DNA of 64,000 nucleotides from Gemmatimonadaceae bacterium (lineage in GTDB: Bacteria; Gemmatimonadota; Gemmatimonadetes; Gemmatimonadales; Gemmatimonadaceae), in contig DATNEW010000019.1 of assembly GCA_035606695.1 (NCBI GenBank), forward strand, positions 1 through 64,000. The letters are read 5' to 3'. Below the pieces are notes generated by a model. It saw nothing but the letters and a program-made list of their open reading frames with translations, did not search any database and was not told the DNA's origin. Both the position numbers and the translations under genes were made by a program. Below, piece by piece: positions 1 to 64,000 of the stretch (the stretch's first letter is position 1; the number at the start of each line of letters is the position of its first letter).

Positions 1-697
1 CGCGATCCGCGAAGGGCTCCCGTACGCCAATGCCGCGCCCAACCTGAGTGCCGACGTCCCGGCGCTGCTGGAACTCGCACAGAAGACCGGGTCGCCGCTG
101 GCCGGCAAGGACCTCAAGACCGGTCAGACGCTGATGAAGACCATGATCGCCCCGGGTCTCAAGGCGCGATTGCTCGGTATCGAGGGATGGTATTCCACCA
201 ACATTCTCGGCAACCGTGACGGCGAAGTGCTCGACGACCCGGCGTCGTTCAAGACGAAGGAGGAGTCGAAGCTGTCGGTGCTGCACACGATCCTTCAGCC
301 GGAAGCGTATCCCGATCTGTACAAGGATTTCTCGCACGTCGTGCGCATCAACTACTACCCGCCGCGCGGCGACAACAAGGAAGGCTGGGACAACATCGAC
401 ATCGTGGGGTGGATGGGCTACCCGATGCAGATCAAGGTCAACTTCCTCTGCCGCGATTCGATCCTCGCCGCGCCCATCGTGCTGGACCTGGCGCTCTTCT
501 CGGACTTCGCGCATCGCGCGGGGATGAAGGGCATTCAGGAATGGTTAAGCTTCTATTACAAGTCGCCGATGGCCGCTCCCGGATTGCAGCCGGAACACGA
601 TCTTTTCATCCAGCAGACGAAGCTCAAGAACACGCTTCGGCATCTGATGGGTGAAGAGCAGATCACCCATCTGGGGCTGGAGTACTATCAGTCCTGA
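1..697 (+). CDS. ino1: Inositol-3-phosphate synthase, 3' part
   Basis: This is the C-terminal part of a myo-inositol-1-phosphate synthase, which converts glucose 6-phosphate to inositol 3-phosphate with NAD. The reading frame is open from base 2, so the start lies before the window; about 231 codons are visible. Diagnostic blocks of the family are GWYSTNILGNRDG, FKTKEESKLSVL, NYYPPRGDNKEGWDNIDIVG and FLCRDSILAAP, which form the catalytic and tetramerisation region. The protein ends at a TGA at 695-697. The product could feed phosphatidylinositol or inositol-based solutes. The family assignment is firm; the downstream use is inference. Confidence 0.95.
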   Translation, partial: AIREGLPYANAAPNLSADVPALLELAQKTGSPLAGKDLKTGQTLMKTMIAPGLKARLLGIEGWYSTNILGNRDGEVLDDPASFKTKEESKLSVLHTILQPEAYPDLYKDFSHVVRINYYPPRGDNKEGWDNIDIVGWMGYPMQIKVNFLCRDSILAAPIVLDLALFSDFAHRAGMKGIQEWLSFYYKSPMAAPGLQPEHDLFIQQTKLKNTLRHLMGEEQITHLGLEYYQS

Positions 698-710
698 GAG
701 GGGGATCTTC

Positions 711-756
711 AATGCAGAATTCCGAGCGTAGGTGCGGAGCGCCGAAGCGAGGAAGC
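711..756. repeat. Dispersed palindromic-family repeat, partial copy
   Basis: The stretch attccgagcg...gcgccgaagcgagga closely matches a copy upstream of secA (37853-37905). It is one arm of the dispersed repeat family found throughout this window. It supplies the GAGGAA that acts as ribosome binding site for the lipoprotein gene at 757. An upstream ATG at 712 would translate the repeat and is not believed. Confidence 0.7.
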
Positions 757-1215
757 ATGCCCACGATGAGCGCGATGCTTCTCAGTGTCGCGCTCATTGC
801 GTCCGCGGTCTCATCATGCAACAGCGGTCCCTACAAGCCGCCGGCGCTGCACCAGTACACGCTGGACTACGATTTCACGATTCAACCCGACCAGGCGCCT
901 CCACACGCGCGCGACGACGTGCACTACTCGATCACCATTCTCGACCGCAAGACGAGGCAGCCGATCGAGAACGGCGAGGGGCAGCTCTACTCGAGCAAGC
1001 CCATCGAGCCCGACGCGCCGAATGGCCCGCATTCACACACGTACGACGGCCTGGCCTATGGCCCGGAGGTCGGCGTGTATCATGCGAAGCTAAATTTCGT
1101 TGTCTCGGGCACGTGGGCGGTGGCGGTGCGCTTTCGCCGCGATTCGCTGCACACGCTCGAGAAGACCGAATGGATGCAGGACGTTCTCGCCGAACGAGCC
1201 TCGGCCACACCCTAA
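757..1215 (+). CDS. Putative secreted lipoprotein
   Basis: A 152-residue protein of unknown function. It has a lipoprotein signal: a hydrophobic stretch at residues 5-18 ends in VSSC, giving lipidation at Cys21. The mature part is hydrophilic with several His and aromatic residues and contains a beta-rich region (YSITILD, YDGLAYG, FVVSGTWAVAVRFRR) resembling small immunoglobulin-like or copper-resistance-type secreted domains; that resemblance is weak. ATG 757 is chosen over ATG 712 because a GAGGAA lies just before it and the codons between are repeat sequence. Confidence 0.7.
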   Translation: MPTMSAMLLSVALIASAVSSCNSGPYKPPALHQYTLDYDFTIQPDQAPPHARDDVHYSITILDRKTRQPIENGEGQLYSSKPIEPDAPNGPHSHTYDGLAYGPEVGVYHAKLNFVVSGTWAVAVRFRRDSLHTLEKTEWMQDVLAERASATP

Positions 1216-1241
1216 GACTCTCGAACACCTCGAGCACTTCG

Positions 1242-1535
1242 ATGCGCCATTTCTTTCGCAGTCACATGTCCCTCGCGGACGTCCTGGCCGAGGCGGACTC
1301 GTTCTTTCCGGGCATCGGTCTGACGCAGAACACGACGGCGCCCAAGACGCGCACGTATTCCGGCGCCCTCGGCGCGCTGAAGCTGTCGGTGAAAGCGGAG
1401 GGCGGCCACTATACGTTCGTCGAGGTGAACACCGATCAGATGGGCGAGAGCCGTCTCGATCGGAATGTGAAGCGGTTTTTCGTGACGCTGCATCGCCATG
1501 CGGATCCGGCGCACGAGTTGACGGCGAATTACTGA
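1242..1535 (+). CDS. Small hypothetical protein
   Basis: A 97-residue protein I do not recognise. It starts at ATG 1242; ATG 1266 (MSLADVL) is an alternative that would give 89 residues. It is mixed alpha/beta with no signal peptide, membrane segment or Cys cluster. The sequence around LADVLAEADSFFPGIGL and FVTLHRHADP reads as real protein, and codon use matches the neighbours. It follows the lipoprotein gene after 26 bases and may be co-transcribed with it. Confidence 0.55.
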   Translation: MRHFFRSHMSLADVLAEADSFFPGIGLTQNTTAPKTRTYSGALGALKLSVKAEGGHYTFVEVNTDQMGESRLDRNVKRFFVTLHRHADPAHELTANY

Positions 1536-1536
1536 G

Positions 1537-1564
1537 CTGGGCGTTGGGCGATGGGCGCTGGGCG
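1537..1564. repeat. Heptamer tandem array (nTGGGCG x4)
   Basis: Four head-to-tail 7-bp units: ctgggcg, ttgggcg, atgggcg, ctgggcg. An inverted array of the same unit lies at 1652-1672 inside the next gene, so the two can pair across the start of the E1 alpha gene. A third array is at 4710-4737. Confidence 0.8.
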
Positions 1565-1605
1565 TAGTACGCTCTGAGCGCCGCGCCGACTAGTTTTTGC
1601 CACAT

Positions 1606-2730
1606 ATGCCCCGCGCCAACAACAGCGTCGCCAAGGCGAAATCCCGACCAACGCCCATCGCCCATCGCCCATCGCTGCTCGAGCTGTACTACTGGATGCG
1701 CCTGACGCGCACGCTCGAGGAGCGGCTGGTCGCCCTGTATCGGCAGACGAAAGTCGTCGGCGGACTCTTTCGGTCGCTGGGACAGGAAGCGGACGCGGTC
1801 GGCAGTGCGTACGCGCTCGAGCGGCGCGACATTCTGTCGCCGCTCATTCGCAACCTGGGCTCGATGCTCGTGAAGGGCGCCACGCCGCTCGAAATTCTGA
1901 AGCAATACATGGCCAAGGCCGATTCGCCGACGCGCGGGCGCGAGCTGAACATCCACTTTGGCGACACCGAGCGCGGATTCATCGGCCAGATCTCGCCGCT
2001 CGGCGACATGGTGCCGGTGATGGCCGGCGTGACGCTCAGCTTCAAGATGCGCGGCGAGGATCGCGTCGGGCTCGTGTATGTCGGCGACGGGGCGACGTCG
2101 ACGGGCGCGTTTCACGAAGGCATCAACTTCGCGGCGGTGCAGCGCTGTCCGCTGGTCGTCATCGTCGAGAACAACGGCTACGCGTATTCCACGCCGACGT
2201 CGAAGCAAACGGCGGCGAAGCAATTCGTCGACAAGGCGATCGGCTATGGCGTCGCGGGCGACCAGGCGGACGGCAACGACGTGCTGGCGGTGTACCAGGC
2301 GACGAAGCGGGCGGTGGATCGCGCGCGGCGCGGCGAAGGCGTGACGCTGGTCGAGCTCATGACGTATCGCCGCAAGGGCCACGCGGAGCACGACAATCAG
2401 TCGTATGTACCGCCGGGTGAGATCGATCGCTGGGAGCGTGAGAACGATCCGATCACGCGCTACGCCGCGCGCCTGCGCGACGAATTCGAGTTCTCTAATA
2501 GCGAGATCGAGGCCGTGGACGATCGCGTCCGGCGCGAGGTCGATGACGCGACTGACGCCGCCGAGCGGTCGGGAATGCCCGAAGCGCTCGATGCGCTGCA
2601 AGGCGTGTACGCCGATCCGCCGGCCGCAGAGCCGCTCTGGTTTCGTGAAGGCGTGGCGAGCGCGGTGGACGAGCACGAGCGGCCCGAAGGGTGGGGCGTG
2701 TTCAAGCACACGCCGGAGAAGGAGCATTGA
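1606..2730 (+). CDS. 2-oxoacid dehydrogenase E1 component, alpha subunit
   Basis: Thiamine-diphosphate-binding alpha subunit of a heterotetrameric E1 (pyruvate or branched-chain 2-oxoacid dehydrogenase), 374 residues from ATG 1606; a TTG at 1597 is possible. The ThDP motif begins with GDGATS at residue 160 and ends with ENN at 188-190. RSLGQEA near 55 and YRRKGHAEHDNQ near 250 are also typical. The partner E1 beta gene and the E2 gene follow directly. Residues 15-22 (RPTPIAHR) are encoded by an inverted heptamer array, so the extreme N terminus is probably not conserved. The substrate cannot be settled from sequence; no E3 gene is present here. Confidence 0.93.
   Translation: MPRANNSVAKAKSRPTPIAHRPSLLELYYWMRLTRTLEERLVALYRQTKVVGGLFRSLGQEADAVGSAYALERRDILSPLIRNLGSMLVKGATPLEILKQYMAKADSPTRGRELNIHFGDTERGFIGQISPLGDMVPVMAGVTLSFKMRGEDRVGLVYVGDGATSTGAFHEGINFAAVQRCPLVVIVENNGYAYSTPTSKQTAAKQFVDKAIGYGVAGDQADGNDVLAVYQATKRAVDRARRGEGVTLVELMTYRRKGHAEHDNQSYVPPGEIDRWERENDPITRYAARLRDEFEFSNSEIEAVDDRVRREVDDATDAAERSGMPEALDALQGVYADPPAAEPLWFREGVASAVDEHERPEGWGVFKHTPEKEH
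1652..1672. repeat. Heptamer tandem array, inverted (CGCCCAT x3)
   Basis: Three perfect cgcccat units, the reverse complement of the units at 1537-1564. They lie inside the 5' end of the E1 alpha gene and encode part of its N-terminal extension. Confidence 0.8.
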
Positions 2731-2744
2731 TGGTCCCCCCGCGT

Positions 2745-2824
2745 GTCATCCCGAGGAGCGAAGCGACGGGGCATCTGTCGTCCCTCGATCGTGACGCGAG
2801 ATTCCTCGCTACGCTCGGAATGAC
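2745..2824. repeat. Dispersed palindromic repeat between E1 alpha and E1 beta
   Basis: The element begins gtcatcccgaggagcg and ends cgctcggaatgac, so its ends are inverted copies of each other. It fills almost the whole gap between the two E1 genes. Read as protein it gives the HSERSEE/HPEERSD type of spurious peptide. Confidence 0.75.
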
Positions 2825-2829
2825 GAAGC

Positions 2830-3807
2830 ATGCCTGAAATCACCTACCTCGAGGCCATCCGTGAGGCCCTCTTCGAGGAGATGGATCGCGACGCCGACGT
2901 CTTCTGCATCGGCGAAGACATTGGCCGCTACGGCGGCGCGTTCAAGGTGACCGACGGGTTGCTCGACAAATACGGCGAGCAGCGCGTCATCGACTCGCCG
3001 ATTTCCGAGATCGGGATCGTCGGCGCGGCGGCCGGTGCGGCGCACATGGGCATGCGTCCCGTGGTCGAGATGCAGTTCATCGACTTCATCGCGAACGCGT
3101 ACGACATGCTCACGAACTACGTCGCGACGGCGCGGTATCGCGCGTTCCTGCCGTGTCCGATGGTCGTGCGGGGGCCGAGCGGAGGATACGTTCGCGGCGG
3201 GCCGTTTCATTCGCAGAATCCCGAAGCGGGATTCGTCCATACGCCGGGGCTCAAGGTCGTGTATCCCTCGACGGCCGAGGACGCGAAGGGCTTGATGAAG
3301 GCGGCGATCCGCGACGACGATTGCGTGCTGTTCTTCGAGCACAAATATCTCTATCGCCGGGTGAAGGCGGAGATGCCCGCGGGCGATCACGTCGTGCCGA
3401 TCGGCAAGGCGCGCATTGCGCGTGAAGGGAAGGATCTGTCGATCATCACGTACGCCGCCACGGTATGGAAGGCGCTCGAGGCCGCGGAGCAGCTCGAGAA
3501 GCAGGATGGGCTTTCCGTCGAGATTCTCGATCTGCGCACGCTGTCGCCGCTCGACGACGACGCGATTCAGGCGACGGTGCGCAAGACGAATCGCGCGCTC
3601 ATCGTGCACGAGGACACGCGAACCGGAGGCCTGGCCGGCGAGATCACGGCGCGCATCAACGAAACGTCGTTCGCCTGGCTCGATGCGCCCGTGCTGCGCG
3701 TGACGGCGCACGACGTCCCGCTGCCATACGCGCCCGCGCTCGAGGATTACGTGCTGCCCCAGACCGCGGACATCGTCACGGCGGCGCGCGCGCTGGCAGC
3801 GTATTGA
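2830..3807 (+). CDS. 2-oxoacid dehydrogenase E1 component, beta subunit
   Basis: Beta subunit of the E1 heterotetramer, 325 residues, the usual length. It binds ThDP together with the alpha subunit. Visible landmarks are SPISEIGIVG with the conserved Glu60, FIDFIANAYD near 85, the GGPFHSQ loop with His127 at the active site, and the C-terminal transketolase-type domain with DLRTLSPLD and HED. ATG 2830 follows the palindromic repeat closely. The stop overlaps the next small gene by one base. Confidence 0.95.
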   Translation: MPEITYLEAIREALFEEMDRDADVFCIGEDIGRYGGAFKVTDGLLDKYGEQRVIDSPISEIGIVGAAAGAAHMGMRPVVEMQFIDFIANAYDMLTNYVATARYRAFLPCPMVVRGPSGGYVRGGPFHSQNPEAGFVHTPGLKVVYPSTAEDAKGLMKAAIRDDDCVLFFEHKYLYRRVKAEMPAGDHVVPIGKARIAREGKDLSIITYAATVWKALEAAEQLEKQDGLSVEILDLRTLSPLDDDAIQATVRKTNRALIVHEDTRTGGLAGEITARINETSFAWLDAPVLRVTAHDVPLPYAPALEDYVLPQTADIVTAARALAAY

Positions 3808-4109
3808 TGGCGAACCCCGAGGCGCCGGACTCGACGCCGCAAGTCCCGAAGACGACCCGATGGGAGTATCTTGGAGTCGGCTGTTTTTCGACGTTCGTCG
3901 GGTTTGCGGGCGGCGGCATGATCGCCGTGTTGATCGCCAAGATCGTCGGTGCGTTGGCGCGCTGTCGAAGCGATGCGGAGACGGGCGCGCCGTGCAATTG
4001 GTATGCGTATATGGTGTTCGGCATGATCATTGGAACGATCGTCGTTCCGATTGTTTCGATCTGGTTCTTCCGGCGCGGCAGGGCGCGCGCTGCTAATTCC
4101 CGAGGGTAG
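3807..4109 (+). CDS. Small two-helix membrane protein
   Basis: A 100-residue protein whose ATG shares its A with the TGA of the E1 beta gene, suggesting translational coupling. Two hydrophobic segments (about residues 20-49 and 60-83, the second rich in Ile and Val) are separated by a short loop with two Cys, and the C terminus is basic (FFRRGRARAANSRG), which would place it in the cytoplasm. I do not recognise a family. Its place inside a dehydrogenase operon may be accidental. Confidence 0.7.
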   Translation: MANPEAPDSTPQVPKTTRWEYLGVGCFSTFVGFAGGGMIAVLIAKIVGALARCRSDAETGAPCNWYAYMVFGMIIGTIVVPIVSIWFFRRGRARAANSRG

Positions 4110-4113
4110 CGCA

Positions 4114-5478
4114 GTGGCACGTGTAGACGTCGTCATGCCTCAGATGGGCGAGTCGATCGCTGAAGGCACGCTGTCGAAGTGGTTGAAAAAAGTCGGCGAT
4201 CAGGTGAAGCGCGATGAGCCCATCTTCGAGATCTCGACCGACAAGGTCGACGCGGAGATTCCGGCGCCGTCGACCGGTGTGCTGGCGGAAATCCTCGTGA
4301 CCGAAGGCCAGACGGTTCCGGTATCGACCGTGGTCGCACGTCTCGAAACCGATGTTGCTGCTGGTGTGTCGGCTGCGGCGGCCGCCCCCACTCCGGCCCC
4401 TGCCGCCGCCGTTGCGTCGTCCCCTGCGGCGCCAACCGCGCCATCCCCCGCCGCGCCAGCGGCGCCACCCCCTGCGGCGCCAGCCGCGCCACACCCTGCG
4501 GCGCCAGCCGCGCCACACCCTGCGGCGTCAGCCGCGACAAACGGCAACTCACTCGAAGACCGCCTTCGCACCAAGTCGTCGCCGCTCGTACGGCGCATTG
4601 CCGCGGAGCACGGTATCGAGATCAACGGGATGCAGGGCAGCGGCATCGCCGGACGCGTCACGAAGAAAGACATTCTTCAATTCATCGAGTCCGGCGCGAA
4701 AGCGCCTCCCGCCCAGCGCCCAGCGCCCGGCGCCCAGCCCGTGCACGCGGGTCCGCTGCCCGAGCCATGGCCCGGCGACGACGTGCAGCCGATGTCGAAG
4801 ATGCGCGCCATCATCGCCGAGCACATGGTGGTCTCCAAGCACACCTCGGCGCACGTGAACTCGTTCTTCGAGGTCGACTTCACGCGCATCGCGCGCATTC
4901 GCGCCAAGCATCGCGCGGAGTTCGAGAAGCAGACCGGCGAGAAGCTGACGTATTTGCCGTTCATCATCAAAGCGGTGACGGATGGGTTGCGTGCGTTCCC
5001 CGTGCTCAACGCGGCGGTGCGCGGGAACGAGGTCATCTATCGCAAGCAGATCAACGTCGGCATCGCCGTCGCGCTCGACTGGGGTCTGATCGTGCCCGTC
5101 ATCAAGGGCGCCGACAACCTCTCGTTGACGGGGCTCACGCGCTCGCTCAACGACCTCGCGAATCGCGCGCGCAGCAAGCGTCTCGATCCGCGCGAGGTGC
5201 AAGACGGGACGTTCACCATCACAAATCCCGGCGTGTTCGGCTCGCTGATGGGCACGCCGATCATCAATCAGCCGCAAGTCGCCATTCTGTGCCTCGGCAC
5301 GATCGAGAAGCGGCCGAAAGTCATCACCGGTGCCGACGGCGAAGACACGATCGCCATTCGCACCTGCGCGTACCTGTCGCTGTCGTTCGATCACCGCATC
5401 GTCGACGGTGCGGATGCCGACAAGTTCATGTCATTCGTGAAGAAGGGCCTCGAGACATTCCCCGAAAACGTGCTCTGA
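4114..5478 (+). CDS. 2-oxoacid dehydrogenase E2, dihydrolipoamide acyltransferase
   Basis: The core acyltransferase, 454 residues from GTG 4114 preceded by GAGGG. Domains in order: one lipoyl domain (1-76) with lipoyl Lys44 in STDKVDAEIP; an Ala/Pro hinge (about 80-150) made of near-repeats of PAAPAAPHPAAP; a peripheral subunit-binding domain (about 153-190, SSPLVRRIAAEHGIEI); a second short hinge encoded by heptamer repeats; and the catalytic domain with HRIVDG (His427, Asp431). It joins E1 alpha and beta into one complex. Substrate specificity (pyruvate or branched-chain) is open. Confidence 0.95.
   Translation: MARVDVVMPQMGESIAEGTLSKWLKKVGDQVKRDEPIFEISTDKVDAEIPAPSTGVLAEILVTEGQTVPVSTVVARLETDVAAGVSAAAAAPTPAPAAAVASSPAAPTAPSPAAPAAPPPAAPAAPHPAAPAAPHPAASAATNGNSLEDRLRTKSSPLVRRIAAEHGIEINGMQGSGIAGRVTKKDILQFIESGAKAPPAQRPAPGAQPVHAGPLPEPWPGDDVQPMSKMRAIIAEHMVVSKHTSAHVNSFFEVDFTRIARIRAKHRAEFEKQTGEKLTYLPFIIKAVTDGLRAFPVLNAAVRGNEVIYRKQINVGIAVALDWGLIVPVIKGADNLSLTGLTRSLNDLANRARSKRLDPREVQDGTFTITNPGVFGSLMGTPIINQPQVAILCLGTIEKRPKVITGADGEDTIAIRTCAYLSLSFDHRIVDGADADKFMSFVKKGLETFPENVL
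4710..4737. repeat. Heptamer tandem array inside the E2 linker
   Basis: Four CGCCCAG-type units (one is cgcccgg) encode PAQRPAPGAQP, the flexible segment between the subunit-binding and catalytic domains. The unit is the same as at 1537-1564 and 1652-1672, differing only in the variable base. Confidence 0.75.
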
Positions 5479-5480
5479 CC

Positions 5481-5741
5481 ATGCCGCGCGCCCTCACGAT
5501 TCAGCGGACTCTCGTCACCCCGCCGGACCGGGACAAGTTTCACGAGCGGCTCAAGCGAAAGCGTGACTACTACGCCTCGAAGGACTGCCGGTTCTGGGCG
5601 TTCGAGGAAGCGAGCCTGCCGGGCGCGTTTTTAGAGTTCTTTGAAGCCGCGGACGCCGCGACGCTGGCCCGCGCGCACGCCGAGGCGCCGGAGCCGGTGC
5701 TCGACCCCAATCGCGTATACAAAGAAGTGGAGCTTCGATAG
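5481..5741 (+). CDS. Small conserved-looking hypothetical protein
   Basis: An 86-residue protein starting at ATG 5481, two bases after the E2 stop, so almost certainly in the same operon. The N-terminal half is basic and aromatic (RLKRKRDYYASKDCRFWAFEE) and the C-terminal half is acidic (LARAHAEAPEPVLDPN). The length and the pattern of a strand followed by helices suggest a small ferredoxin-like fold, but no family is recognised. Confidence 0.65.
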   Translation: MPRALTIQRTLVTPPDRDKFHERLKRKRDYYASKDCRFWAFEEASLPGAFLEFFEAADAATLARAHAEAPEPVLDPNRVYKEVELR

Positions 5742-6005
5742 ATGCCTGCTCGCACCATCTCCGCCGGCGGCAAGACCTGGCGGGTCTTTCCCTCCGGCCG
5801 CGTGACGCAAAACGAGCACGATGAATTCGGCTTGATGTTCATTGCCGGCACGGGCGCCGACCGCGTCGTTCGCGTGACGCGCTACTCGCCGGTCGGCACG
5901 CGCTCGCGGGAACGCGCGCTCCTCGAACTTTCGGACGCCGACCTGCAGCGCTTGTTCGGCAGCTCTCAGCCCAGCGACACGTCGCCGGAAGCCGACTACA
6001 CGTGA
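5742..6005 (+). CDS. Small hypothetical protein
   Basis: An 87-residue protein whose ATG directly abuts the preceding TAG. The sequence KTWRVFPSGRVTQNEHDEFGLMF followed by RVTRYSPVG looks like a small beta-rich domain, with a helical tail (ELSDADLQRLFGSSQ). No known family is recognised. Its stop overlaps the GTG of the PHP gene, so the five genes from E1 beta onward read as one transcript. Confidence 0.65.
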   Translation: MPARTISAGGKTWRVFPSGRVTQNEHDEFGLMFIAGTGADRVVRVTRYSPVGTRSRERALLELSDADLQRLFGSSQPSDTSPEADYT

Positions 6006-6877
6006 CCGCTCCGTACCCGGGGGCTGGTGGCGGAGCCGCGCCGAGCGGCTTCGTCGATCTGCACATGCATTCCACGGCGTCGGATGGGTCGCGCGCGCCC
6101 GCCGACGTCGTGCGCGAAGCGAAGCGCGTCGGTCTCATCGCGATCGCACTGACCGATCATGATACACTCGATGGACTGCCCGAAGCGATGGCGACCGGCA
6201 CCGAGCTTGGCGTGCGCGTCGTTCCCGGCATCGAGCTGAGCGCGGTGGAAGGCGACGTCGAGACGCACATTCTCGGGCTGCATCTCTCGGACACGCGCGA
6301 GCTGGAATCGCGGCTCGTCGCGCTCCGCGAGATGCGCCGCACGCGCGCGCAGCGCATCGTCGAGCGGCTCAACGAGCTCGGCGTGCGCATCGAGTTCACG
6401 GCGGTGCTGGACCAAGCGGCGGGCGGCGCGATCGGCCGGCCGCATGTCGCGCGCGCGATGATCGCCGAAGGTTGGGCCGTCGATTTTCGCGACGCGTTCG
6501 AGCGTTACCTTGGCAACGGAAAGGCCGCCTACGTCGGCAAGGATCGGTTGGCGGTGGCGGACGCGATCGGGCTCATTCACAACGCCGGCGGCCTCGCGAT
6601 CCTCGCGCACCCCGCATCGGGTGGAACGCGTGCGCGCGTCGAGCAGTTCGTGCAAGAGGGGATCGACGGCGTCGAAGTGCGGCACCCGAGCCATTCGTCG
6701 GAGGACATTGCGCGCCTGAGCGCGCTGGTCGAGCATTTTTCACTGGTTCCGAGCGGGGGATCTGACTGGCACGGAGCGACCGATGGACCACGGACGCTCG
6801 GGATGATGCGGGTGCCGGAGGAGTGGTTGGGGCGGCAAGACGGGCGGGTTCGGGCTCGGCCGCCGCGTGCCGCCTAG
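6002..6877 (+). CDS. PHP-domain phosphoesterase (TrpH/RNase AM-like)
   Basis: A 291-residue metal-dependent phosphoesterase. The PHP metal ligands are visible: DLHMHSTASDGS with His21 and His23, TDHDTLDG near 52, PGIELSA near 76, and GGSDWHG near the C terminus. Relatives hydrolyse 3',5'-nucleoside bisphosphates or act as 5'-3' exonucleases on short RNA. The GTG start overlaps the previous stop. Biochemical role is by family resemblance. Confidence 0.88.
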   Translation: MTAPYPGAGGGAAPSGFVDLHMHSTASDGSRAPADVVREAKRVGLIAIALTDHDTLDGLPEAMATGTELGVRVVPGIELSAVEGDVETHILGLHLSDTRELESRLVALREMRRTRAQRIVERLNELGVRIEFTAVLDQAAGGAIGRPHVARAMIAEGWAVDFRDAFERYLGNGKAAYVGKDRLAVADAIGLIHNAGGLAILAHPASGGTRARVEQFVQEGIDGVEVRHPSHSSEDIARLSALVEHFSLVPSGGSDWHGATDGPRTLGMMRVPEEWLGRQDGRVRARPPRAA

Positions 6878-6925
6878 ATCACTCGACGGCGGACGACATC
6901 GGACCACGCAAGAAAACAGCATTAC

Positions 6926-7047
6926 CACGGACTGCGGAAGGCGACGGCCACTGATCGGCACGGAGACGGCGTTTCGAGTAACTGCAGTCAACTGCTGTCA
7001 ACGCCGACTCCGTGCCGATCCGTGCACGTCGCCGCTCACAGTCCGTG
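6926..7047. repeat. Long imperfect hairpin element followed by T8
   Basis: Two 46-bp arms (6926-6971 and 7002-7047) are inverted copies with most positions matching, starting cacggactg and ending tcagtccgtg-type, around a 30-base loop that itself holds the direct repeat aactgc. A run of eight T follows at 7051-7058. It may end transcription of the PHP operon, or be a mobile hairpin element, or both. Confidence 0.75.
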
Positions 7048-7086
7048 ATATTTTTTTTATGAGTTCTTGTCTTTGAGAGGCTCTCC

Positions 7087-7818
7087 GTGGACCTGAACGG
7101 CCGTACCGCACTAGTGACGGGCTCCGGACACCGCGTTGGCCGCGCGATCGCGGTGGCCCTCGGTGGGCGCGGCATGCGCGTGGCCGTGCACTACAACTCC
7201 ACGGCGGACGGCGCGCGCGAAACCGTGAAGCAGATCGAGGCCGCGGGCGGCGAGGCGGACGTCGTTGCCGCCGATCTTACGCGTGCCGAATCGGCGGCCG
7301 AGTTGATCGCGACCGTGGTCGAGACGTTCGGCTCGCTCGACGTGCTCGTGAACTCCGCGGCCGTCATGCTGCGCATGCCGTTCGGCGAGATCACCCCCGA
7401 ACACTGGGACGAGGTGATGACGCTCAATCTGCGCGCGCCGTTCTTTCTCGCGCAGGCAGCGGCGCCGCATTTGCGCGCGGCGCGCGGCGCCGTCGTCAAC
7501 ATCGCGGACCTCGCGGCGTTCGAAACGTGGCCGGGGTATCTGCCCCACGGCATCTCGAAGGCAGGCATCGTCTACATGACGCGCGCGCTCGCGAAGGTGC
7601 TCGCGCCCGAGGTCCGCGTTGCCGCGGTGGCGCCGGGCACCGTGCTGCTACCGCCCAACTTCGATCCGGTGCAGACCGAGCATCTGCGCGAGACCACGCC
7701 GCTCAAGCGCCATGGCGATCCGTCCGACGTCACGCGCACGGTGCTGTTCATCCTCGACTCGGATTATCTCACCGGCGAGACGATTCTCGTGGACGGCGGC
7801 CGCCATGTCCGAAAGTGA
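7087..7818 (+). CDS. Short-chain dehydrogenase with His at the catalytic Tyr position
   Basis: A 243-residue Rossmann-fold SDR resembling FabG and pteridine reductases. TGSGHRVGRAIAVAL near residue 11 is the cofactor site and NLRAPFFLAQ near 120 is typical. The classical active site YxxxK appears as HGISK, in PGYLPHGISKAG, so the catalytic Tyr is replaced by His and the nearest Tyr lies three residues earlier. The Ser position reads NIADLAA. The C terminus GETILVDGGR is normal. The fold is sure; activity as an ordinary dehydrogenase is doubtful. It overlaps the next gene. Confidence 0.85.
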   Translation: MDLNGRTALVTGSGHRVGRAIAVALGGRGMRVAVHYNSTADGARETVKQIEAAGGEADVVAADLTRAESAAELIATVVETFGSLDVLVNSAAVMLRMPFGEITPEHWDEVMTLNLRAPFFLAQAAAPHLRAARGAVVNIADLAAFETWPGYLPHGISKAGIVYMTRALAKVLAPEVRVAAVAPGTVLLPPNFDPVQTEHLRETTPLKRHGDPSDVTRTVLFILDSDYLTGETILVDGGRHVRK

Positions 7819-8572
7819 CGGCCGCGACCCGCAAGCGTACGGCACGATCGTCATCGTCGGCGGCGGTTGTTACGGCAGTTATTACGTGCGGCAGCTCGAT
7901 CGAGCGGCGCGCGCCGGAGCGCTGACCGCCGAGCAGATTCTCGTCGTCGATCGCGACGACGCGTGCGCGGTGGCCGGGTCGCTGGCGTCGTGCGCGATTT
8001 CAAGTGTGCTCGTCGTACGCGAGTGGCGAGCATTCTTCGATCAGTATCTCACCAACGCCGCGGAGCATCCGTCTGATTTCGCGCGCGACGCGATCGTGCC
8101 TTCGCCGCTCATGCCGCATCTCATGGGCGAATGGCTCGTGGAACGCGCGCGCAGACGATTTGGCGATGCCGTAACGACGCAGCCCTTCGATCGCGTGCCG
8201 AGCGTGCCGTGGGAACGCGCCGGCACCGATGGCACACACTACGTGAGCTTCGCGACGTGGATGTGCCCCATCAACTGCGTCGAGCCGCGCACCTGTCCGC
8301 ACACGCGCGACGAGCGAACATGGAGTCTGCCCGCGCGCCTGGCCGATCACGCCCGCGAAATGCAGGACGCCGGCGGACACGTCGAGATCGCGACGTTGTT
8401 CTGCCGCCACCGCGCATACGGCGTCGGCATGTTCGACACGGCCGAAGTGCTCGCGGCCGACGGACGCATCGCGGCCGCGGGCGAGATGGGAAGTGCCGAC
8501 GTCATCATCGGCACCGTCTCCCACTGCCACGGCGCGCTGACACGGCTGGTCATCGGCGCTCGGCCGGGATGA
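7805..8572 (+). CDS. Rossmann-fold protein with conserved-looking Cys cluster
   Basis: A 255-residue protein of unknown function, overlapping the SDR gene by 14 bases. The N terminus TIVIVGGGCYGSYY (residues 14-27) is a dinucleotide-binding loop. In the middle is WMCPINCVEPRTCPHT with Cys154, Cys158 and Cys164 (spacing CX3CX5C), followed by a His; this could hold iron-sulfur or zinc. The C-terminal half has further Cys and His. I do not know a characterised relative. Its coupling with the SDR suggests a shared redox step. Confidence 0.75.
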   Translation: MSESDGRDPQAYGTIVIVGGGCYGSYYVRQLDRAARAGALTAEQILVVDRDDACAVAGSLASCAISSVLVVREWRAFFDQYLTNAAEHPSDFARDAIVPSPLMPHLMGEWLVERARRRFGDAVTTQPFDRVPSVPWERAGTDGTHYVSFATWMCPINCVEPRTCPHTRDERTWSLPARLADHAREMQDAGGHVEIATLFCRHRAYGVGMFDTAEVLAADGRIAAAGEMGSADVIIGTVSHCHGALTRLVIGARPG

Positions 8573-8611
8573 CGGGGCATTGACCTTTCTTGCTCACTAG
8601 ATTTTCCGGGC

Positions 8612-9601
8612 ATGGGAACGACCTACAACTTCGATGTCGTCATCGTCGGTGCGGGACCGGCGGGCATGTGCGCCGGGATGTACGCCGGACGCTCGATGCT
8701 CAAGGCCGTCGTGCTCGAGCGCGGGTTTCCGGGCGGCGAGCTGCTCAACACCGAAGTCATCGAGGATTATCCGGGCTTCGAGCACATTCTCGGACACGAG
8801 CTGGCGCAGAAATTTTCCGATCACGCCGCCAAGTTCGGCGCCGAGTTCCGGAACGGTGTCATCGTGGAGTGCGTGCAGAAGCGACAGGACGGCACGTTCG
8901 AGACGCGCTGCGACAACGGCGACGTGTACGTGTCGCCCGCGGTGATCGTCACGGCCGGCGGTACGCCGATCAAGCTCGGCATTCCCGGCGAATTGGAGTA
9001 CGCGGGAAAGGGCGTGTCGTACTGCGCGATCTGCGACGGCGCCTTTTTTCGCAATCAGGAAATCGCCGTGGTCGGCGGCGGCGATGCGGCGACGGAAGAG
9101 GCGGACTTTCTGACGCGCTACGCGAGCAAGGTGTATCTCATACATCGCCGCGAGTCGTTGCGCGCGTCGAAGATTCTCCAGCAGCGGCTCTTCGCGAATC
9201 CCAAGATCGAAGTCATCTGGAACACCGTCGTCGACGAAGTCGAGGGCGACGCGCAGGGACTCGTGAAGAACCTGAAGCTGCGCGACGTGGAGACCGATGC
9301 CCGGCGCGATCTCCCCGCGCAGGGCATGTTCGTCTTCATCGGATTCCGGCCGAACACCGGCATCATCGAGGGGCACGTCGACCACGACGAGATGGGCTAC
9401 CTGCGCACCGATGCCAACATGCACACGAGCATTCGCGGCCTGTTCGCGGCGGGCGACGTGCGGTCGCAGCTCACGCGCCAGGTGACGACGGCGGTCGGCG
9501 ACGCGACGACGGCGGCGATCGCGGCGGAGAAATATTTGAAGGCGTTGGCGGACGGCGATGGTGACGAGCCGCTCGTCGGAAGCGGAGGCTACGCGGTATG
9601 A
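8612..9601 (+). CDS. trxB: Thioredoxin reductase
   Basis: A 329-residue flavoprotein that passes electrons from NADPH to thioredoxin. The FAD site VGAGPAGMCAGMYAGR is near residue 10, the redox pair is CAIC (Cys138 and Cys141) followed by DGA, the NADPH site VVGGGDAATEEADFLTRYA is near 155, and the C-terminal FAD contact is GLFAAGDVRS. Length and order match the low-molecular-weight bacterial type. The stop overlaps the start of the hydrolase gene. Confidence 0.95.
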   Translation: MGTTYNFDVVIVGAGPAGMCAGMYAGRSMLKAVVLERGFPGGELLNTEVIEDYPGFEHILGHELAQKFSDHAAKFGAEFRNGVIVECVQKRQDGTFETRCDNGDVYVSPAVIVTAGGTPIKLGIPGELEYAGKGVSYCAICDGAFFRNQEIAVVGGGDAATEEADFLTRYASKVYLIHRRESLRASKILQQRLFANPKIEVIWNTVVDEVEGDAQGLVKNLKLRDVETDARRDLPAQGMFVFIGFRPNTGIIEGHVDHDEMGYLRTDANMHTSIRGLFAAGDVRSQLTRQVTTAVGDATTAAIAAEKYLKALADGDGDEPLVGSGGYAV

Positions 9602-10248
9602 TCGGTATGAAGATCACGCTGCTGACCGTCGGCCCGTTCGAGGAAAACTCGTATCTCGTGATCGACGAAGAATCGAATCGCGCGGTGCTGATCGATCCCG
9701 GCGACGAGCCCGATCGTTTGATCGCGATGGTGCGCGAATCCGGCGCGACGCTCGACGCGATCTGGCTCACGCACGCACACATCGATCACATCGGCGGACT
9801 TGCCGGCGTGCGGCGCGCGTACCCGGTGCCGGTGTACATGCACCCGGCGGACCGACCGGTGTTCGACCGCGGCGCGACACAAGCCGCGGTGTACGAACTG
9901 CCCTTCGAGCAGCCCGACCCGCCCGACTTCGAGCTCGCCGATGGCGACATCCTCACGCTCGGCGACGCGCAATTTCATGTCATGCACACGCCCGGCCACG
10001 CGCCCGGCCACGTCGTGTTTCGCAATGACCGCATCGTCCTGGGCGGCGATCTGCTGTTCGCCGGATCGGTTGGCCGCACCGACCTGTTGTTGTCCGACCC
10101 GGACCAGATGGCCGATTCGCTCGTTCGGATCTGCGAGCTCGACGACGAAACGGTGGTGTTTCCCGGTCACGGGCCGCACACGACGATCGGCCGCGAGCGC
10201 GCCACGAATCCGTGGGTGACGGGACTCGCGGGTATCGTGCCGCGATGA
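9598..10248 (+). CDS. Metallo-beta-lactamase-fold hydrolase (glyoxalase II-like)
   Basis: A 216-residue metal hydrolase. The metal site THAHIDHIGG shows His59, His61, Asp63 and His64; further ligands are in HTPGHAPGH, GGDLLFAGSVGR and FPGHGPHTT. The sequence resembles the YcbL branch of glyoxalase II-like thioesterases. ATG 9598 overlaps the trxB stop; ATG 9607 is an alternative. Substrate is unknown, perhaps a glutathione or other thiol ester. Confidence 0.9.
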   Translation: MIGMKITLLTVGPFEENSYLVIDEESNRAVLIDPGDEPDRLIAMVRESGATLDAIWLTHAHIDHIGGLAGVRRAYPVPVYMHPADRPVFDRGATQAAVYELPFEQPDPPDFELADGDILTLGDAQFHVMHTPGHAPGHVVFRNDRIVLGGDLLFAGSVGRTDLLLSDPDQMADSLVRICELDDETVVFPGHGPHTTIGRERATNPWVTGLAGIVPR

Positions 10249-10264
10249 GCATCAGAGAATCGAC

Positions 10265-10735
10265 ATGCGCGCGGTAACGACGTCCATAATCGCGATTGCG
10301 CTGCTGGCGCTCTGGTTGGGCGCGGGCACGATCGTGAGCGCGGTCGTCGCGCCCGCGCTGTTCGCCGTTCTGCCAAGCCGCACGCTGGCCGGCGCGGTGG
10401 TGGGCCGCGTGCTGCCGGCGGTGTTCTATTCGGGCATCGTCATCGGTCTCGTCGCGCTCGGACTCGAATGGCGCGTGCATCGCGAGTGGCGGTGGGCCGA
10501 GTCGGCGATGGGCATCATGGTGCTGGCGTGCGCGGCGGCGCAGGTGTTCGTGGCCCCGCGCATCGAGGCGGTACGGCAGGCGATCGGCGGCCCGGTGGAC
10601 GCGCTGTCGGCCGATGATCCACGGCGCATCGCGTTCGGCCGCTTGCATGGCGAGAGCGTCGCCTGGCTCGGACTGGCGATGGTGGCCGCGGCCGTGGCCG
10701 GGGTCGCGATCGCGCGTGTTATGACGAAAGAATAA
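10265..10735 (+). CDS. DUF4149-like membrane protein
   Basis: A 156-residue protein with four predicted transmembrane helices (about 5-25, 43-62, 75-92 and 131-151). The pattern WLGAGTIVSAVVAPALFAVLP, then RVLPAVFYSG, and RIAFGRLHGESVAWLGL near the end match the DUF4149/TMEM205 family as I know it. Function is unknown. It follows the hydrolase gene by 16 bases. Confidence 0.8.
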   Translation: MRAVTTSIIAIALLALWLGAGTIVSAVVAPALFAVLPSRTLAGAVVGRVLPAVFYSGIVIGLVALGLEWRVHREWRWAESAMGIMVLACAAAQVFVAPRIEAVRQAIGGPVDALSADDPRRIAFGRLHGESVAWLGLAMVAAAVAGVAIARVMTKE

Positions 10736-10780
10736 TTAGATGCTGACGACCCAATAATCACACACCGACTCCTGACGCAT

Positions 10781-12205
10781 ATGCCTGACACCCGCCGCGA
10801 AAAAGATCCGCTGGGCTACCTCGAGGTCCCGACCGACGCACTCTACGGCGTCCAGACCCAGCGCGCCCGCCAGAACTTCTCGATCAGCGGCCTCACGCCG
10901 CTCGAGCCGTTCATCATCTCGCAAGTGTGGATCAAGAAGGCGGCGGCGCTGACACACAAGGAAACCGGGCGCCTGGACCCCAAACTCGCCGACGCCATCG
11001 TACAGGCCGCCGACGAGGTCCTCGCCGGGAAGTATCGCGACGCCTTCATCGTCGATCCCTATCAGGCCGGCGCCGGCACCTCGCACAACATGAACGCGAA
11101 CGAGGTCCTCGCCAATCGCGCCAACGAACTCCTCGGCGGCCAGCGCGGCTCGTACACGCCGGTGCATCCGAACGACCACGTCAACATGGCGCAGTCGACG
11201 AACGACACGATCCCCACGAACATCCGCCTGTCGTGCCTCGCTCAGCTCGCGACGCTCAACGCGGCGCTCGAGAATCTCATCGGCGCGTTCGCCGACAAGG
11301 GCGTCGAGTTCAACGACATCGTGAAGGCGGGCCGCACGCATCTCCAGGATGCCATGCCCATTCGCCTCGGGCAGGAATTCACTGCGTACGCAGGCACGCT
11401 CGCGCGCGGTGTGAAGCGCATCAACGAAGCCGCGGACTATCTCCGCGACCTGGGGATCGGCGGCAGCGCCGTGGGCACCGGCGTGACGGTCGAGAAAGAA
11501 TATCCCGCGCTGATGAACAAGTATCTCAAGCAGATCACCGGACTCGACCTGCGCATCGGGCAGGATCGCATTCAACTCATGCAGAGCATGGGCGACGTGG
11601 CGGCGTTCAGCTCGCAGATTCGCGTGCTCGCCCTCGATCTCAGCAAGATCGCGAGCGACCTGCGCCTGATGGTCATGGGCCCGCGCACGGGCATCGACGA
11701 GATCAAGCTTCCCGCCGTGCAGCCCGGCTCGTCGATCATGCCGGGCAAGGTGAACCCCTCGATTCCCGAGATGGTGAATCAGGTGTGCTTCCAGGTCGTC
11801 GGGTGCGACACCACCGTGTCGATGGCCGCCGAGCATGGACAACTCGAGCTCAACGTGATGATGCCCGTCATCGCGCACAACGTGCTGCTCGAGATGCGCA
11901 TCATCTCGAACGCCGCGACGGTGTTCGCCGACAAATGCGTGAAGGGCATCGAAGCCAATCGCGAGATGTGCGAGTATTGGGTCGAACGGTCTGCCGCGCT
12001 CGCGACCGCGCTCGCGCCGCAAATCGGCTACGCCAAGGCGGCGGAGATCAGCAAGAAGTCGGTGCAGGAGGGCGTGCTGATCCGCGACATGGTCAAGCGC
12101 GACAAGATTCTGCCGGACGCCGAGGTCGACGACGTGCTCGATCTGAAGAAGATGACGGAAATCGGCGTGCCGGGAGGGAAGCACGGAGCTGTCGCGGCGG
12201 GCTGA
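10781..12205 (+). CDS. aspA: Aspartate ammonia-lyase
   Basis: A 474-residue member of the fumarase/aspartase superfamily that splits aspartate into fumarate and ammonia. AspA-like marks are QAGAGTSHNMNANEVLANRA near 100, GRTHLQDAMPIRLGQEF, the signature GSSIMPGKVNPSIPE near 317, and CDTTVSMAAEHGQLELNV. Class II fumarase shares the signature, but the GAGTSHNMN and GQLELNV blocks favour aspartase. An Rrf2-type regulator follows. Confidence 0.88.
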   Translation: MPDTRREKDPLGYLEVPTDALYGVQTQRARQNFSISGLTPLEPFIISQVWIKKAAALTHKETGRLDPKLADAIVQAADEVLAGKYRDAFIVDPYQAGAGTSHNMNANEVLANRANELLGGQRGSYTPVHPNDHVNMAQSTNDTIPTNIRLSCLAQLATLNAALENLIGAFADKGVEFNDIVKAGRTHLQDAMPIRLGQEFTAYAGTLARGVKRINEAADYLRDLGIGGSAVGTGVTVEKEYPALMNKYLKQITGLDLRIGQDRIQLMQSMGDVAAFSSQIRVLALDLSKIASDLRLMVMGPRTGIDEIKLPAVQPGSSIMPGKVNPSIPEMVNQVCFQVVGCDTTVSMAAEHGQLELNVMMPVIAHNVLLEMRIISNAATVFADKCVKGIEANREMCEYWVERSAALATALAPQIGYAKAAEISKKSVQEGVLIRDMVKRDKILPDAEVDDVLDLKKMTEIGVPGGKHGAVAAG

Positions 12206-12209
12206 CGGC

Positions 12210-12236
12210 AGATTTCTCGCTTCGCTCGGAATGACA
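12210..12236. repeat. Dispersed palindromic repeat, one arm
   Basis: The sequence agatttctcgcttcgctcgg followed by aatgac is the right-hand arm of the dispersed family, lying between aspA and the regulator gene. Confidence 0.65.
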
Positions 12237-12251
12237 GGATAGATTTGAGAC

Positions 12252-12716
12252 GTGCGCATCACCACGCTCGCCGAGTACGGCGTCATCTGTGCTCTCCATC
12301 TCGCCCGCCGCGCCGCGGACGGTCCGATCACCGGCCGCGAGATCGCCGAGGTCGAGCGGCTGCCCGGTGACTACGTCGAACAGATCCTGCTGCGTCTGAG
12401 GCGCGCGGGACTCGTGCGAAGCACGCGCGGCGCGCGCGGCGGATACGCGCTGGCCCGCGAGGCGACGGCCATCTCCATCCGCGACGTGATCGAGGCCTCG
12501 GAGACGACGACCTTCGACCTCCATTGCGTGTCGCACCCGGTCGGCGAAGAGCGGTGCTCGTCGTCGCACAATTGCAGCATTCGCCCCGTGTGGATGCTGC
12601 TGCAGCAAAAGATCGACGACGTGCTCGAAGGCGTGCATCTGTCCGACTTGCTCGTCGAGGAAAGCGAGGTGCGCACGCGCGTCGGCTTGCGGACGTTGCC
12701 GGTGCTGCAGCACTGA
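12252..12716 (+). CDS. Rrf2-family transcriptional regulator
   Basis: A 154-residue DNA-binding regulator. The N-terminal winged helix starts RITTLAEYGV, and RSTRGARGGYALAR is the typical wing. Three Cys (92, 102, 108) in HCVSHPVGEERCSSSHNCSI sit where IscR and NsrR bind an iron-sulfur cluster, though the first spacing (ten) is longer than in IscR. It likely senses iron-sulfur status, oxygen or nitric oxide. GTG start. It may control aspA or itself. Confidence 0.88.
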   Translation: MRITTLAEYGVICALHLARRAADGPITGREIAEVERLPGDYVEQILLRLRRAGLVRSTRGARGGYALAREATAISIRDVIEASETTTFDLHCVSHPVGEERCSSSHNCSIRPVWMLLQQKIDDVLEGVHLSDLLVEESEVRTRVGLRTLPVLQH

Positions 12717-12719
12717 GCG

Positions 12720-13280
12720 ATGCCGTTCTTCGCTAGCTGGCGCGCGCAGCGCGAGCTTCAGCGAAAGGCCGCGACCTTCGTCGCGGCGCTGTTCCGCGAG
12801 CCCGCGGAAGACGATGTGCAGTGGCTCACGCAGACGGCGACGCGCGGCGACGTCGATCACGCGCGTTGGGAGCTGCGCTATGCGCGCCGCGCGCTCGGCC
12901 TCGTTGCGGCGCAGCGCGACGCGCTCGACGACCGCACCGCGTCGATCGTGGCGCGCGAGATCTCAGAAGCGCTCGCTCGCGACCGCAACATCGCCGCGGG
13001 CATGCTCGAGACCGTGGAACGCCAGTTCAACGCTCGCTTGAGCGCGTATCGCGATGGCCTGGCCGCGCGCGCTGGCGCCCCGACGCCCATTCGCATGGGG
13101 CAGACGCTGTTCGCGTTCGCGGGCGGTGCGTTCAAGCTCCAGGACGACAACATCGTCCGCGCGGGCGAGCTGCTCGGCACGTATCTCACCGAAGCGAACG
13201 AGGCGCTTCGCGCGGCGTTCGGAACCGCCGCGCTGCCGGAGAATGTGCCGCCCAGCGCGATGGCTGGTGGAAAGCAGTAG
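12720..13280 (+). CDS. Hypothetical helical protein
   Basis: A 186-residue protein I do not recognise, starting three bases after the regulator stop. It is almost wholly helical and Ala/Arg-rich (LQRKAATFVAALF, ARWELRYARRALGLVAAQR, REISEALARD). No signal peptide or membrane helix is evident. A GC-rich hairpin follows its stop directly. Confidence 0.6.
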   Translation: MPFFASWRAQRELQRKAATFVAALFREPAEDDVQWLTQTATRGDVDHARWELRYARRALGLVAAQRDALDDRTASIVAREISEALARDRNIAAGMLETVERQFNARLSAYRDGLAARAGAPTPIRMGQTLFAFAGGAFKLQDDNIVRAGELLGTYLTEANEALRAAFGTAALPENVPPSAMAGGKQ

Positions 13281-13319
13281 GGCCGGAAACCGGGAGTAAG
13301 CTGTCCGGTTGCCGGCCCA
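13281..13319. terminator. Hairpin between hypothetical gene and tRNA-Leu
   Basis: Arms 13281-13294 (gggccggaaaccgg) and 13306-13319 (ccggttgccggccc) pair over 14 bp with one mismatch around an 11-base loop. The two convergent genes end on either side, so it can serve both. There is no strong T tract on the + strand. Confidence 0.55.
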
Positions 13320-13321
13320 AA

Positions 13322-13405
13322 TGCCGAAGGGGGGACTCGAACCCCCACGAGCTTGCGCCCACTGGCTCCTGAAGCCAGCGCGTCTACCAGTTCCACCACT
13401 TCGGC
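13322..13405 (-). tRNA. tRNA-Leu (CAG)
   Basis: On the - strand the sequence folds as a class II tRNA: acceptor GCCGAAG pairs with CTTCGGC plus discriminator A, the D arm is GAACTGGTAGACGC, the anticodon stem-loop is CTGGC-TTCAGGA-GCCAG with anticodon CAG, the variable arm is TGGGCGCAAGCTC, and the T arm is GGGGG-TTCGAGT-CCCCC. CCA is not encoded. The tRNA reads CUG leucine codons. Confidence 0.96.
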
Positions 13406-13493
13406 AGTAGCAAAAAAAGGTAGTCGAGACGCGCGGGGCCGTCAACGTATCGTGTGTTGCTGCGCGGAGATGGCTCGCCTAAGTTGCCACATT

Positions 13494-14021
13494 GTGTCAA
13501 AGAAGCCCGCCGCCCAGACTTCGGGCCAGAACACCCGTCGGAAGCAGGCCGAGCCCAACCCCGGCACCAAGGCCGAAATACAGTCCATCGCGCGAAACAA
13601 GCGTGCGCGATTCGACTACGAAATCCTCGACACCTACGAGGCCGGCCTGGTCCTGAAAGGCACCGAAGTGAAGTCGCTCCGAGACGGCCGCGCCAACATC
13701 AGCGACGCCTACGGGATCATCAAGGACGGGGAGGCCTACCTCCTCAACCTGCACATTTCTGCGTACGAACGGGGCGGATACACCAACCACGAACCCGAAC
13801 GTACCCGAAAGCTGTTGCTCCACCGCAAGGAAATCCGTCGTTTGATTGGGGCCGTCGAGCGCCAGGGACTCACCCTGATCCCGCTCGAGCTCTATTTCAA
13901 GAACGGAGTGGCGAAGGTGGCGCTGGCGCTCGGCAAGGGCAAAAAGCTGCACGACAAGCGGGATACCGAGCGCGAGCGAGATGCCGCGCGCGAGATCGCG
14001 CGGTCGGTGCGTGTCCGATGA
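13494..14021 (+). CDS. smpB: SsrA-binding protein SmpB
   Basis: A 175-residue protein that binds tmRNA and rescues stalled ribosomes. The fold is clear from ARFDYEILDTYEAGLVLKG, TEVKSLRDGRANISDAY, and LLLHRKEIRRLIG; the basic C-terminal tail (KGKKLHDKRDTERERDAAREIAR) enters the mRNA channel. GTG 13494 gives the usual length plus about 20 Lys/Pro-rich residues; upstream in-frame codons are not convincing. The stop overlaps the amidase start. Confidence 0.93.
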   Translation: MSKKPAAQTSGQNTRRKQAEPNPGTKAEIQSIARNKRARFDYEILDTYEAGLVLKGTEVKSLRDGRANISDAYGIIKDGEAYLLNLHISAYERGGYTNHEPERTRKLLLHRKEIRRLIGAVERQGLTLIPLELYFKNGVAKVALALGKGKKLHDKRDTERERDAAREIARSVRVR

Positions 14022-15394
14022 TGAAGCGGATGATGAAGCGAACGACGCGGGCCGCTGTCGTCGCGGTCGCGGCCGTTCAGATCGCGGCCGCCGTCCAAGC
14101 GCAACCCGCCCAGGCGCAATCCGCGCCGCGCCAGCTCGTCGTGCGGAGCGGCGATCAGGTCGTACGCATTCCCACGGTGAGCACCGCGAACGGCCCGATG
14201 ATTCGCCTGCGCGCGCTCGATCAGATGATCCCGATCAAGGTGCAGCGCGATTCAGGAAATTGGTATACGGTCGAAGCGTGGGGCGCGCGCTTTCAGCTCG
14301 AGACGGGATCGACCGTCATTCACGCGAACGACGCCGTGCGCCAACTCGCCACCGCGCCGATCATGCGCAACGGTGACCTGCTCGTTCCACTGCAGCTCGT
14401 GTCCGACGTCTTTCCCACCGTGTTGCCGAACAATCGCTGGGACGCCGACAGCGCGCAGCTGATTCTGATGTCCATGGCCGACCGGCCGGTGATTCGTGCG
14501 TCGTCGGAGGGTGCGTCCGGTTCGTCGTCACGGCGAACCACATCCGTGCAGCAGCAGGGCGGTGAGGTCAACGAGGTTGCGCGCGCCAACGCGCGCGCCG
14601 GCGGACCGCTGCCGCCGATCAGCGCGAAGACCGGCCGGCGTCGCGTGATCGTGGATGCGGGGCACGGCGGCATCGACAACGGCATGACGGGGCCGATCGG
14701 CGGCGGACCGAAGATCTACGAGAAGAACATCACACTCGCGGTGGCGAAGGACCTGGGCGCGCAGCTCGAGTCGCGCGGGCTCGACGTGGTGTACACGCGC
14801 ACGACCGATACGCTGATCGCGCTCGACGACCGGGGGCGCATCGCGAACAAGGCGCAAGGCGATCTCTTCATCTCGATTCACGTCAACGCGGCGAATCCGA
14901 ATTGGAAGGATCCGGGCGGCTCGCGCGGCTTCGAGACGTATTTCCTCTCCGAGGCACGTACGGAGGACGCGCGCCGCGTGGAGCACATGGAAAATGACGC
15001 CGCGCGCTTCGAGACGATGACGGACCACGTCGACAAGGACGATCCGCTGAGCTTCATCTTCAGCGACATGCAGCAGAACGAGCATCTGCGCGAGTCGAGC
15101 GAGCTCGCGGATCTCATTCAGCAGCGCCTGGGCAGAATGCATCCGGGCCCGAGCCGCGGCGTGAAGCAGGCGGGGTTTCGCGTGCTCGTGACCGCGTACA
15201 TGCCCGCGGTGCTCGTCGAGATCGGCTTCGGCACCAATCCGAAGGAAGCGCAGTATCTCACCGATCCCGACAAGCAGAACGCGCTGGCGGCGGCGATCGC
15301 CGACGCGGCGACGGAGTATCTCGAGCGATTCGAGAGCCGGCTCCACGGCACACGCGCCGCGCCGGCCGCCTCGCGCCCGGAGCCGCGGCGGTGA
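14018..15394 (+). CDS. N-acetylmuramoyl-L-alanine amidase, secreted
   Basis: A cell-wall hydrolase of the Amidase_3 (AmiC) type, 458 residues. A signal peptide spans about residues 8-32 (RAAVVAVAAVQIAAAVQAQ). Residues 40-150 form a beta-rich N-terminal domain, probably AMIN-like or copper-amine-oxidase-N-like. The catalytic zinc domain runs from 210: VIVDAGHGGIDNG, the Glu in YEKNITLAV, SIHVNA, and the Glu in LVEIGFGTN. It would split septal peptidoglycan during division. Start is ATG 14018 or 14021. Confidence 0.92.
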   Translation: MMKRMMKRTTRAAVVAVAAVQIAAAVQAQPAQAQSAPRQLVVRSGDQVVRIPTVSTANGPMIRLRALDQMIPIKVQRDSGNWYTVEAWGARFQLETGSTVIHANDAVRQLATAPIMRNGDLLVPLQLVSDVFPTVLPNNRWDADSAQLILMSMADRPVIRASSEGASGSSSRRTTSVQQQGGEVNEVARANARAGGPLPPISAKTGRRRVIVDAGHGGIDNGMTGPIGGGPKIYEKNITLAVAKDLGAQLESRGLDVVYTRTTDTLIALDDRGRIANKAQGDLFISIHVNAANPNWKDPGGSRGFETYFLSEARTEDARRVEHMENDAARFETMTDHVDKDDPLSFIFSDMQQNEHLRESSELADLIQQRLGRMHPGPSRGVKQAGFRVLVTAYMPAVLVEIGFGTNPKEAQYLTDPDKQNALAAAIADAATEYLERFESRLHGTRAAPAASRPEPRR

Positions 15395-16344
15395 CGGCGC
15401 CGGCCGCCCTCCGGACGGTCGTTAGCAATCTTGAATTCAAGAATCCTATCGTCCTCGCCGCCGGGACCGCGGGCTACGGCGAGGAGCTGTCGGGCGTCAT
15501 GCACCTGGAGGCGGTGGGCGGCCTCGTCACGAAGGCCGTCTCGCTCGCGCCGCGCGACGGAAACGCCGCGCCGCGCGTCGCCGAATTCGACGGCGGAATG
15601 ATGAACGCCGTCGGACTGGCGAACCCCGGACTCGACGCCGTCCGCCGCGAGCACGTGCCCTGGCTGGCGACGCACCTCGCGGGCACGCGAAAGATCGTGA
15701 ATGTCGTGGGCTTTGAGATCGACGAGTATCCGGCCGTGGTCGCGGGGCTCGAAGAGGCGCTGTCCATGCCCGCCATGCACGACGCCGTCGAAGCGTACGA
15801 GCTCAATGTCAGCTGCCCAAACACGAAGGCGGGCGGCATGGAGTTCGGCGCCGATCCCGCCTCGTTGCGGCTCGTCATCGAGCGTGCTCGCCGCGAAACA
15901 CGACGGCCGCTGTTCGTGAAGCTCTCGCCGACACTGTCGAACATCGGTGACGCGGCGCGCATCGCGGCGGATGCCGGCGCCGACGCGATCAGCGTGGTGA
16001 ACACAATTCCCGGCTTGCTGATTGATGTGGAGCGTCGCCGTCCGGTGCTGGGTTTCGGTTCGGGTGGCGTCAGCGGGCCGGCGATTCTCCCGGTCGGTGT
16101 CCTCGCGACGTGGAAAGTCCGCCAGGCGGTCGCGCTTCCGATGCTCGGCATTGGAGGGGTAGCGAGCGCGACCGATGCGGTGCAATACATTCTCGCCGGC
16201 GCGTCACTCGTAGGTATCGGAACTGCAGCACTTCGCGACCCGCGGGCGCCCGAGCGAATCGTGCGCGACCTCGAGCAGTGGTGCGCGCGACACGGCGTCA
16301 CCCATCTGCAATCGCTGAGTGGAACACTGGAATGGCCGCACTGA
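15391..16344 (+). CDS. pyrD: Dihydroorotate dehydrogenase, class 1B type
   Basis: A 317-residue FMN enzyme of pyrimidine synthesis, oxidising dihydroorotate to orotate. The catalytic Cys142 lies in ELNVSCPNTK, FMN contacts are AGTAGYG near 27 and GIGGVASATDAVQYI near 250, and FVKLSPT is typical. Class 1B enzymes use Cys and pair with PyrK, which is not seen here. The GTG start overlaps the amidase stop and the 3' end overlaps pyrF. Confidence 0.94.
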   Translation: MTAPAALRTVVSNLEFKNPIVLAAGTAGYGEELSGVMHLEAVGGLVTKAVSLAPRDGNAAPRVAEFDGGMMNAVGLANPGLDAVRREHVPWLATHLAGTRKIVNVVGFEIDEYPAVVAGLEEALSMPAMHDAVEAYELNVSCPNTKAGGMEFGADPASLRLVIERARRETRRPLFVKLSPTLSNIGDAARIAADAGADAISVVNTIPGLLIDVERRRPVLGFGSGGVSGPAILPVGVLATWKVRQAVALPMLGIGGVASATDAVQYILAGASLVGIGTAALRDPRAPERIVRDLEQWCARHGVTHLQSLSGTLEWPH

Positions 16345-17087
16345 CCAACGCGCCGAGCACACTGAGCAACGCAACGACGACGACTCCGATTGTCGCGCTC
16401 GACGTCTCGACGGCGGAAGACGCCATCGAGCTCGTCGACTACCTCGGCGAGCGGTGCCGCTTTTACAAGGTTGGCAACGAGCTGTTCACGGCGGCGGGGC
16501 CCGCCATTCTCCGCGAGCTGCGCGCGCGCGGCTGCGACGTGTTTCTGGACCTCAAGTTTCACGATATTCCAAACACGGTCGCCGGCGGCGTTCGCAACGC
16601 CGCGCACATGGGTGCTCGGCTCGTGACGGTGCATGGGGTTGGCGGCGTGACGATGTTGCGAGCGGCGGCGGAGGCCGCGCGAGACGCGTCTGGCGATGCG
16701 TGCGGCGTACTCGCCGTGACCGTGTTGACGTCGCTCACAGCGGGCGACGTGGCGCGGGCCTGGGGTAGGGACGCGGCCGTGCTGGACGTGAGCGACGAGG
16801 TGCTGCGGCTGGCGGACTTGGCCAAGGAAGCCGGGGTGCACGGCGTCGTCTGTAGCGGCCGAGAGGCGTCGCGAGTGCGCGAGCGGCATGGCGTCGCCCT
16901 GGCTGTGCTGGTACCGGGCGTTCGTCCGGCCGGTGGAGCGGTGCAGGATCAGGCGCGTGTGGTCACACCGGCCGAGGCGGGCGCGGCGGGCGCGCGGTAC
17001 GTCGTGGTTGGCCGGATGGTGACGGCCGCGAGCGACCGGCGGCGGGCGATGGACGAGGTGGTGCGAGAGCTTGCTTCGGGTCGGTAG
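16332..17087 (+). CDS. pyrF: Orotidine 5'-phosphate decarboxylase
   Basis: A 251-residue enzyme making UMP. Visible landmarks are IVALDVSTAEDA near 19, the catalytic block DLKFHDIPNT with Lys75, TVHGVGG, and the phosphate loop VVGRMV near the end. It starts inside the pyrD coding end, so the two are coupled. The TAG stop is followed at once by the 11-bp tandem array. Confidence 0.95.
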   Translation: MAALTNAPSTLSNATTTTPIVALDVSTAEDAIELVDYLGERCRFYKVGNELFTAAGPAILRELRARGCDVFLDLKFHDIPNTVAGGVRNAAHMGARLVTVHGVGGVTMLRAAAEAARDASGDACGVLAVTVLTSLTAGDVARAWGRDAAVLDVSDEVLRLADLAKEAGVHGVVCSGREASRVRERHGVALAVLVPGVRPAGGAVQDQARVVTPAEAGAAGARYVVVGRMVTAASDRRRAMDEVVRELASGR

Positions 17088-17164
17088 ACGGCGGGCAGAC
17101 GGCGGGCAGACGGCGGGTAGACGGCGGGTAGACGGCGGGCAGACGGCGGGTAGACGCTGTGCAG
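17088..17164. repeat. 11-bp tandem array (ACGGCGGGYAG)
   Basis: Six units differing only as acggcgggcag or acggcgggtag, then a degenerate seventh (acgctgtgcag). The array starts at the base after the pyrF stop and ends ten bases before the target duplication of the transposon. Confidence 0.9.
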
Positions 17165-17173
17165 ACGCTCGGA

Positions 17174-17182
17174 TGCTTAACC
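17174..17182. repeat. Target site duplication, left copy
   Basis: tgcttaacc, repeated exactly at 20426-20434 on the other side of the transposon. Nine bases is the size made by IS1-type transposases. Confidence 0.92.
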
Positions 17183-17231
17183 GGCACTGGTACAGTTTGA
17201 ATGACCAGGCCGGGTGGAGTAGTTTCGCCCG

Positions 17232-17603
17232 ATGCAACAGCCCACTCTTGTCTGCCCGTCGAGCGCGTCAGGTCTCCTGACCGTCTTCGGTCTCGCGCTA
17301 AGCATCGTGTCGCTCGTGCTCGCGTTCTATGCCATCTGGCAAGCGAACGATGCGCGCAAGGAAGCGAACAAGGTGAACGCGGCGACGCTAGATTTGTTAC
17401 TGGATGTGCGAACGGACGCGAAATCCGTTGCAACGATTCTCGCGCCCGAATTGAAGGAATACGGCGCGGTGAGTCGTCAGGCGTTGATGCAGCGGACGTT
17501 CAGACCGACCGAGACGCTGACGGCGACCGCCGATGACTCAGGAACTAAGGCGACTCCTGATGTGGCGCCGCGTGATACGGGAGCGTCAAATGCGAGTAGT
17601 TGA
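17232..17603 (+). CDS. Transposon passenger: single-pass membrane protein
   Basis: A 123-residue protein of unknown function. A single transmembrane helix (about residues 14-40, LLTVFGLALSIVSLVLAFYAIW) is followed by a short charged coiled-coil stretch (QANDARKEANKVNAATLDLLLDV split around residue 50) and a low-complexity Thr/Ala tail. This build, TM helix plus cytoplasmic coiled coil, is common in small membrane partners of defence or sensing systems, but I recognise no specific family. It overlaps the next gene by 14 bases. Confidence 0.65.
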   Translation: MQQPTLVCPSSASGLLTVFGLALSIVSLVLAFYAIWQANDARKEANKVNAATLDLLLDVRTDAKSVATILAPELKEYGAVSRQALMQRTFRPTETLTATADDSGTKATPDVAPRDTGASNASS

Positions 17604-17958
17604 GAGTGTCTTCGGTGCGGGCAAGCAGCTGATCGACGGCATGGAGTTCATCAGATGTCGATTTGAAGGCACGACTCTCGTCTACTCAGCAACCGCGCCG
17701 ACGCTGCTGAATGAGTGTCAGTTTGTGGGCGTCCAGTTCGAGTTTAGTGGCCCCGCGCTTCTTGCCTTTGATTTCCTACGAGCTCTCGGGCATGGTGCGG
17801 GGCCGGACGGTGCGCGGATTGTTCAAAGTGTTATAAAACACATCCAATCGCCCCCGCCGCCCCCGCCGCCATCGCTTTCGCGAATTGCGGAAACGACTGC
17901 TACGTCGAGCGTGACAATCGCTCCGACTATTCCGAGCGTCGGCTCACGACGCAAGTAA
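17590..17958 (+). CDS. Transposon passenger: short pentapeptide-like protein
   Basis: A 122-residue protein from ATG 17590; ATG 17533 is possible but overlaps its neighbour heavily. The core MEFIRCRFEGTTLVYSA and LLNECQFVGVQFEFSG has Cys-x-Phe repeats at alternate positions, as in small right-handed beta-solenoids of the pentapeptide type. A run of seven Pro near residue 92 starts a Ser/Thr-rich tail. Its 3' end overlaps the convergent transposase by 15 bases. Coupling to the membrane protein upstream suggests the two act together. Confidence 0.6.
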   Translation: MRVVESVFGAGKQLIDGMEFIRCRFEGTTLVYSATAPTLLNECQFVGVQFEFSGPALLAFDFLRALGHGAGPDGARIVQSVIKHIQSPPPPPPPSLSRIAETTATSSVTIAPTIPSVGSRRK

Positions 17959-18798
17959 GGCGACCACTTCGCCGAGATTCCAAACATGATCGCTCACGCC
18001 CGCTGCCATCGCGGGCGTTTGCTTTATCCCGCCGTTGTTCTTCGTCAGCGTCATATGCGGACGACAGAAATTGTAGTACATGAACCACAGCGACATCGCA
18101 TGCACGTGGTTCTCGATCTTCTTGCTGTGGCCGTTCGTGAGGCGCGTCAGCCGGCGGATGTTGGTCCGCATGCGCGTGTTGTGCGACTCGGCGTAACTGG
18201 TCGAGATCAGCGCCTCGTCCGGCTGGCCCATGATCGGCTTTTTTTCTAGCGACGTGAGGGCGACGGGCGCGTACTTGCCGCTGCCGTGCGTATCGCCGGT
18301 TGCGCCGTACAATTTGACCAGCATCGCGTAGTCCACGCCGTTCCAGCCGAACGCATTCTCCACCGCCGTCAGATAGGCGTTGTGGCCGTCCGTCGAGAGC
18401 TGCACGCGGTTCGCGAGACGCGACGCCAGCTCCTCCATGAACAAGTGCGCAGCGTCGGCATCGCGAGTGCCGACGTGCCAGCACGGAATGAGCTTCGTGT
18501 CGGCGCAGATCCCCGTCCACGTCCAACAATCGCCGCGCCCGCGTCCCTTCTCATCGAGCGGGACATTCTTCTCGCGCGCGCCGACGAATGACCAAATCTC
18601 GTCCGCTTCGATGCGCTTGCATGGCAGGTTCACCAGCACGCGCTGCTGGTAAGCGAGAACCGCCGTTCCGACCTCAGCGAGCAGCTTCAAGATCGTGACC
18701 TTGCTCGCACCCGTCTGCCGTGCCGTCGCATTGATCGACGCGCCCTCACAGAGGGCGTAGAGGATTTGCACGCGCTTTTCGGTCGACAGGCGGTTCAT
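17944..18798 (-). CDS. IS1-type transposase
   Basis: A 284-residue DDE transposase in a single uninterrupted frame. The N-terminal helix-turn-helix (MNRLSTEKRVQILYALCEG, then INATARQTGASKVTILKLL) is followed by the catalytic core with Asp66 in EADEIWSF, Asp137 in STDGHNAY and Glu204 in YAESHN. The C-terminal TPAMAAGVSDHVW is also usual in the IS1 group lacking a programmed frameshift. All catalytic residues are present, so it may be active. It is transcribed away from the PIN module. Confidence 0.95.
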   Translation of the reverse strand: MNRLSTEKRVQILYALCEGASINATARQTGASKVTILKLLAEVGTAVLAYQQRVLVNLPCKRIEADEIWSFVGAREKNVPLDEKGRGRGDCWTWTGICADTKLIPCWHVGTRDADAAHLFMEELASRLANRVQLSTDGHNAYLTAVENAFGWNGVDYAMLVKLYGATGDTHGSGKYAPVALTSLEKKPIMGQPDEALISTSYAESHNTRMRTNIRRLTRLTNGHSKKIENHVHAMSLWFMYYNFCRPHMTLTKNNGGIKQTPAMAAGVSDHVWNLGEVVALLAS

Positions 18799-18888
18799 GG
18801 TTCGGTTCGTGAATTGAAACTGAACTAATATGCTTGCTTAACTTTACGTTGTCAAGTACTTCTTTCTCTGGTTTGTTCTCCTCTGAGC
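18799..18888. promoter_or_regulatory. AT-rich divergent region between transposase and putative antitoxin
   Basis: About 90 bases, much poorer in G+C than the rest of the window, separate the two divergent genes. It must hold both promoters. TTGTCA (18849-18854) is a possible -35 for the + strand, but no convincing -10 at proper spacing can be named. Confidence 0.35.
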
Positions 18889-19653
18889 ATGTATACTGTG
18901 GCCATGGCGAAGATCGTTCTTGACCTGGATCGCAGGGATGTCTCGGCGCCCGATTTCGCCGAAGGCTTTCTTGCGCAAATGCGTCTCGTCGAGCAGGTCA
19001 TGGTCGAGATGGGCATCGCAGCCAATCAAGTTCGGTGGGTCATTGAGGATCTTCGCGCCGGGAGTGCCTACGCTGCGGCGACAGCTCACATACAAGGTGA
19101 GCATGTCGCGATGGCAGACATCGAAGCTGCAATCCGAATCGCCGGTCAGGGCACGAAGGCTCTGGCATCCTCGAATAAGCGACCCGCTCATTTTTCGGAT
19201 GCCGCGCTCAAGACAAGCCGAACGCTGACGCGAATTCTGTCGGAATATGACAGCGGTAAGGCAGTGGCACGATTCGGCCAGATTGTAGTGAAGCCCAGCG
19301 AAAAGGTCGCCGAAAACGTCGCCACTATCATTCGCGGCGATCTCCGCAGCATAGCCAGTATTGACGGTACGCTGGTCGGTGTGAACGACTACGGAAGGAT
19401 TGAAATCTCCGTCGTGGACCGTTTACGCGGTCGGCGCATTCGCTGTGAGATCCCTAACGACTTGGTCGATAAGGCGCTCAGTGCGTTCAAGAAGCGCGTC
19501 GTCGTTCGAGGGCTGATGTGGTCCCGTCAGGACGGGACCGCAATCCGGATCGACGTTCGGAGCCTCGACGTAATGCCACCTGACGATCAACTTCCGACGC
19601 ACAGCCAAGTCCGTGGCATCCTCAGCGGCTACAGGATCGCCAATGGCGAATAA
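18889..19653 (+). CDS. Transposon passenger: putative antitoxin partner of PIN toxin
   Basis: A 254-residue protein of no characterised function. Residues 1-95 are helical and Ala-rich. The C-terminal part (about 130-245) is a beta-rich domain with the pattern IASIDGTLVGVND, RRIRCEIPNDL, KKRVVVRGLMWSR and IDVRSLDVMPP, resembling small OB- or SH3-like domains. I recall similar C-terminal domains in proteins encoded next to PIN genes, and this gene overlaps the PIN gene by 11 bases. ATG 18904 (MAKIV) is an equally good start. The antitoxin role is inference. Confidence 0.65.
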   Translation: MYTVAMAKIVLDLDRRDVSAPDFAEGFLAQMRLVEQVMVEMGIAANQVRWVIEDLRAGSAYAAATAHIQGEHVAMADIEAAIRIAGQGTKALASSNKRPAHFSDAALKTSRTLTRILSEYDSGKAVARFGQIVVKPSEKVAENVATIIRGDLRSIASIDGTLVGVNDYGRIEISVVDRLRGRRIRCEIPNDLVDKALSAFKKRVVVRGLMWSRQDGTAIRIDVRSLDVMPPDDQLPTHSQVRGILSGYRIANGE

Positions 19654-20158
19654 GATTCGTCGCTATTGGGATTCCTGCTGCTGTTTCGGCTACCTGTTGA
19701 ACCAGGCTAACCGTGCCGATAAGTGCGAGCCCATTTTGCTCGACGCGGAAGTCGGGAATTGCGAGATAGTCATATCGGCCTGGACCATCGCGGAAGTGCT
19801 CCACAAGAAAGGCGACAAGCGGCCCTTTCCGAAGGAATCGCGCGAGCTGCTACGAAAGTTCTTCAATCGAAGCTGTTTCATCGTCGCCGAAGTGGATCGG
19901 GTCATCGCCGAAGCCGCTCAAGACGTGTTCTGGGAACATGACATACTGCCGAAAGACGCCGTACATGTCGCCACCGCGTTGGTGGCGAACGCCAATTATC
20001 TAGAGACCTTTGATGGCGGCTTGCTTGCGAAGAGCAAGAAGCTCGGGGGCGACCCAGTACTCGTAATTCAAGAGCCGGGTGCTGAGCGTCTAAAAGCGGA
20101 AGCGAAGAAGGCCGATAAGAAGGGGCAAATAGAGCTACCGGGAACGCTTTCGAGCTGA
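19643..20158 (+). CDS. Transposon passenger: PIN-domain nuclease (VapC-like)
   Basis: A 171-residue PIN-domain protein, probably an RNase toxin. The four acidic residues expected are in place: Asp10 in YWDSCCC, Glu51 in WTIAEVLH, Asp105 in LPKDAVHVATAL and Asp124 in TFDGGL. The Cys run at 12-14 is unusual. A Lys-rich tail (about 150-165) is unlike compact VapC and may bind RNA. ATG 19643 lies inside the end of the preceding gene, the usual toxin-antitoxin coupling. The 3' end overlaps the convergent small basic gene. Confidence 0.8.
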   Translation: MANKIRRYWDSCCCFGYLLNQANRADKCEPILLDAEVGNCEIVISAWTIAEVLHKKGDKRPFPKESRELLRKFFNRSCFIVAEVDRVIAEAAQDVFWEHDILPKDAVHVATALVANANYLETFDGGLLAKSKKLGGDPVLVIQEPGAERLKAEAKKADKKGQIELPGTLSS

Positions 20159-20359
20159 CGCTTTCGCGCCCTTCTTCGCGATGCTGACCCGCTCCTTTCG
20201 GCTGAGCGTCTTTGCGCGAGCAATGCCGCCTTTTGAGGCCCGAACCTGGGTCGGTCCCGGCTCAGCGTCTTCCGGCTTCTCGGCTTCTTTCGTCGCGATT
20301 CCACCGACGAGCCTGGCGAGCTGCATCATGTCGGCCGGTCGCTTCGGGCGCTTTGGCAT
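20135..20359 (-). CDS. Transposon passenger: small basic protein
   Basis: A 74-residue, strongly basic protein. The N terminus PKRPADMMQLARLVGGIAT and the C-terminal SKGGIARAKTLSRKERVSIAKKG follow a pattern seen in many small bacterial proteins of unknown role (a short helix, an acidic or Pro linker, then a GG-x-ARA-x-LS-xx-R motif). It is the last passenger gene and starts 47 bases from the right terminal repeat. Its mRNA would be complementary to the 3' end of the PIN mRNA over 24 bases. Confidence 0.65.
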   Translation of the reverse strand: MPKRPKRPADMMQLARLVGGIATKEAEKPEDAEPGPTQVRASKGGIARAKTLSRKERVSIAKKGAKASARKRSR

Positions 20360-20425
20360 GGATGCAAAATACCGAACCGAGGTTTCATGACCAAGAACTG
20401 GCTACTTTCAAACTGTACCAGTGCC

Positions 20426-20434
20426 TGCTTAACC
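20426..20434. repeat. Target site duplication, right copy
   Basis: tgcttaacc, identical to 17174-17182. Confidence 0.92.
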
Positions 20435-20557
20435 CGTCCCCTTGCTTCAACTTACCAGCCTAGTTACTCTTAGGGTCTGGCCCGGAATTTTTCGGGTCGG
20501 ATTAGCTGTCTCAACCGGTTTTCTCGTTTTTCTTTCTTGGTTCCGTCCGGAGCGCCT
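20435..20557 (+). promoter_or_regulatory. Leader of the alpha ribosomal operon
   Basis: The 123 bases between the transposon and rpmJ must carry the operon promoter unless transcription comes from the transposon. A weak candidate is TTGCTT (20442-20447), 17 bases, TACTCT (20465-20470). A small hairpin cccg-gaattttt-cggg lies at about 20481-20496. Assignment is tentative. Confidence 0.3.
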
Positions 20558-20674
20558 GTGAAAGTCCGCACGAGCGTCAAGCCGATCTGTGAGCATTGCA
20601 AAGTTGTGAAGCGCAACGGCGTGACTCGCATCATCTGCAAGCGCAACCCCAAGCACAAGCAGCGTCAGGGTTAA
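20558..20674 (+). CDS. rpmJ: Ribosomal protein L36 (bL36)
   Basis: A 38-residue protein, the standard length, starting at GTG 20558 with GGAG six bases upstream. The zinc-binding pattern is visible: ICEHCK, then [14 protein letters not shown], giving Cys, Cys, Cys and His. It heads the alpha operon. In many bacteria map and infA come before it, but here the transposon and pyrF do. Confidence 0.96.
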
Positions 20675-20680
20675 TCGAAT

Positions 20681-21058
20681 ATGGCTCGTATTGCTGGCGT
20701 CGATCTCCCGAGAGACAAGAAGGTCGAGATCGGTCTGACCTACATCTACGGCATTGGCCGTCATGCCGCCCAGGAAATCATCGAGAAGGCGGGCATCGAC
20801 GCCAATCTGCGCATTCGCGATCTGACCGACGCGGACGTGAACAAGATCCGCGGCGTCATCGAGCGCGATCACAAGGTCGAAGGCGCGCTCAGGACCGAAG
20901 TGGCGATGAACATCAAGCGGTTGATGGACATCGGGTCGTATCGGGGCATTCGCCACCGTCGCGGCCTGCCAGTCCGCGGCCAGCGGACGCACACCAACGC
21001 GCGCACGAAGAAGGGGCCGCGTCGGGCGATCGCCGGCAAGAAGAAAGTGACGAAGTAG
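20681..21058 (+). CDS. rpsM: Ribosomal protein S13 (uS13)
   Basis: A 125-residue small-subunit head protein. [20 protein letters not shown] and [13 protein letters not shown] are the typical N terminus, and [20 protein letters not shown] is the conserved C-terminal RNA-binding tail. It follows rpmJ by six bases and its stop runs into a 10-bp tandem array. Confidence 0.97.
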
Positions 21059-21060
21059 CA

Positions 21061-21110
21061 AGCAGTAACAAGCAGTAACAAGCAGTAACAAGCAGTAACA
21101 AGCGGTACTT
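21061..21110. repeat. 10-bp tandem array (AGCAGTAACA x4)
   Basis: Four exact copies of agcagtaaca and a degenerate fifth (agcggtactt) lie between rpsM and rpsK, starting three bases after the rpsM stop. Confidence 0.92.
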
Positions 21111-21112
21111 AG

Positions 21113-21147
21113 CAGATCCTCGTCTCGCTTCGCTCGCGAGGATGACA
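21113..21147. repeat. Dispersed palindromic repeat, short copy
   Basis: atcctcg...cgaggat forms the stem around tctcgcttcgctcg; the copy ends gatgacag like other family members. It lies between rpsM and rpsK. Confidence 0.7.
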
Positions 21148-21166
21148 GACACACAACTAACGAATC

Positions 21167-21544
21167 ATGGCGACTGGGAAGAAGGCAAAGCGGGTCGTGG
21201 AAGCGGAAGGTGTGGCGCACATCAGCGCTACCTTCAACAACACGACGATCACCATCACGGACTCGCACGGCAACGCGGTGTCCTGGGGCTCCTCCGGCAA
21301 GGCCGGGTTCAAGGGCTCCAAGAAGTCGACGCCGTTCGCGGCGACCGTTGCCGCCGAGCAGGCCGCGCGTGAAGCGTTGTCGGCCGGTGTGAAGCGCGTC
21401 CACGTGAAGGTGCAGGGCCCGGGTTCGGGCCGTGAGTCGGCGATTCAAGCCTTGGCAACGGCTGGCCTCCAGGTCAAGTCGATCAAGGACGTGACGCCGA
21501 TCCCGCACAACGGCTGCCGTCCCCCCAAGCGTCGGAGAGTTTGA
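21167..21544 (+). CDS. rpsK: Ribosomal protein S11 (uS11)
   Basis: A 125-residue platform protein of the small subunit. [28 protein letters not shown]-like [24 protein letters not shown] and the C-terminal [15 protein letters not shown] are fully typical. Four bases separate it from rpsD. Confidence 0.97.
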
Positions 21545-21547
21545 TCC

Positions 21548-22183
21548 ATGGGTCGCTACACCGGGCCGAGCTGCAAGCAGTGCCGGCGCGAAGGAACGAA
21601 GCTTTTCCTGAAGGGCACCAAGTGCTTCACGGAGAAGTGCCCCGTCGAGCGTCGTCCGTACGCTCCGGGCCAGCACGGCCAGAACACCGCGCGCCGCCGC
21701 AAGTCGTCCGAATACTCGAAGCAGCTGCGTGAGAAGCAGAAGATCAAGCGCATCTACGGCATCTCGGAGCAGCAGTTCCGGAACACCTTCCAGAAGGTGC
21801 GTCCGATGCCGGGGATCACGGGCCACAATCTCTTGGCCGCGCTCGAGAGCCGTCTGGACAACATGATCTACCGCATGGGTTTCGCGCCGAGTCGCAAGGC
21901 CGCGCGCCAGCTCATTCGCCACCGCCACGTCGAGATCAACACCAAGACGGTCGACATCCCGAGCTATATGGTGGCGCCGGGCGAGGAAGTGCGCATTCGC
22001 CAGAAGTCGCGCGAGGTGCAGCCGATCCTCGCCGCGATGGATCAGTCGTCGCGCGGCGCGCCGCTGTCGTGGCTCGCCGTCGATCGCGACACGTTCAGTG
22101 GCCGGATGCTCGAGCGTCCCAGCCGTCCGAACATTCCGATCGCGGCGCAGGAGCAGTTGGTGGTGGAGTTGTATTCGAAGTAG
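21548..22183 (+). CDS. rpsD: Ribosomal protein S4 (uS4), zinc type
   Basis: A 211-residue primary 16S-binding protein. The N terminus holds the zinc knuckle of the C+ form: Cys9 and Cys12 in CKQCRREG, then Cys in KCFTEKC. The S4 RNA-binding domain runs from about 100 (RLDNMIYRMGFAPSRKAARQ, LIRHRHVEIN). Length is normal. Confidence 0.97.
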   Translation: MGRYTGPSCKQCRREGTKLFLKGTKCFTEKCPVERRPYAPGQHGQNTARRRKSSEYSKQLREKQKIKRIYGISEQQFRNTFQKVRPMPGITGHNLLAALESRLDNMIYRMGFAPSRKAARQLIRHRHVEINTKTVDIPSYMVAPGEEVRIRQKSREVQPILAAMDQSSRGAPLSWLAVDRDTFSGRMLERPSRPNIPIAAQEQLVVELYSK

Positions 22184-22190
22184 CACGCCC

Positions 22191-22299
22191 GTCATCCTCG
22201 CGAGCCGCGTCGCGGCGAGTCGAGGACCTGCTCTTGTGAACGCCGTTATCACGAGCAGATCCTCGACTCCCTCGCTTCGCTCGGTCGCGAGGACGACGA
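22191..22299. repeat. Dispersed palindromic repeat, full-length hairpin
   Basis: Two arms of about 43-45 bp (gtcatcctcgcgag...gacctgctc and gagcagatcctcgac...cgaggacgac) flank a loop of about 20 bases. This is the best-preserved full copy of the family and lies between rpsD and rpoA, inside the operon. Confidence 0.82.
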
Positions 22300-22404
22300 T
22301 TCAGGTCGGAGCCCTCATCTCCGTTCGAGCTTGCCGCGCATGAGGGGCGGGGCAAGGCGATGCCGATTCGTTCTCGGCAAGACCATTCAAGGATCTCCCC
22401 AATC

Positions 22405-23478
22405 ATGGCCAACACGATCGATCTCCGCGGACTCGTCCGCCCGCAGCTGGTCGAAGCGACCAAGCACGAAGACAACCCCAACGTCGCCGAATTCCGGCTG
22501 CAGCCCCTCGAGCGCGGCTTCGGCCACACGCTCGGCAACTCGATGCGGCGCATGCTGCTGTCGTCGCTTCGCGGCGCGGCGGTGTGGGCGTTCCGCATTG
22601 ACGGCGTGGTGCACGAGCACCAGACCATTCCTGGTGTCGTCGAAGACGTGCACCAGATCATCGGCAACCTCAAGACGCTGACGCTCACGCTCCCCGACGA
22701 CGTCGAGGACGTGGTGCTGCACATCCAGAAGTCCGAGGCCGGCGCGGTCACCGCGGCCGACATCTCGAGCTCCGGCGGCGTGCGCATCGTCAACCCCGAC
22801 CATCATCTCTTCACGCTGCAGGACGACCGCGATCTCAACGTCGACCTGTACGTGAACAAGGGCCGCGGCTACGTCGAGTCGGACCAGCATCCGATCGACC
22901 GGGGCCTGCCCGTCGATCTCGTGCGCATCGACTCGATCTACAATCCGGTCCGCCGCGCCAACTTTACCGTCGCCGAGACGCGCGTCGGCCAGCGCACGGA
23001 CTACGATCGCCTGGTGCTCACGGTCGAGACCAACGGCACGATCTCGCCGGAAGAAGCGGTGAGCTACGCGGCCGCGCTCGCGCAGACGCACTTCCAGTAC
23101 TTCGCCGATTTCGGCTCGCATTCGTCGGCGCCGATCGGCCAGCTGGCGGACAACGGTGCCGGCGACGGCGCGCGCCTCGGCTCGCTCCTGCGGACGCCGA
23201 TCGACGACCTCGAGCTGTCGGTTCGCTCCGTCAACTCGTTAAAGAATTCGAATATCAGAACGCTCGGCGATCTGGTGCGCCAGACCGAGAGCCAGATTTT
23301 GCAGGTCAAGAACTTCGGCAAGAAATCGCTTCAGGAGATCGCGGACCTCCTCGAGCGCGAAAATCTGAATTTCGGGATGCGGTTCGAAGAGACCGGCGAC
23401 GGCAGCGTTCGCGTGCTGGATTACGGTACGCCGCCAAGCCGGGCCGCCGCCGCGGCGCCCGACGACATGGAGGAGTAA
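22405..23478 (+). CDS. rpoA: RNA polymerase alpha subunit
   Basis: A 357-residue subunit from ATG 22405; an upstream ATG at 22360 would add 15 unlikely residues. The N-terminal assembly domain has LQPLERGFGHTLGNSMRRML, the alpha signature, and GVVEDVHQIIGNLKTL. The C-terminal domain (about 265-330) shows ELSVRSVNSLKNSNIRTLGD and FGKKSLQEI, which contacts UP elements and activators. A Glu/Ala tail follows. Confidence 0.97.
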   Translation: MANTIDLRGLVRPQLVEATKHEDNPNVAEFRLQPLERGFGHTLGNSMRRMLLSSLRGAAVWAFRIDGVVHEHQTIPGVVEDVHQIIGNLKTLTLTLPDDVEDVVLHIQKSEAGAVTAADISSSGGVRIVNPDHHLFTLQDDRDLNVDLYVNKGRGYVESDQHPIDRGLPVDLVRIDSIYNPVRRANFTVAETRVGQRTDYDRLVLTVETNGTISPEEAVSYAAALAQTHFQYFADFGSHSSAPIGQLADNGAGDGARLGSLLRTPIDDLELSVRSVNSLKNSNIRTLGDLVRQTESQILQVKNFGKKSLQEIADLLERENLNFGMRFEETGDGSVRVLDYGTPPSRAAAAAPDDMEE

Positions 23479-23483
23479 GAGCA

Positions 23484-23840
23484 ATGCGTCATCGTAAAGC
23501 GGGGCGCCAGCTTCGCCGGACCAGCGAGCAAAAGCTCGCGCTCATGCGGAATCTCGCGTCGTCGCTCATCGAGCACGGCGCGATCGAGACCACCGAAGCC
23601 AAGGCGAAGGAACTGCGTCCGTTCGTCGAGAAGCTGATCACGAAGGCGCGCTCCGGCACGCTGCACGCTCGCCGGCTTGCCGTGCGTCACGTGCACAAGC
23701 GTGAGACGGCCGACAAGCTGTTCCAGGAGCTCGGACCCAAGTTCGCGGCTCGCAAGGGTGGATACACGCGCATTCTCAAGACCGGCCACCGCAAGGGTGA
23801 CGGCGCCGAGATGGCGCGCATCGAGCTGGTGGGAGAATAG
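23484..23840 (+). CDS. rplQ: Ribosomal protein L17 (bL17)
   Basis: A 118-residue large-subunit protein. [20 protein letters not shown] is the canonical start, and [20 protein letters not shown] the canonical end. It lies five bases after rpoA. Confidence 0.97.
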
Positions 23841-23848
23841 AGGTTCTT

Positions 23849-24067
23849 ATGGCCATTCAGAGAAACGTCTGCTACGCGTGCGGCAAGGGCGTCGCGTTCG
23901 GCAACAACGTGTCGCATGCGAACAACAAGACGCGCCGCACCTGGAAGCCCAATCTGCAGGTGATGCGCACCCTCGTCGACGGAAAGATCGAGAAGGTGAA
24001 GGTGTGCACGCGATGCATGAATGCAGGCAAGGTCAAGCGGGCACCGCGTGGAGCGGCGGTCGTATAA
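23849..24067 (+). CDS. rpmB: Ribosomal protein L28 (bL28), zinc type
   Basis: A 72-residue protein. [20 protein letters not shown] and RTWKPNLQ are typical of L28, and CYAC with CTRC near residue 52 make a zinc site. Its position just after rplQ is less common than a place with rpmG. A strong terminator follows. Confidence 0.95.
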
Positions 24068-24088
24068 CTACGCTGCTCGGCTGATTGA

Positions 24089-25312
<1,224 letters not shown>

Positions 25313-25324
25313 GATGCGAGCCTC

Positions 25325-26267
25325 ATGCGAGCGCTGATCACGGGCGGCGGCGGATTCGTCGGACAGTGGCTCGCGCGCGGACTACTCGCGCGCGGCGATG
25401 CCGTGGATTTGACGGGACTCGGCGCCGCGATACGCGGACCCGACATCCTGTCCCGCCAGGAGCGGCGTGAGGTCCGCTGGCTGCCCGCCGATATGCGCGA
25501 TACCGAGGACGTCGAGCTCGTCGTGCAGCGCAGCCGACCCGACGTGATCGTGCATCTGGCGGGCGTGAGCTTTCCCCCCGACGCCGAGCGCTCGCCGACG
25601 ACGACGTATGACGTCAATGCCCTCGGTGCCGTGCGTCTGCTGTCGGCCGTGCGCCGGCAGAAATCAGCCGGTGCCGTCGATCCCCTCGTGATCATCGTTG
25701 GGTCGGGCATGCAGTACGGCTGTCATGAGCCGGCCGATATGCCGCTCGACGAGCGAGCCGTGCAGCGGCCGACGACGATCTACGCGGCGTCCAAGGCAGC
25801 GCAGGAGGTTGCGGCGCTGCAATTCCACACGTCGGTCGGACTGCGCGTGATCGCGACGCGCAGCTTCAACCACTCGGGCGTTGGCCACGGCACGCAGTAT
25901 CTGCTGCCGTCGCTCGTTGGCCGCGTCAAACGACTCGCGGCGGGCGCCGAGCCGCGCCTCGTGCTCGGCAATGACGTGGTGCGCGACTATCTGCATGTCG
26001 ACGACGTCGTGACCGCCTATCTTTCGTTGGTCGAGCGCGGTCAGCCCGGCGAGGTGTACAACGTGGCGAGCGGACGCGGGGTGAGCGTGCGGCAGCTCGC
26101 CGAGGATGTCTTGCAGCGCGCCAACGTGGCCGCGGAGATTTCGACGGATCCCTCGCTGACGCGCGCCTCCGACATTCCGGTTCTCATCGGTTCACCCGCC
26201 AAGCTGCACGAGCATACGGGCTGGTCGCCGACCAAGACGCACGCCGACATCATCGACGATCTGTTGC

Positions 26268-26284
<17 letters not shown>
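25325..26284 (+). CDS. rmd: GDP-4-keto-6-deoxymannose reductase-like epimerase family enzyme
   Basis: A 319-residue extended [20 protein letters not shown] is the cofactor site, YAASKAAQE holds the catalytic Tyr and Lys, and [18 protein letters not shown] is the RMD-type block equivalent to NHTGPGQ. Together with Gmd it should make GDP-D-rhamnose; GDP-fucose or GDP-talose outcomes are possible. It overlaps carB by 17 bases. Confidence 0.83.
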
Positions 26285-29527
<3,243 letters not shown>

Positions 29528-29531
<4 letters not shown>

Positions 29532-30133
29532 GCGCGGGAAGAGGAGCCGACGTGTTCGTGCACGAATCCGCGTACGTTGACGACGGGGCGCAGATCGGCG
29601 AGGGGACAAAAATTTGGCACTTCTGCCACGTCATGCCGGGCGCCGTGATCGGCGAGCGCTGCAGTCTTGGCCAGAACGTCGTCATGATGAACGGCACGCG
29701 CATGGGCCACAATTGCAAGATTCAGAATAACGTGTCGATCTACGAGGGCGTGGAGCTCGAGGACGACGTGTTTTGCGGCCCGTCGATGGTGTTCACGAAC
29801 GTCATCAACCCGCGCAGCCATGTGTCGCGCAAGAACGAATATCGGCGGACGCTGGTAAAGCGCGGGGCGTCGATCGGCGCGAACGCAACGATCGTCTGCG
29901 GCGTGACGCTCGGCGACTTCGCGTTCGTCGGCGCGGGCGCGGTGATCACGAAGGACGTCTTGCCGTATGCGCTCATGGCCGGCGTGCCGGCGCGGCGCAT
30001 TGGCTGGATGTGTCAATGTGGCGAGCGCTTGAACGGATCGGGGGTCGGCACGTGTGCCGCGTGCGGCACCGCCTATCAGCGCAGCGGGGAGGGCATCGCC
30101 CCCGCCAATCAATCCCGCAAGGAGACGGCATGA
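29528..30133 (+). CDS. wbpD: UDP-2-acetamido-3-amino-glucuronate N-acetyltransferase
   Basis: A 201-residue left-handed beta-helix acetyltransferase. Hexapeptide repeats run from about 10 to 150 ([38 protein letters not shown]). [23 protein letters not shown] is typical of WbpD. The C terminus adds a zinc-ribbon-like CQCG...CAACG. With WbpA, WbpB and WbpE it makes UDP-2,3-diacetamido-2,3-dideoxyglucuronate for surface polysaccharide. Start overlaps carB by four bases. Confidence 0.9.
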
Positions 30134-31200
30134 GCCCCTCGACTGGCTCGGGGCAGAGCGCGCCAACAGACCGGTCGTTTCGTGTTGGCTTGGTGGGGTG
30201 CGGCCGCATCAGCAAGAATCACTTCGACGCGCTGCGAAAGGTCGACGGGCTGAATCTCGCCGCGGTGGCCGACATTGATGCCGATCGTGCGCGCACGGCG
30301 GGCGAAGAGCAGGGCGTCGCGTCGTTCAAGTCGCTCGACGATATGCTGGCGGGCGCCGAGCTGGACATCGTATCGATCTGCACGCCATCGGGTCTGCACT
30401 CGGCGCAAGGCGTGACGGTGGCGAAGTCGGGCAAGCATGTGCTCACCGAAAAGCCGATGTCGCTCACGCTGGCGCAGGCGGATGCGCTCGTGCAGGCGTG
30501 CGACGCCGCGGGCGTGCATCTCTTCGTCGTCAAGCAGAACCGTCTCAATCCGCCGGTGCAGCTGCTCAAGCGCGCGGTGGACAAGAATCGGTTCGGGCGG
30601 ATCTACATGGCGAACGTCACGGTGCGCTGGCAGCGGCCGCAGGAATACTACGACGCCGAGCCGTGGCGCGGGACGTGGGAGTTCGACGGCGGCGCGTTCA
30701 TGGATCAGGCGTCGCACTACGTCGATCTCATTCAGTGGCTGGTCGGGCCGGTCGAGAGCGTGCTCGCGAAAACCGCCACGCAGGCGCGGCGCATCGAGGC
30801 TGAGGATTCTGGTATTGGAATTCTCAAATTTCGCTCGGGCGCGCTGGGCGTGATCGAAGTCAACGTGCTCACCTACCCGCGCAATCTCGAGGGGTCGATC
30901 ACGCTGCTCGGCGAGAAGGGGTCGGTGAAGATCGGCGGCACCGCGGTGAATCGTGTCGAGCACTGGCTGTTCGCCGACTATGATGACGACGACAAGCTCG
31001 TCGAGACAGCGAACACGAATCCGCCGAACGTGTACGGCTTCGGGCACGAGGGGTACTATCGCAACGTGTTGAACGTGCTTCGCGGCCAGGCCAAACCCGA
31101 GACGGATGGGCGCGCCGGGCGGAAGTCGTTGGAGCTCATCCTGGGGATTTACGAGTCGGCGAAGGTGGGGCGGGAAGTGCCGATTCCGTTGAAGGTGTGA
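30130..31200 (+). CDS. wbpB: UDP-GlcNAcA 3-dehydrogenase (Gfo/Idh/MocA family)
   Basis: A 356-residue NAD-dependent sugar oxidoreductase. The Rossmann loop [17 protein letters not shown] is near residue 20, the catalytic block TEKPMSLT is near 117, and [18 protein letters not shown] is typical of WbpB-like proteins. It oxidises carbon 3 of UDP-GlcNAcA. ATG overlaps the wbpD stop by four bases. The first 18 residues are Ser/Thr-rich and probably disordered. Confidence 0.9.
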
Positions 31201-31202
31201 AG

Positions 31203-31480
31203 GGCGCAACAGCATTTGCCGCGGATGGACGCGGGCACGGCACGGGCACGGCACGGGCACGGCACGGACGCGAAAGAGGATACGGCACTTACGTCACCGC
31301 TCCCAACGAGCCCTGAATTTCCTTAGGGACAACCTCGAGACGCTTCACGTGGCTTCCCGGCGCCGTTCGCAAAAAAATCTCGGCTCGTTGGGAGCGACTG
31401 TGTGGATGCCGCATGCCCTCTCCCGTCCGCGCCGTGCCCGTGCAGTGTCCGCGTAAGTCCGCGGCCACTGCTGTTGCGCC
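31203..31480. repeat. Long nested hairpin element in the wbpB-wbpE gap
   Basis: The 416-base gap between wbpB and wbpE contains no gene. It holds a 278-bp element whose ends are inverted copies: ggcgcaacagca / tgctgttgcgcc outside, then ccgcgga-type segments, then a perfect inner pair cgctcccaacgagcc and ggctcgttgggagcg around a loop of about 60 bases. The left arm also carries tandem gcacggcacgg units. It resembles a non-autonomous miniature element. Confidence 0.8.
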
Positions 31481-31616
31481 GTTCCGCCCTACCGCGTCGC
31501 GAAGAATTGTTCATTGACGTAGGGTGTTGCCGCTACGAACTTTACAGGCTCAATCGCATCGCTTCGACGCCGGCGGTCCGAGGACGCCGGTGCACCCTCT
31601 AGATTGGCTCCGACCC

Positions 31617-32729
31617 ATGCCCGTACCTCTGCTGGATCTGCGTGCCCAGCACGCCACGATCCGCGATGAAGTCCTTCCCAAGCTCACCGCGCTCGTCGAT
31701 TCGCAACTCTTCATTCTCGGCGCACCGGTCGAGCAGCTCGAGCGCGAAGTCGCCGAGTTGTCGCACACGAAATTCGCGGTGGGGTGCGCGAGCGGCACCG
31801 ACGCACTGCTCCTCGCCTTGAAGGCGCTCGACGTCGGTCCCGGCGACGAAGTCGTCACGACGCCGTTCACGTTCTTCGCGACGGCGGGCACCATCCACAA
31901 TGCCGGCGCGCGCCCGGTATTCGTGGACATCGATCCCAGGACGTTCAACATCCTGCCCGAAGCCGCGGCCGCGGCGCGCACGCCGAAGACGAAGGCGGTC
32001 ATGCCGGTGGACTTGTTCGGTCAGATGGCGCCCATCGAGGACGTCGCGAAGGCGATGCCGGGTGTTCCGCTCATCGAGGACGCCGCGCAGACGATCGGCG
32101 CCAAGCGCTCGATCGATGGCGAATGGCGCATGGCGGGCGAGGTCGCGACCATCGGCACGTTCAGCTTCTTCCCCTCGAAGAACCTCGGCGGCTATGGCGA
32201 CGGCGGCATGATGGTCACGCAGCACGAAGCGTTGGCCACGCGGCTCAAGCGGCTGCGCATGCACGGCGGCGCGAAGCAGTACTTCCACGACGAAGTCGGA
32301 TTCAACAGCCGTCTCGATGCGCTGCAGGCCGTGGTGCTGAGCGCGAAGCTGCCGCATCTCGCGGGCTGGAGCGCCGGGCGCCGCAAGAACGCGGCCTTCT
32401 ACGACAAGGCGTTCGCCGATCTGGCCGACGTGACGACGCCGTACATCGATCGCTCGAACGAGTCGATCTTCAACCAATACACCATTCGGGTCGAGCGGCG
32501 CGACGATCTTCAGAGTTTTCTGAAGGAGCGCGGCATCGGCACGTCGATCTACTATCCGCTGCCGCTGCACTTGCAGCCGTGCTTCGAGTACCTGGGGTAC
32601 AAGCGCGGTCAGCTGCCCGAGTCCGAGCGCGCGGCGAACGAGGTGCTGTCGCTGCCGATTTATCCCGAGCTGACGGAGTCGCAGCTCGACGAAGTCGTCT
32701 CGGGAGTGCGGGCCTTTTATGGCCGCTAA
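31617..32729 (+). CDS. wbpE: UDP-2-acetamido-3-ketoglucuronate aminotransferase (DegT family)
   Basis: A 370-residue PLP enzyme of the DegT/DnrJ/EryC1/StrS family, adding an amino group from glutamate at carbon 3. VPLLDLRAQHATIRDEVL is the usual start; CASGTDALLLALKAL, the Asp in LIEDAAQTIGAK, and FFPSKNLGGYGDGG with the PLP Lys are all present. ATG 31617 is chosen since upstream codons run into intergenic sequence. It overlaps wbpA by 11 bases. Confidence 0.92.
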   Translation: MPVPLLDLRAQHATIRDEVLPKLTALVDSQLFILGAPVEQLEREVAELSHTKFAVGCASGTDALLLALKALDVGPGDEVVTTPFTFFATAGTIHNAGARPVFVDIDPRTFNILPEAAAAARTPKTKAVMPVDLFGQMAPIEDVAKAMPGVPLIEDAAQTIGAKRSIDGEWRMAGEVATIGTFSFFPSKNLGGYGDGGMMVTQHEALATRLKRLRMHGGAKQYFHDEVGFNSRLDALQAVVLSAKLPHLAGWSAGRRKNAAFYDKAFADLADVTTPYIDRSNESIFNQYTIRVERRDDLQSFLKERGIGTSIYYPLPLHLQPCFEYLGYKRGQLPESERAANEVLSLPIYPELTESQLDEVVSGVRAFYGR

Positions 32730-34083
32730 GTCATCGGCCGCCACGTCCTCCAAGCAGGTTCTCCTCGACCGTTTCCACGACCGGTCCGCCGTGCTCGGTG
32801 TGATCGGTCTGGGCTACGTCGGCTTGCCCTTGGCGGTGGAATTCGCGAAAGCCGGCTTTCACGTGATCGGCTACGACGTGAGCCAGCGCGTCGTCGATCT
32901 CCTGAACGCCGGCGATTCGCACATTCAGGACGTGCCGGCGTCCGAAGTGGCGGCGCTCGTGCGCGGCGGCAAGTTCGAGGCGACGAGCGATGAGACGCGC
33001 CTGTCCGAGACCGATGCGATCTCGATCGCGGTCCCGACGCCGCTCGGCAAGACGCGTGATCCGGACATGAGCTACGTGATCGCCGCCGCCGACGCGACGA
33101 CGCGGCAAGTGCACGCGGGGATGCTCGTCATCCTCGAGAGTACGACGTATCCGGGCACGACACGCGAAGTGCTGCTGCCCGCGCTCACGAATCGCGGATT
33201 CACCGTGGGCAAAGACGTGTTCGTGGCGTTCAGCCCCGAGCGCGTCGATCCCGGCAATCCCGTATACCACACGAAGAACACACCGAAAGTCGTCGGCGGC
33301 GTGACGCCGAATTGCACGGAGCTCGCCACGGCGCTGTACGGCAGCTGCATCGACCAGGTCGTGCCGGTCTCGTCGCCCGAAGCCGCCGAGCTGACGAAGC
33401 TGCTCGAGAACACATTCCGATCCGTGAATATCGGTTTGGTGAACGAGATGGCGATCGTCTGCGACAAGCTCGGTGTCGACGTGTGGGAAGTGATCGACGC
33501 CGCCGCGACCAAGCCGTTCGGGTTCATGAAATTCACGCCGGGCCCCGGCATCGGCGGCCACTGCATTCCGCTCGATCCGCACTATCTCGCGTGGAAGATG
33601 CGGACGCTGAATTACAAGACGCGCTTCATCGACCTCGCGAGCGAGATCAACAGCCACATGCCGGCGTTCGTCGTCGAGAAAGTGGCGCACGCGCTGAATC
33701 AGGATCGGAAGCCGATCAACGGCAGCAAGGTGCTCGTGCTCGGTGTGGCCTACAAGCGCGACATCGATGACGTGCGCGAAAGTCCGGCGCTCGACGTCAT
33801 TCGCCTGCTCGAGGAGCAGGGCGGCGCCGTGACGTTCCATGACCCGTTCATTCGCTGCATTCGTGAAGACGGCCATACGCGCGAAGGCGTCGATCTCACC
33901 GCCGCCCGCCTCGATGCGTGCGATGCCGTGGTGATCGTCACGGACCATCGTGGCGTCGACTATCAGCTGGTCATGGACCACGCCCCGCTCATCGTCGACA
34001 GCCGGAACATCACGGCGGGCCTGGTCAAAACCCGAGCGCGCGTCGTCACGCTGTCGGCCGGGCAGGCGCCCGTGCCGTCGTGA
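32719..34083 (+). CDS. wbpA: UDP-N-acetylglucosamine 6-dehydrogenase
   Basis: A 454-residue nucleotide-sugar dehydrogenase. GVIGLGYVGLPLAVEFAKAG near 30 binds NAD, STTYPGTTREVL and SPERVDPGN are WbpA/WecC-type blocks, and the catalytic Cys is in GPGIGGHCIPLDPHYL near 280. It oxidises UDP-GlcNAc to UDP-GlcNAcA, the first step of the diacetamido-glucuronate pathway. Confidence 0.92.
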   Translation: MAAKSSAATSSKQVLLDRFHDRSAVLGVIGLGYVGLPLAVEFAKAGFHVIGYDVSQRVVDLLNAGDSHIQDVPASEVAALVRGGKFEATSDETRLSETDAISIAVPTPLGKTRDPDMSYVIAAADATTRQVHAGMLVILESTTYPGTTREVLLPALTNRGFTVGKDVFVAFSPERVDPGNPVYHTKNTPKVVGGVTPNCTELATALYGSCIDQVVPVSSPEAAELTKLLENTFRSVNIGLVNEMAIVCDKLGVDVWEVIDAAATKPFGFMKFTPGPGIGGHCIPLDPHYLAWKMRTLNYKTRFIDLASEINSHMPAFVVEKVAHALNQDRKPINGSKVLVLGVAYKRDIDDVRESPALDVIRLLEEQGGAVTFHDPFIRCIREDGHTREGVDLTAARLDACDAVVIVTDHRGVDYQLVMDHAPLIVDSRNITAGLVKTRARVVTLSAGQAPVPS

Positions 34084-34110
34084 TAGAACGCTCATGACGA
34101 AACGCGCATC

Positions 34111-35421
34111 GTGAATCTCAGCGTCGTTGGAACGGGATACGTCGGCCTGGTGGTCGGCGCGTGCCTGGCGGAAACGGGCAACCAGGTCGTCGGCGCGGAC
34201 GTCGACGCGGCGAAGATCGACGGCCTCAAACAGAACGTCATTCCGATCTACGAGCCGGGACTCGACCGCCTCGTCGAGCGAAACCAGGACGCCGGACGTC
34301 TCGAATTCACGACCGACGTCGCCGGCGCGATCGCGCAGAGCGAAGTCGTGTTCATCGCCGTCGGCACGCCGCCCGACGAAGACGGCTCGGCGGACCTTCG
34401 CCACGTGCTCGCGGTGGCCGAACAGATCGGCCAGCACATGAAACGCGAGCTGGTGGTGGTGACCAAATCCACCGTGCCGGTCGGCACCGCCACGAAAGTC
34501 GCGGCCGCCGTCGCGAAGCACGCCCGCTTTCCGTTTCACGTCGTGAGCAATCCCGAGTTCCTGAAGGAAGGCGCGGCGATCGACGACTTCATGAAGCCGG
34601 ATCGCGTCGTGCTCGGCGCCGAGACGGATCATGCGCGAAGCGTGATGGCGGAGCTCTATGCGCCGTTCGTGCGCACCGGAAAGCCGGTGATCTTCATGGA
34701 CATCGCGTCGGCGGAGATGACCAAGTACGCGGCGAATGCGATGCTGGCGACGCGGATCTCGTTCATGAACGAGATCGCGATGCTCTGCGAGGCCTGCGGC
34801 GCGAACGTGGATCTCGTGCGGAAGGGCATTGGGTCGGACGATCGCATCGGCCCGGCGTTTCTCTTTCCGGGCCCTGGATACGGCGGCTCGTGCTTTCCCA
34901 AGGATGTGAAGGCGCTCGCGCGCACGGCACGCGAGCAGTCGACCTGTCTCCGTATTCTCGAGGCGGTGGAAGAGGTCAACGAGAATCAGAAGCATCGCAT
35001 GTTCGCGAAGCTTCGTGCCGCGCTCGGCGCCGATCTCACGGGCGTGCGCGTGGCGGTGTGGGGACTGGCGTTCAAGCCGAACACCGACGACATGCGCGAG
35101 GCGCCGGCGCTGACGTTGATCGAGGATCTGCTCGCGGCGGGCGCCAAGGTCACGGCACACGATCCGGCGGCCATGGACGAAGCGCGGCGGCGGCTGGGCG
35201 ATCGCATCGACTACGCCGACACGGCATACGACGCGCTGACGGATGCCGACGCGCTGGCCGTGCTCACCGATTGGAACGAGTACCGGCATCCCGACTTCGC
35301 GCGCATTCGCTCGGCGCTCAGGCGTCCGGTGATCGTCGACGGCCGCAACCTGTATCCGCTGCACAAGATGGCGGACCTGGGCTTCACGTATCATTCGATC
35401 GGCCGCCGGGTTGTTAAGTAA
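34111..35421 (+). CDS. ugd: UDP-glucose 6-dehydrogenase
   Basis: A 436-residue enzyme making UDP-glucuronate. VVGTGYVGLVVGACLAETG is at the N terminus, STVPVGTATKV and EFLKEGAAIDDFMKPDRVV follow, and the catalytic Cys is in GPGYGGSCFPKDVKAL near 265. The C-terminal GLAFKPNTDDMREAP is typical. GTG start. The next gene consumes its product. Confidence 0.96.
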   Translation: MNLSVVGTGYVGLVVGACLAETGNQVVGADVDAAKIDGLKQNVIPIYEPGLDRLVERNQDAGRLEFTTDVAGAIAQSEVVFIAVGTPPDEDGSADLRHVLAVAEQIGQHMKRELVVVTKSTVPVGTATKVAAAVAKHARFPFHVVSNPEFLKEGAAIDDFMKPDRVVLGAETDHARSVMAELYAPFVRTGKPVIFMDIASAEMTKYAANAMLATRISFMNEIAMLCEACGANVDLVRKGIGSDDRIGPAFLFPGPGYGGSCFPKDVKALARTAREQSTCLRILEAVEEVNENQKHRMFAKLRAALGADLTGVRVAVWGLAFKPNTDDMREAPALTLIEDLLAAGAKVTAHDPAAMDEARRRLGDRIDYADTAYDALTDADALAVLTDWNEYRHPDFARIRSALRRPVIVDGRNLYPLHKMADLGFTYHSIGRRVVK

Positions 35422-35427
35422 TCTATA

Positions 35428-36360
35428 ATGAGAGTTCTCATCACCGGCGCCGCCGGCTTTCTCGGGTCGCACCTCGCGGATCGGTTTCTGCGCGAGGGCC
35501 ACGAGGTCGTCGGGCTGGACAATTTCATCACCGGCAGTCCCGAGAACATCGCCCACCTGACGGGGAACGAGCGGTATCGCTTCGTTCGCCACAACATCTC
35601 CGACCCGACGTTCATCGCGGGCGAGCTCGAGGGCGTTCTGCACTTCGCGTCGCCGGCGAGCCCGGTGGATTATCTCGAGCTGCCCATTCAAACGCTGAAG
35701 GTGGGCTCGCTCGGGACGATCAACGCGCTGGGGATCGCGAAAGCGAAAGGGGCGCGCTTCTTCCTGGCGTCCACGTCGGAAGTGTACGGCGATCCGTTGG
35801 TGCATCCGCAGCGCGAGGACTATTGGGGAAACGTGAATCCCGTCGGTCCGCGCGGGGTGTACGACGAAGCCAAGCGCTTCGCCGAGGCGGTGACGATGGC
35901 GTATCATCGATCGCATGGCGTGGATACGCGGATCGTCCGGATCTTCAACACCTACGGACCGCGGATGCGGCCCAACGACGGCCGCGTCGTCTCCAATTTC
36001 ATCGTGCAGGCGCTGGCCGGAGAGCCGATCACGATCTTTGGCGACGGCAGCCAGACGCGCAGCTTCTGCTACGTGGACGACGAGGTCGAAGGGCTCTACC
36101 GCCTGTTCATGGGCGGCGACTCGGGACCGACCAACATCGGCAACCCCGACGAGTACACCGTGAAAGAGCTTGCCGAGATCGTCCTGGAGCTCACGGGATC
36201 GCGCTCGAAGATCGTGTTTCGCGAACTCCCGGAGGACGATCCCAAGGTGCGGAAGCCGGACATCGCCCGGGCTCGGCAACTGCTGGGGTGGGAGCCGGCC
36301 GTCAACGTCCGGGACGGTGTGGCGCGCACGATCGAATACTTCCGGAAGCGTCTCGGCTGA
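35428..36360 (+). CDS. UDP-glucuronate decarboxylase (UDP-xylose synthase)
   Basis: A 310-residue extended [18 protein letters not shown] binds [22 protein letters not shown] and [14 protein letters not shown] are characteristic of [12 protein letters not shown] is the catalytic block, and [10 protein letters not shown] is typical. It turns UDP-glucuronate into UDP-xylose. It follows ugd by six bases, fitting a substrate relay. dTDP-glucose dehydratase is a less likely reading. Confidence 0.93.
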
Positions 36361-36443
36361 GCCGCCCGAGCTGTTTATCTTTCCCAGCTCGACCACGCGT
36401 TCGACTTCGAACCGCAGCCCCTGTCACGGGTACCAACCCAGAT

Positions 36444-37265
36444 ATGCACCGTAACTCCTGGAGACTCGTCGCGTTCCTGATGTTCTGGGGCCTCGCGGCG
36501 TGCCACCCGGAATTCCAGCTGAAGAACCTCACGACGAACGAGTCCCTCTACACGGCCTCGCTCAAGGAATTTCAGCGGAAGCACTGGGACAATGCCGTAG
36601 CGGGCTTCGAGAAGCTCACCACCGACCTGCCGCCGCGCGACACGCTGCTGCCGCGGTCGTACTGGTATCTGGCCGAGGCGCACGATCGCATGGGCGAGCA
36701 CCTGCTCGCCGCGCAGAGCTTCAGCCGGCTCACGGAGACGTTCCCCGACGATAGCCTGGCGGACGACGCCGCGCTCGAGTCGGCGCGGTCCTATAAAAAG
36801 CTCTGGCGCCGTCCGGAGCTCGACCCGCAGTACGGCGACATCGCCGTCACCTCCTACAACACGCTGATCGGGCTCTATCCGAACTCGCCGCTCTTGCCGC
36901 AGGCGCAGAAGGAGCTGGGCGAGCTCGACGAGATGTTCGCCGAGAAGGACTACGACTCGGGCATCTACTATTTCCGTCGCAAGGCCTGGGACTCGGCGAA
37001 CCTGTATTTCAAGGACGTCCTGGCCAAGCATCCCAACGCGCCGAAGGCGCGTGATGCGGGCACCAAGCTCGTTCAGTCGTACAAGGCGATCGGCTACAAG
37101 GACGACGCGACCGACCTGTGTACGGAGCTCAAGCAGCGCTACCCCAGCGACAAACAGGTTGCCGATGTCTGCCGCGGGCTTCCGACGGCTGTCGCCGCGA
37201 AGCCCGACTCGACCCCGGCGCCGCCGCGCGCGCCTCCAGCGACCAAGCCGCCGACGACGAACTGA
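36444..37265 (+). CDS. bamD: Outer membrane assembly lipoprotein BamD
   Basis: A 273-residue lipoprotein with signal peptide and lipobox LAAC (Cys20). TPR-like helices fill residues 30-240: SLYTASLKEFQRKHWDNAV, SYWYLAEAHDRMGEHLLAAQ, SFSRLTETFPDDSL, and SGIYYFRRKAWDSANLYF, matching the BamD/YfiO layout. The Pro-rich tail is extra. It works with BamA to insert beta-barrels. Confidence 0.9.
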   Translation: MHRNSWRLVAFLMFWGLAACHPEFQLKNLTTNESLYTASLKEFQRKHWDNAVAGFEKLTTDLPPRDTLLPRSYWYLAEAHDRMGEHLLAAQSFSRLTETFPDDSLADDAALESARSYKKLWRRPELDPQYGDIAVTSYNTLIGLYPNSPLLPQAQKELGELDEMFAEKDYDSGIYYFRRKAWDSANLYFKDVLAKHPNAPKARDAGTKLVQSYKAIGYKDDATDLCTELKQRYPSDKQVADVCRGLPTAVAAKPDSTPAPPRAPPATKPPTTN

Positions 37266-37268
37266 TCC

Positions 37269-37847
37269 GTGCGGATCGGCCTCCTTGGGGGCAGCTTCGA
37301 TCCCCCACACAACGGACATCTGCTCGCGGCCGGGGATGCGTTTGAATCCCTCGGTCTCGATCGGCTGATCTGGATGCCCACCGCCGTTCAACCATTCAAG
37401 GTGGGACAGGCTTCCGCTACGGCGGAGCAGCGTCTTCGCATGGTCCGGTCGCTCGTCGGCGACGATTCGCGGTTCGCGGTCGATTCCATGGAAATCGAAC
37501 GGGGCGGTTTATCTTACACGGTTGACACTTTGACGACCTTGGCGGCCCGCTGGCCCTCGGCAGCGTTCTTTTTGCTGATCGGGGCCGATGCGGCGGCCAG
37601 CTTCGCGAAGTGGCGCGATCCCCGGCGAATCGCTGAATTGGCGACGCTTGTAGTGCTGCAACGGGCTGGCGGCGACGACCCCGAACTGTCGTCGTTGCCG
37701 GCGGCAACGAAGGTGCTGGCCACCCGGCGCATCGATATCTCGTCCACCGAGATTCGTGACCGGGTCCGGCAGGGCAAGTCGATTCGAGGATTCGTACCGG
37801 ACGCCGTGGCCGAGCTCATCGCGGCCGAGCGGCTCTATCAAGCTTGA
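37269..37847 (+). CDS. nadD: Nicotinate-nucleotide adenylyltransferase
   Basis: A 192-residue NAD-synthesis enzyme. GLLGGSFDPPHNGHL with the HxGH nucleotidyl-transfer motif is at residue 4, SYTVDTL in the middle, and ISSTEIRDRVRQGKSIRGFV near the end. GTG start three bases after bamD stop. Confidence 0.95.
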   Translation: MRIGLLGGSFDPPHNGHLLAAGDAFESLGLDRLIWMPTAVQPFKVGQASATAEQRLRMVRSLVGDDSRFAVDSMEIERGGLSYTVDTLTTLAARWPSAAFFLLIGADAAASFAKWRDPRRIAELATLVVLQRAGGDDPELSSLPAATKVLATRRIDISSTEIRDRVRQGKSIRGFVPDAVAELIAAERLYQA

Positions 37848-37852
37848 ATGCG

Positions 37853-37905
37853 GCATTCCGAGCGCAGGTGCGACGCGTGCGTCGCGCCGAAGCGAGGAGC
37901 CACGA
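37853..37905. repeat. Dispersed palindromic-family repeat upstream of secA
   Basis: cattccgagcgcaggtgcg...gcgccgaagcgaggagcc is nearly the same as 711-756, with an extra inner segment acgcgtgcgtc. It lies between nadD and secA. Confidence 0.72.
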
Positions 37906-37919
37906 CATAGAGGGTTCGC

Positions 37920-41207
<3,288 letters not shown>

Positions 41208-41231
41208 CGTCGCGCCGGAATTGGGGTGGAT

Positions 41232-41263
41232 CGAGGGCCGCTGCCTAGTCGTAGCGGCCCTCG
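41232..41263 (+). terminator. Hairpin after secA
   Basis: cgagggccgct pairs perfectly with agcggccctcg over 11 bp around a 10-base loop, 25 bases after the secA stop. The following sequence tcattta has only a weak T run. It probably ends or attenuates the secA transcript. Confidence 0.65.
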
Positions 41264-41397
41264 TCATTTACAGATACCGCTGCAACGGCCGACGGGCGCA
41301 ACCACAACGACAAAACGACGTGATTCAAGGCGCAACAAAAGGGTGCGGGCTCGTGAGCGGCGCCGCCCTACCTTGCTCCATTCGCGAGGAGAGAAGC

Positions 41398-42105
41398 ATG
41401 TCGTTGCCGGAATTGCCGTCGAAAGCACTGACCATTCGAGAGCTGCCCCGGAGCGAGCGGCCGAGAGAGCGGCTGGTCGACCTTGGGGCCTCGGCGCTCA
41501 GTAGTGCCGAACTGCTCGCGATTCTGTTGGGGTCTGGCGGCTCTGGACAATCGTCTGTGCAGATCGGGCAAGCGGTGCTTGCAGAGGCCGGCGGTGCGCT
41601 GCGATGGATCGCGCGGCAGCCCGTCGCCGCGCTCACGCATCTACAAGGCATCGGCATGGCGCGCGCGGTCACCATTCACGCGTCGCTCGAGCTCGGGCGG
41701 CGGATGGCGCTCGAGAGCCGGCAGGATGGTTCGCCGATTCGCTCGCCGCGCGACGTCGTCGAGTACTTCGCGCCGCGGATGGAGGATCTGCCGGTTGAGG
41801 AATTTCATGTGGCGGTGCTGGATGCGCAGCATCGCCTGGAACGCGACATCACCGTGACGCGGGGGATTCTGAATTCCTCATTGGTGCATCCCCGCGAAGT
41901 GTTCCGTGAGGCGATCGCCGAGCGCGCGGCGGCGGTGATTCTGGTGCACAACCATCCGAGTGGCGATCCGGCCCCATCCGTGGACGATCGGGCCGTCACC
42001 GAGCAGCTCGTGGCGGCCGGCCGACTGCTCGACATTCCCGTGCACGATCATGTGATCATAGGCCGCGGCCGATATACCAGTTTTGCGGAAGCAGGGCTGC
42101 TATGA
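41398..42105 (+). CDS. radC: RadC/JAB-domain protein
   Basis: A 235-residue member of the RadC family (UPF0758). An N-terminal helix-hairpin-helix part (LSSAELLAILLGSG, LQGIGMARAVTIHASLELG) precedes the MPN/JAB metal domain with the Glu in VEEFHVAVL, and VHNHPSGDPAPSVDD carrying the HxHxxxxxxxxD ligands. GAGGAGAG just before ATG 41398 fixes the start. The family's role is unclear despite its name. Confidence 0.93.
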   Translation: MSLPELPSKALTIRELPRSERPRERLVDLGASALSSAELLAILLGSGGSGQSSVQIGQAVLAEAGGALRWIARQPVAALTHLQGIGMARAVTIHASLELGRRMALESRQDGSPIRSPRDVVEYFAPRMEDLPVEEFHVAVLDAQHRLERDITVTRGILNSSLVHPREVFREAIAERAAAVILVHNHPSGDPAPSVDDRAVTEQLVAAGRLLDIPVHDHVIIGRGRYTSFAEAGLL

Positions 42106-42213
42106 GCGCCTGATATTTGTGGCGCTCCGATCGAGCGCATCGTAGGTTGTCGCGGGTCCCGCACGCCGATGTGCGCTTCCTAACAGTCCGACTGATCCGC
42201 ACTCGGAGCGCAC

Positions 42214-44013
42214 GTGACAACCGATCTCGACGCGATACTCGACCGCCTGGCCCGCGAAGTCCTCATGGTGGACGCCGAGGGCCGGGACCTGACGAAGCAG
42301 TACGCCGACGTCCTGCGCGACGGTCTGCCGAAATTAGAAAAATCCAATAAACGAGCGGCCGCGCTCCGGCGTGACGTCATCGTCGTCGGCGCCGGCATCG
42401 CCGGGCTCGTGGCCGGCTGGCTGCTCAAGCGCGCCGGCTGCAACGTCACCATCCTCGAGGCCAACGACTCGCGCGTCGGCGGACGCGTGAAGACGTTCCA
42501 CACAACGCCCGAGGACGGTCCCGCATTCAGCGATCCCGCCCTCTACGCCGAGGCGGGTGCCATGCGCATTCCGACGACGCACCCGCTCGTGAACGCGCTG
42601 ATCGACCAGCTCGGCCTCGGCAAATTGAAGCAGCCGTTCTACAACGTGGACGTGTCGCCGGACGGCAAGCAGACGTTCGCGGCCTGGATTCGCGTCAACG
42701 GCCTCCGCGTCCGGCGCGCCGCGTACAACAACGGCAAGCTGACGCCGGGCGAACGCACACTCGGCTTCCGCGTGCCGGAGCGCTACGCCGAGATGACGGC
42801 AAACGCCATTCTCGCGGAAGCGCTGGCCGAGCCGAACTCGTGGATCACGGTCGACAAGACGTTGCCGCCGGACAAGCAACTCGAGCAGCAGATCGCCGGT
42901 TGGCGGAAGATCATCGAGCGCTTCGACGGATCCAGCATGCTGGATTATCTGCGGGCCTATTTCACGGGGCAGGGCATCTCCCCGATCGATCAGCAAAGTC
43001 TGATCGCCTACCTCGGCACGCTGCAGAATCTCACGTCGCGATTGGCGCTCTCGTTCCTGCACAGCTTCGTCGACACGTTCTACATCAGCTCGAGCGCCAG
43101 CTACATCGAGTTGCGGGGCGGCAACTGGCAGCTGCCAGAGGCGTTCGTCGCCGAGCTGGAACGCGAGCTCGTGATGGACGCGCGCGTCGTCGAGATTCAA
43201 TGGGCGAACGGCGACCACGGCGAGAAAAGCGAGCCGTGCGCGAAGGCGGTGCATCGCGGCAAACCCGGCGTCTACGCGCGCTCCGTGAACGAACCGGTCG
43301 TCAAACGCGGCGTCGCGCGCCGGAATCGCACGCGCTTCGAACGCGAGCTCACGGCCGATCACATGATCGTGACGGTTCCGTTCTCGGCGCTGCGCTTCGT
43401 TTCGACGTCACCGATGTTCAGCTACGAGAAGCGGCGCGCGATCATCGAGCTGCATTACGATTCGGCGACGAAAGTCCTGCTCGAGTTCAGCGAGCGGTTC
43501 TGGGAATGGTCGGAGGAGGAGTGGCACCGGTTTCTCCCCGACGAGTATCGCGGCCATGGCTCGATCGGCGGCGGATCGATCACCGACGCGCCGAACCGAT
43601 TCATCTACTTCCCAAGCCATCCGACAGGAGACAGCCGCGGCGGCGTCGTGCTCGCGAGCTACACGTGGGCCGACGAGGCGAATCGCTGGGACTCGATTCC
43701 GGCCGAGGATCGATACGCAGCCGCGTTGGACGGGCTCGTCGACATGTATGGCGGCGGTATCCGCCGATTCTTCACCGGCGTCGGCCGCACGCAGAGCTGG
43801 ATGGAGGATTACTACGCCTACGGCGAAGCCGCGGTGTTCACGCCCGGTCAATTGATCGCGCTGCATCCACACATCCCGACGCCCGAAGGCAACGTGCACT
43901 TCGCCGGGGAGCACACGTCGCTCAAACATGCGTGGATCGAGGGCGCGATCGAGTCCGGCATTCGCGCGGCGATCGAAGTTCACGAGCGCGTGGCCGCCGG
44001 AGCACAGGCATGA
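42214..44013 (+). CDS. Flavin amine/L-amino-acid oxidase family protein
   Basis: A 599-residue FAD enzyme. [20 protein letters not shown] near 56 and [14 protein letters not shown] near 80 bind [12 protein letters not shown] is the usual third block, [14 protein letters not shown] begins the substrate domain, and [24 protein letters not shown] closes the FAD site. The family oxidises L-amino acids to 2-oxoacids, ammonia and peroxide. About 50 extra N-terminal residues are helical. GTG start with GGAG upstream. Its stop overlaps a 2-oxoacid decarboxylase gene. Confidence 0.9.
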
Positions 44014-45761
44014 CGGCCGCGTCGATCACCGTGGCGGCCTACCTCAAGCGACGGCTCGAGGAGCTCGGTCTCGATCGCGTGTTCACGGTTGCGGGCAACT
44101 ACACCGCGCCGTTTCTCGACACGATTCTCGAAGACAAAAAATCGCCTATCGCCATCACGGGCATGTCGAACGAAATGGTTGCCGGCTACGCTGCCGACGG
44201 GTACGGCCGACTGCGTGGGCTGGCATGCGTGGCCGTAACGTACGGTGTCGGTGCGTTCAGTGTCCTGAACGCGGTCGCGGGATCGATGGTCGAAGGCGTT
44301 CCCGTCGTCGTCATCAACGGCGCGCCGACGACCAAGCAGCTGCAGAACGAGCGCAACGCGGGCTTGTTGTATTCGCACATGACGACGGACCCGTACAGCA
44401 ACCTCGACGTTTTTCGGCGTATCACGGTCGAGTCGGTGCGCATCGTCAACGCGCTGGCGGCGCCGGCGCAGATCGACGCGATGCTCACCGCCTGCATCGC
44501 CCAGCACACGCCGGTCTACCTCGAGGTACTCGAAGATGTGTGGCGGGCCGAGTGTGCGGCGCCCGCGGGTCCGCTGGCGACGAAGACCGTGACGGTCACG
44601 AAGTCGAACGTCGACGCCGCGGTGAAGGCCACGCTTGCAATGATCGCGGCACACGGTACGCCGCTCTTGTGGGTTGGGGTCGAGATTCAGCGCATGCGTC
44701 TGCAACAGGAGCTGCTCGAGCTCCTCGACGCCACGGAGCTTCACTATACGACCTCGCTGCTCGGCAAGTCCGTGCTCAAGGAGAATCATCCCCGCTTCCT
44801 CGGAGTCTTCGCCCCAAACTCGCCGGATGAGATGAAGAAGCTGGCCGGCGGAGCGGGATGTCTGATCGGACTCGGTGCCTGGACCACCGGTAAGGACGTC
44901 AACAATCAGAACATCCACGGTGACAAGGTGGCGCTCGCGGCGCAGCGCGGTGTCGTCGTGGGGCCGCGATATTATCCGAGCGTGCCGCTGCGCGATTTCA
45001 TTCGCGCGTTTCGTGAAGCGCTGACCGCCCCGAAGACGAAGATCACCGCGTACCAGCCAAAGGCGTTGCCGATGCTTCGCGCGCTGGCGGCGAAGACGCC
45101 CACCGGGCTGACGTACGATTCATTCTTCGCGCAGATCGACTCGTGGCTTCGCCCCGAGCACGTCGTCGTGTGCGATGCCGGCTTTCCGCTCATCGGCGCG
45201 CAAAATCTGCGCATCGCGGCGCAGGACGGATTCGTCGCCGAAGCGGCCTGGCTATCGATTGGGTATTCGGTTGGCGCGGCGGTGGGCGTGAAATGCGCCA
45301 AGCCGAACGAGCGAACGCTCGTGTTCGTCGGCGACGGCGCGTTTCAGGAGACCTGTCAGGGCGTGTCGGCCATGCGTGCCCTGGGTCAGAATACCGTGGT
45401 ATTCGTGCTCGATAATGGTATTTATGGTATCGAACAGCGGTTAGTGAACCCGAATCCGTTTCGGGCACCGGTCACGAAGTACCAGCCGCCGTTGCTCAAC
45501 GACATTTATTCGTACAATCACATGCACCCGTGGGCGTACGAACGGTTGGCCGACGTCTTCGGCGGACAGGGCAGGACGGCGAAGAACGTCGAGGAGTTGC
45601 GCGCCGTGCTAAAGGAGATCGATGAGAAGCCGGCCGAGCTGTTCCTCGTGCACGTGACGCTGCCGGCGACGGATACGCCCGCCGCGGTGAAGCCTGGCTT
45701 GCGTGCGCCCGGAGAGGATGAGACGCTGCATCCCAACTGGCCGCCCGCCAACATCTTCTGA
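44010..45761 (+). CDS. ThDP-dependent 2-oxoacid decarboxylase
   Basis: A 583-residue enzyme of the pyruvate/indolepyruvate decarboxylase type. The catalytic Glu55 is in [15 protein letters not shown], and the ThDP motif runs from GDGAFQ (441) to DNGIYGIEQ (468). Phe/Trp-type 2-oxoacids are likely substrates since the coupled upstream gene encodes an amino-acid oxidase. ATG overlaps the oxidase stop by four bases. Product would be an aldehyde such as indole- or phenylacetaldehyde; the specificity is inference. Confidence 0.88.
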
Positions 45762-45843
45762 TTGACGCCGTGGTGGACCGGACGTTGTGCCGAGCGGTAT
45801 CATTAGGAATGGGACTCGTGGGCAGAAAACGCGGGAACACGTC

Positions 45844-48015
45844 GTGACGGCCGCGGCGGACCGCGAGCTGATTCCAGGTTGGCGCGAGGACGAGCTTCCG
45901 CTACACGAGAAGCTCGACCGTGAGATGCTCGTGCGCGCCTACCGGTTCAGCGAGATCGCGCATCGCGGCCAGGTCCGCAACTCGGGCGATCCGTACATCA
46001 CGCACTCGGTCGAGGTCGCGAAGATCCTGGCCGAGCTGCAGCTGGATACGGTGACCGTCGCGGCGGGCATTCTGCACGACGTCATCGAGGACACCGACGT
46101 CACCCTGCGCGACGTCGAGGAGGAATTCGGCAAGCAGATCGCCGAGATCGTCGACGGGCTGACGAAGATCGCGAAGCTGCCGAGCGGCGGGTCGACGCAG
46201 GAGCGGCAGGTCGAGAGCTACCGGAAGCTCCTCTTGTCGATCGCGAAGGACGCGCGGGTGATCATCGTCAAGCTCGCCGACCGGCTGCACAACATGCGGA
46301 CGCTCGACTATCTGCCGCCCGAGAAGCGAAAGCGGATCGCGCAAGAGACGCGCGACCTCTACGCGCCGCTGGCGCACCGCTTCGGTATGGCGAAGCTGCG
46401 TTGGGAGCTCGAGGATCTCGCTTTTAAACATCTTGAATCAGAAGAATATAAAGCTCTCGCCAAGAAGGTGTCGCAGAAGCGCGCCGAGCGCGAGGCGCTG
46501 ATCAAGCAGATGGCCGACCCGCTCATCGAGCGGCTGGGCAAGGCGGGCATTCGCGCCGTGGACGTGAGCGGGCGCCCCAAGCACCTGTGGTCGATCTACA
46601 AGAAGATGAAGCAGCGCGAGAAGCCGTACGAGGAGATCTACGACCTGCTCGCCATTCGCGTGATGGTCGACACCGTGCCCGATTGCTATCACGCGCTGGG
46701 CATCATTCACGACGGCTGGACGCCGGTGCAGGAGCGCATCAAGGACTATATCGCGCAGCCCAAGTCGAACGGCTATCAGTCACTGCACACGACGGTGTTC
46801 GGGCCGGGCAAGCAGCTGTACGAAGTGCAAATCCGCACGCGCGACATGCACCGCACCGCGGACTACGGCATCGCGGCGCACTGGCGCTATAAGGAAGATG
46901 TGAAGTCCGACGAGCTCGATCGCCATCTGTCGTGGTTCCGGCAGGTGCTCGAGCTCCAGATGGACGCGAAGACGCCGGACGAGTTTTTAGAGTTCTTGAA
47001 ACTCGACCTGTATCAGGACGAGATCTTCGTCTTCACGCCCACGGGCGACGTCATTCAGTTGCCGAAGGGCGCGACACCGATCGACTTCGCGTTCGCGGTG
47101 CACACGGAAATCGGGCTTCACTGCGCGGGCGCGCGTATCAACGGCCGCATCGCCCCGCTGTCACGCCCCCTGCGCAACTCGGAGACGGTCGAGGTCATCA
47201 CCTCGCAGACGGCGAAACCGACGCGCGACTGGCTGGCGCACGTTCGCACGGGCCGCGCGCGCCACAAGATCCGCCAGGTCTTGAAGCGTGAGGCGCAGTC
47301 GTCGGCCGAGAAGCTCGGTCAGGAAATTCTGGATCGTGAGATCAAGCGCCGTCGCTTGAGCAAGCTCGACGACGACGAGCTGGATCGCGCCGCGAAGGAA
47401 TTGAGCCTGATGGACGGCACGCATCTGCTCGCGTCGATCGGGCAGGGCGACGTCAACATCACGCTCGCGCTCAAGCACATCTACCCGGACGCCGTGGACA
47501 CGGAGCCGGCGAAGCAGAACGTCTTCGAGCGCTTCGTCGATCGCGTCACACGTACGTCGAAGGGCGTGCGCATTCAGGGCGTCGACGGCTTGATGGTGCG
47601 CTACGCGCAGTGTTGCCAGCCGGTGCCGGGCGATCCCGTGGTTGGATACGTCACGCGCGGGCGCGGCGTGTCGATTCATCGCGCGGATTGTCCAAACTTG
47701 TTATTGCTTGCGCACGAGCCGGAGCGCCGGCTCGAGATCGATTGGCAAGAGGCGCAAGGTGAGCGGTTCCTCGTGCGGTTGGCGCTCGAGGGAAACGACC
47801 GGCGCGGACTCTATGCCGACGTCGCGGCCGCGGTGAGCTCGACCGGCACCGACATCAAGAGCATGGATCTCAAGAGCGTCGATGGGCGGACGTCGGGGTC
47901 GATTCTCGTCGAGGTCGAGAATCTCGTGCATCTCGAGAAGATCATGCGCGCGACGCGGCGGGTGAAGGGGATTACGGATGTGGCGCGGCGGGAGCGGTTG
48001 ACGGCGGACGCGTGA
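45844..48015 (+). CDS. rel: Bifunctional (p)ppGpp synthetase/hydrolase
   Basis: A 723-residue stringent-response enzyme from GTG 45844; GTG 45787 would add 19 residues. The hydrolase HD domain is intact (His54, HDVIEDT with His78 and Asp79, LADRLHNMRTL). The synthetase has GRPKHLWSIYKKM and PKSNGYQSLHTTV. TGS (about 393-455, FTPTGDVIQLPKGAT) and the C-terminal ACT domain follow. It is the long Rel type with both activities. Confidence 0.95.
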   Translation: MTAAADRELIPGWREDELPLHEKLDREMLVRAYRFSEIAHRGQVRNSGDPYITHSVEVAKILAELQLDTVTVAAGILHDVIEDTDVTLRDVEEEFGKQIAEIVDGLTKIAKLPSGGSTQERQVESYRKLLLSIAKDARVIIVKLADRLHNMRTLDYLPPEKRKRIAQETRDLYAPLAHRFGMAKLRWELEDLAFKHLESEEYKALAKKVSQKRAEREALIKQMADPLIERLGKAGIRAVDVSGRPKHLWSIYKKMKQREKPYEEIYDLLAIRVMVDTVPDCYHALGIIHDGWTPVQERIKDYIAQPKSNGYQSLHTTVFGPGKQLYEVQIRTRDMHRTADYGIAAHWRYKEDVKSDELDRHLSWFRQVLELQMDAKTPDEFLEFLKLDLYQDEIFVFTPTGDVIQLPKGATPIDFAFAVHTEIGLHCAGARINGRIAPLSRPLRNSETVEVITSQTAKPTRDWLAHVRTGRARHKIRQVLKREAQSSAEKLGQEILDREIKRRRLSKLDDDELDRAAKELSLMDGTHLLASIGQGDVNITLALKHIYPDAVDTEPAKQNVFERFVDRVTRTSKGVRIQGVDGLMVRYAQCCQPVPGDPVVGYVTRGRGVSIHRADCPNLLLLAHEPERRLEIDWQEAQGERFLVRLALEGNDRRGLYADVAAAVSSTGTDIKSMDLKSVDGRTSGSILVEVENLVHLEKIMRATRRVKGITDVARRERLTADA

Positions 48016-48839
48016 GCCGCGCGATGGCGATTCCCGATCTGCTCTGCGAGCACCCGCGAAACACGATTCGTCGATCGGCCTGGCGCGCCGAATGCGGCGT
48101 CTGCGGCTCGTACTGGGACCTGGACTCGCTTGCCTCGCGCGTCGTTTACGACGAATCGTACCCTGAACACCGCGGCCACTTCGACCCTCGTGTCGGCGCA
48201 CTCAAGGTCAAGACGCTTCGCCATTGGCTCGACAAGACACGCATTCAACTCGACGGACTCAGCGTCTGCGAGGTCGGCTTCGGCGGCGGCACATGTCTGC
48301 CGTTCCTCGCCGGGCGTGCCGCGCACGTCATCGGCCTCGAGGTCAATCAGACGGCGATTGACCGTGTCCGCGCGACCGGCGTGCGTGCCGAACTGCTTCT
48401 CGTCGATCCGCTGCCGACGCCATCACGCCCCGTCGATCTCTGGCTGTTTCAGGACAGCTTCGAGCACATTCCGAATCCGACTCCATTCGTCGAATGGATG
48501 AACGCGCACTCGGCGCCTGATGCGACAATCCTCATGGTTCTTCCACGCGGCGACTCCCTGTCTCGCCGCATGCTCGGCCGACTCTGGCCGCACAAGCTGC
48601 CGGATCACGAGTTCGTCTGGTCGCGGGCCGGCGCCATCGAGTTCCTCGGCCGCCACGGCTGGACGTGGGCCTCGGAATTCTTCCCGCTCAAATACGCCTC
48701 GCCCGAAATGGTGCTCGCGCACGGACTGCACAAGCTCGGGGTCGGGAAATCGCTGGCGCGCGCGCTCAGCGGAGCGCGCGTGGCATTTCCGCTGAACTTT
48801 GGCGAGATGGGCTTGGTGCTGCGCCGCGCGGCGCCTTGA
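48012..48839 (+). CDS. Class I SAM-dependent methyltransferase
   Basis: A 275-residue protein. SVCEVGFGGGTCLPFLAG near 84 is the SAM-binding loop, and VDLWLFQDSFEHIPNPTPF near 135 is the motif II/III region. The N-terminal CEHPRNTIRRSAWRAECGVCG may bind zinc. GTG start overlaps the rel stop. Its end overlaps the convergent membrane-protein gene. It is likely to act on a sugar or lipid, as glycosyltransferase genes lie next to it. Confidence 0.82.
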   Translation: MSRAMAIPDLLCEHPRNTIRRSAWRAECGVCGSYWDLDSLASRVVYDESYPEHRGHFDPRVGALKVKTLRHWLDKTRIQLDGLSVCEVGFGGGTCLPFLAGRAAHVIGLEVNQTAIDRVRATGVRAELLLVDPLPTPSRPVDLWLFQDSFEHIPNPTPFVEWMNAHSAPDATILMVLPRGDSLSRRMLGRLWPHKLPDHEFVWSRAGAIEFLGRHGWTWASEFFPLKYASPEMVLAHGLHKLGVGKSLARALSGARVAFPLNFGEMGLVLRRAAP

Positions 48840-50496
48840 TCCGCCACAACACGTAGGCGCTGTCCTCGTAGAGCTTCTGCCCGCCGACATCGGCCACCGT
48901 GGCGGCCAACAGCGAGTCCTGCGTCGTGATGAACGCATCGATGGCGCCGCGATACTTCTCCGGATCCGCCCACGCCTGCCAGTAGCCGTTGTGCGCGAGC
49001 AGGTAGTAGAAGCTCTTGTCGAACAGCTCGTCGGCGAGATGCTTGTGCTGCACGAAGATCGCGCCGCTGGGCGGCGCTACGCGGGGCCGGCTGGGATCGG
49101 AGTAGTACTCGAGCGCCGGCTTCATGCGCGGCGGCGCATTGAGGATCAAGTCGACGGTGGGGTGGCTAAAATAGTACGAATAAAAGAAGTCGAACAAGTG
49201 GTTGGTCAGAATGTACTGACCGGGCTCCGACACCGAATCGAGCTGGGCCTTGAGCGTCGCGATCTCGTGATCGTCGAAATACGCCTTCTTGAACGTCAGG
49301 TCTTCAATTAGCGAATTGGCGAACAGCGCCGCGAGAAGCGCGCTCGCGATCCATCTGGACCAGCGATGCTCGAGCCGCAGAACGATCACGATGACCGCCG
49401 CGCACGCGACGGCGTAGAACGGGAGCGCGAGCAGTGTCGGGTAATACTGTGAGATCCACAACTCGGCAAACAGCGTGAGGAAGGGGAGCGCGGCGAGCAT
49501 CAGCCACAACGGATTCGGGATCTTCGCTCGCAAGGCCGGCACTTGCTCGCCCCAACGCTTCCGAATCATCGGTGCAAACGCCCAGAACGCGGCGACCGGG
49601 AAGAGCAGCAGCGAAAACTCGCGATCCACGCGGCCGTACAACGTCGGCAAAATCCCCCGCGCGATGTCGATGTGCATGCTCGGATTCTTCGACCGCTCGA
49701 GCGCCTGGAACCGCAGATCAGCGAGGAACGGACCCCAACCGCCGAGGACCCAGGCGTTCGTCGCGAACTTGCACGCCATCGCGACGACGGCGAATGCGGC
49801 GAGGCTCGCGAGCACCTTCACGGCGCTGAGCGAGACGCCGCCAAGCTCCTTCACCGTGACGAGCGCCAGCAACAACGGCGCGAAGAACCAGAAGTCGTAC
49901 GACGCGAAGAATGCGAAGAACAAGAACACGCCCGACGCCGCGAAGAATCTCCGCTTGGGCGCATCACTCAGGTAGCGCATCAGGAAGTACACGCTGCCGA
50001 ACCCGAAGAACGCGCCGTATGGTGCGTGATGCAGGTAGTCGGCGTGTTGGATCCACATCGGATTCACCACCCACAAGCCGAGCGCGATCTGCGCGACCTG
50101 GCGCGTCCAGTAGTGGCGAATGAGCGCGTACACGAAAAACAACGCCGCGAATGAGAAGGCAAGCGCCACGAACCGGAACTGCACGAGACTCGAGAAGCCG
50201 AACACCACGCGCTCGACGCCGTTCATCAAGTCGGGCAGTTGCGGGTAGTGCGTGTAGATCTTCGACGGATCGGCCGCCGACATCAACGCCGGATCGAGCA
50301 GGTGCGGCGTCAACCGCAATTTCAGAAATCCGTATTTCTGAAAGTTGCGCCCCGCCGTCATCACGTTGTAATCGGAGCCCGAGTCGCCCCAGTTCAACCG
50401 CGGCGGATCGAACGCGTGGACGACGCAATACACGAGCACCAGCGCGACGCACACGAAACCCAAGTTGCGCCACAACCAAGAGCCGAATGATTTCAT
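48766..50496 (-). CDS. Polytopic membrane protein, GT-C glycosyltransferase-like
   Basis: A 576-residue protein from ATG 50496 with about ten transmembrane helices. RLNWGDSGSDYNVMTAGRNFQKYGFLK split near residue 40 has the acidic loop after the first helix expected of ArnT/PMT-like GT-C enzymes. The C-terminal 180 residues are soluble and periplasmic. The end overlaps the methyltransferase end by 74 bases. Donor would be a polyprenyl-phosphate sugar by family analogy. Confidence 0.72.
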   Translation of the reverse strand: MKSFGSWLWRNLGFVCVALVLVYCVVHAFDPPRLNWGDSGSDYNVMTAGRNFQKYGFLKLRLTPHLLDPALMSAADPSKIYTHYPQLPDLMNGVERVVFGFSSLVQFRFVALAFSFAALFFVYALIRHYWTRQVAQIALGLWVVNPMWIQHADYLHHAPYGAFFGFGSVYFLMRYLSDAPKRRFFAASGVFLFFAFFASYDFWFFAPLLLALVTVKELGGVSLSAVKVLASLAAFAVVAMACKFATNAWVLGGWGPFLADLRFQALERSKNPSMHIDIARGILPTLYGRVDREFSLLLFPVAAFWAFAPMIRKRWGEQVPALRAKIPNPLWLMLAALPFLTLFAELWISQYYPTLLALPFYAVACAAVIVIVLRLEHRWSRWIASALLAALFANSLIEDLTFKKAYFDDHEIATLKAQLDSVSEPGQYILTNHLFDFFYSYYFSHPTVDLILNAPPRMKPALEYYSDPSRPRVAPPSGAIFVQHKHLADELFDKSFYYLLAHNGYWQAWADPEKYRGAIDAFITTQDSLLAATVADVGGQKLYEDSAYVLWRIKAPRGAAPSPSRQSSAEMPRALR

Positions 50497-50507
50497 GTTG
50501 CTGGGAG

Positions 50508-51686
50508 TCACGAAACCTTGGTGCGCCGCTTGGGATACGCGATCGGCGTCCAATCCGGCGCCGTGACCCCGGGCTCGAACAATCCCTTGATGCACCGATT
50601 GTCGCCGCCGCACGGCGGCTCTTCACTCGTGTGCACGCACGGCGAGCACGCGATCTTCTGATAATGCGTCGTCTCGTCCACGACCCAGTCGTTGCGCAGG
50701 CGCGTCGCCGGATCGGTCGGCCCCCAGTAGGAGATCGAGCGAAGGCTTGCGATCCGTCCGATATGAAGGAGACTCGAATCGATGCCCCAGAATTCGCCGC
50801 ACGCGAGCAGCTCGCGCACCGAATCGCGCAGCGACAGCTCGCCGCAGCGATTTACGATGTCGAGCTGCGGAAAAACTCGTCTCAGCTCGGCGACGATTGC
50901 CTCGCCGTCGGCGCGATCCGACGGTCCGCCGAGCAACACGAATCTCTGATGCTCGGCACGCACATGCTCGCGAAATGCTTTCGCCCATTCAGCCGGCGTG
51001 AGCATTCGCTCTCGCCCGAGCTCCGAGCAGGCAAACCCGATCGCGACGCGATCGCTCGCGCGCGCGGGCATTTCACCCAGCCCGATCGCGTTCAGCAACG
51101 AATCGCGGCATTCCGCGTGGCTCGCCACCGGAACGCCGAACAGATCGGCGATGCGATCATAGAAGTGGAAACTTCCCGACGAGCGATTGAAGAAGATCAG
51201 GTGCGACGCGAGTCCCTTCCGCCAGAAGATGTCCTCGAGCCAGAAGCTCACGCGGTTCCGCGCCATGGTGAGCGTCGTGAACACGGTGGTCAGACGGCTG
51301 TGCACCTCGAGATCGATGATGCAATCGGCACGCATCGTCCGGAACAGCGCGACCGTTGCGGTCCACAGCATCCGGAGGACACCGCGATTGTTCACAATGC
51401 GATACTCGTCGAACACGCCCGTCAATTCGGCGAACGGCTTCACGCTCGGCGTCGTGATCAGCACCATGCGCGTGTTCGGATGAGTTCGGCGAAAGCCAAG
51501 CAGCGCGGGCATCGCCAGTAGCAGGCTGCCGCCGCCCAGCATCTTCATCCACACGACTTCCTTGCCGACGCGAAGCTGGTGGTCGCGGCGCAACACGACG
51601 CCGAGCAGCATGGCCGTCGGACGCAGCAGGGCAATGCCCAGCCGCCCCACGTAGTTGTCGACCGTCCGCTGCGTCTGCACGCGCAT
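50508..51686 (-). CDS. Glycosyltransferase family 9 (heptosyltransferase-like)
   Basis: A 392-residue GT-B enzyme. MKMLGGGSLLLAMPAL near 47 and LLGGPSDRADGE near 245 match the two sugar-nucleotide domains, and GIDSSLLHIGRIASLRSISYWGP split near 300 is the GT9 hallmark. A late Cys group (CSPCVH, CGGDNRC) is common in this family. It probably adds a heptose-like sugar to lipopolysaccharide or a glycan. Eleven bases separate it from the GT-C gene. Confidence 0.88.
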   Translation of the reverse strand: MRVQTQRTVDNYVGRLGIALLRPTAMLLGVVLRRDHQLRVGKEVVWMKMLGGGSLLLAMPALLGFRRTHPNTRMVLITTPSVKPFAELTGVFDEYRIVNNRGVLRMLWTATVALFRTMRADCIIDLEVHSRLTTVFTTLTMARNRVSFWLEDIFWRKGLASHLIFFNRSSGSFHFYDRIADLFGVPVASHAECRDSLLNAIGLGEMPARASDRVAIGFACSELGRERMLTPAEWAKAFREHVRAEHQRFVLLGGPSDRADGEAIVAELRRVFPQLDIVNRCGELSLRDSVRELLACGEFWGIDSSLLHIGRIASLRSISYWGPTDPATRLRNDWVVDETTHYQKIACSPCVHTSEEPPCGGDNRCIKGLFEPGVTAPDWTPIAYPKRRTKVS

Positions 51687-51714
51687 ACGAGATAGACGCG
51701 TTCCTGCCGCCGTT

Positions 51715-51743
51715 CGTCATTCCGAGCGACGCGGGACTGACAG
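51715..51743. repeat. Dispersed palindromic repeat, one arm
   Basis: cgtcattccgagcgacgcgg followed by gactgacag is a short copy in the gap between two - strand genes. Confidence 0.6.
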
Positions 51744-51745
51744 CC

Positions 51746-53773
51746 TTACCGCTTCTCGAGCCGCTCGACGAGATTATTGAGCCACAGCGTATTTGTGGAA
51801 TCGACCGCGCGTGCCGATACTCGCAACCTCGTCGGGACGTAGTTTGCGCCTGGAAGCAGGCCCATCGTTTCGAAGAACAGCCGCGGCTGCTGCCCCTGAC
51901 GCATCACGAGCGGGAAGCGGATGTGATGCACGAATGGGTTGAGGGAGATCGGCAGCCAACTCACCGCGCCCTGAATTCCCACGAGATACCGCGGACTCTG
52001 GCCGACGACGGGAATCCAGTGGAGCGGATTCTTCGTGTCGTAGTCGATGTCGACCTCGAGCAGCATCACCGGAGCGACATACTCGGGCGGTATGGGCGGC
52101 AGCGCGACGCCCGCCATCCCCGCCGGGACGTTCATCTCGGCAAACGCGTGCGGCTCGGGCCCCGGCGCCGCGCGGCGCGACCAGAATAACGACCACGACG
52201 TCTTTCCCGCGACGACGTACGATCGCAGCAGCTCGTCGTAAAACGGCCAGTCATTGTTCTCGAGCCACGGCTCGTATTGCGCATACGTCGGCAGCACCGT
52301 CTGCGCCAATGGCGGGCGCAGCGTGCGAAACTGCGAGACGTATCGCGCGCGCCCCTCGGTGCCGAGCGCGTGGATGATGTAGTCGGTCGACGGGTTGAAG
52401 ATGCCGTTTTGCGCCTCGAGCCACCCGGCGTACGTCGACCACAGCATCGGCGTCTCGCCGCGTGGGCCGCGATGACCGTCGATGATGCGCTGGCCCTCCT
52501 TCAAATCGTTCGGCCATTCCGCCTCGGCTCGAAAATGAGCGTTTCCAAATAGATATTCTGTGATGATACTTGGGAACGAGCTGGCCAGCGACACCTGGAG
52601 CAGCGGCGACATGGCGATGCTCCAGATTGTGGCCGCCGCGGTCACGATCGCGACGGGCCTCGGCACGCCAAGCCAGGGCCGGCGCGACTGCCGCTCGTCG
52701 GCGGACCTCGTGCGCTCGTACAGCTCGATCGAGAGCAAAATGAGAATGGCGCGCCAGCAGGGCTGCACGTACACCTGCACGAACACGCCGAGCAGCGACG
52801 CACAAGACACCAGCCCGTACACCGCGAGCAGCGCGAACGAAAAACGCCGCTGGTCGGCGGCGCCGCTCGGCGAGCGCCAGAGTCGAGTGAGATAAAAAAT
52901 TGTCAGGGCGACGCCGAGCAGCAGCGCGAGCCCAATGTGCCACACGCGAACGACCATCGAGAACGCCGTGCGCCATGAGCTCAGGAACACATTCGGCGGT
53001 GCACCGAAGAACCAGTACTGGTCGGCGGGCACGGTCGAGAAGTTGTAACGCAGCGCCCCGCGCATGCCCCCGAAGCCCGCGACGGCGACGAGGCATATGA
53101 TCAAAATGAGCACAGACAGGCCGATCGTCGCGGCGGATTCACCGAGCTGCGCGCGCCAGTCGCGGCGGCGGGCAATCGCGACGGCGCTCACGATTCCGTA
53201 TGACAGGATCGCCGCCAGGCCTTGCTCGGTGCTGATGAACAGCGCCAGCCCGATCGTGACTCCGGCCACGAGCGCCCGCTGCGTCCTTGTGCGCGCCAGC
53301 AACAGAGACGCGGGCAGCAGCGTGGGCAGCGCCGAGCGAATGCCGAGCATTCCGTTGACGGCGAATGCGAGCGCGAAAAACGAAGCCGAGAACCCGGAGA
53401 TGAACGACACCGCGAGCGCGAGCGCCGTGAGGCACCAAGCCGTCCGCCAGTTCCCCGTGAGAATGCGGAACGCGGCGAGATAGACGATCGGGTATGCGAG
53501 CGCCGCTCCAAGCTCGCGCGCGAGCTCGGAGCCTTCGAGCCCGCCGCCAAACAGGCGATAGAACGGATAGTAGAGGTACGCCGAGCCGAGCCCGTGAAAG
53601 AACTGGAAGTCGATGCCGGGCCGAAATCCGGCCTGGATGCGGCGCATCGCGTTGTACAACTGGAAGGGGCCGTCGATCGGAACACCGCGGAAGTCCATCG
53701 CGGTGTAGAACGCCACGGCGAACAGCGCGATCGTGAACAGCGCACTCGCGACCGCCCACACCGTCACACCCAC
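51746..53773 (-). CDS. Large polytopic membrane protein
   Basis: A 675-residue protein with roughly ten to twelve transmembrane helices up to about residue 420 and a long soluble C-terminal region. [18 protein letters not shown] and [19 protein letters not shown] near 33-80 put acidic and aromatic residues in the first loop, as in GT-C mannosyl-type enzymes. I cannot name the family. GTG start; it is divergent from uvrB. It may share the glycan role of the two genes downstream. Confidence 0.65.
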
Positions 53774-53953
53774 CCAACGACGCTCGCCGGCCTGCGTTGC
53801 GTGGGTCTCCAGCGCCGTTTCCAGTTCGTTGCCCAGCGGATACTCCGGGAAAAAAGGACCCGAATAAAACCCGAGACGGTGTTATATTATTACCTGATCG
53901 TCCCTCGCTTCAGCGCTTCGCGCCTCCGCTCGGGCTTCTGCATTCACACGTCT
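53774..53953. promoter_or_regulatory. Divergent region between membrane protein and uvrB
   Basis: The 180 bases hold both promoters. An AT-rich block gttatattattacc (53881-53894) contains TATATT at 53883-53888, a reasonable -10 for uvrB; no good -35 is seen at 17 bases upstream. No clear LexA box is visible. Confidence 0.4.
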
Positions 53954-55996
53954 ATGCCGCGCGCCGAATTCGATCTCCAAGCGCCTTTCCAACCCGCCGG
54001 CGACCAGCCCAAGGCGATCGCCGAGCTGTCGGCCGGCCTCGAACGCGGCGACCGATTCCAAACCCTGCTCGGCGTCACCGGCTCGGGCAAGACGATGACG
54101 ATGGCCAACGTCATCAAGGCACACGGGAAGCCGACGCTCGTCCTGTCGCACAACAAGACGCTCGCGGCGCAGCTCTACGGCGAAATCAAGAGCTTCTTCC
54201 CGCACAACGCGGTCGAGTACTTCATCTCGTACTACGACTACTATCAACCCGAAGCGTACGTCCCCACGACCGACACGTACATCGAGAAAGATGCGTCGAT
54301 CAACGAGGACATCGATCGGCTACGGCTGCGCGCGACGTCCAGCCTCATGGAGCGCGATGACGTCATCATCGTCGCCACCGTGTCGGCAATTTATGGCTTG
54401 GGCGACCCGGTTTCCTATAGGGAGCAGATGGTCACGCTCCTCAAGGGGCAGACGATCGAGCGCGACGACATTCTGCGCGCGCTGGTGAAGATCCAGTACA
54501 ACCGCAACGACGTCGCATTCGAGCGCGGCACGTTCCGCGTGCGCGGCGACACGGTCGAGATCTTTCCGGCATACGAGGAGCAGGGCGTTCGCGTCGAGAT
54601 GTGGGGCAACGAGATCGAGCGCATCTCCAAGATCAACGTGCTCACGGGCGAAACGATCGCGACGCTCGAGCGCGCGGCGGTGTATCCCGCGAAGCACTTC
54701 GTCACCCAGCGGCCGACGCTCGAGCGCGCGGTGAAGATCATTCGCGTCGAGCTCGAGGAACGACTGGCGGAGCTGCGCAATGCGGGAAAGTTGCTCGAGG
54801 CGCAGCGCCTGGAGTCGCGCACGAACTTCGACATCGAGATGATGCTCGAGATCGGCACCTGTGCGGGCATCGAGAACTACTCGCGCCATCTCTCCGGACG
54901 TTCGGCCGGCGAACGCCCGGCGTGCCTGTTCGACTATTTCCCGGAAGACTTCCTCGTCGTGGTCGACGAGTCGCACGTGACGCTGCCGCAGATCGGCGGA
55001 ATGTTCAATGGCGATCGCGCGCGCAAGCTGACGCTCGTCGAATACGGGTTCCGGCTGCCCAGCGCGCTGGACAATCGTCCGTTGATGTTCGATGAATTTT
55101 TGGCGCTGACGCCGAAGGCGGTTTTCGTTTCAGCGACTCCCGCCGAGTTGGAGTTGCGGCTCTCCGAGGGCGTCGTCGTCGAGCAGATCATCCGGCCGAC
55201 GGGCCTCGTCGATCCCGAGATCGAGATTCGCCCCGTCCGCGGCCAGGTCGACGATCTGCTGAACGAAATTAGAATTAGAGAACGCAAAGGCGAGCGGGTG
55301 CTCGTCACGACGCTCACCAAGCGCATGGCCGAGGACCTCACGGACTATCTCCAGCAGGTCGGGGTCCGCGTGCGCTACATGCACTCCGACATCGACGCCA
55401 TCGAGCGCATGGAGATCGTGCGGGGCCTCCGGCTCGGTGAATTCGACGTGCTCGTCGGCATCAACCTGCTGCGCGAAGGTCTCGACCTGCCCGAAGTGTC
55501 GCTGGTCGCCATTCTCGATGCCGATCAAGAGGGCTTCCTGCGCAGCGATCGCTCGCTCATTCAGACCGTGGGCCGCGCGGCCCGCCACGTGAGCGGCCGC
55601 GCGATCTTCTACGCGGATCGGATGACCGGATCGATGCAACGTTGCATCGAGGAGACAGCCCGGCGCCGCGAGACGCAGCGAGCCTTCAACGAAGCGAACA
55701 ACATCACGCCCGTGAGCGTCAACAAGAGCGTCGATCAGGTGCGATTCATCACCCGGGTGGCCGACGCTCGCGCCGAGAAAGAAGGTCGAAAAGTTGCCGA
55801 ACCGGCGCGCGGGTACGCGGTCATGGAGATGGCGTCGCTCGAGAAGATGCTCGAGGAGCAGATGCGCGAAGCCGCGGCGGCGATGGACTTCGAGCTCGCG
55901 GCGCAGCTGCGCGATCAGCTGTTCGAGGTTCGTGCCCGCAAGGATTCAGCGGGCGGAGCGAAGTCGAAGGCCGCCGCCGGCGGACGCGGTCGATAA
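53954..55996 (+). CDS. uvrB: Excinuclease ABC subunit B
   Basis: A 680-residue DNA repair helicase-like protein, standard length. Walker A GVTGSGKT is at 40-47, the beta-hairpin [12 protein letters not shown] is near 92, [13 protein letters not shown] is the Walker B region, and the UVR domain ([20 protein letters not shown]) at the end contacts UvrA/UvrC. ATG 53954 matches the family start [12 protein letters not shown]; upstream codons are antisense shadow. Confidence 0.97.
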
Positions 55997-56458
55997 ATGT
56001 TGCACGATTCCATCATTCCGCCGCTGGCGGGGCACGGACGGTTGGCGTGCACGGAGGCCGAGCTGATTGCGTGGGGCGAACGTTTCGGTCGCGCGGCGTC
56101 GGCGCCGCTCGTCGTCACGATCACCGGCGACCTGGGCACCGGCAAGACGACGCTCGCGCAGGCGATCTGTCGCGGGTACGGCGTTACCGAAGAGGTGACC
56201 AGTCCAACGTATGCGTTGGTGCATCGGTATGCGTCGTCACGGTCGACTGTCTACCATCTCGATCTCTATCGCCTGAAGTCGCCGGCCGAGCTCACGAACA
56301 TCGGGTGGGATGAGGTTGTCGGCAGTCCTGCGCTGGTGTTGATCGAATGGCCGGAGCGGGCGGCGGAGCAGATTCCGCACGTGCACGTGCCGATCAGTTT
56401 GCAGCATTTGCCGGAGGATCCACAGCGGCGGCTGTTGTATGCGGGGGGGCATGTCTGA
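55997..56458 (+). CDS. tsaE: tRNA t6A synthesis ATPase TsaE
   Basis: A 153-residue P-loop ATPase needed, with TsaB and TsaD, to make t6A37 in tRNA. GDLGTGKTTLAQAI near 44 is Walker A, TSPTYALVHRY and YHLDLYRL are typical, and LIEWPERA is near 112. ATG abuts the uvrB stop. Confidence 0.94.
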   Translation: MLHDSIIPPLAGHGRLACTEAELIAWGERFGRAASAPLVVTITGDLGTGKTTLAQAICRGYGVTEEVTSPTYALVHRYASSRSTVYHLDLYRLKSPAELTNIGWDEVVGSPALVLIEWPERAAEQIPHVHVPISLQHLPEDPQRRLLYAGGHV

Positions 56459-56474
56459 CTGCACCGCGACAGTG

Positions 56475-56648
56475 GTCATCCCGAGCGGAGGGGCGCAGCG
56501 CCGGAGTCGAGCGACCCCCGTCCCGACGGAGGAGCAATATGCAGCGCTCCGCTGAGAAGGGGGTCCCTCGACTCCCCTTCGCTGCGCTCAGGGTCGCTCG
56601 GGATGACAACAGGGGTGACGCGCCGCGCGCCTCCGCTCGGGATGACAA
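56475..56648. repeat. Dispersed palindromic repeat, compound copy
   Basis: The gap between tsaE and tsaB is filled by gtcatcccgagcggagg... and two tandem right ends, each gctcgggatgac. The central part holds gtcgagcgaccccc / gggggtccctcgac, an inner inverted pair. It is the longest copy in the window. Confidence 0.8.
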
Positions 56649-56657
56649 GTGGCGGCA

Positions 56658-57332
56658 ATGCTAACCCTCGCCCTCGACGCCTCGACCTACGCCGGCGACG
56701 TCGCCCTTCTCGACGACACGCGTCTCGTCGCCGAGGAAAGCGTCGCGATGAAGGATGCCGCACACGAGCGCTTGATGCCCGCCGTCGCGCTCGTGCTCGA
56801 GCGCGCCGGCCAGTCGATCGCCGATGTCGATCGCATCGTCTGCGGGGCGGGCCCGGGCAGCTTCACGAGTCTGCGGATCGCCGGCGGGATTGCGAAGGGG
56901 TTGGCGACCGGCGCCTCGAAGCCGCTGTTCTCCGTGCCGTCGATGGCGCTCACTGTCGGCGGCGCGAGTCTCGACGTCGGGAGATATCTCGTGGCAGTCG
57001 ACGCGTTGCGCGGCGAGTTTTATGTGGGGTTGTATCACGTCAGCGCGGCGAGCGACGTCATCGAGCTCGAACGCGCACGACTCGTTGCAGCCGATGACGT
57101 TTCAGGGATCGCCCACGAATTCGACGCGCGTGTCGTGAGTCCGAGCTCGCTGCCTGATTTGCCCGATGCGATCGTCGCGCATCCCAAGGCGCGTGCCGTC
57201 GCGCGGTTGGGCGCATGGCTCGACGCAACCGGTCCTGTCGACGTTGCAACCTGGGAACCGGCGTATGGACGATTGGCCGAGGCGCAGGTGAAATGGGAAT
57301 CGACGCACGGGCGGCCGCTGCCGACGGAATGA
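56658..57332 (+). CDS. tsaB: tRNA t6A synthesis protein TsaB
   Basis: A 224-residue protein from ATG 56658; GTG 56649 would start at the edge of the repeat. LTLALDASTYAGDVALLDD is the ASKHA nucleotide-binding start, HERLMPAVALVLERAGQ and CGAGPGSFTSLRIAGGIAKG are TsaB hallmarks. It is the scaffold partner of TsaD, which is not in this window. The stop overlaps rimI. Confidence 0.92.
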   Translation: MLTLALDASTYAGDVALLDDTRLVAEESVAMKDAAHERLMPAVALVLERAGQSIADVDRIVCGAGPGSFTSLRIAGGIAKGLATGASKPLFSVPSMALTVGGASLDVGRYLVAVDALRGEFYVGLYHVSAASDVIELERARLVAADDVSGIAHEFDARVVSPSSLPDLPDAIVAHPKARAVARLGAWLDATGPVDVATWEPAYGRLAEAQVKWESTHGRPLPTE

Positions 57333-57775
57333 CGGTCACGATTGGCGCCGCGGGGCACGACGACATTCCGTCGGTCGTGGCGATCGAGCGCGCCGCGTTC
57401 AGCGATCCGTGGTCGGCGCAATCGTTTCGCGAGGCGCTGGAGCACAACGCGGTCTACTTCGCGTGCGCTCGGCGTGACGGGGTAGGAGTCGTGGGTTATG
57501 TTGTGGCGTGGTTCGTGGCCGACGAAGGCGAGATCGCGAACGTCGCCGTCGCGCCGGACGGGTGGGGCAGTGGGATCGGGCGCGCGTTGCTCGATGCGGC
57601 GCTCGAGGAAGCGGAACGCCGGCACGTTGCCGCGGTGTTCCTGGAGGTGCGGGACTCCAACGAGCGCGCGCGCAGGCTGTATGCGTCGCGCGGATTCGAG
57701 GAGGTGGGACGACGGCGCGGCTATTATCGCCGCCCGGTCGAGGATGCCATCGTGCTACGGCGAGCGTTGTCTTGA
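57329..57775 (+). CDS. rimI: Ribosomal protein S18 alanine N-acetyltransferase RimI-like
   Basis: A 148-residue GNAT enzyme. IERAAFSDPWSAQSFREAL is the RimI start, NVAVAPDGWGSGIGRALL binds acetyl-CoA, and LEVRDSNERARRLYASRGFEEVG is typical. Position after tsaB is the common arrangement. ATG 57329 overlaps the tsaB stop; ATG 57293 is possible. Confidence 0.9.
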   Translation: MTVTIGAAGHDDIPSVVAIERAAFSDPWSAQSFREALEHNAVYFACARRDGVGVVGYVVAWFVADEGEIANVAVAPDGWGSGIGRALLDAALEEAERRHVAAVFLEVRDSNERARRLYASRGFEEVGRRRGYYRRPVEDAIVLRRALS

Positions 57776-57903
57776 GCAGCCTTACGCATTGGATGAGTCG
57801 TGCAACACAACACGTTGCCAGGCAATGAATTGATTGCGCGGCAACACGGACTGGATCATACCGTCAGCGGCGAGGCAGTGAACTCTCTCGCCAGGAGGAA
57901 TCA

Positions 57904-58407
57904 GTGAGCCGTAGCTTGAACAAAGTCACGTTGATCGGAAACCTCGGGAACGATCCCGAGGTGCGTTCGACGACCGGTGGAAACCGTGTCGCGACGTTCT
58001 CGCTCGCCACGAGCCGTTCGTGGAACGATGCGTCGGGACAGAAGCAGGAAAAGACGGAATGGCATCGCTGCGTGGTGTGGAACACGAAGGGCTCCACGCT
58101 CGCCGACGTCGTCGAGAAGTACGTGAAGAAGGGTGACAAGCTGTACGTCGAAGGCCGGATCGAGTATCGCCAATGGCAGGACAAGGACGGCCAGACGCGC
58201 TACTCCACCGAGATCAACGTGCGCGAGCTCATCATGCTCGGCGGCGCGGGCGGTGGTCGCGCGGGTGGTGACTTCGGCGGCGAGAGTGCGCCGCGACGCA
58301 GTGCCGCACCCGCCGGTGCAACGAAGGCGAAGGCCGCGGCGGGCTCGGATGATTTCGAGGACTTTCCCGGGGCGCTGAACGACGAAGACGACGATTTGCC
58401 GTTCTGA
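57904..58407 (+). CDS. ssb: Single-stranded DNA-binding protein
   Basis: A 167-residue protein. MSRSLNKVTLIGNLGNDPEV opens the OB fold, TEWHRCVVW and VEGRIEYRQWQDKDG follow, then a Gly/Ala-rich linker, and the acidic tip DDDLPF binds partner proteins. GTG start with AGGAGG seven bases upstream. Confidence 0.97.
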   Translation: MSRSLNKVTLIGNLGNDPEVRSTTGGNRVATFSLATSRSWNDASGQKQEKTEWHRCVVWNTKGSTLADVVEKYVKKGDKLYVEGRIEYRQWQDKDGQTRYSTEINVRELIMLGGAGGGRAGGDFGGESAPRRSAAPAGATKAKAAAGSDDFEDFPGALNDEDDDLPF

Positions 58408-58431
58408 CGTCGGCCAATCGATTGTTCGATG

Positions 58432-58474
58432 GAAATGACGGTGGTTGTGACGCGAGTCACACCATCGTCATTTC
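58432..58474 (+). terminator. Hairpin after ssb
   Basis: gaaatgacggtggttgtgac and gtcacaccatcgtcatttc pair with one bulge around a four-base loop, then ttcgtttgtg. It lies 25 bases after the ssb stop and probably ends its transcript. Confidence 0.75.
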
Positions 58475-58537
58475 GTTTGTGTAAATCCGGTTGCGACTGG
58501 CGATTACCGAATTACCGACGAGATCGTCAATTTCTCA

Positions 58538-59707
58538 ATGAAGATCCCGTCCGGAGTTCTCCCCATGTCTGTGCGGTCCATCCGCTACCGCTCACTCGCG
58601 TCACTCGCGCTGGCCATCGCCGCATCGGCCGTCACGGTCTACGCTCCCGCGCTCGTCGCGCAACAGCCGACGGCTCCTTCGCCGGCACGTCCCGCGACAC
58701 ACACCGTCAAACGAGGCGACACACTCTGGGACATCGCCAAGCTCTATCTCGGCGACCCATTCCTGTGGCCCGACATCTACCGGCTCAACACCGATCAGAT
58801 CGAGGACCCGCATTGGATCTATCCCGGCGAAGTCCTGAAGCTTCCGGGCGAAGCACCTAAGGTTGTCGCGGTCAGGCCCGTTGAACCGCCGGCCGCTCCA
58901 GCACCCACGCCTGTTCCGGCACGTCCAACGCCGGCGCCGCCGCCGCAGATCGTCGCCGCTGTTCCGGCGCCCGACACCACGCCCATCGAACACCCACCGG
59001 CGCCCGTGCCGACGGTTCGCTCGGGCGAGTACATCGCCGCGCCGTGGGTCGATCGTCGGGGCGGCCCGCGCGGCTCGGGCACCGTGATGGGATCGGCCGA
59101 TCTGCCGGGCATCGCGTCGGCGGATCATTCGCGCTTGAACCTCTACGATCAAGTGCTCGTGGCGCCGCCCGCTGGTGCCGTCGCGCCGGAGCATGAGCGT
59201 TATCTCACGTACTCCTTTGGTCCGCTGCTCGAAGACTTGGGACAAGTCATCATCCCAACGGGTATCATCGAGATCACTCGCTCGGCGCGAAATGGCGAAG
59301 CGGCGATTGGTCGCGTGGTGAAGCTCTTCAACGAAATGTTGGAAGGGCAGCAGCTCATCGCGCTCGACAGCGCCGCGGCGATCGGGTTCGAAAAACCGCG
59401 CGCGGTGGCGAACGGGAAAATGGGCCGGGTTCGCTGGGTCTACGGCTCGCCCGTGCTGGCCAGCGTGCAGAGCTACGTCCTGTTCGACATTCGCCAGCCG
59501 AACGTGCGTACGGGCGATCAGATCGATCTGATCGCGCCGCGCCAAGGGCCGGCCGACGGCCGCGACCTGGCGATTCCCGAGCAGCACATCGCGCGCGCCC
59601 AGATCCTTCGCGTGACGCCGTACGGCGCGAGCGCGATCCTGCTCGACCAGGACCAGCCGAAGATCGAGGAAGGAACCACCGTTCGCGTGGCGGCGAAGAT
59701 CCCGTAA
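58538..59707 (+). CDS. Secreted LysM-domain protein
   Basis: A 389-residue protein (ATG 58565 would give 380). A signal peptide covers about residues 18-42 (SLASLALAIAASAVTVYAPALVAQ in part). The LysM domain, HTVKRGDTLWDIAKLYLGDP, near 54-100, binds peptidoglycan and is followed by a Pro/Ala linker. The C-terminal 220 residues are beta-rich with no recognised family. This LWDIA...LWPDIYRLN form of LysM is common in large cell-envelope proteins. Confidence 0.85.
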   Translation: MKIPSGVLPMSVRSIRYRSLASLALAIAASAVTVYAPALVAQQPTAPSPARPATHTVKRGDTLWDIAKLYLGDPFLWPDIYRLNTDQIEDPHWIYPGEVLKLPGEAPKVVAVRPVEPPAAPAPTPVPARPTPAPPPQIVAAVPAPDTTPIEHPPAPVPTVRSGEYIAAPWVDRRGGPRGSGTVMGSADLPGIASADHSRLNLYDQVLVAPPAGAVAPEHERYLTYSFGPLLEDLGQVIIPTGIIEITRSARNGEAAIGRVVKLFNEMLEGQQLIALDSAAAIGFEKPRAVANGKMGRVRWVYGSPVLASVQSYVLFDIRQPNVRTGDQIDLIAPRQGPADGRDLAIPEQHIARAQILRVTPYGASAILLDQDQPKIEEGTTVRVAAKIP

Positions 59708-59741
59708 GCCGCGATTTCACAGTAGATTTGGGCGATCCGCC

Positions 59742-60548
59742 ATGATTGCGATCGCCCATTTCATCGCCATCTCCTGCTACCTCGGCGCCGCGGCTCTGGC
59801 CGCGGTGCCGTTCGCGCGTCCGGTGAAGGCGCCGCTTCGCGGAGTCCTGGCGGCGCTGGGGCTCGGCGTGGCGGCGCATGTCGCGGCTCTGCTCGCCTTC
59901 GCGCGGCAGGCCGACGCGGTTCCACTCACCGGTTTGGGCCCATCGCTCTCGTTTGCGGGACTCGTGCTGGCGTTCACGCTGCTCATCGTCGAGGCGCTCG
60001 CGCGCGACGTCAGCCTGACGGTCGTCGCCGCGCCGCTGGCCGCGATCTCGACGATCTGCGCCAACACGATCGGCCTCACGCCGGGGCGGTCGGCCGAAGG
60101 CATGCGCGGCGTGTGGTTGTTCGCGCACATCGCGTTGAGCTTCGTCGGCATCGCGGCGTTCGCGACCGCGGCCGCCGCGGGCACGATGTATCTCGTGCAG
60201 CGGCACGAGCTCAAGTCTCGGCGCTTCGGAACGCTGTTTCGATTCTTCCCGCCGCTCGCGACACTCGACCGCGTGAACCATCTCGCGGCGATTGCCGGCT
60301 GGCTGGGGCTGACACTTGGCGTCATCCTCGCGGGTTCCTACTCGGTGGCGTATCACGAGATGAATCTGCCGCAGCTCCTGTGGGGCGGCGGCGCGTGGGT
60401 GGCGGTGACGTTTCTTGCCATGGGAAGGATGACCGCTGGATGGCAGGCGCAGCGCGCGGCGAAATACTCCAGCATGTCGTTCGTCGCGGTGCTGTTGCTC
60501 TACGTGGTGTTCCGCGTCGCCGGACCGGCGGCAGGGCAGTTCCTGTGA
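59742..60548 (+). CDS. CcsA/HemX-like cytochrome c assembly membrane protein
   Basis: A 268-residue protein with eight predicted helices. ARDVSLTVVAAPLAAIST, FAHIALSFVGIAAFATAAAAG, and YHEMNLPQLLWGGGAWV match the CcsA/HemX family; the His residues in AHIAL and YHE are candidate haem ligands. Place in front of siroheme dehydrogenase and hemA is the HemX arrangement, in which it modulates HemA level. Confidence 0.88.
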   Translation: MIAIAHFIAISCYLGAAALAAVPFARPVKAPLRGVLAALGLGVAAHVAALLAFARQADAVPLTGLGPSLSFAGLVLAFTLLIVEALARDVSLTVVAAPLAAISTICANTIGLTPGRSAEGMRGVWLFAHIALSFVGIAAFATAAAAGTMYLVQRHELKSRRFGTLFRFFPPLATLDRVNHLAAIAGWLGLTLGVILAGSYSVAYHEMNLPQLLWGGGAWVAVTFLAMGRMTAGWQAQRAAKYSSMSFVAVLLLYVVFRVAGPAAGQFL

Positions 60549-61141
60549 GCGTCTATCCGCTGATGCTCGACGGGACGGCGATTCGCGCCCTGGTAGTCGG
60601 CGGTGGTCCCGTGGCGGCGCGCAAGGCGCGCGCGCTGCTCGACGCTGGCGCGCAGGTGCGAGTCGTCGCGCGGTCGGTGGCGGCCGACCTGCGGAGCGCG
60701 GTCCCGGGTGCATTAGAGAAATCATATGAGCATTCTGATATCGACGATGCGACGCTGATCGTCGCCGCCACGGACGACGCCGCGCTGAACGCACGGATCG
60801 CCGACGAGGCCCGCGCGCGCGGCATTCTCGTCAACGTGGCGGACGCACCGGACCTGGGCACCTGTAGCACACCGGCGGTGCATCGCTCGGGCGACGTCGT
60901 GATCGCCGTGAGCGCCGGCGGCGTTCCGACCGCCGCCCGCCGCATTCGCGATGCCATCGCTCGCCTCATCGACGAGCGCTACGCGACCGCGGTCGCCGAT
61001 CTCGCGACGTTGCGCCGCACGCTCCTCGACAGCGGCCGTCGCGAACGGTGGCACGAGGCCGCCGAAGCGCTGACCGCGGCGGATTTCCACGAGCAAGTCG
61101 AATCAGGCCGGTACGCCGAACGGGTGGCGCGATGGCGCTGA
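60545..61141 (+). CDS. Precorrin-2 dehydrogenase (siroheme synthase N-terminal part)
   Basis: A 198-residue NAD-dependent enzyme. LVVGGGPVAARKARALLDAG near 17, LIVAATDD near 73, NVADAPDLGTCSTPA, and GDVVIAVSAGGVPTAARRIRD are the CysG-N/SirC/Met8 marks. It oxidises precorrin-2 to sirohydrochlorin. GTG overlaps the upstream stop by four bases. No methyltransferase half is fused. Confidence 0.92.
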   Translation: MSVYPLMLDGTAIRALVVGGGPVAARKARALLDAGAQVRVVARSVAADLRSAVPGALEKSYEHSDIDDATLIVAATDDAALNARIADEARARGILVNVADAPDLGTCSTPAVHRSGDVVIAVSAGGVPTAARRIRDAIARLIDERYATAVADLATLRRTLLDSGRRERWHEAAEALTAADFHEQVESGRYAERVARWR

Positions 61142-62445
61142 CGGTCGTGGGTATCAATCATCGCGGCGCGGCGCTCGACATTCGCGAGCGCATCGCCTAT
61201 CAACCGAGCGAAATCGGAGACGCGCTCGCCGCGCTGTGCGAGAGCACCGGGCTGCAGGAAGCGGTGGTCGTGTCGACGTGCAATCGCACCGAGCTGTACG
61301 TCGTCGAGGATGATCGCGATGCGGTGCCCGCGCTATGGGCCGAGCTGTCGCAGCGGCTGGGTGCGGAAGCATCGGGGTTCGGCTATGTGCGCCGCGATCG
61401 TGAAGCGGTGGCGCACCTCTTCCGCGTCGCCAGCGGTCTCGATTCGATGGTCCTGGGCGAAGCGCAGATCCACGGCCAGGTGCGCGACGCGTGGGAGCTT
61501 TGTCGCGCGCACTCCGGGCCTGTGCTCAATCGCTTGTTTCAGACTTCTCTCTTGGTCGCCGGCCGCGTTCGCAACGAGACGTCCGTCGGCCGCGGCGCGG
61601 CGTCGGTAAGTTCGGCCGCGGTGCAGATCGCGAAGCAGATCTTCGGATCGCTCGCGAACAAGCGCGCCATGGTCCTTGGCGCCGGCGAGATGGCCGAGCT
61701 CGCGCTCGAGTGCCTGCGGGATCAGGGCGTTCGCACCGCGATCGTCGCGAACCGCACGTACGAGAAAGCCGTGGAAGTTGCGGCGCGGCACGGCGCGGCG
61801 GCGATGCACTACGACGAATGCTGGGCCGCGCTGCGCGACGTCGATGTACTCGTCTGTTCGACCGCGGCGCCGCATGCGGTGGTATCCGTCGATCACATTC
61901 GTCCGGCGCTCGACGCCCGCGGGCAACGGCCGCTGTGCGTGCTCGACATCGCGCTGCCGCGCGACGTCGAGCCGGCGGTGGGCGAGTTGAGCAACGTCTT
62001 CCTGTACAATCTCGACGATCTGCAGGCCGTGGTCTCGGCCAATCTCCAGCGGCGGCGCGGCGAGCTCCCGACCGCCGAAGAGCTCATCGCGGGGGAGGTC
62101 GGGAAATACTGGGACTGGCTCGCCGGTCTCTCGGCGGTGCCGGTGTTGCGCGCCATGCGCGACCGCATGGAGGAGTTGCGCCGCCGCGAGCTCGCGGACG
62201 CGCTGCGCAAGCTCGACTCGCTGCCGCCCGAACAACGCGCGGTCGTCGAAGAACTTTCCAGAACGTTAATGAACAAATTCTTACACGAACCCAGTGTGCG
62301 GCTGCGTGCGGCGGCGGCGAACGGGCGCGGATTGGGCGTCGTCGACACCGTGCGCTACCTGTTCGGCCTCGAGCAGACGCCGCCGGCCGCGCCCGACTCC
62401 GCGCCCGACTCCGCGTCCAGCGGACAGCGGAGCGCCGCCTCGTGA
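61132..62445 (+). CDS. hemA: Glutamyl-tRNA reductase
   Basis: A 437-residue enzyme, the first step of tetrapyrrole synthesis by the C5 pathway. Catalytic Cys50 is in VVVSTCNRTELY, MVLGEAQIHGQVRDAW near 110 is the signature, VLGAGEMAELAL binds NADPH, and the C-terminal dimerisation helix is seen. It starts inside the end of the preceding gene. Confidence 0.96.
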   Translation: MALTVVGINHRGAALDIRERIAYQPSEIGDALAALCESTGLQEAVVVSTCNRTELYVVEDDRDAVPALWAELSQRLGAEASGFGYVRRDREAVAHLFRVASGLDSMVLGEAQIHGQVRDAWELCRAHSGPVLNRLFQTSLLVAGRVRNETSVGRGAASVSSAAVQIAKQIFGSLANKRAMVLGAGEMAELALECLRDQGVRTAIVANRTYEKAVEVAARHGAAAMHYDECWAALRDVDVLVCSTAAPHAVVSVDHIRPALDARGQRPLCVLDIALPRDVEPAVGELSNVFLYNLDDLQAVVSANLQRRRGELPTAEELIAGEVGKYWDWLAGLSAVPVLRAMRDRMEELRRRELADALRKLDSLPPEQRAVVEELSRTLMNKFLHEPSVRLRAAAANGRGLGVVDTVRYLFGLEQTPPAAPDSAPDSASSGQRSAAS

Positions 62446-63422
62446 GCGGCCGGGTGCTCGTCACCGGCGGCGCCGGCTTCATCGGGTCGCACGTGTGCGA
62501 CCGCTTTCTCGAGGCCGGCTGGGCGGTCGAGATCATCGACGACCTGTCGAGCGGCAAGCGCGAGAACGTCGATGCGCGGGCACGTCTCCACGTCGTCGAC
62601 ATTCGATCGGAGACCGCGGCGGAGCTGATCGATCGCGGCCGCTTCGACGTACTCGTCCACCTCGCGGCGCAGATGGATGTGCGGCGCAGCGTGGCCGATC
62701 CGCTGTTCGATGCCGGCGTCAACGTGCTGGGCACCGTGAATCTGCTCGAGGCCGTGCGCCGCTCGGGGCATCGCCCGCGGTTCATCTTCGCGTCGACGGG
62801 CGGCGCGATCTACGGCGATCTCGCCACGCCGCCGAACAGCGAGACGACACAAAAAAATCCGGACTCGCCGTACGCCGCGTCGAAGCTCGCGGCCGAATAC
62901 TATCTGGGCTACTACGGCCGGATTCATGGCCTCGACACGCTGAGTCTGCGGTTCGCGAACGTATATGGTCCGCGCCAGGATCCGCACGGCGAAGCCGGTG
63001 TCGTCGCGATCTTCTGCGGGCGCATGCTCGCCGACGAAGCACTGACCGTGTTCGGCGACGGCACCCAGACGCGCGACTACGTCTACGTCGGGGACGTCGC
63101 GGATGCGGTCGTTGCGGCCGCCAAAGCGTCGCTCCCCGAGGTCGGCGCTGTCGACGCGCGCGCGTTCAACATCGGCACTGGTGTCGCCACGTCGGTGCTG
63201 GATCTCGCCTCGGCGCTCTTCCGCGCGACGAACAAGGCACCGTCGATCGACTTCGCGCCGCGGCGTCCGGGCGAGCAGCAGGATTCGTCGCTGCACATCG
63301 ACAAGGCGAGAGAGACGCTCGGCTGGGAGCCGCGGATGTCGCTCGACCAGGGGTTGGCCGAGACGTTTACCTGGTTCGCGGCTCGTCAGTCAGGTGAGAA
63401 GACGCCGGCCGGAGCTTCCTGA
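62442..63422 (+). CDS. NAD-dependent sugar epimerase (UDP-glucose 4-epimerase-like)
   Basis: A 326-residue extended SDR. VLVTGGAGFIGSHVCDRFLE binds NAD, HLAAQMDVRRSV and STGGAIYGD follow, YAASKLAAEYY holds the catalytic pair, and LRFANVYGPRQ is typical. It is closest in pattern to the bacterial GalE-like group that acts on UDP-glucose or UDP-GlcNAc. GTG overlaps the hemA stop by four bases. Confidence 0.9.
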   Translation: MSGRVLVTGGAGFIGSHVCDRFLEAGWAVEIIDDLSSGKRENVDARARLHVVDIRSETAAELIDRGRFDVLVHLAAQMDVRRSVADPLFDAGVNVLGTVNLLEAVRRSGHRPRFIFASTGGAIYGDLATPPNSETTQKNPDSPYAASKLAAEYYLGYYGRIHGLDTLSLRFANVYGPRQDPHGEAGVVAIFCGRMLADEALTVFGDGTQTRDYVYVGDVADAVVAAAKASLPEVGAVDARAFNIGTGVATSVLDLASALFRATNKAPSIDFAPRRPGEQQDSSLHIDKARETLGWEPRMSLDQGLAETFTWFAARQSGEKTPAGAS

Positions 63423-63450
63423 CTCCGCTCAACTCTGAACTCCATCGAAC

Positions 63451-64000
63451 GTGAACGTCATTTCACAACTGTTTCCCCTGCTGCAGGCCACGCGCGGCGC
63501 CGTGCCTGCAAGTCCGATCGATCTCATTCTCGGCGCCACGACGGTGACGCAGGTCGTGCTTGCGATACTTGCGCTGCTGTCGCTGCTGAGCTGGGCGATC
63601 ATGTTCGGCGTATGGCGCAGTCTCGCCAAGGCGTCGGGCTCGGCGGAGAAATTCTGGCGCGACTTCGAGCGGACGCCGCGCATCGACGACGTCGGCGCGC
63701 TGGCCAAGCGATCGAAGCCAAGCGCGCTGCCGAAGTTGTTCATGCGCGCGATGCACTTCGTCGCCGATGCGCGCGTGGTGAATCAGCAGGCGCGCGAACG
63801 CGCGACGCCGACGACGGCGGAAATGCCTGTCGCACAGACGCTGAGCGGCTCGCAGGTCGAGACGTTGCACCTGCTGCTCGACAGCGAAGCATCGGATGAA
63901 CGCGATCGCATTGGGCGTTTTTTGCCATGGCTGGCAACGATCGGATCGGTGAGCCCACTCATCGGCTTGCTCGGCACGGTCCTCGGCGTCATCGACGCGT
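63451..64000 (+). CDS. tolQ: TolQ/ExbB-type proton channel, 5' part
   Basis: The frame opens at GTG 63451 and runs off the window after 183 codons. A first transmembrane helix (about residues 33-54, VVLAILALLSLLSWAIMFG) is followed by a cytoplasmic helical region, and then by LPWLATIGSVSPLIGLLGTVLGVIDA in two parts near 160-183, the signature of the TolQ/ExbB/MotA family. It should power outer-membrane maintenance with TolR and TolA. Confidence 0.9.
   Translation, partial: MNVISQLFPLLQATRGAVPASPIDLILGATTVTQVVLAILALLSLLSWAIMFGVWRSLAKASGSAEKFWRDFERTPRIDDVGALAKRSKPSALPKLFMRAMHFVADARVVNQQARERATPTTAEMPVAQTLSGSQVETLHLLLDSEASDERDRIGRFLPWLATIGSVSPLIGLLGTVLGVIDA

Follow-up and report, generated by a model that had tools for sequence, protein, structure and literature searches.

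Families of insertion sequences with passenger genes exist, the IS1595-type tIS being one example, and ISfinder includes IS1 subgroups that are larger or have a single ORF (such as ISMhu11), as well as a few insertion sequences with passengers. Canonical IS1 is compact (about 0.7–1.2 kb): its insA and insB genes are joined by a frameshift, its short terminal inverted repeats start with GG, and it makes target duplications of 8–9 bp. Tn3-family transposons carry several toxin-antitoxin types, PIN included, which are exchanged between elements (PMC7157771). The locus described here lies between pyrF and rpmJ in a Gemmatimonadaceae bacterium, within a stretch of 64,000 nucleotides that was analysed as a whole (the window, to which all positions refer unless stated otherwise), and it resembles each of these systems in part. 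Very probably it is an autonomous IS1-related cargo transposon, in which a two-gene core is accompanied by exchangeable cargo, often of toxin-antitoxin or anti-phage type, that would maintain the element. Its features are as follows.

17174–17182, no strand: target-site duplication, left copy, TGCTTAACC
17183–17201, plus strand: inverted repeat, pyrF-side end, downstream of the transposase in element orientation (19/19 match)
17232–17603, plus strand: passenger ORF, 123-aa protein, apparently with one membrane segment as read from the sequence
17533–17958, plus strand: passenger ORF, 141-aa protein, start uncertain
17944–18798, minus strand: single-ORF IS1-related DDE transposase, 284 aa (NCBIfam transpos_IS1 match; D66, D137, E204)
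18889–19653, plus strand: passenger ORF, 254-aa protein whose gene immediately precedes and overlaps that of the PIN protein, candidate partner
19643–20158, plus strand: passenger, PIN-domain protein, 171 aa (Pfam PF01850, 44.7 bits, cut-off 23.6)
20135–20359, minus strand: core helper gene, 74-aa basic, helical "KGG" protein (homologues in 93 of 110 elements; alignment; structure model)
20407–20425, minus strand: inverted repeat, rpmJ-side end (helper-gene end), exact reverse complement of the left end
20426–20434, no strand: target-site duplication, right copy, exact 9 bp, TGCTTAACC

The outer anatomy is exactly as a first-pass annotation of this DNA had described it, with perfect 19-bp inverted ends, an exact 9-bp flanking duplication and a length of 3,243 bp. 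The left end reads GGCACTGGTACAGTTTGAA and recurs as its reverse complement at the right end without a mismatch, and the span between the two duplications, 17183–20425, accounts for the full length. In the 5.9-Mb host genome the 19-bp end occurs twice at up to three mismatches, both times at this element (a reversed-pattern control gave no occurrences), and a search of the same genome for a second copy of the whole element or of its ends found none. The G+C content is 58%, against 64–67% in the 10-kb flanks. Consistently, all five congeneric genomes inspected (G114–G118) have an uninterrupted site in which pyrF is followed by a short variable spacer and then by the same sequence before rpmJ; the flank to the right of the element is conserved in them. 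The ancestral junction region in these relatives reads ..AACC|CGTCCCCTTG..; in three of the five, the last four bases of the duplication (AACC) directly precede this junction. The empty orthologous site that the annotation had proposed to look for is thus present, and the cargo is absent from the pyrF–rpmJ interval in relatives, where its presence next to no transposase would have spoken against a mobile unit. Given a single copy in the genome and an uninterrupted site in all five congeners, the element is an insertion.

Conceivably, the locus might instead be a degraded or composite structure, consisting of two solo ends and independently inserted genes, with a transposase that no longer acts on both ends. 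The single copy, together with a G+C content that ranges from 55% to 64% among the individual genes, would fit such a history; the intact transposase, the 19/19 ends and an outermost duplication that is exact over 9 bp would not, nor would the 85 related elements that repeat this architecture, each with an exact duplication (see below), and we give this reading hardly any credence. Two further repeats lie in the neighbourhood. Directly after the pyrF stop codon and just before the left duplication, positions 17083–17165 hold about eight direct repeats of 11 bp (GACGGCGGGCA/T), an array absent from the aligned congeneric sites. On the rpmJ side, positions 21059–21148 hold a 10-bp tandem repeat (aagcagtaac) followed by a palindromic sequence of about 37 bp, gatcctcgtctcgcttcgctcgcgaggatgaca, which is found in at least 15 places in the host genome and is thus a REP-like dispersed repeat.

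How closely is the element related to IS1? The transposase is intact, as first annotated: its ORF is open, an N-terminal helix-turn-helix is present, and D66, D137 and E204 are invariant in a 23-row alignment of transposases, as are R215-R216, T218-N222 and S225-K226. IS1 is its best family, despite scores below both curated cut-offs (53.2 bits against a cut-off of 100 for NF033558, NCBIfam transpos_IS1; 19.2 bits against 24.1 for PF03400), and NCBI labels its plasmid relatives "IS1 family transposase"; a solved-structure search with the transposase profile returned nothing useful. With canonical IS1 the element shares the 8–9 bp duplications, the short terminal inverted repeats with GG-starting ends, the DDE residues and a C-terminal block, E...NL..R....R..R.T..FSK, which we take to be like that of IS1. 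It differs in encoding a single 284-aa ORF instead of two frameshift-joined genes, in its length (3,243 bp, with a family median of 3,055 bp and a minimum of 1,261 bp) and in containing an additional helper gene and cargo. Of the original description as an IS1-type cargo element, the ends, the duplication, the transposase and the empty sites therefore stand, whereas membership of canonical IS1 does not: with a transposase below the curated cut-offs, a single ORF and a length about threefold too great, "IS1-related" is the safer term, and judged by its sequence the element is an IS1-related transposon outside canonical IS1.

Relatives were sought by transposase search in the host family, in named genomes, on plasmids and in viral contigs, and elements were called by paired ends flanked by a duplication, with near-identical copies removed. 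The ends of the 110 distinct elements found in this way match (consensus GGTAGTGGGTCAGTTTGAA), as expected from the earlier proposal that the same ends would be found with cargo at other loci. Exact duplications flank 85 of them, 82 being of 8 bp and three of 9 bp, and the elements measure between 1.26 and 7.5 kb. Transposase relatives in named genomes are 39–67% identical, and named hosts belong to Actinomycetota, Acidobacteriota, Pseudomonadota, Bacteroidota, Gemmatimonadota, Myxococcota, Verrucomicrobiota and Planctomycetota, so that the family spans eight phyla or more and also occurs on plasmids and in viral contigs. At least 235 loci in viral contigs (IMG/VR) encode transposase relatives, of which 80 were fetched (L214–L293); the 321-kb genome of an isolated phage, Brevundimonas phage vB_BpoS-Gurke, also encodes a relative (ON529850.1:174794-175666). 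The 7.5-kb element contains other transposases as well, one element (L037) has a stop within its transposase, and a near-identical second-site copy of the Mesorhizobium element was sought in plasmids and not found. Among elements whose transposase is full-length, the smallest measures 1,323 bp and holds this gene together with a helper recognisable in its N-terminal half only; it marks the minimal core of helper and transposase. Shorter ends around the transposase alone, which would have undermined the initial interpretation, are not the pattern seen, since in almost all relatives the ends enclose the whole element and the 1.3-kb element keeps both core genes.

The first-pass annotation had counted five genes unrelated to transposition. 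Four of these are passengers, and the fifth, the 74-aa ORF at 20135–20359, is a core gene. Its recurrence at the same end was first revealed by an ORF comparison across the first 30 elements, and a profile search now finds homologues in 93 of the 110. All 93 lie upstream of the transposase and are co-oriented with it, 57 of them no more than 120 nt from the element end. Independent profile searches of 295 genomes of the class, one for the helper and one for the transposase, place most full-length helper matches at the same loci as the long transposase matches. Since it is conserved with the transposase in this way, we regard it as a second core gene; the reading as ordinary cargo was rejected by its fixed place and strand relative to the transposase. 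The protein is basic, with the consensus ..PxDxNQLAxxIVxxATGE..GGLKGGKARAxxLTxExRSEIAKKAAxARW, and is modelled with moderate confidence as three helices. It matched no family in Pfam, and its model matched no fold in the PDB; a solved-structure search with its profile gave nothing useful, a plasmid search with the protein found nothing, and on one plasmid it is annotated as "histone H1". We infer a role in transposition as a DNA-binding helper or as a regulator; from its conservation, charge, position and predicted fold, DNA binding near the ends or an association with the transposase is most likely.

Might the helper nevertheless be cargo that simply happens to be frequent in these elements, for example an antitoxin or a nucleoid protein? 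Such a view could draw on the lack of a known family or fold and on the P63C-domain cargo proteins of three elements (L071, L160 and L161), whose N-termini carry a motif like its KGG..ARA. It is difficult to reconcile with a gene that is always upstream and co-oriented, that adjoins the transposase in most full-length copies of the 295 genomes, and that is kept at least partly in a 1.3-kb element without room for cargo; we consider it unlikely, if the least so of the alternatives discussed here, and treat the helper as part of the core. The standard gene is lacking in 17 of the 110 elements. L255 and L290, which have no usual helper, encode, downstream of the transposase, a small protein of another kind (1149–1451 and 1550–1942 of the respective elements, both minus); it is antisense to the transposase, has a Cys-containing start and bears a motif, KRPRD..LA, that resembles the helper N-terminus. 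The host genome itself holds a second, partial helper-motif match within a 126-aa frame (G000:C38:27489-27641), around which no convincing element ends were found.

What does the core carry? In the pyrF–rpmJ copy, the clearest passenger is the 171-aa PIN-domain protein, which scores well above the Pfam cut-off and is probably a VapC-like ribonuclease toxin; a solved-structure search with this protein gave nothing useful. The 254-aa protein encoded by the overlapping gene has a weak PADLOC match (16.6 bits) and no homologue in the other 178 of 179 genomes of the family, and neither it nor the 141-aa protein was matched in plasmid searches or viral scans. It is probably the partner or antitoxin of the PIN protein, although the antitoxin role is a guess because no homologue of it was found. 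On sequence grounds, a PIN toxin with a 254-aa partner appears to be the best reading of the overlapping pair, and the PIN match places it with VapBC-like type II modules, the toxin being a predicted one. The 123-aa protein had no match above cut-off, and the 141-aa protein no family match, in Pfam, NCBIfam and PADLOC.

Across the family, individual tests of more than 40 cargo proteins gave matches that included a HigB-type toxin, PemK, Fic, SoFic, SIR2, a GmrSD-like protein, an SDH protease, DUF3800, a methylase fused to Mrr, the Panacea antitoxin (more than once), ImmA/IrrE (M78), P63C, HEC-06 and HEC-09, as well as PD-Lambda-2_B and RmrA, both repeatedly. Among the 148 cargo ORFs of the 110 elements, raw counts are 19 each for ImmA/IrrE (M78) and HTH_3, eight for SDH protease and seven for P63C; by similarity, a PD-Lambda-2_B-like protein is common to 17 elements and an RmrA-like protein to eight (again raw counts). 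Many cargo ORFs have no family match; in GC-rich elements, some of the long ones may not be genuine genes. Five elements (L236, L244, L270, L280 and L286) have in common a cargo protein of about 300–330 aa downstream of the transposase; Pfam proteasome-type domains occur in four cargo ORFs, possibly those of this same protein. When seven cargo classes are placed on the transposase tree, at least 25 changes are needed (least possible 6, shuffled mean 34), with RmrA and SDH protease scattered in a random-like manner. Cargo is thus often exchanged or acquired.

An ordinary compact IS1-like element could also have captured unrelated genes between its ends by chance, in which case the cargo would be irrelevant to its spread. 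Cargo ORFs without a recognisable family and the existence of one near-minimal 1.3-kb element would be expected under such a scenario. However, nearly all of the 110 elements exceed the core (median 3.06 kb), PD-Lambda-2_B-like, RmrA-like, SDH protease and P63C cargo recurs in unrelated elements, and the 254-aa protein is absent from the other genomes of the family, so that we think chance capture quite improbable. We envision, rather, a cargo transposon whose core consists of two co-directional genes between inverted ends of about 19 bp, one for a small basic helical protein near one end and one for a single-ORF DDE transposase. As its anatomy indicates, the transposase would act on the ends and insert the whole unit with an 8–9 bp duplication. 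The cargo lies in the interval that separates these genes as well as to their sides; it is exchangeable and in many cases consists of a toxin-antitoxin or anti-phage module. Through addiction, protection of the host against phage, or both, it would most likely ensure that the element persists in the population. The stabilising or protective role first suggested for the passengers is therefore plausible.

As in the IS1595-type tIS, the ends (here with their duplication) enclose genes unrelated to transposition, which qualifies the element as a cargo-carrying IS, dispensability of those genes being predicted; its transposase belongs to a different family, and we know of no helper gene that it shares with the IS1595-type tIS. 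With the Tn3-family toxin-antitoxin transposons it shares toxin-antitoxin-type cargo that lies inside a transposon and is swapped among elements, whereas the large unrelated transposase, the resolvase and the res site with its adjoining toxin-antitoxin pair (PMC7157771) have no counterpart in it, neither a Tn3 transposase nor a resolvase being found among its six ORFs. No description of such IS1-related cargo elements was found in the open-access literature searched, and novelty is on that basis provisional. A broader proposal, which we put forward tentatively and at somewhat less than even likelihood, is that these elements form a cross-phylum class of small transposons dedicated to shuttling defence and addiction modules, in which a previously unrecognised helper and an IS1-type transposase move units of 2–4 kb whose cargo is swapped modularly on chromosomes, plasmids and phages.

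The finding raises the question of what a small helper protein contributes to an IS1-type transposase. It also offers handles for mining new defence systems, namely the end sequences (GGTAGTGGGTCAGTTTGAA) and the helper as a marker gene, because unknown genes between such ends are good defence candidates. A vehicle of this compactness could account for the spread of small toxin-antitoxin and anti-phage systems among distantly related bacteria.
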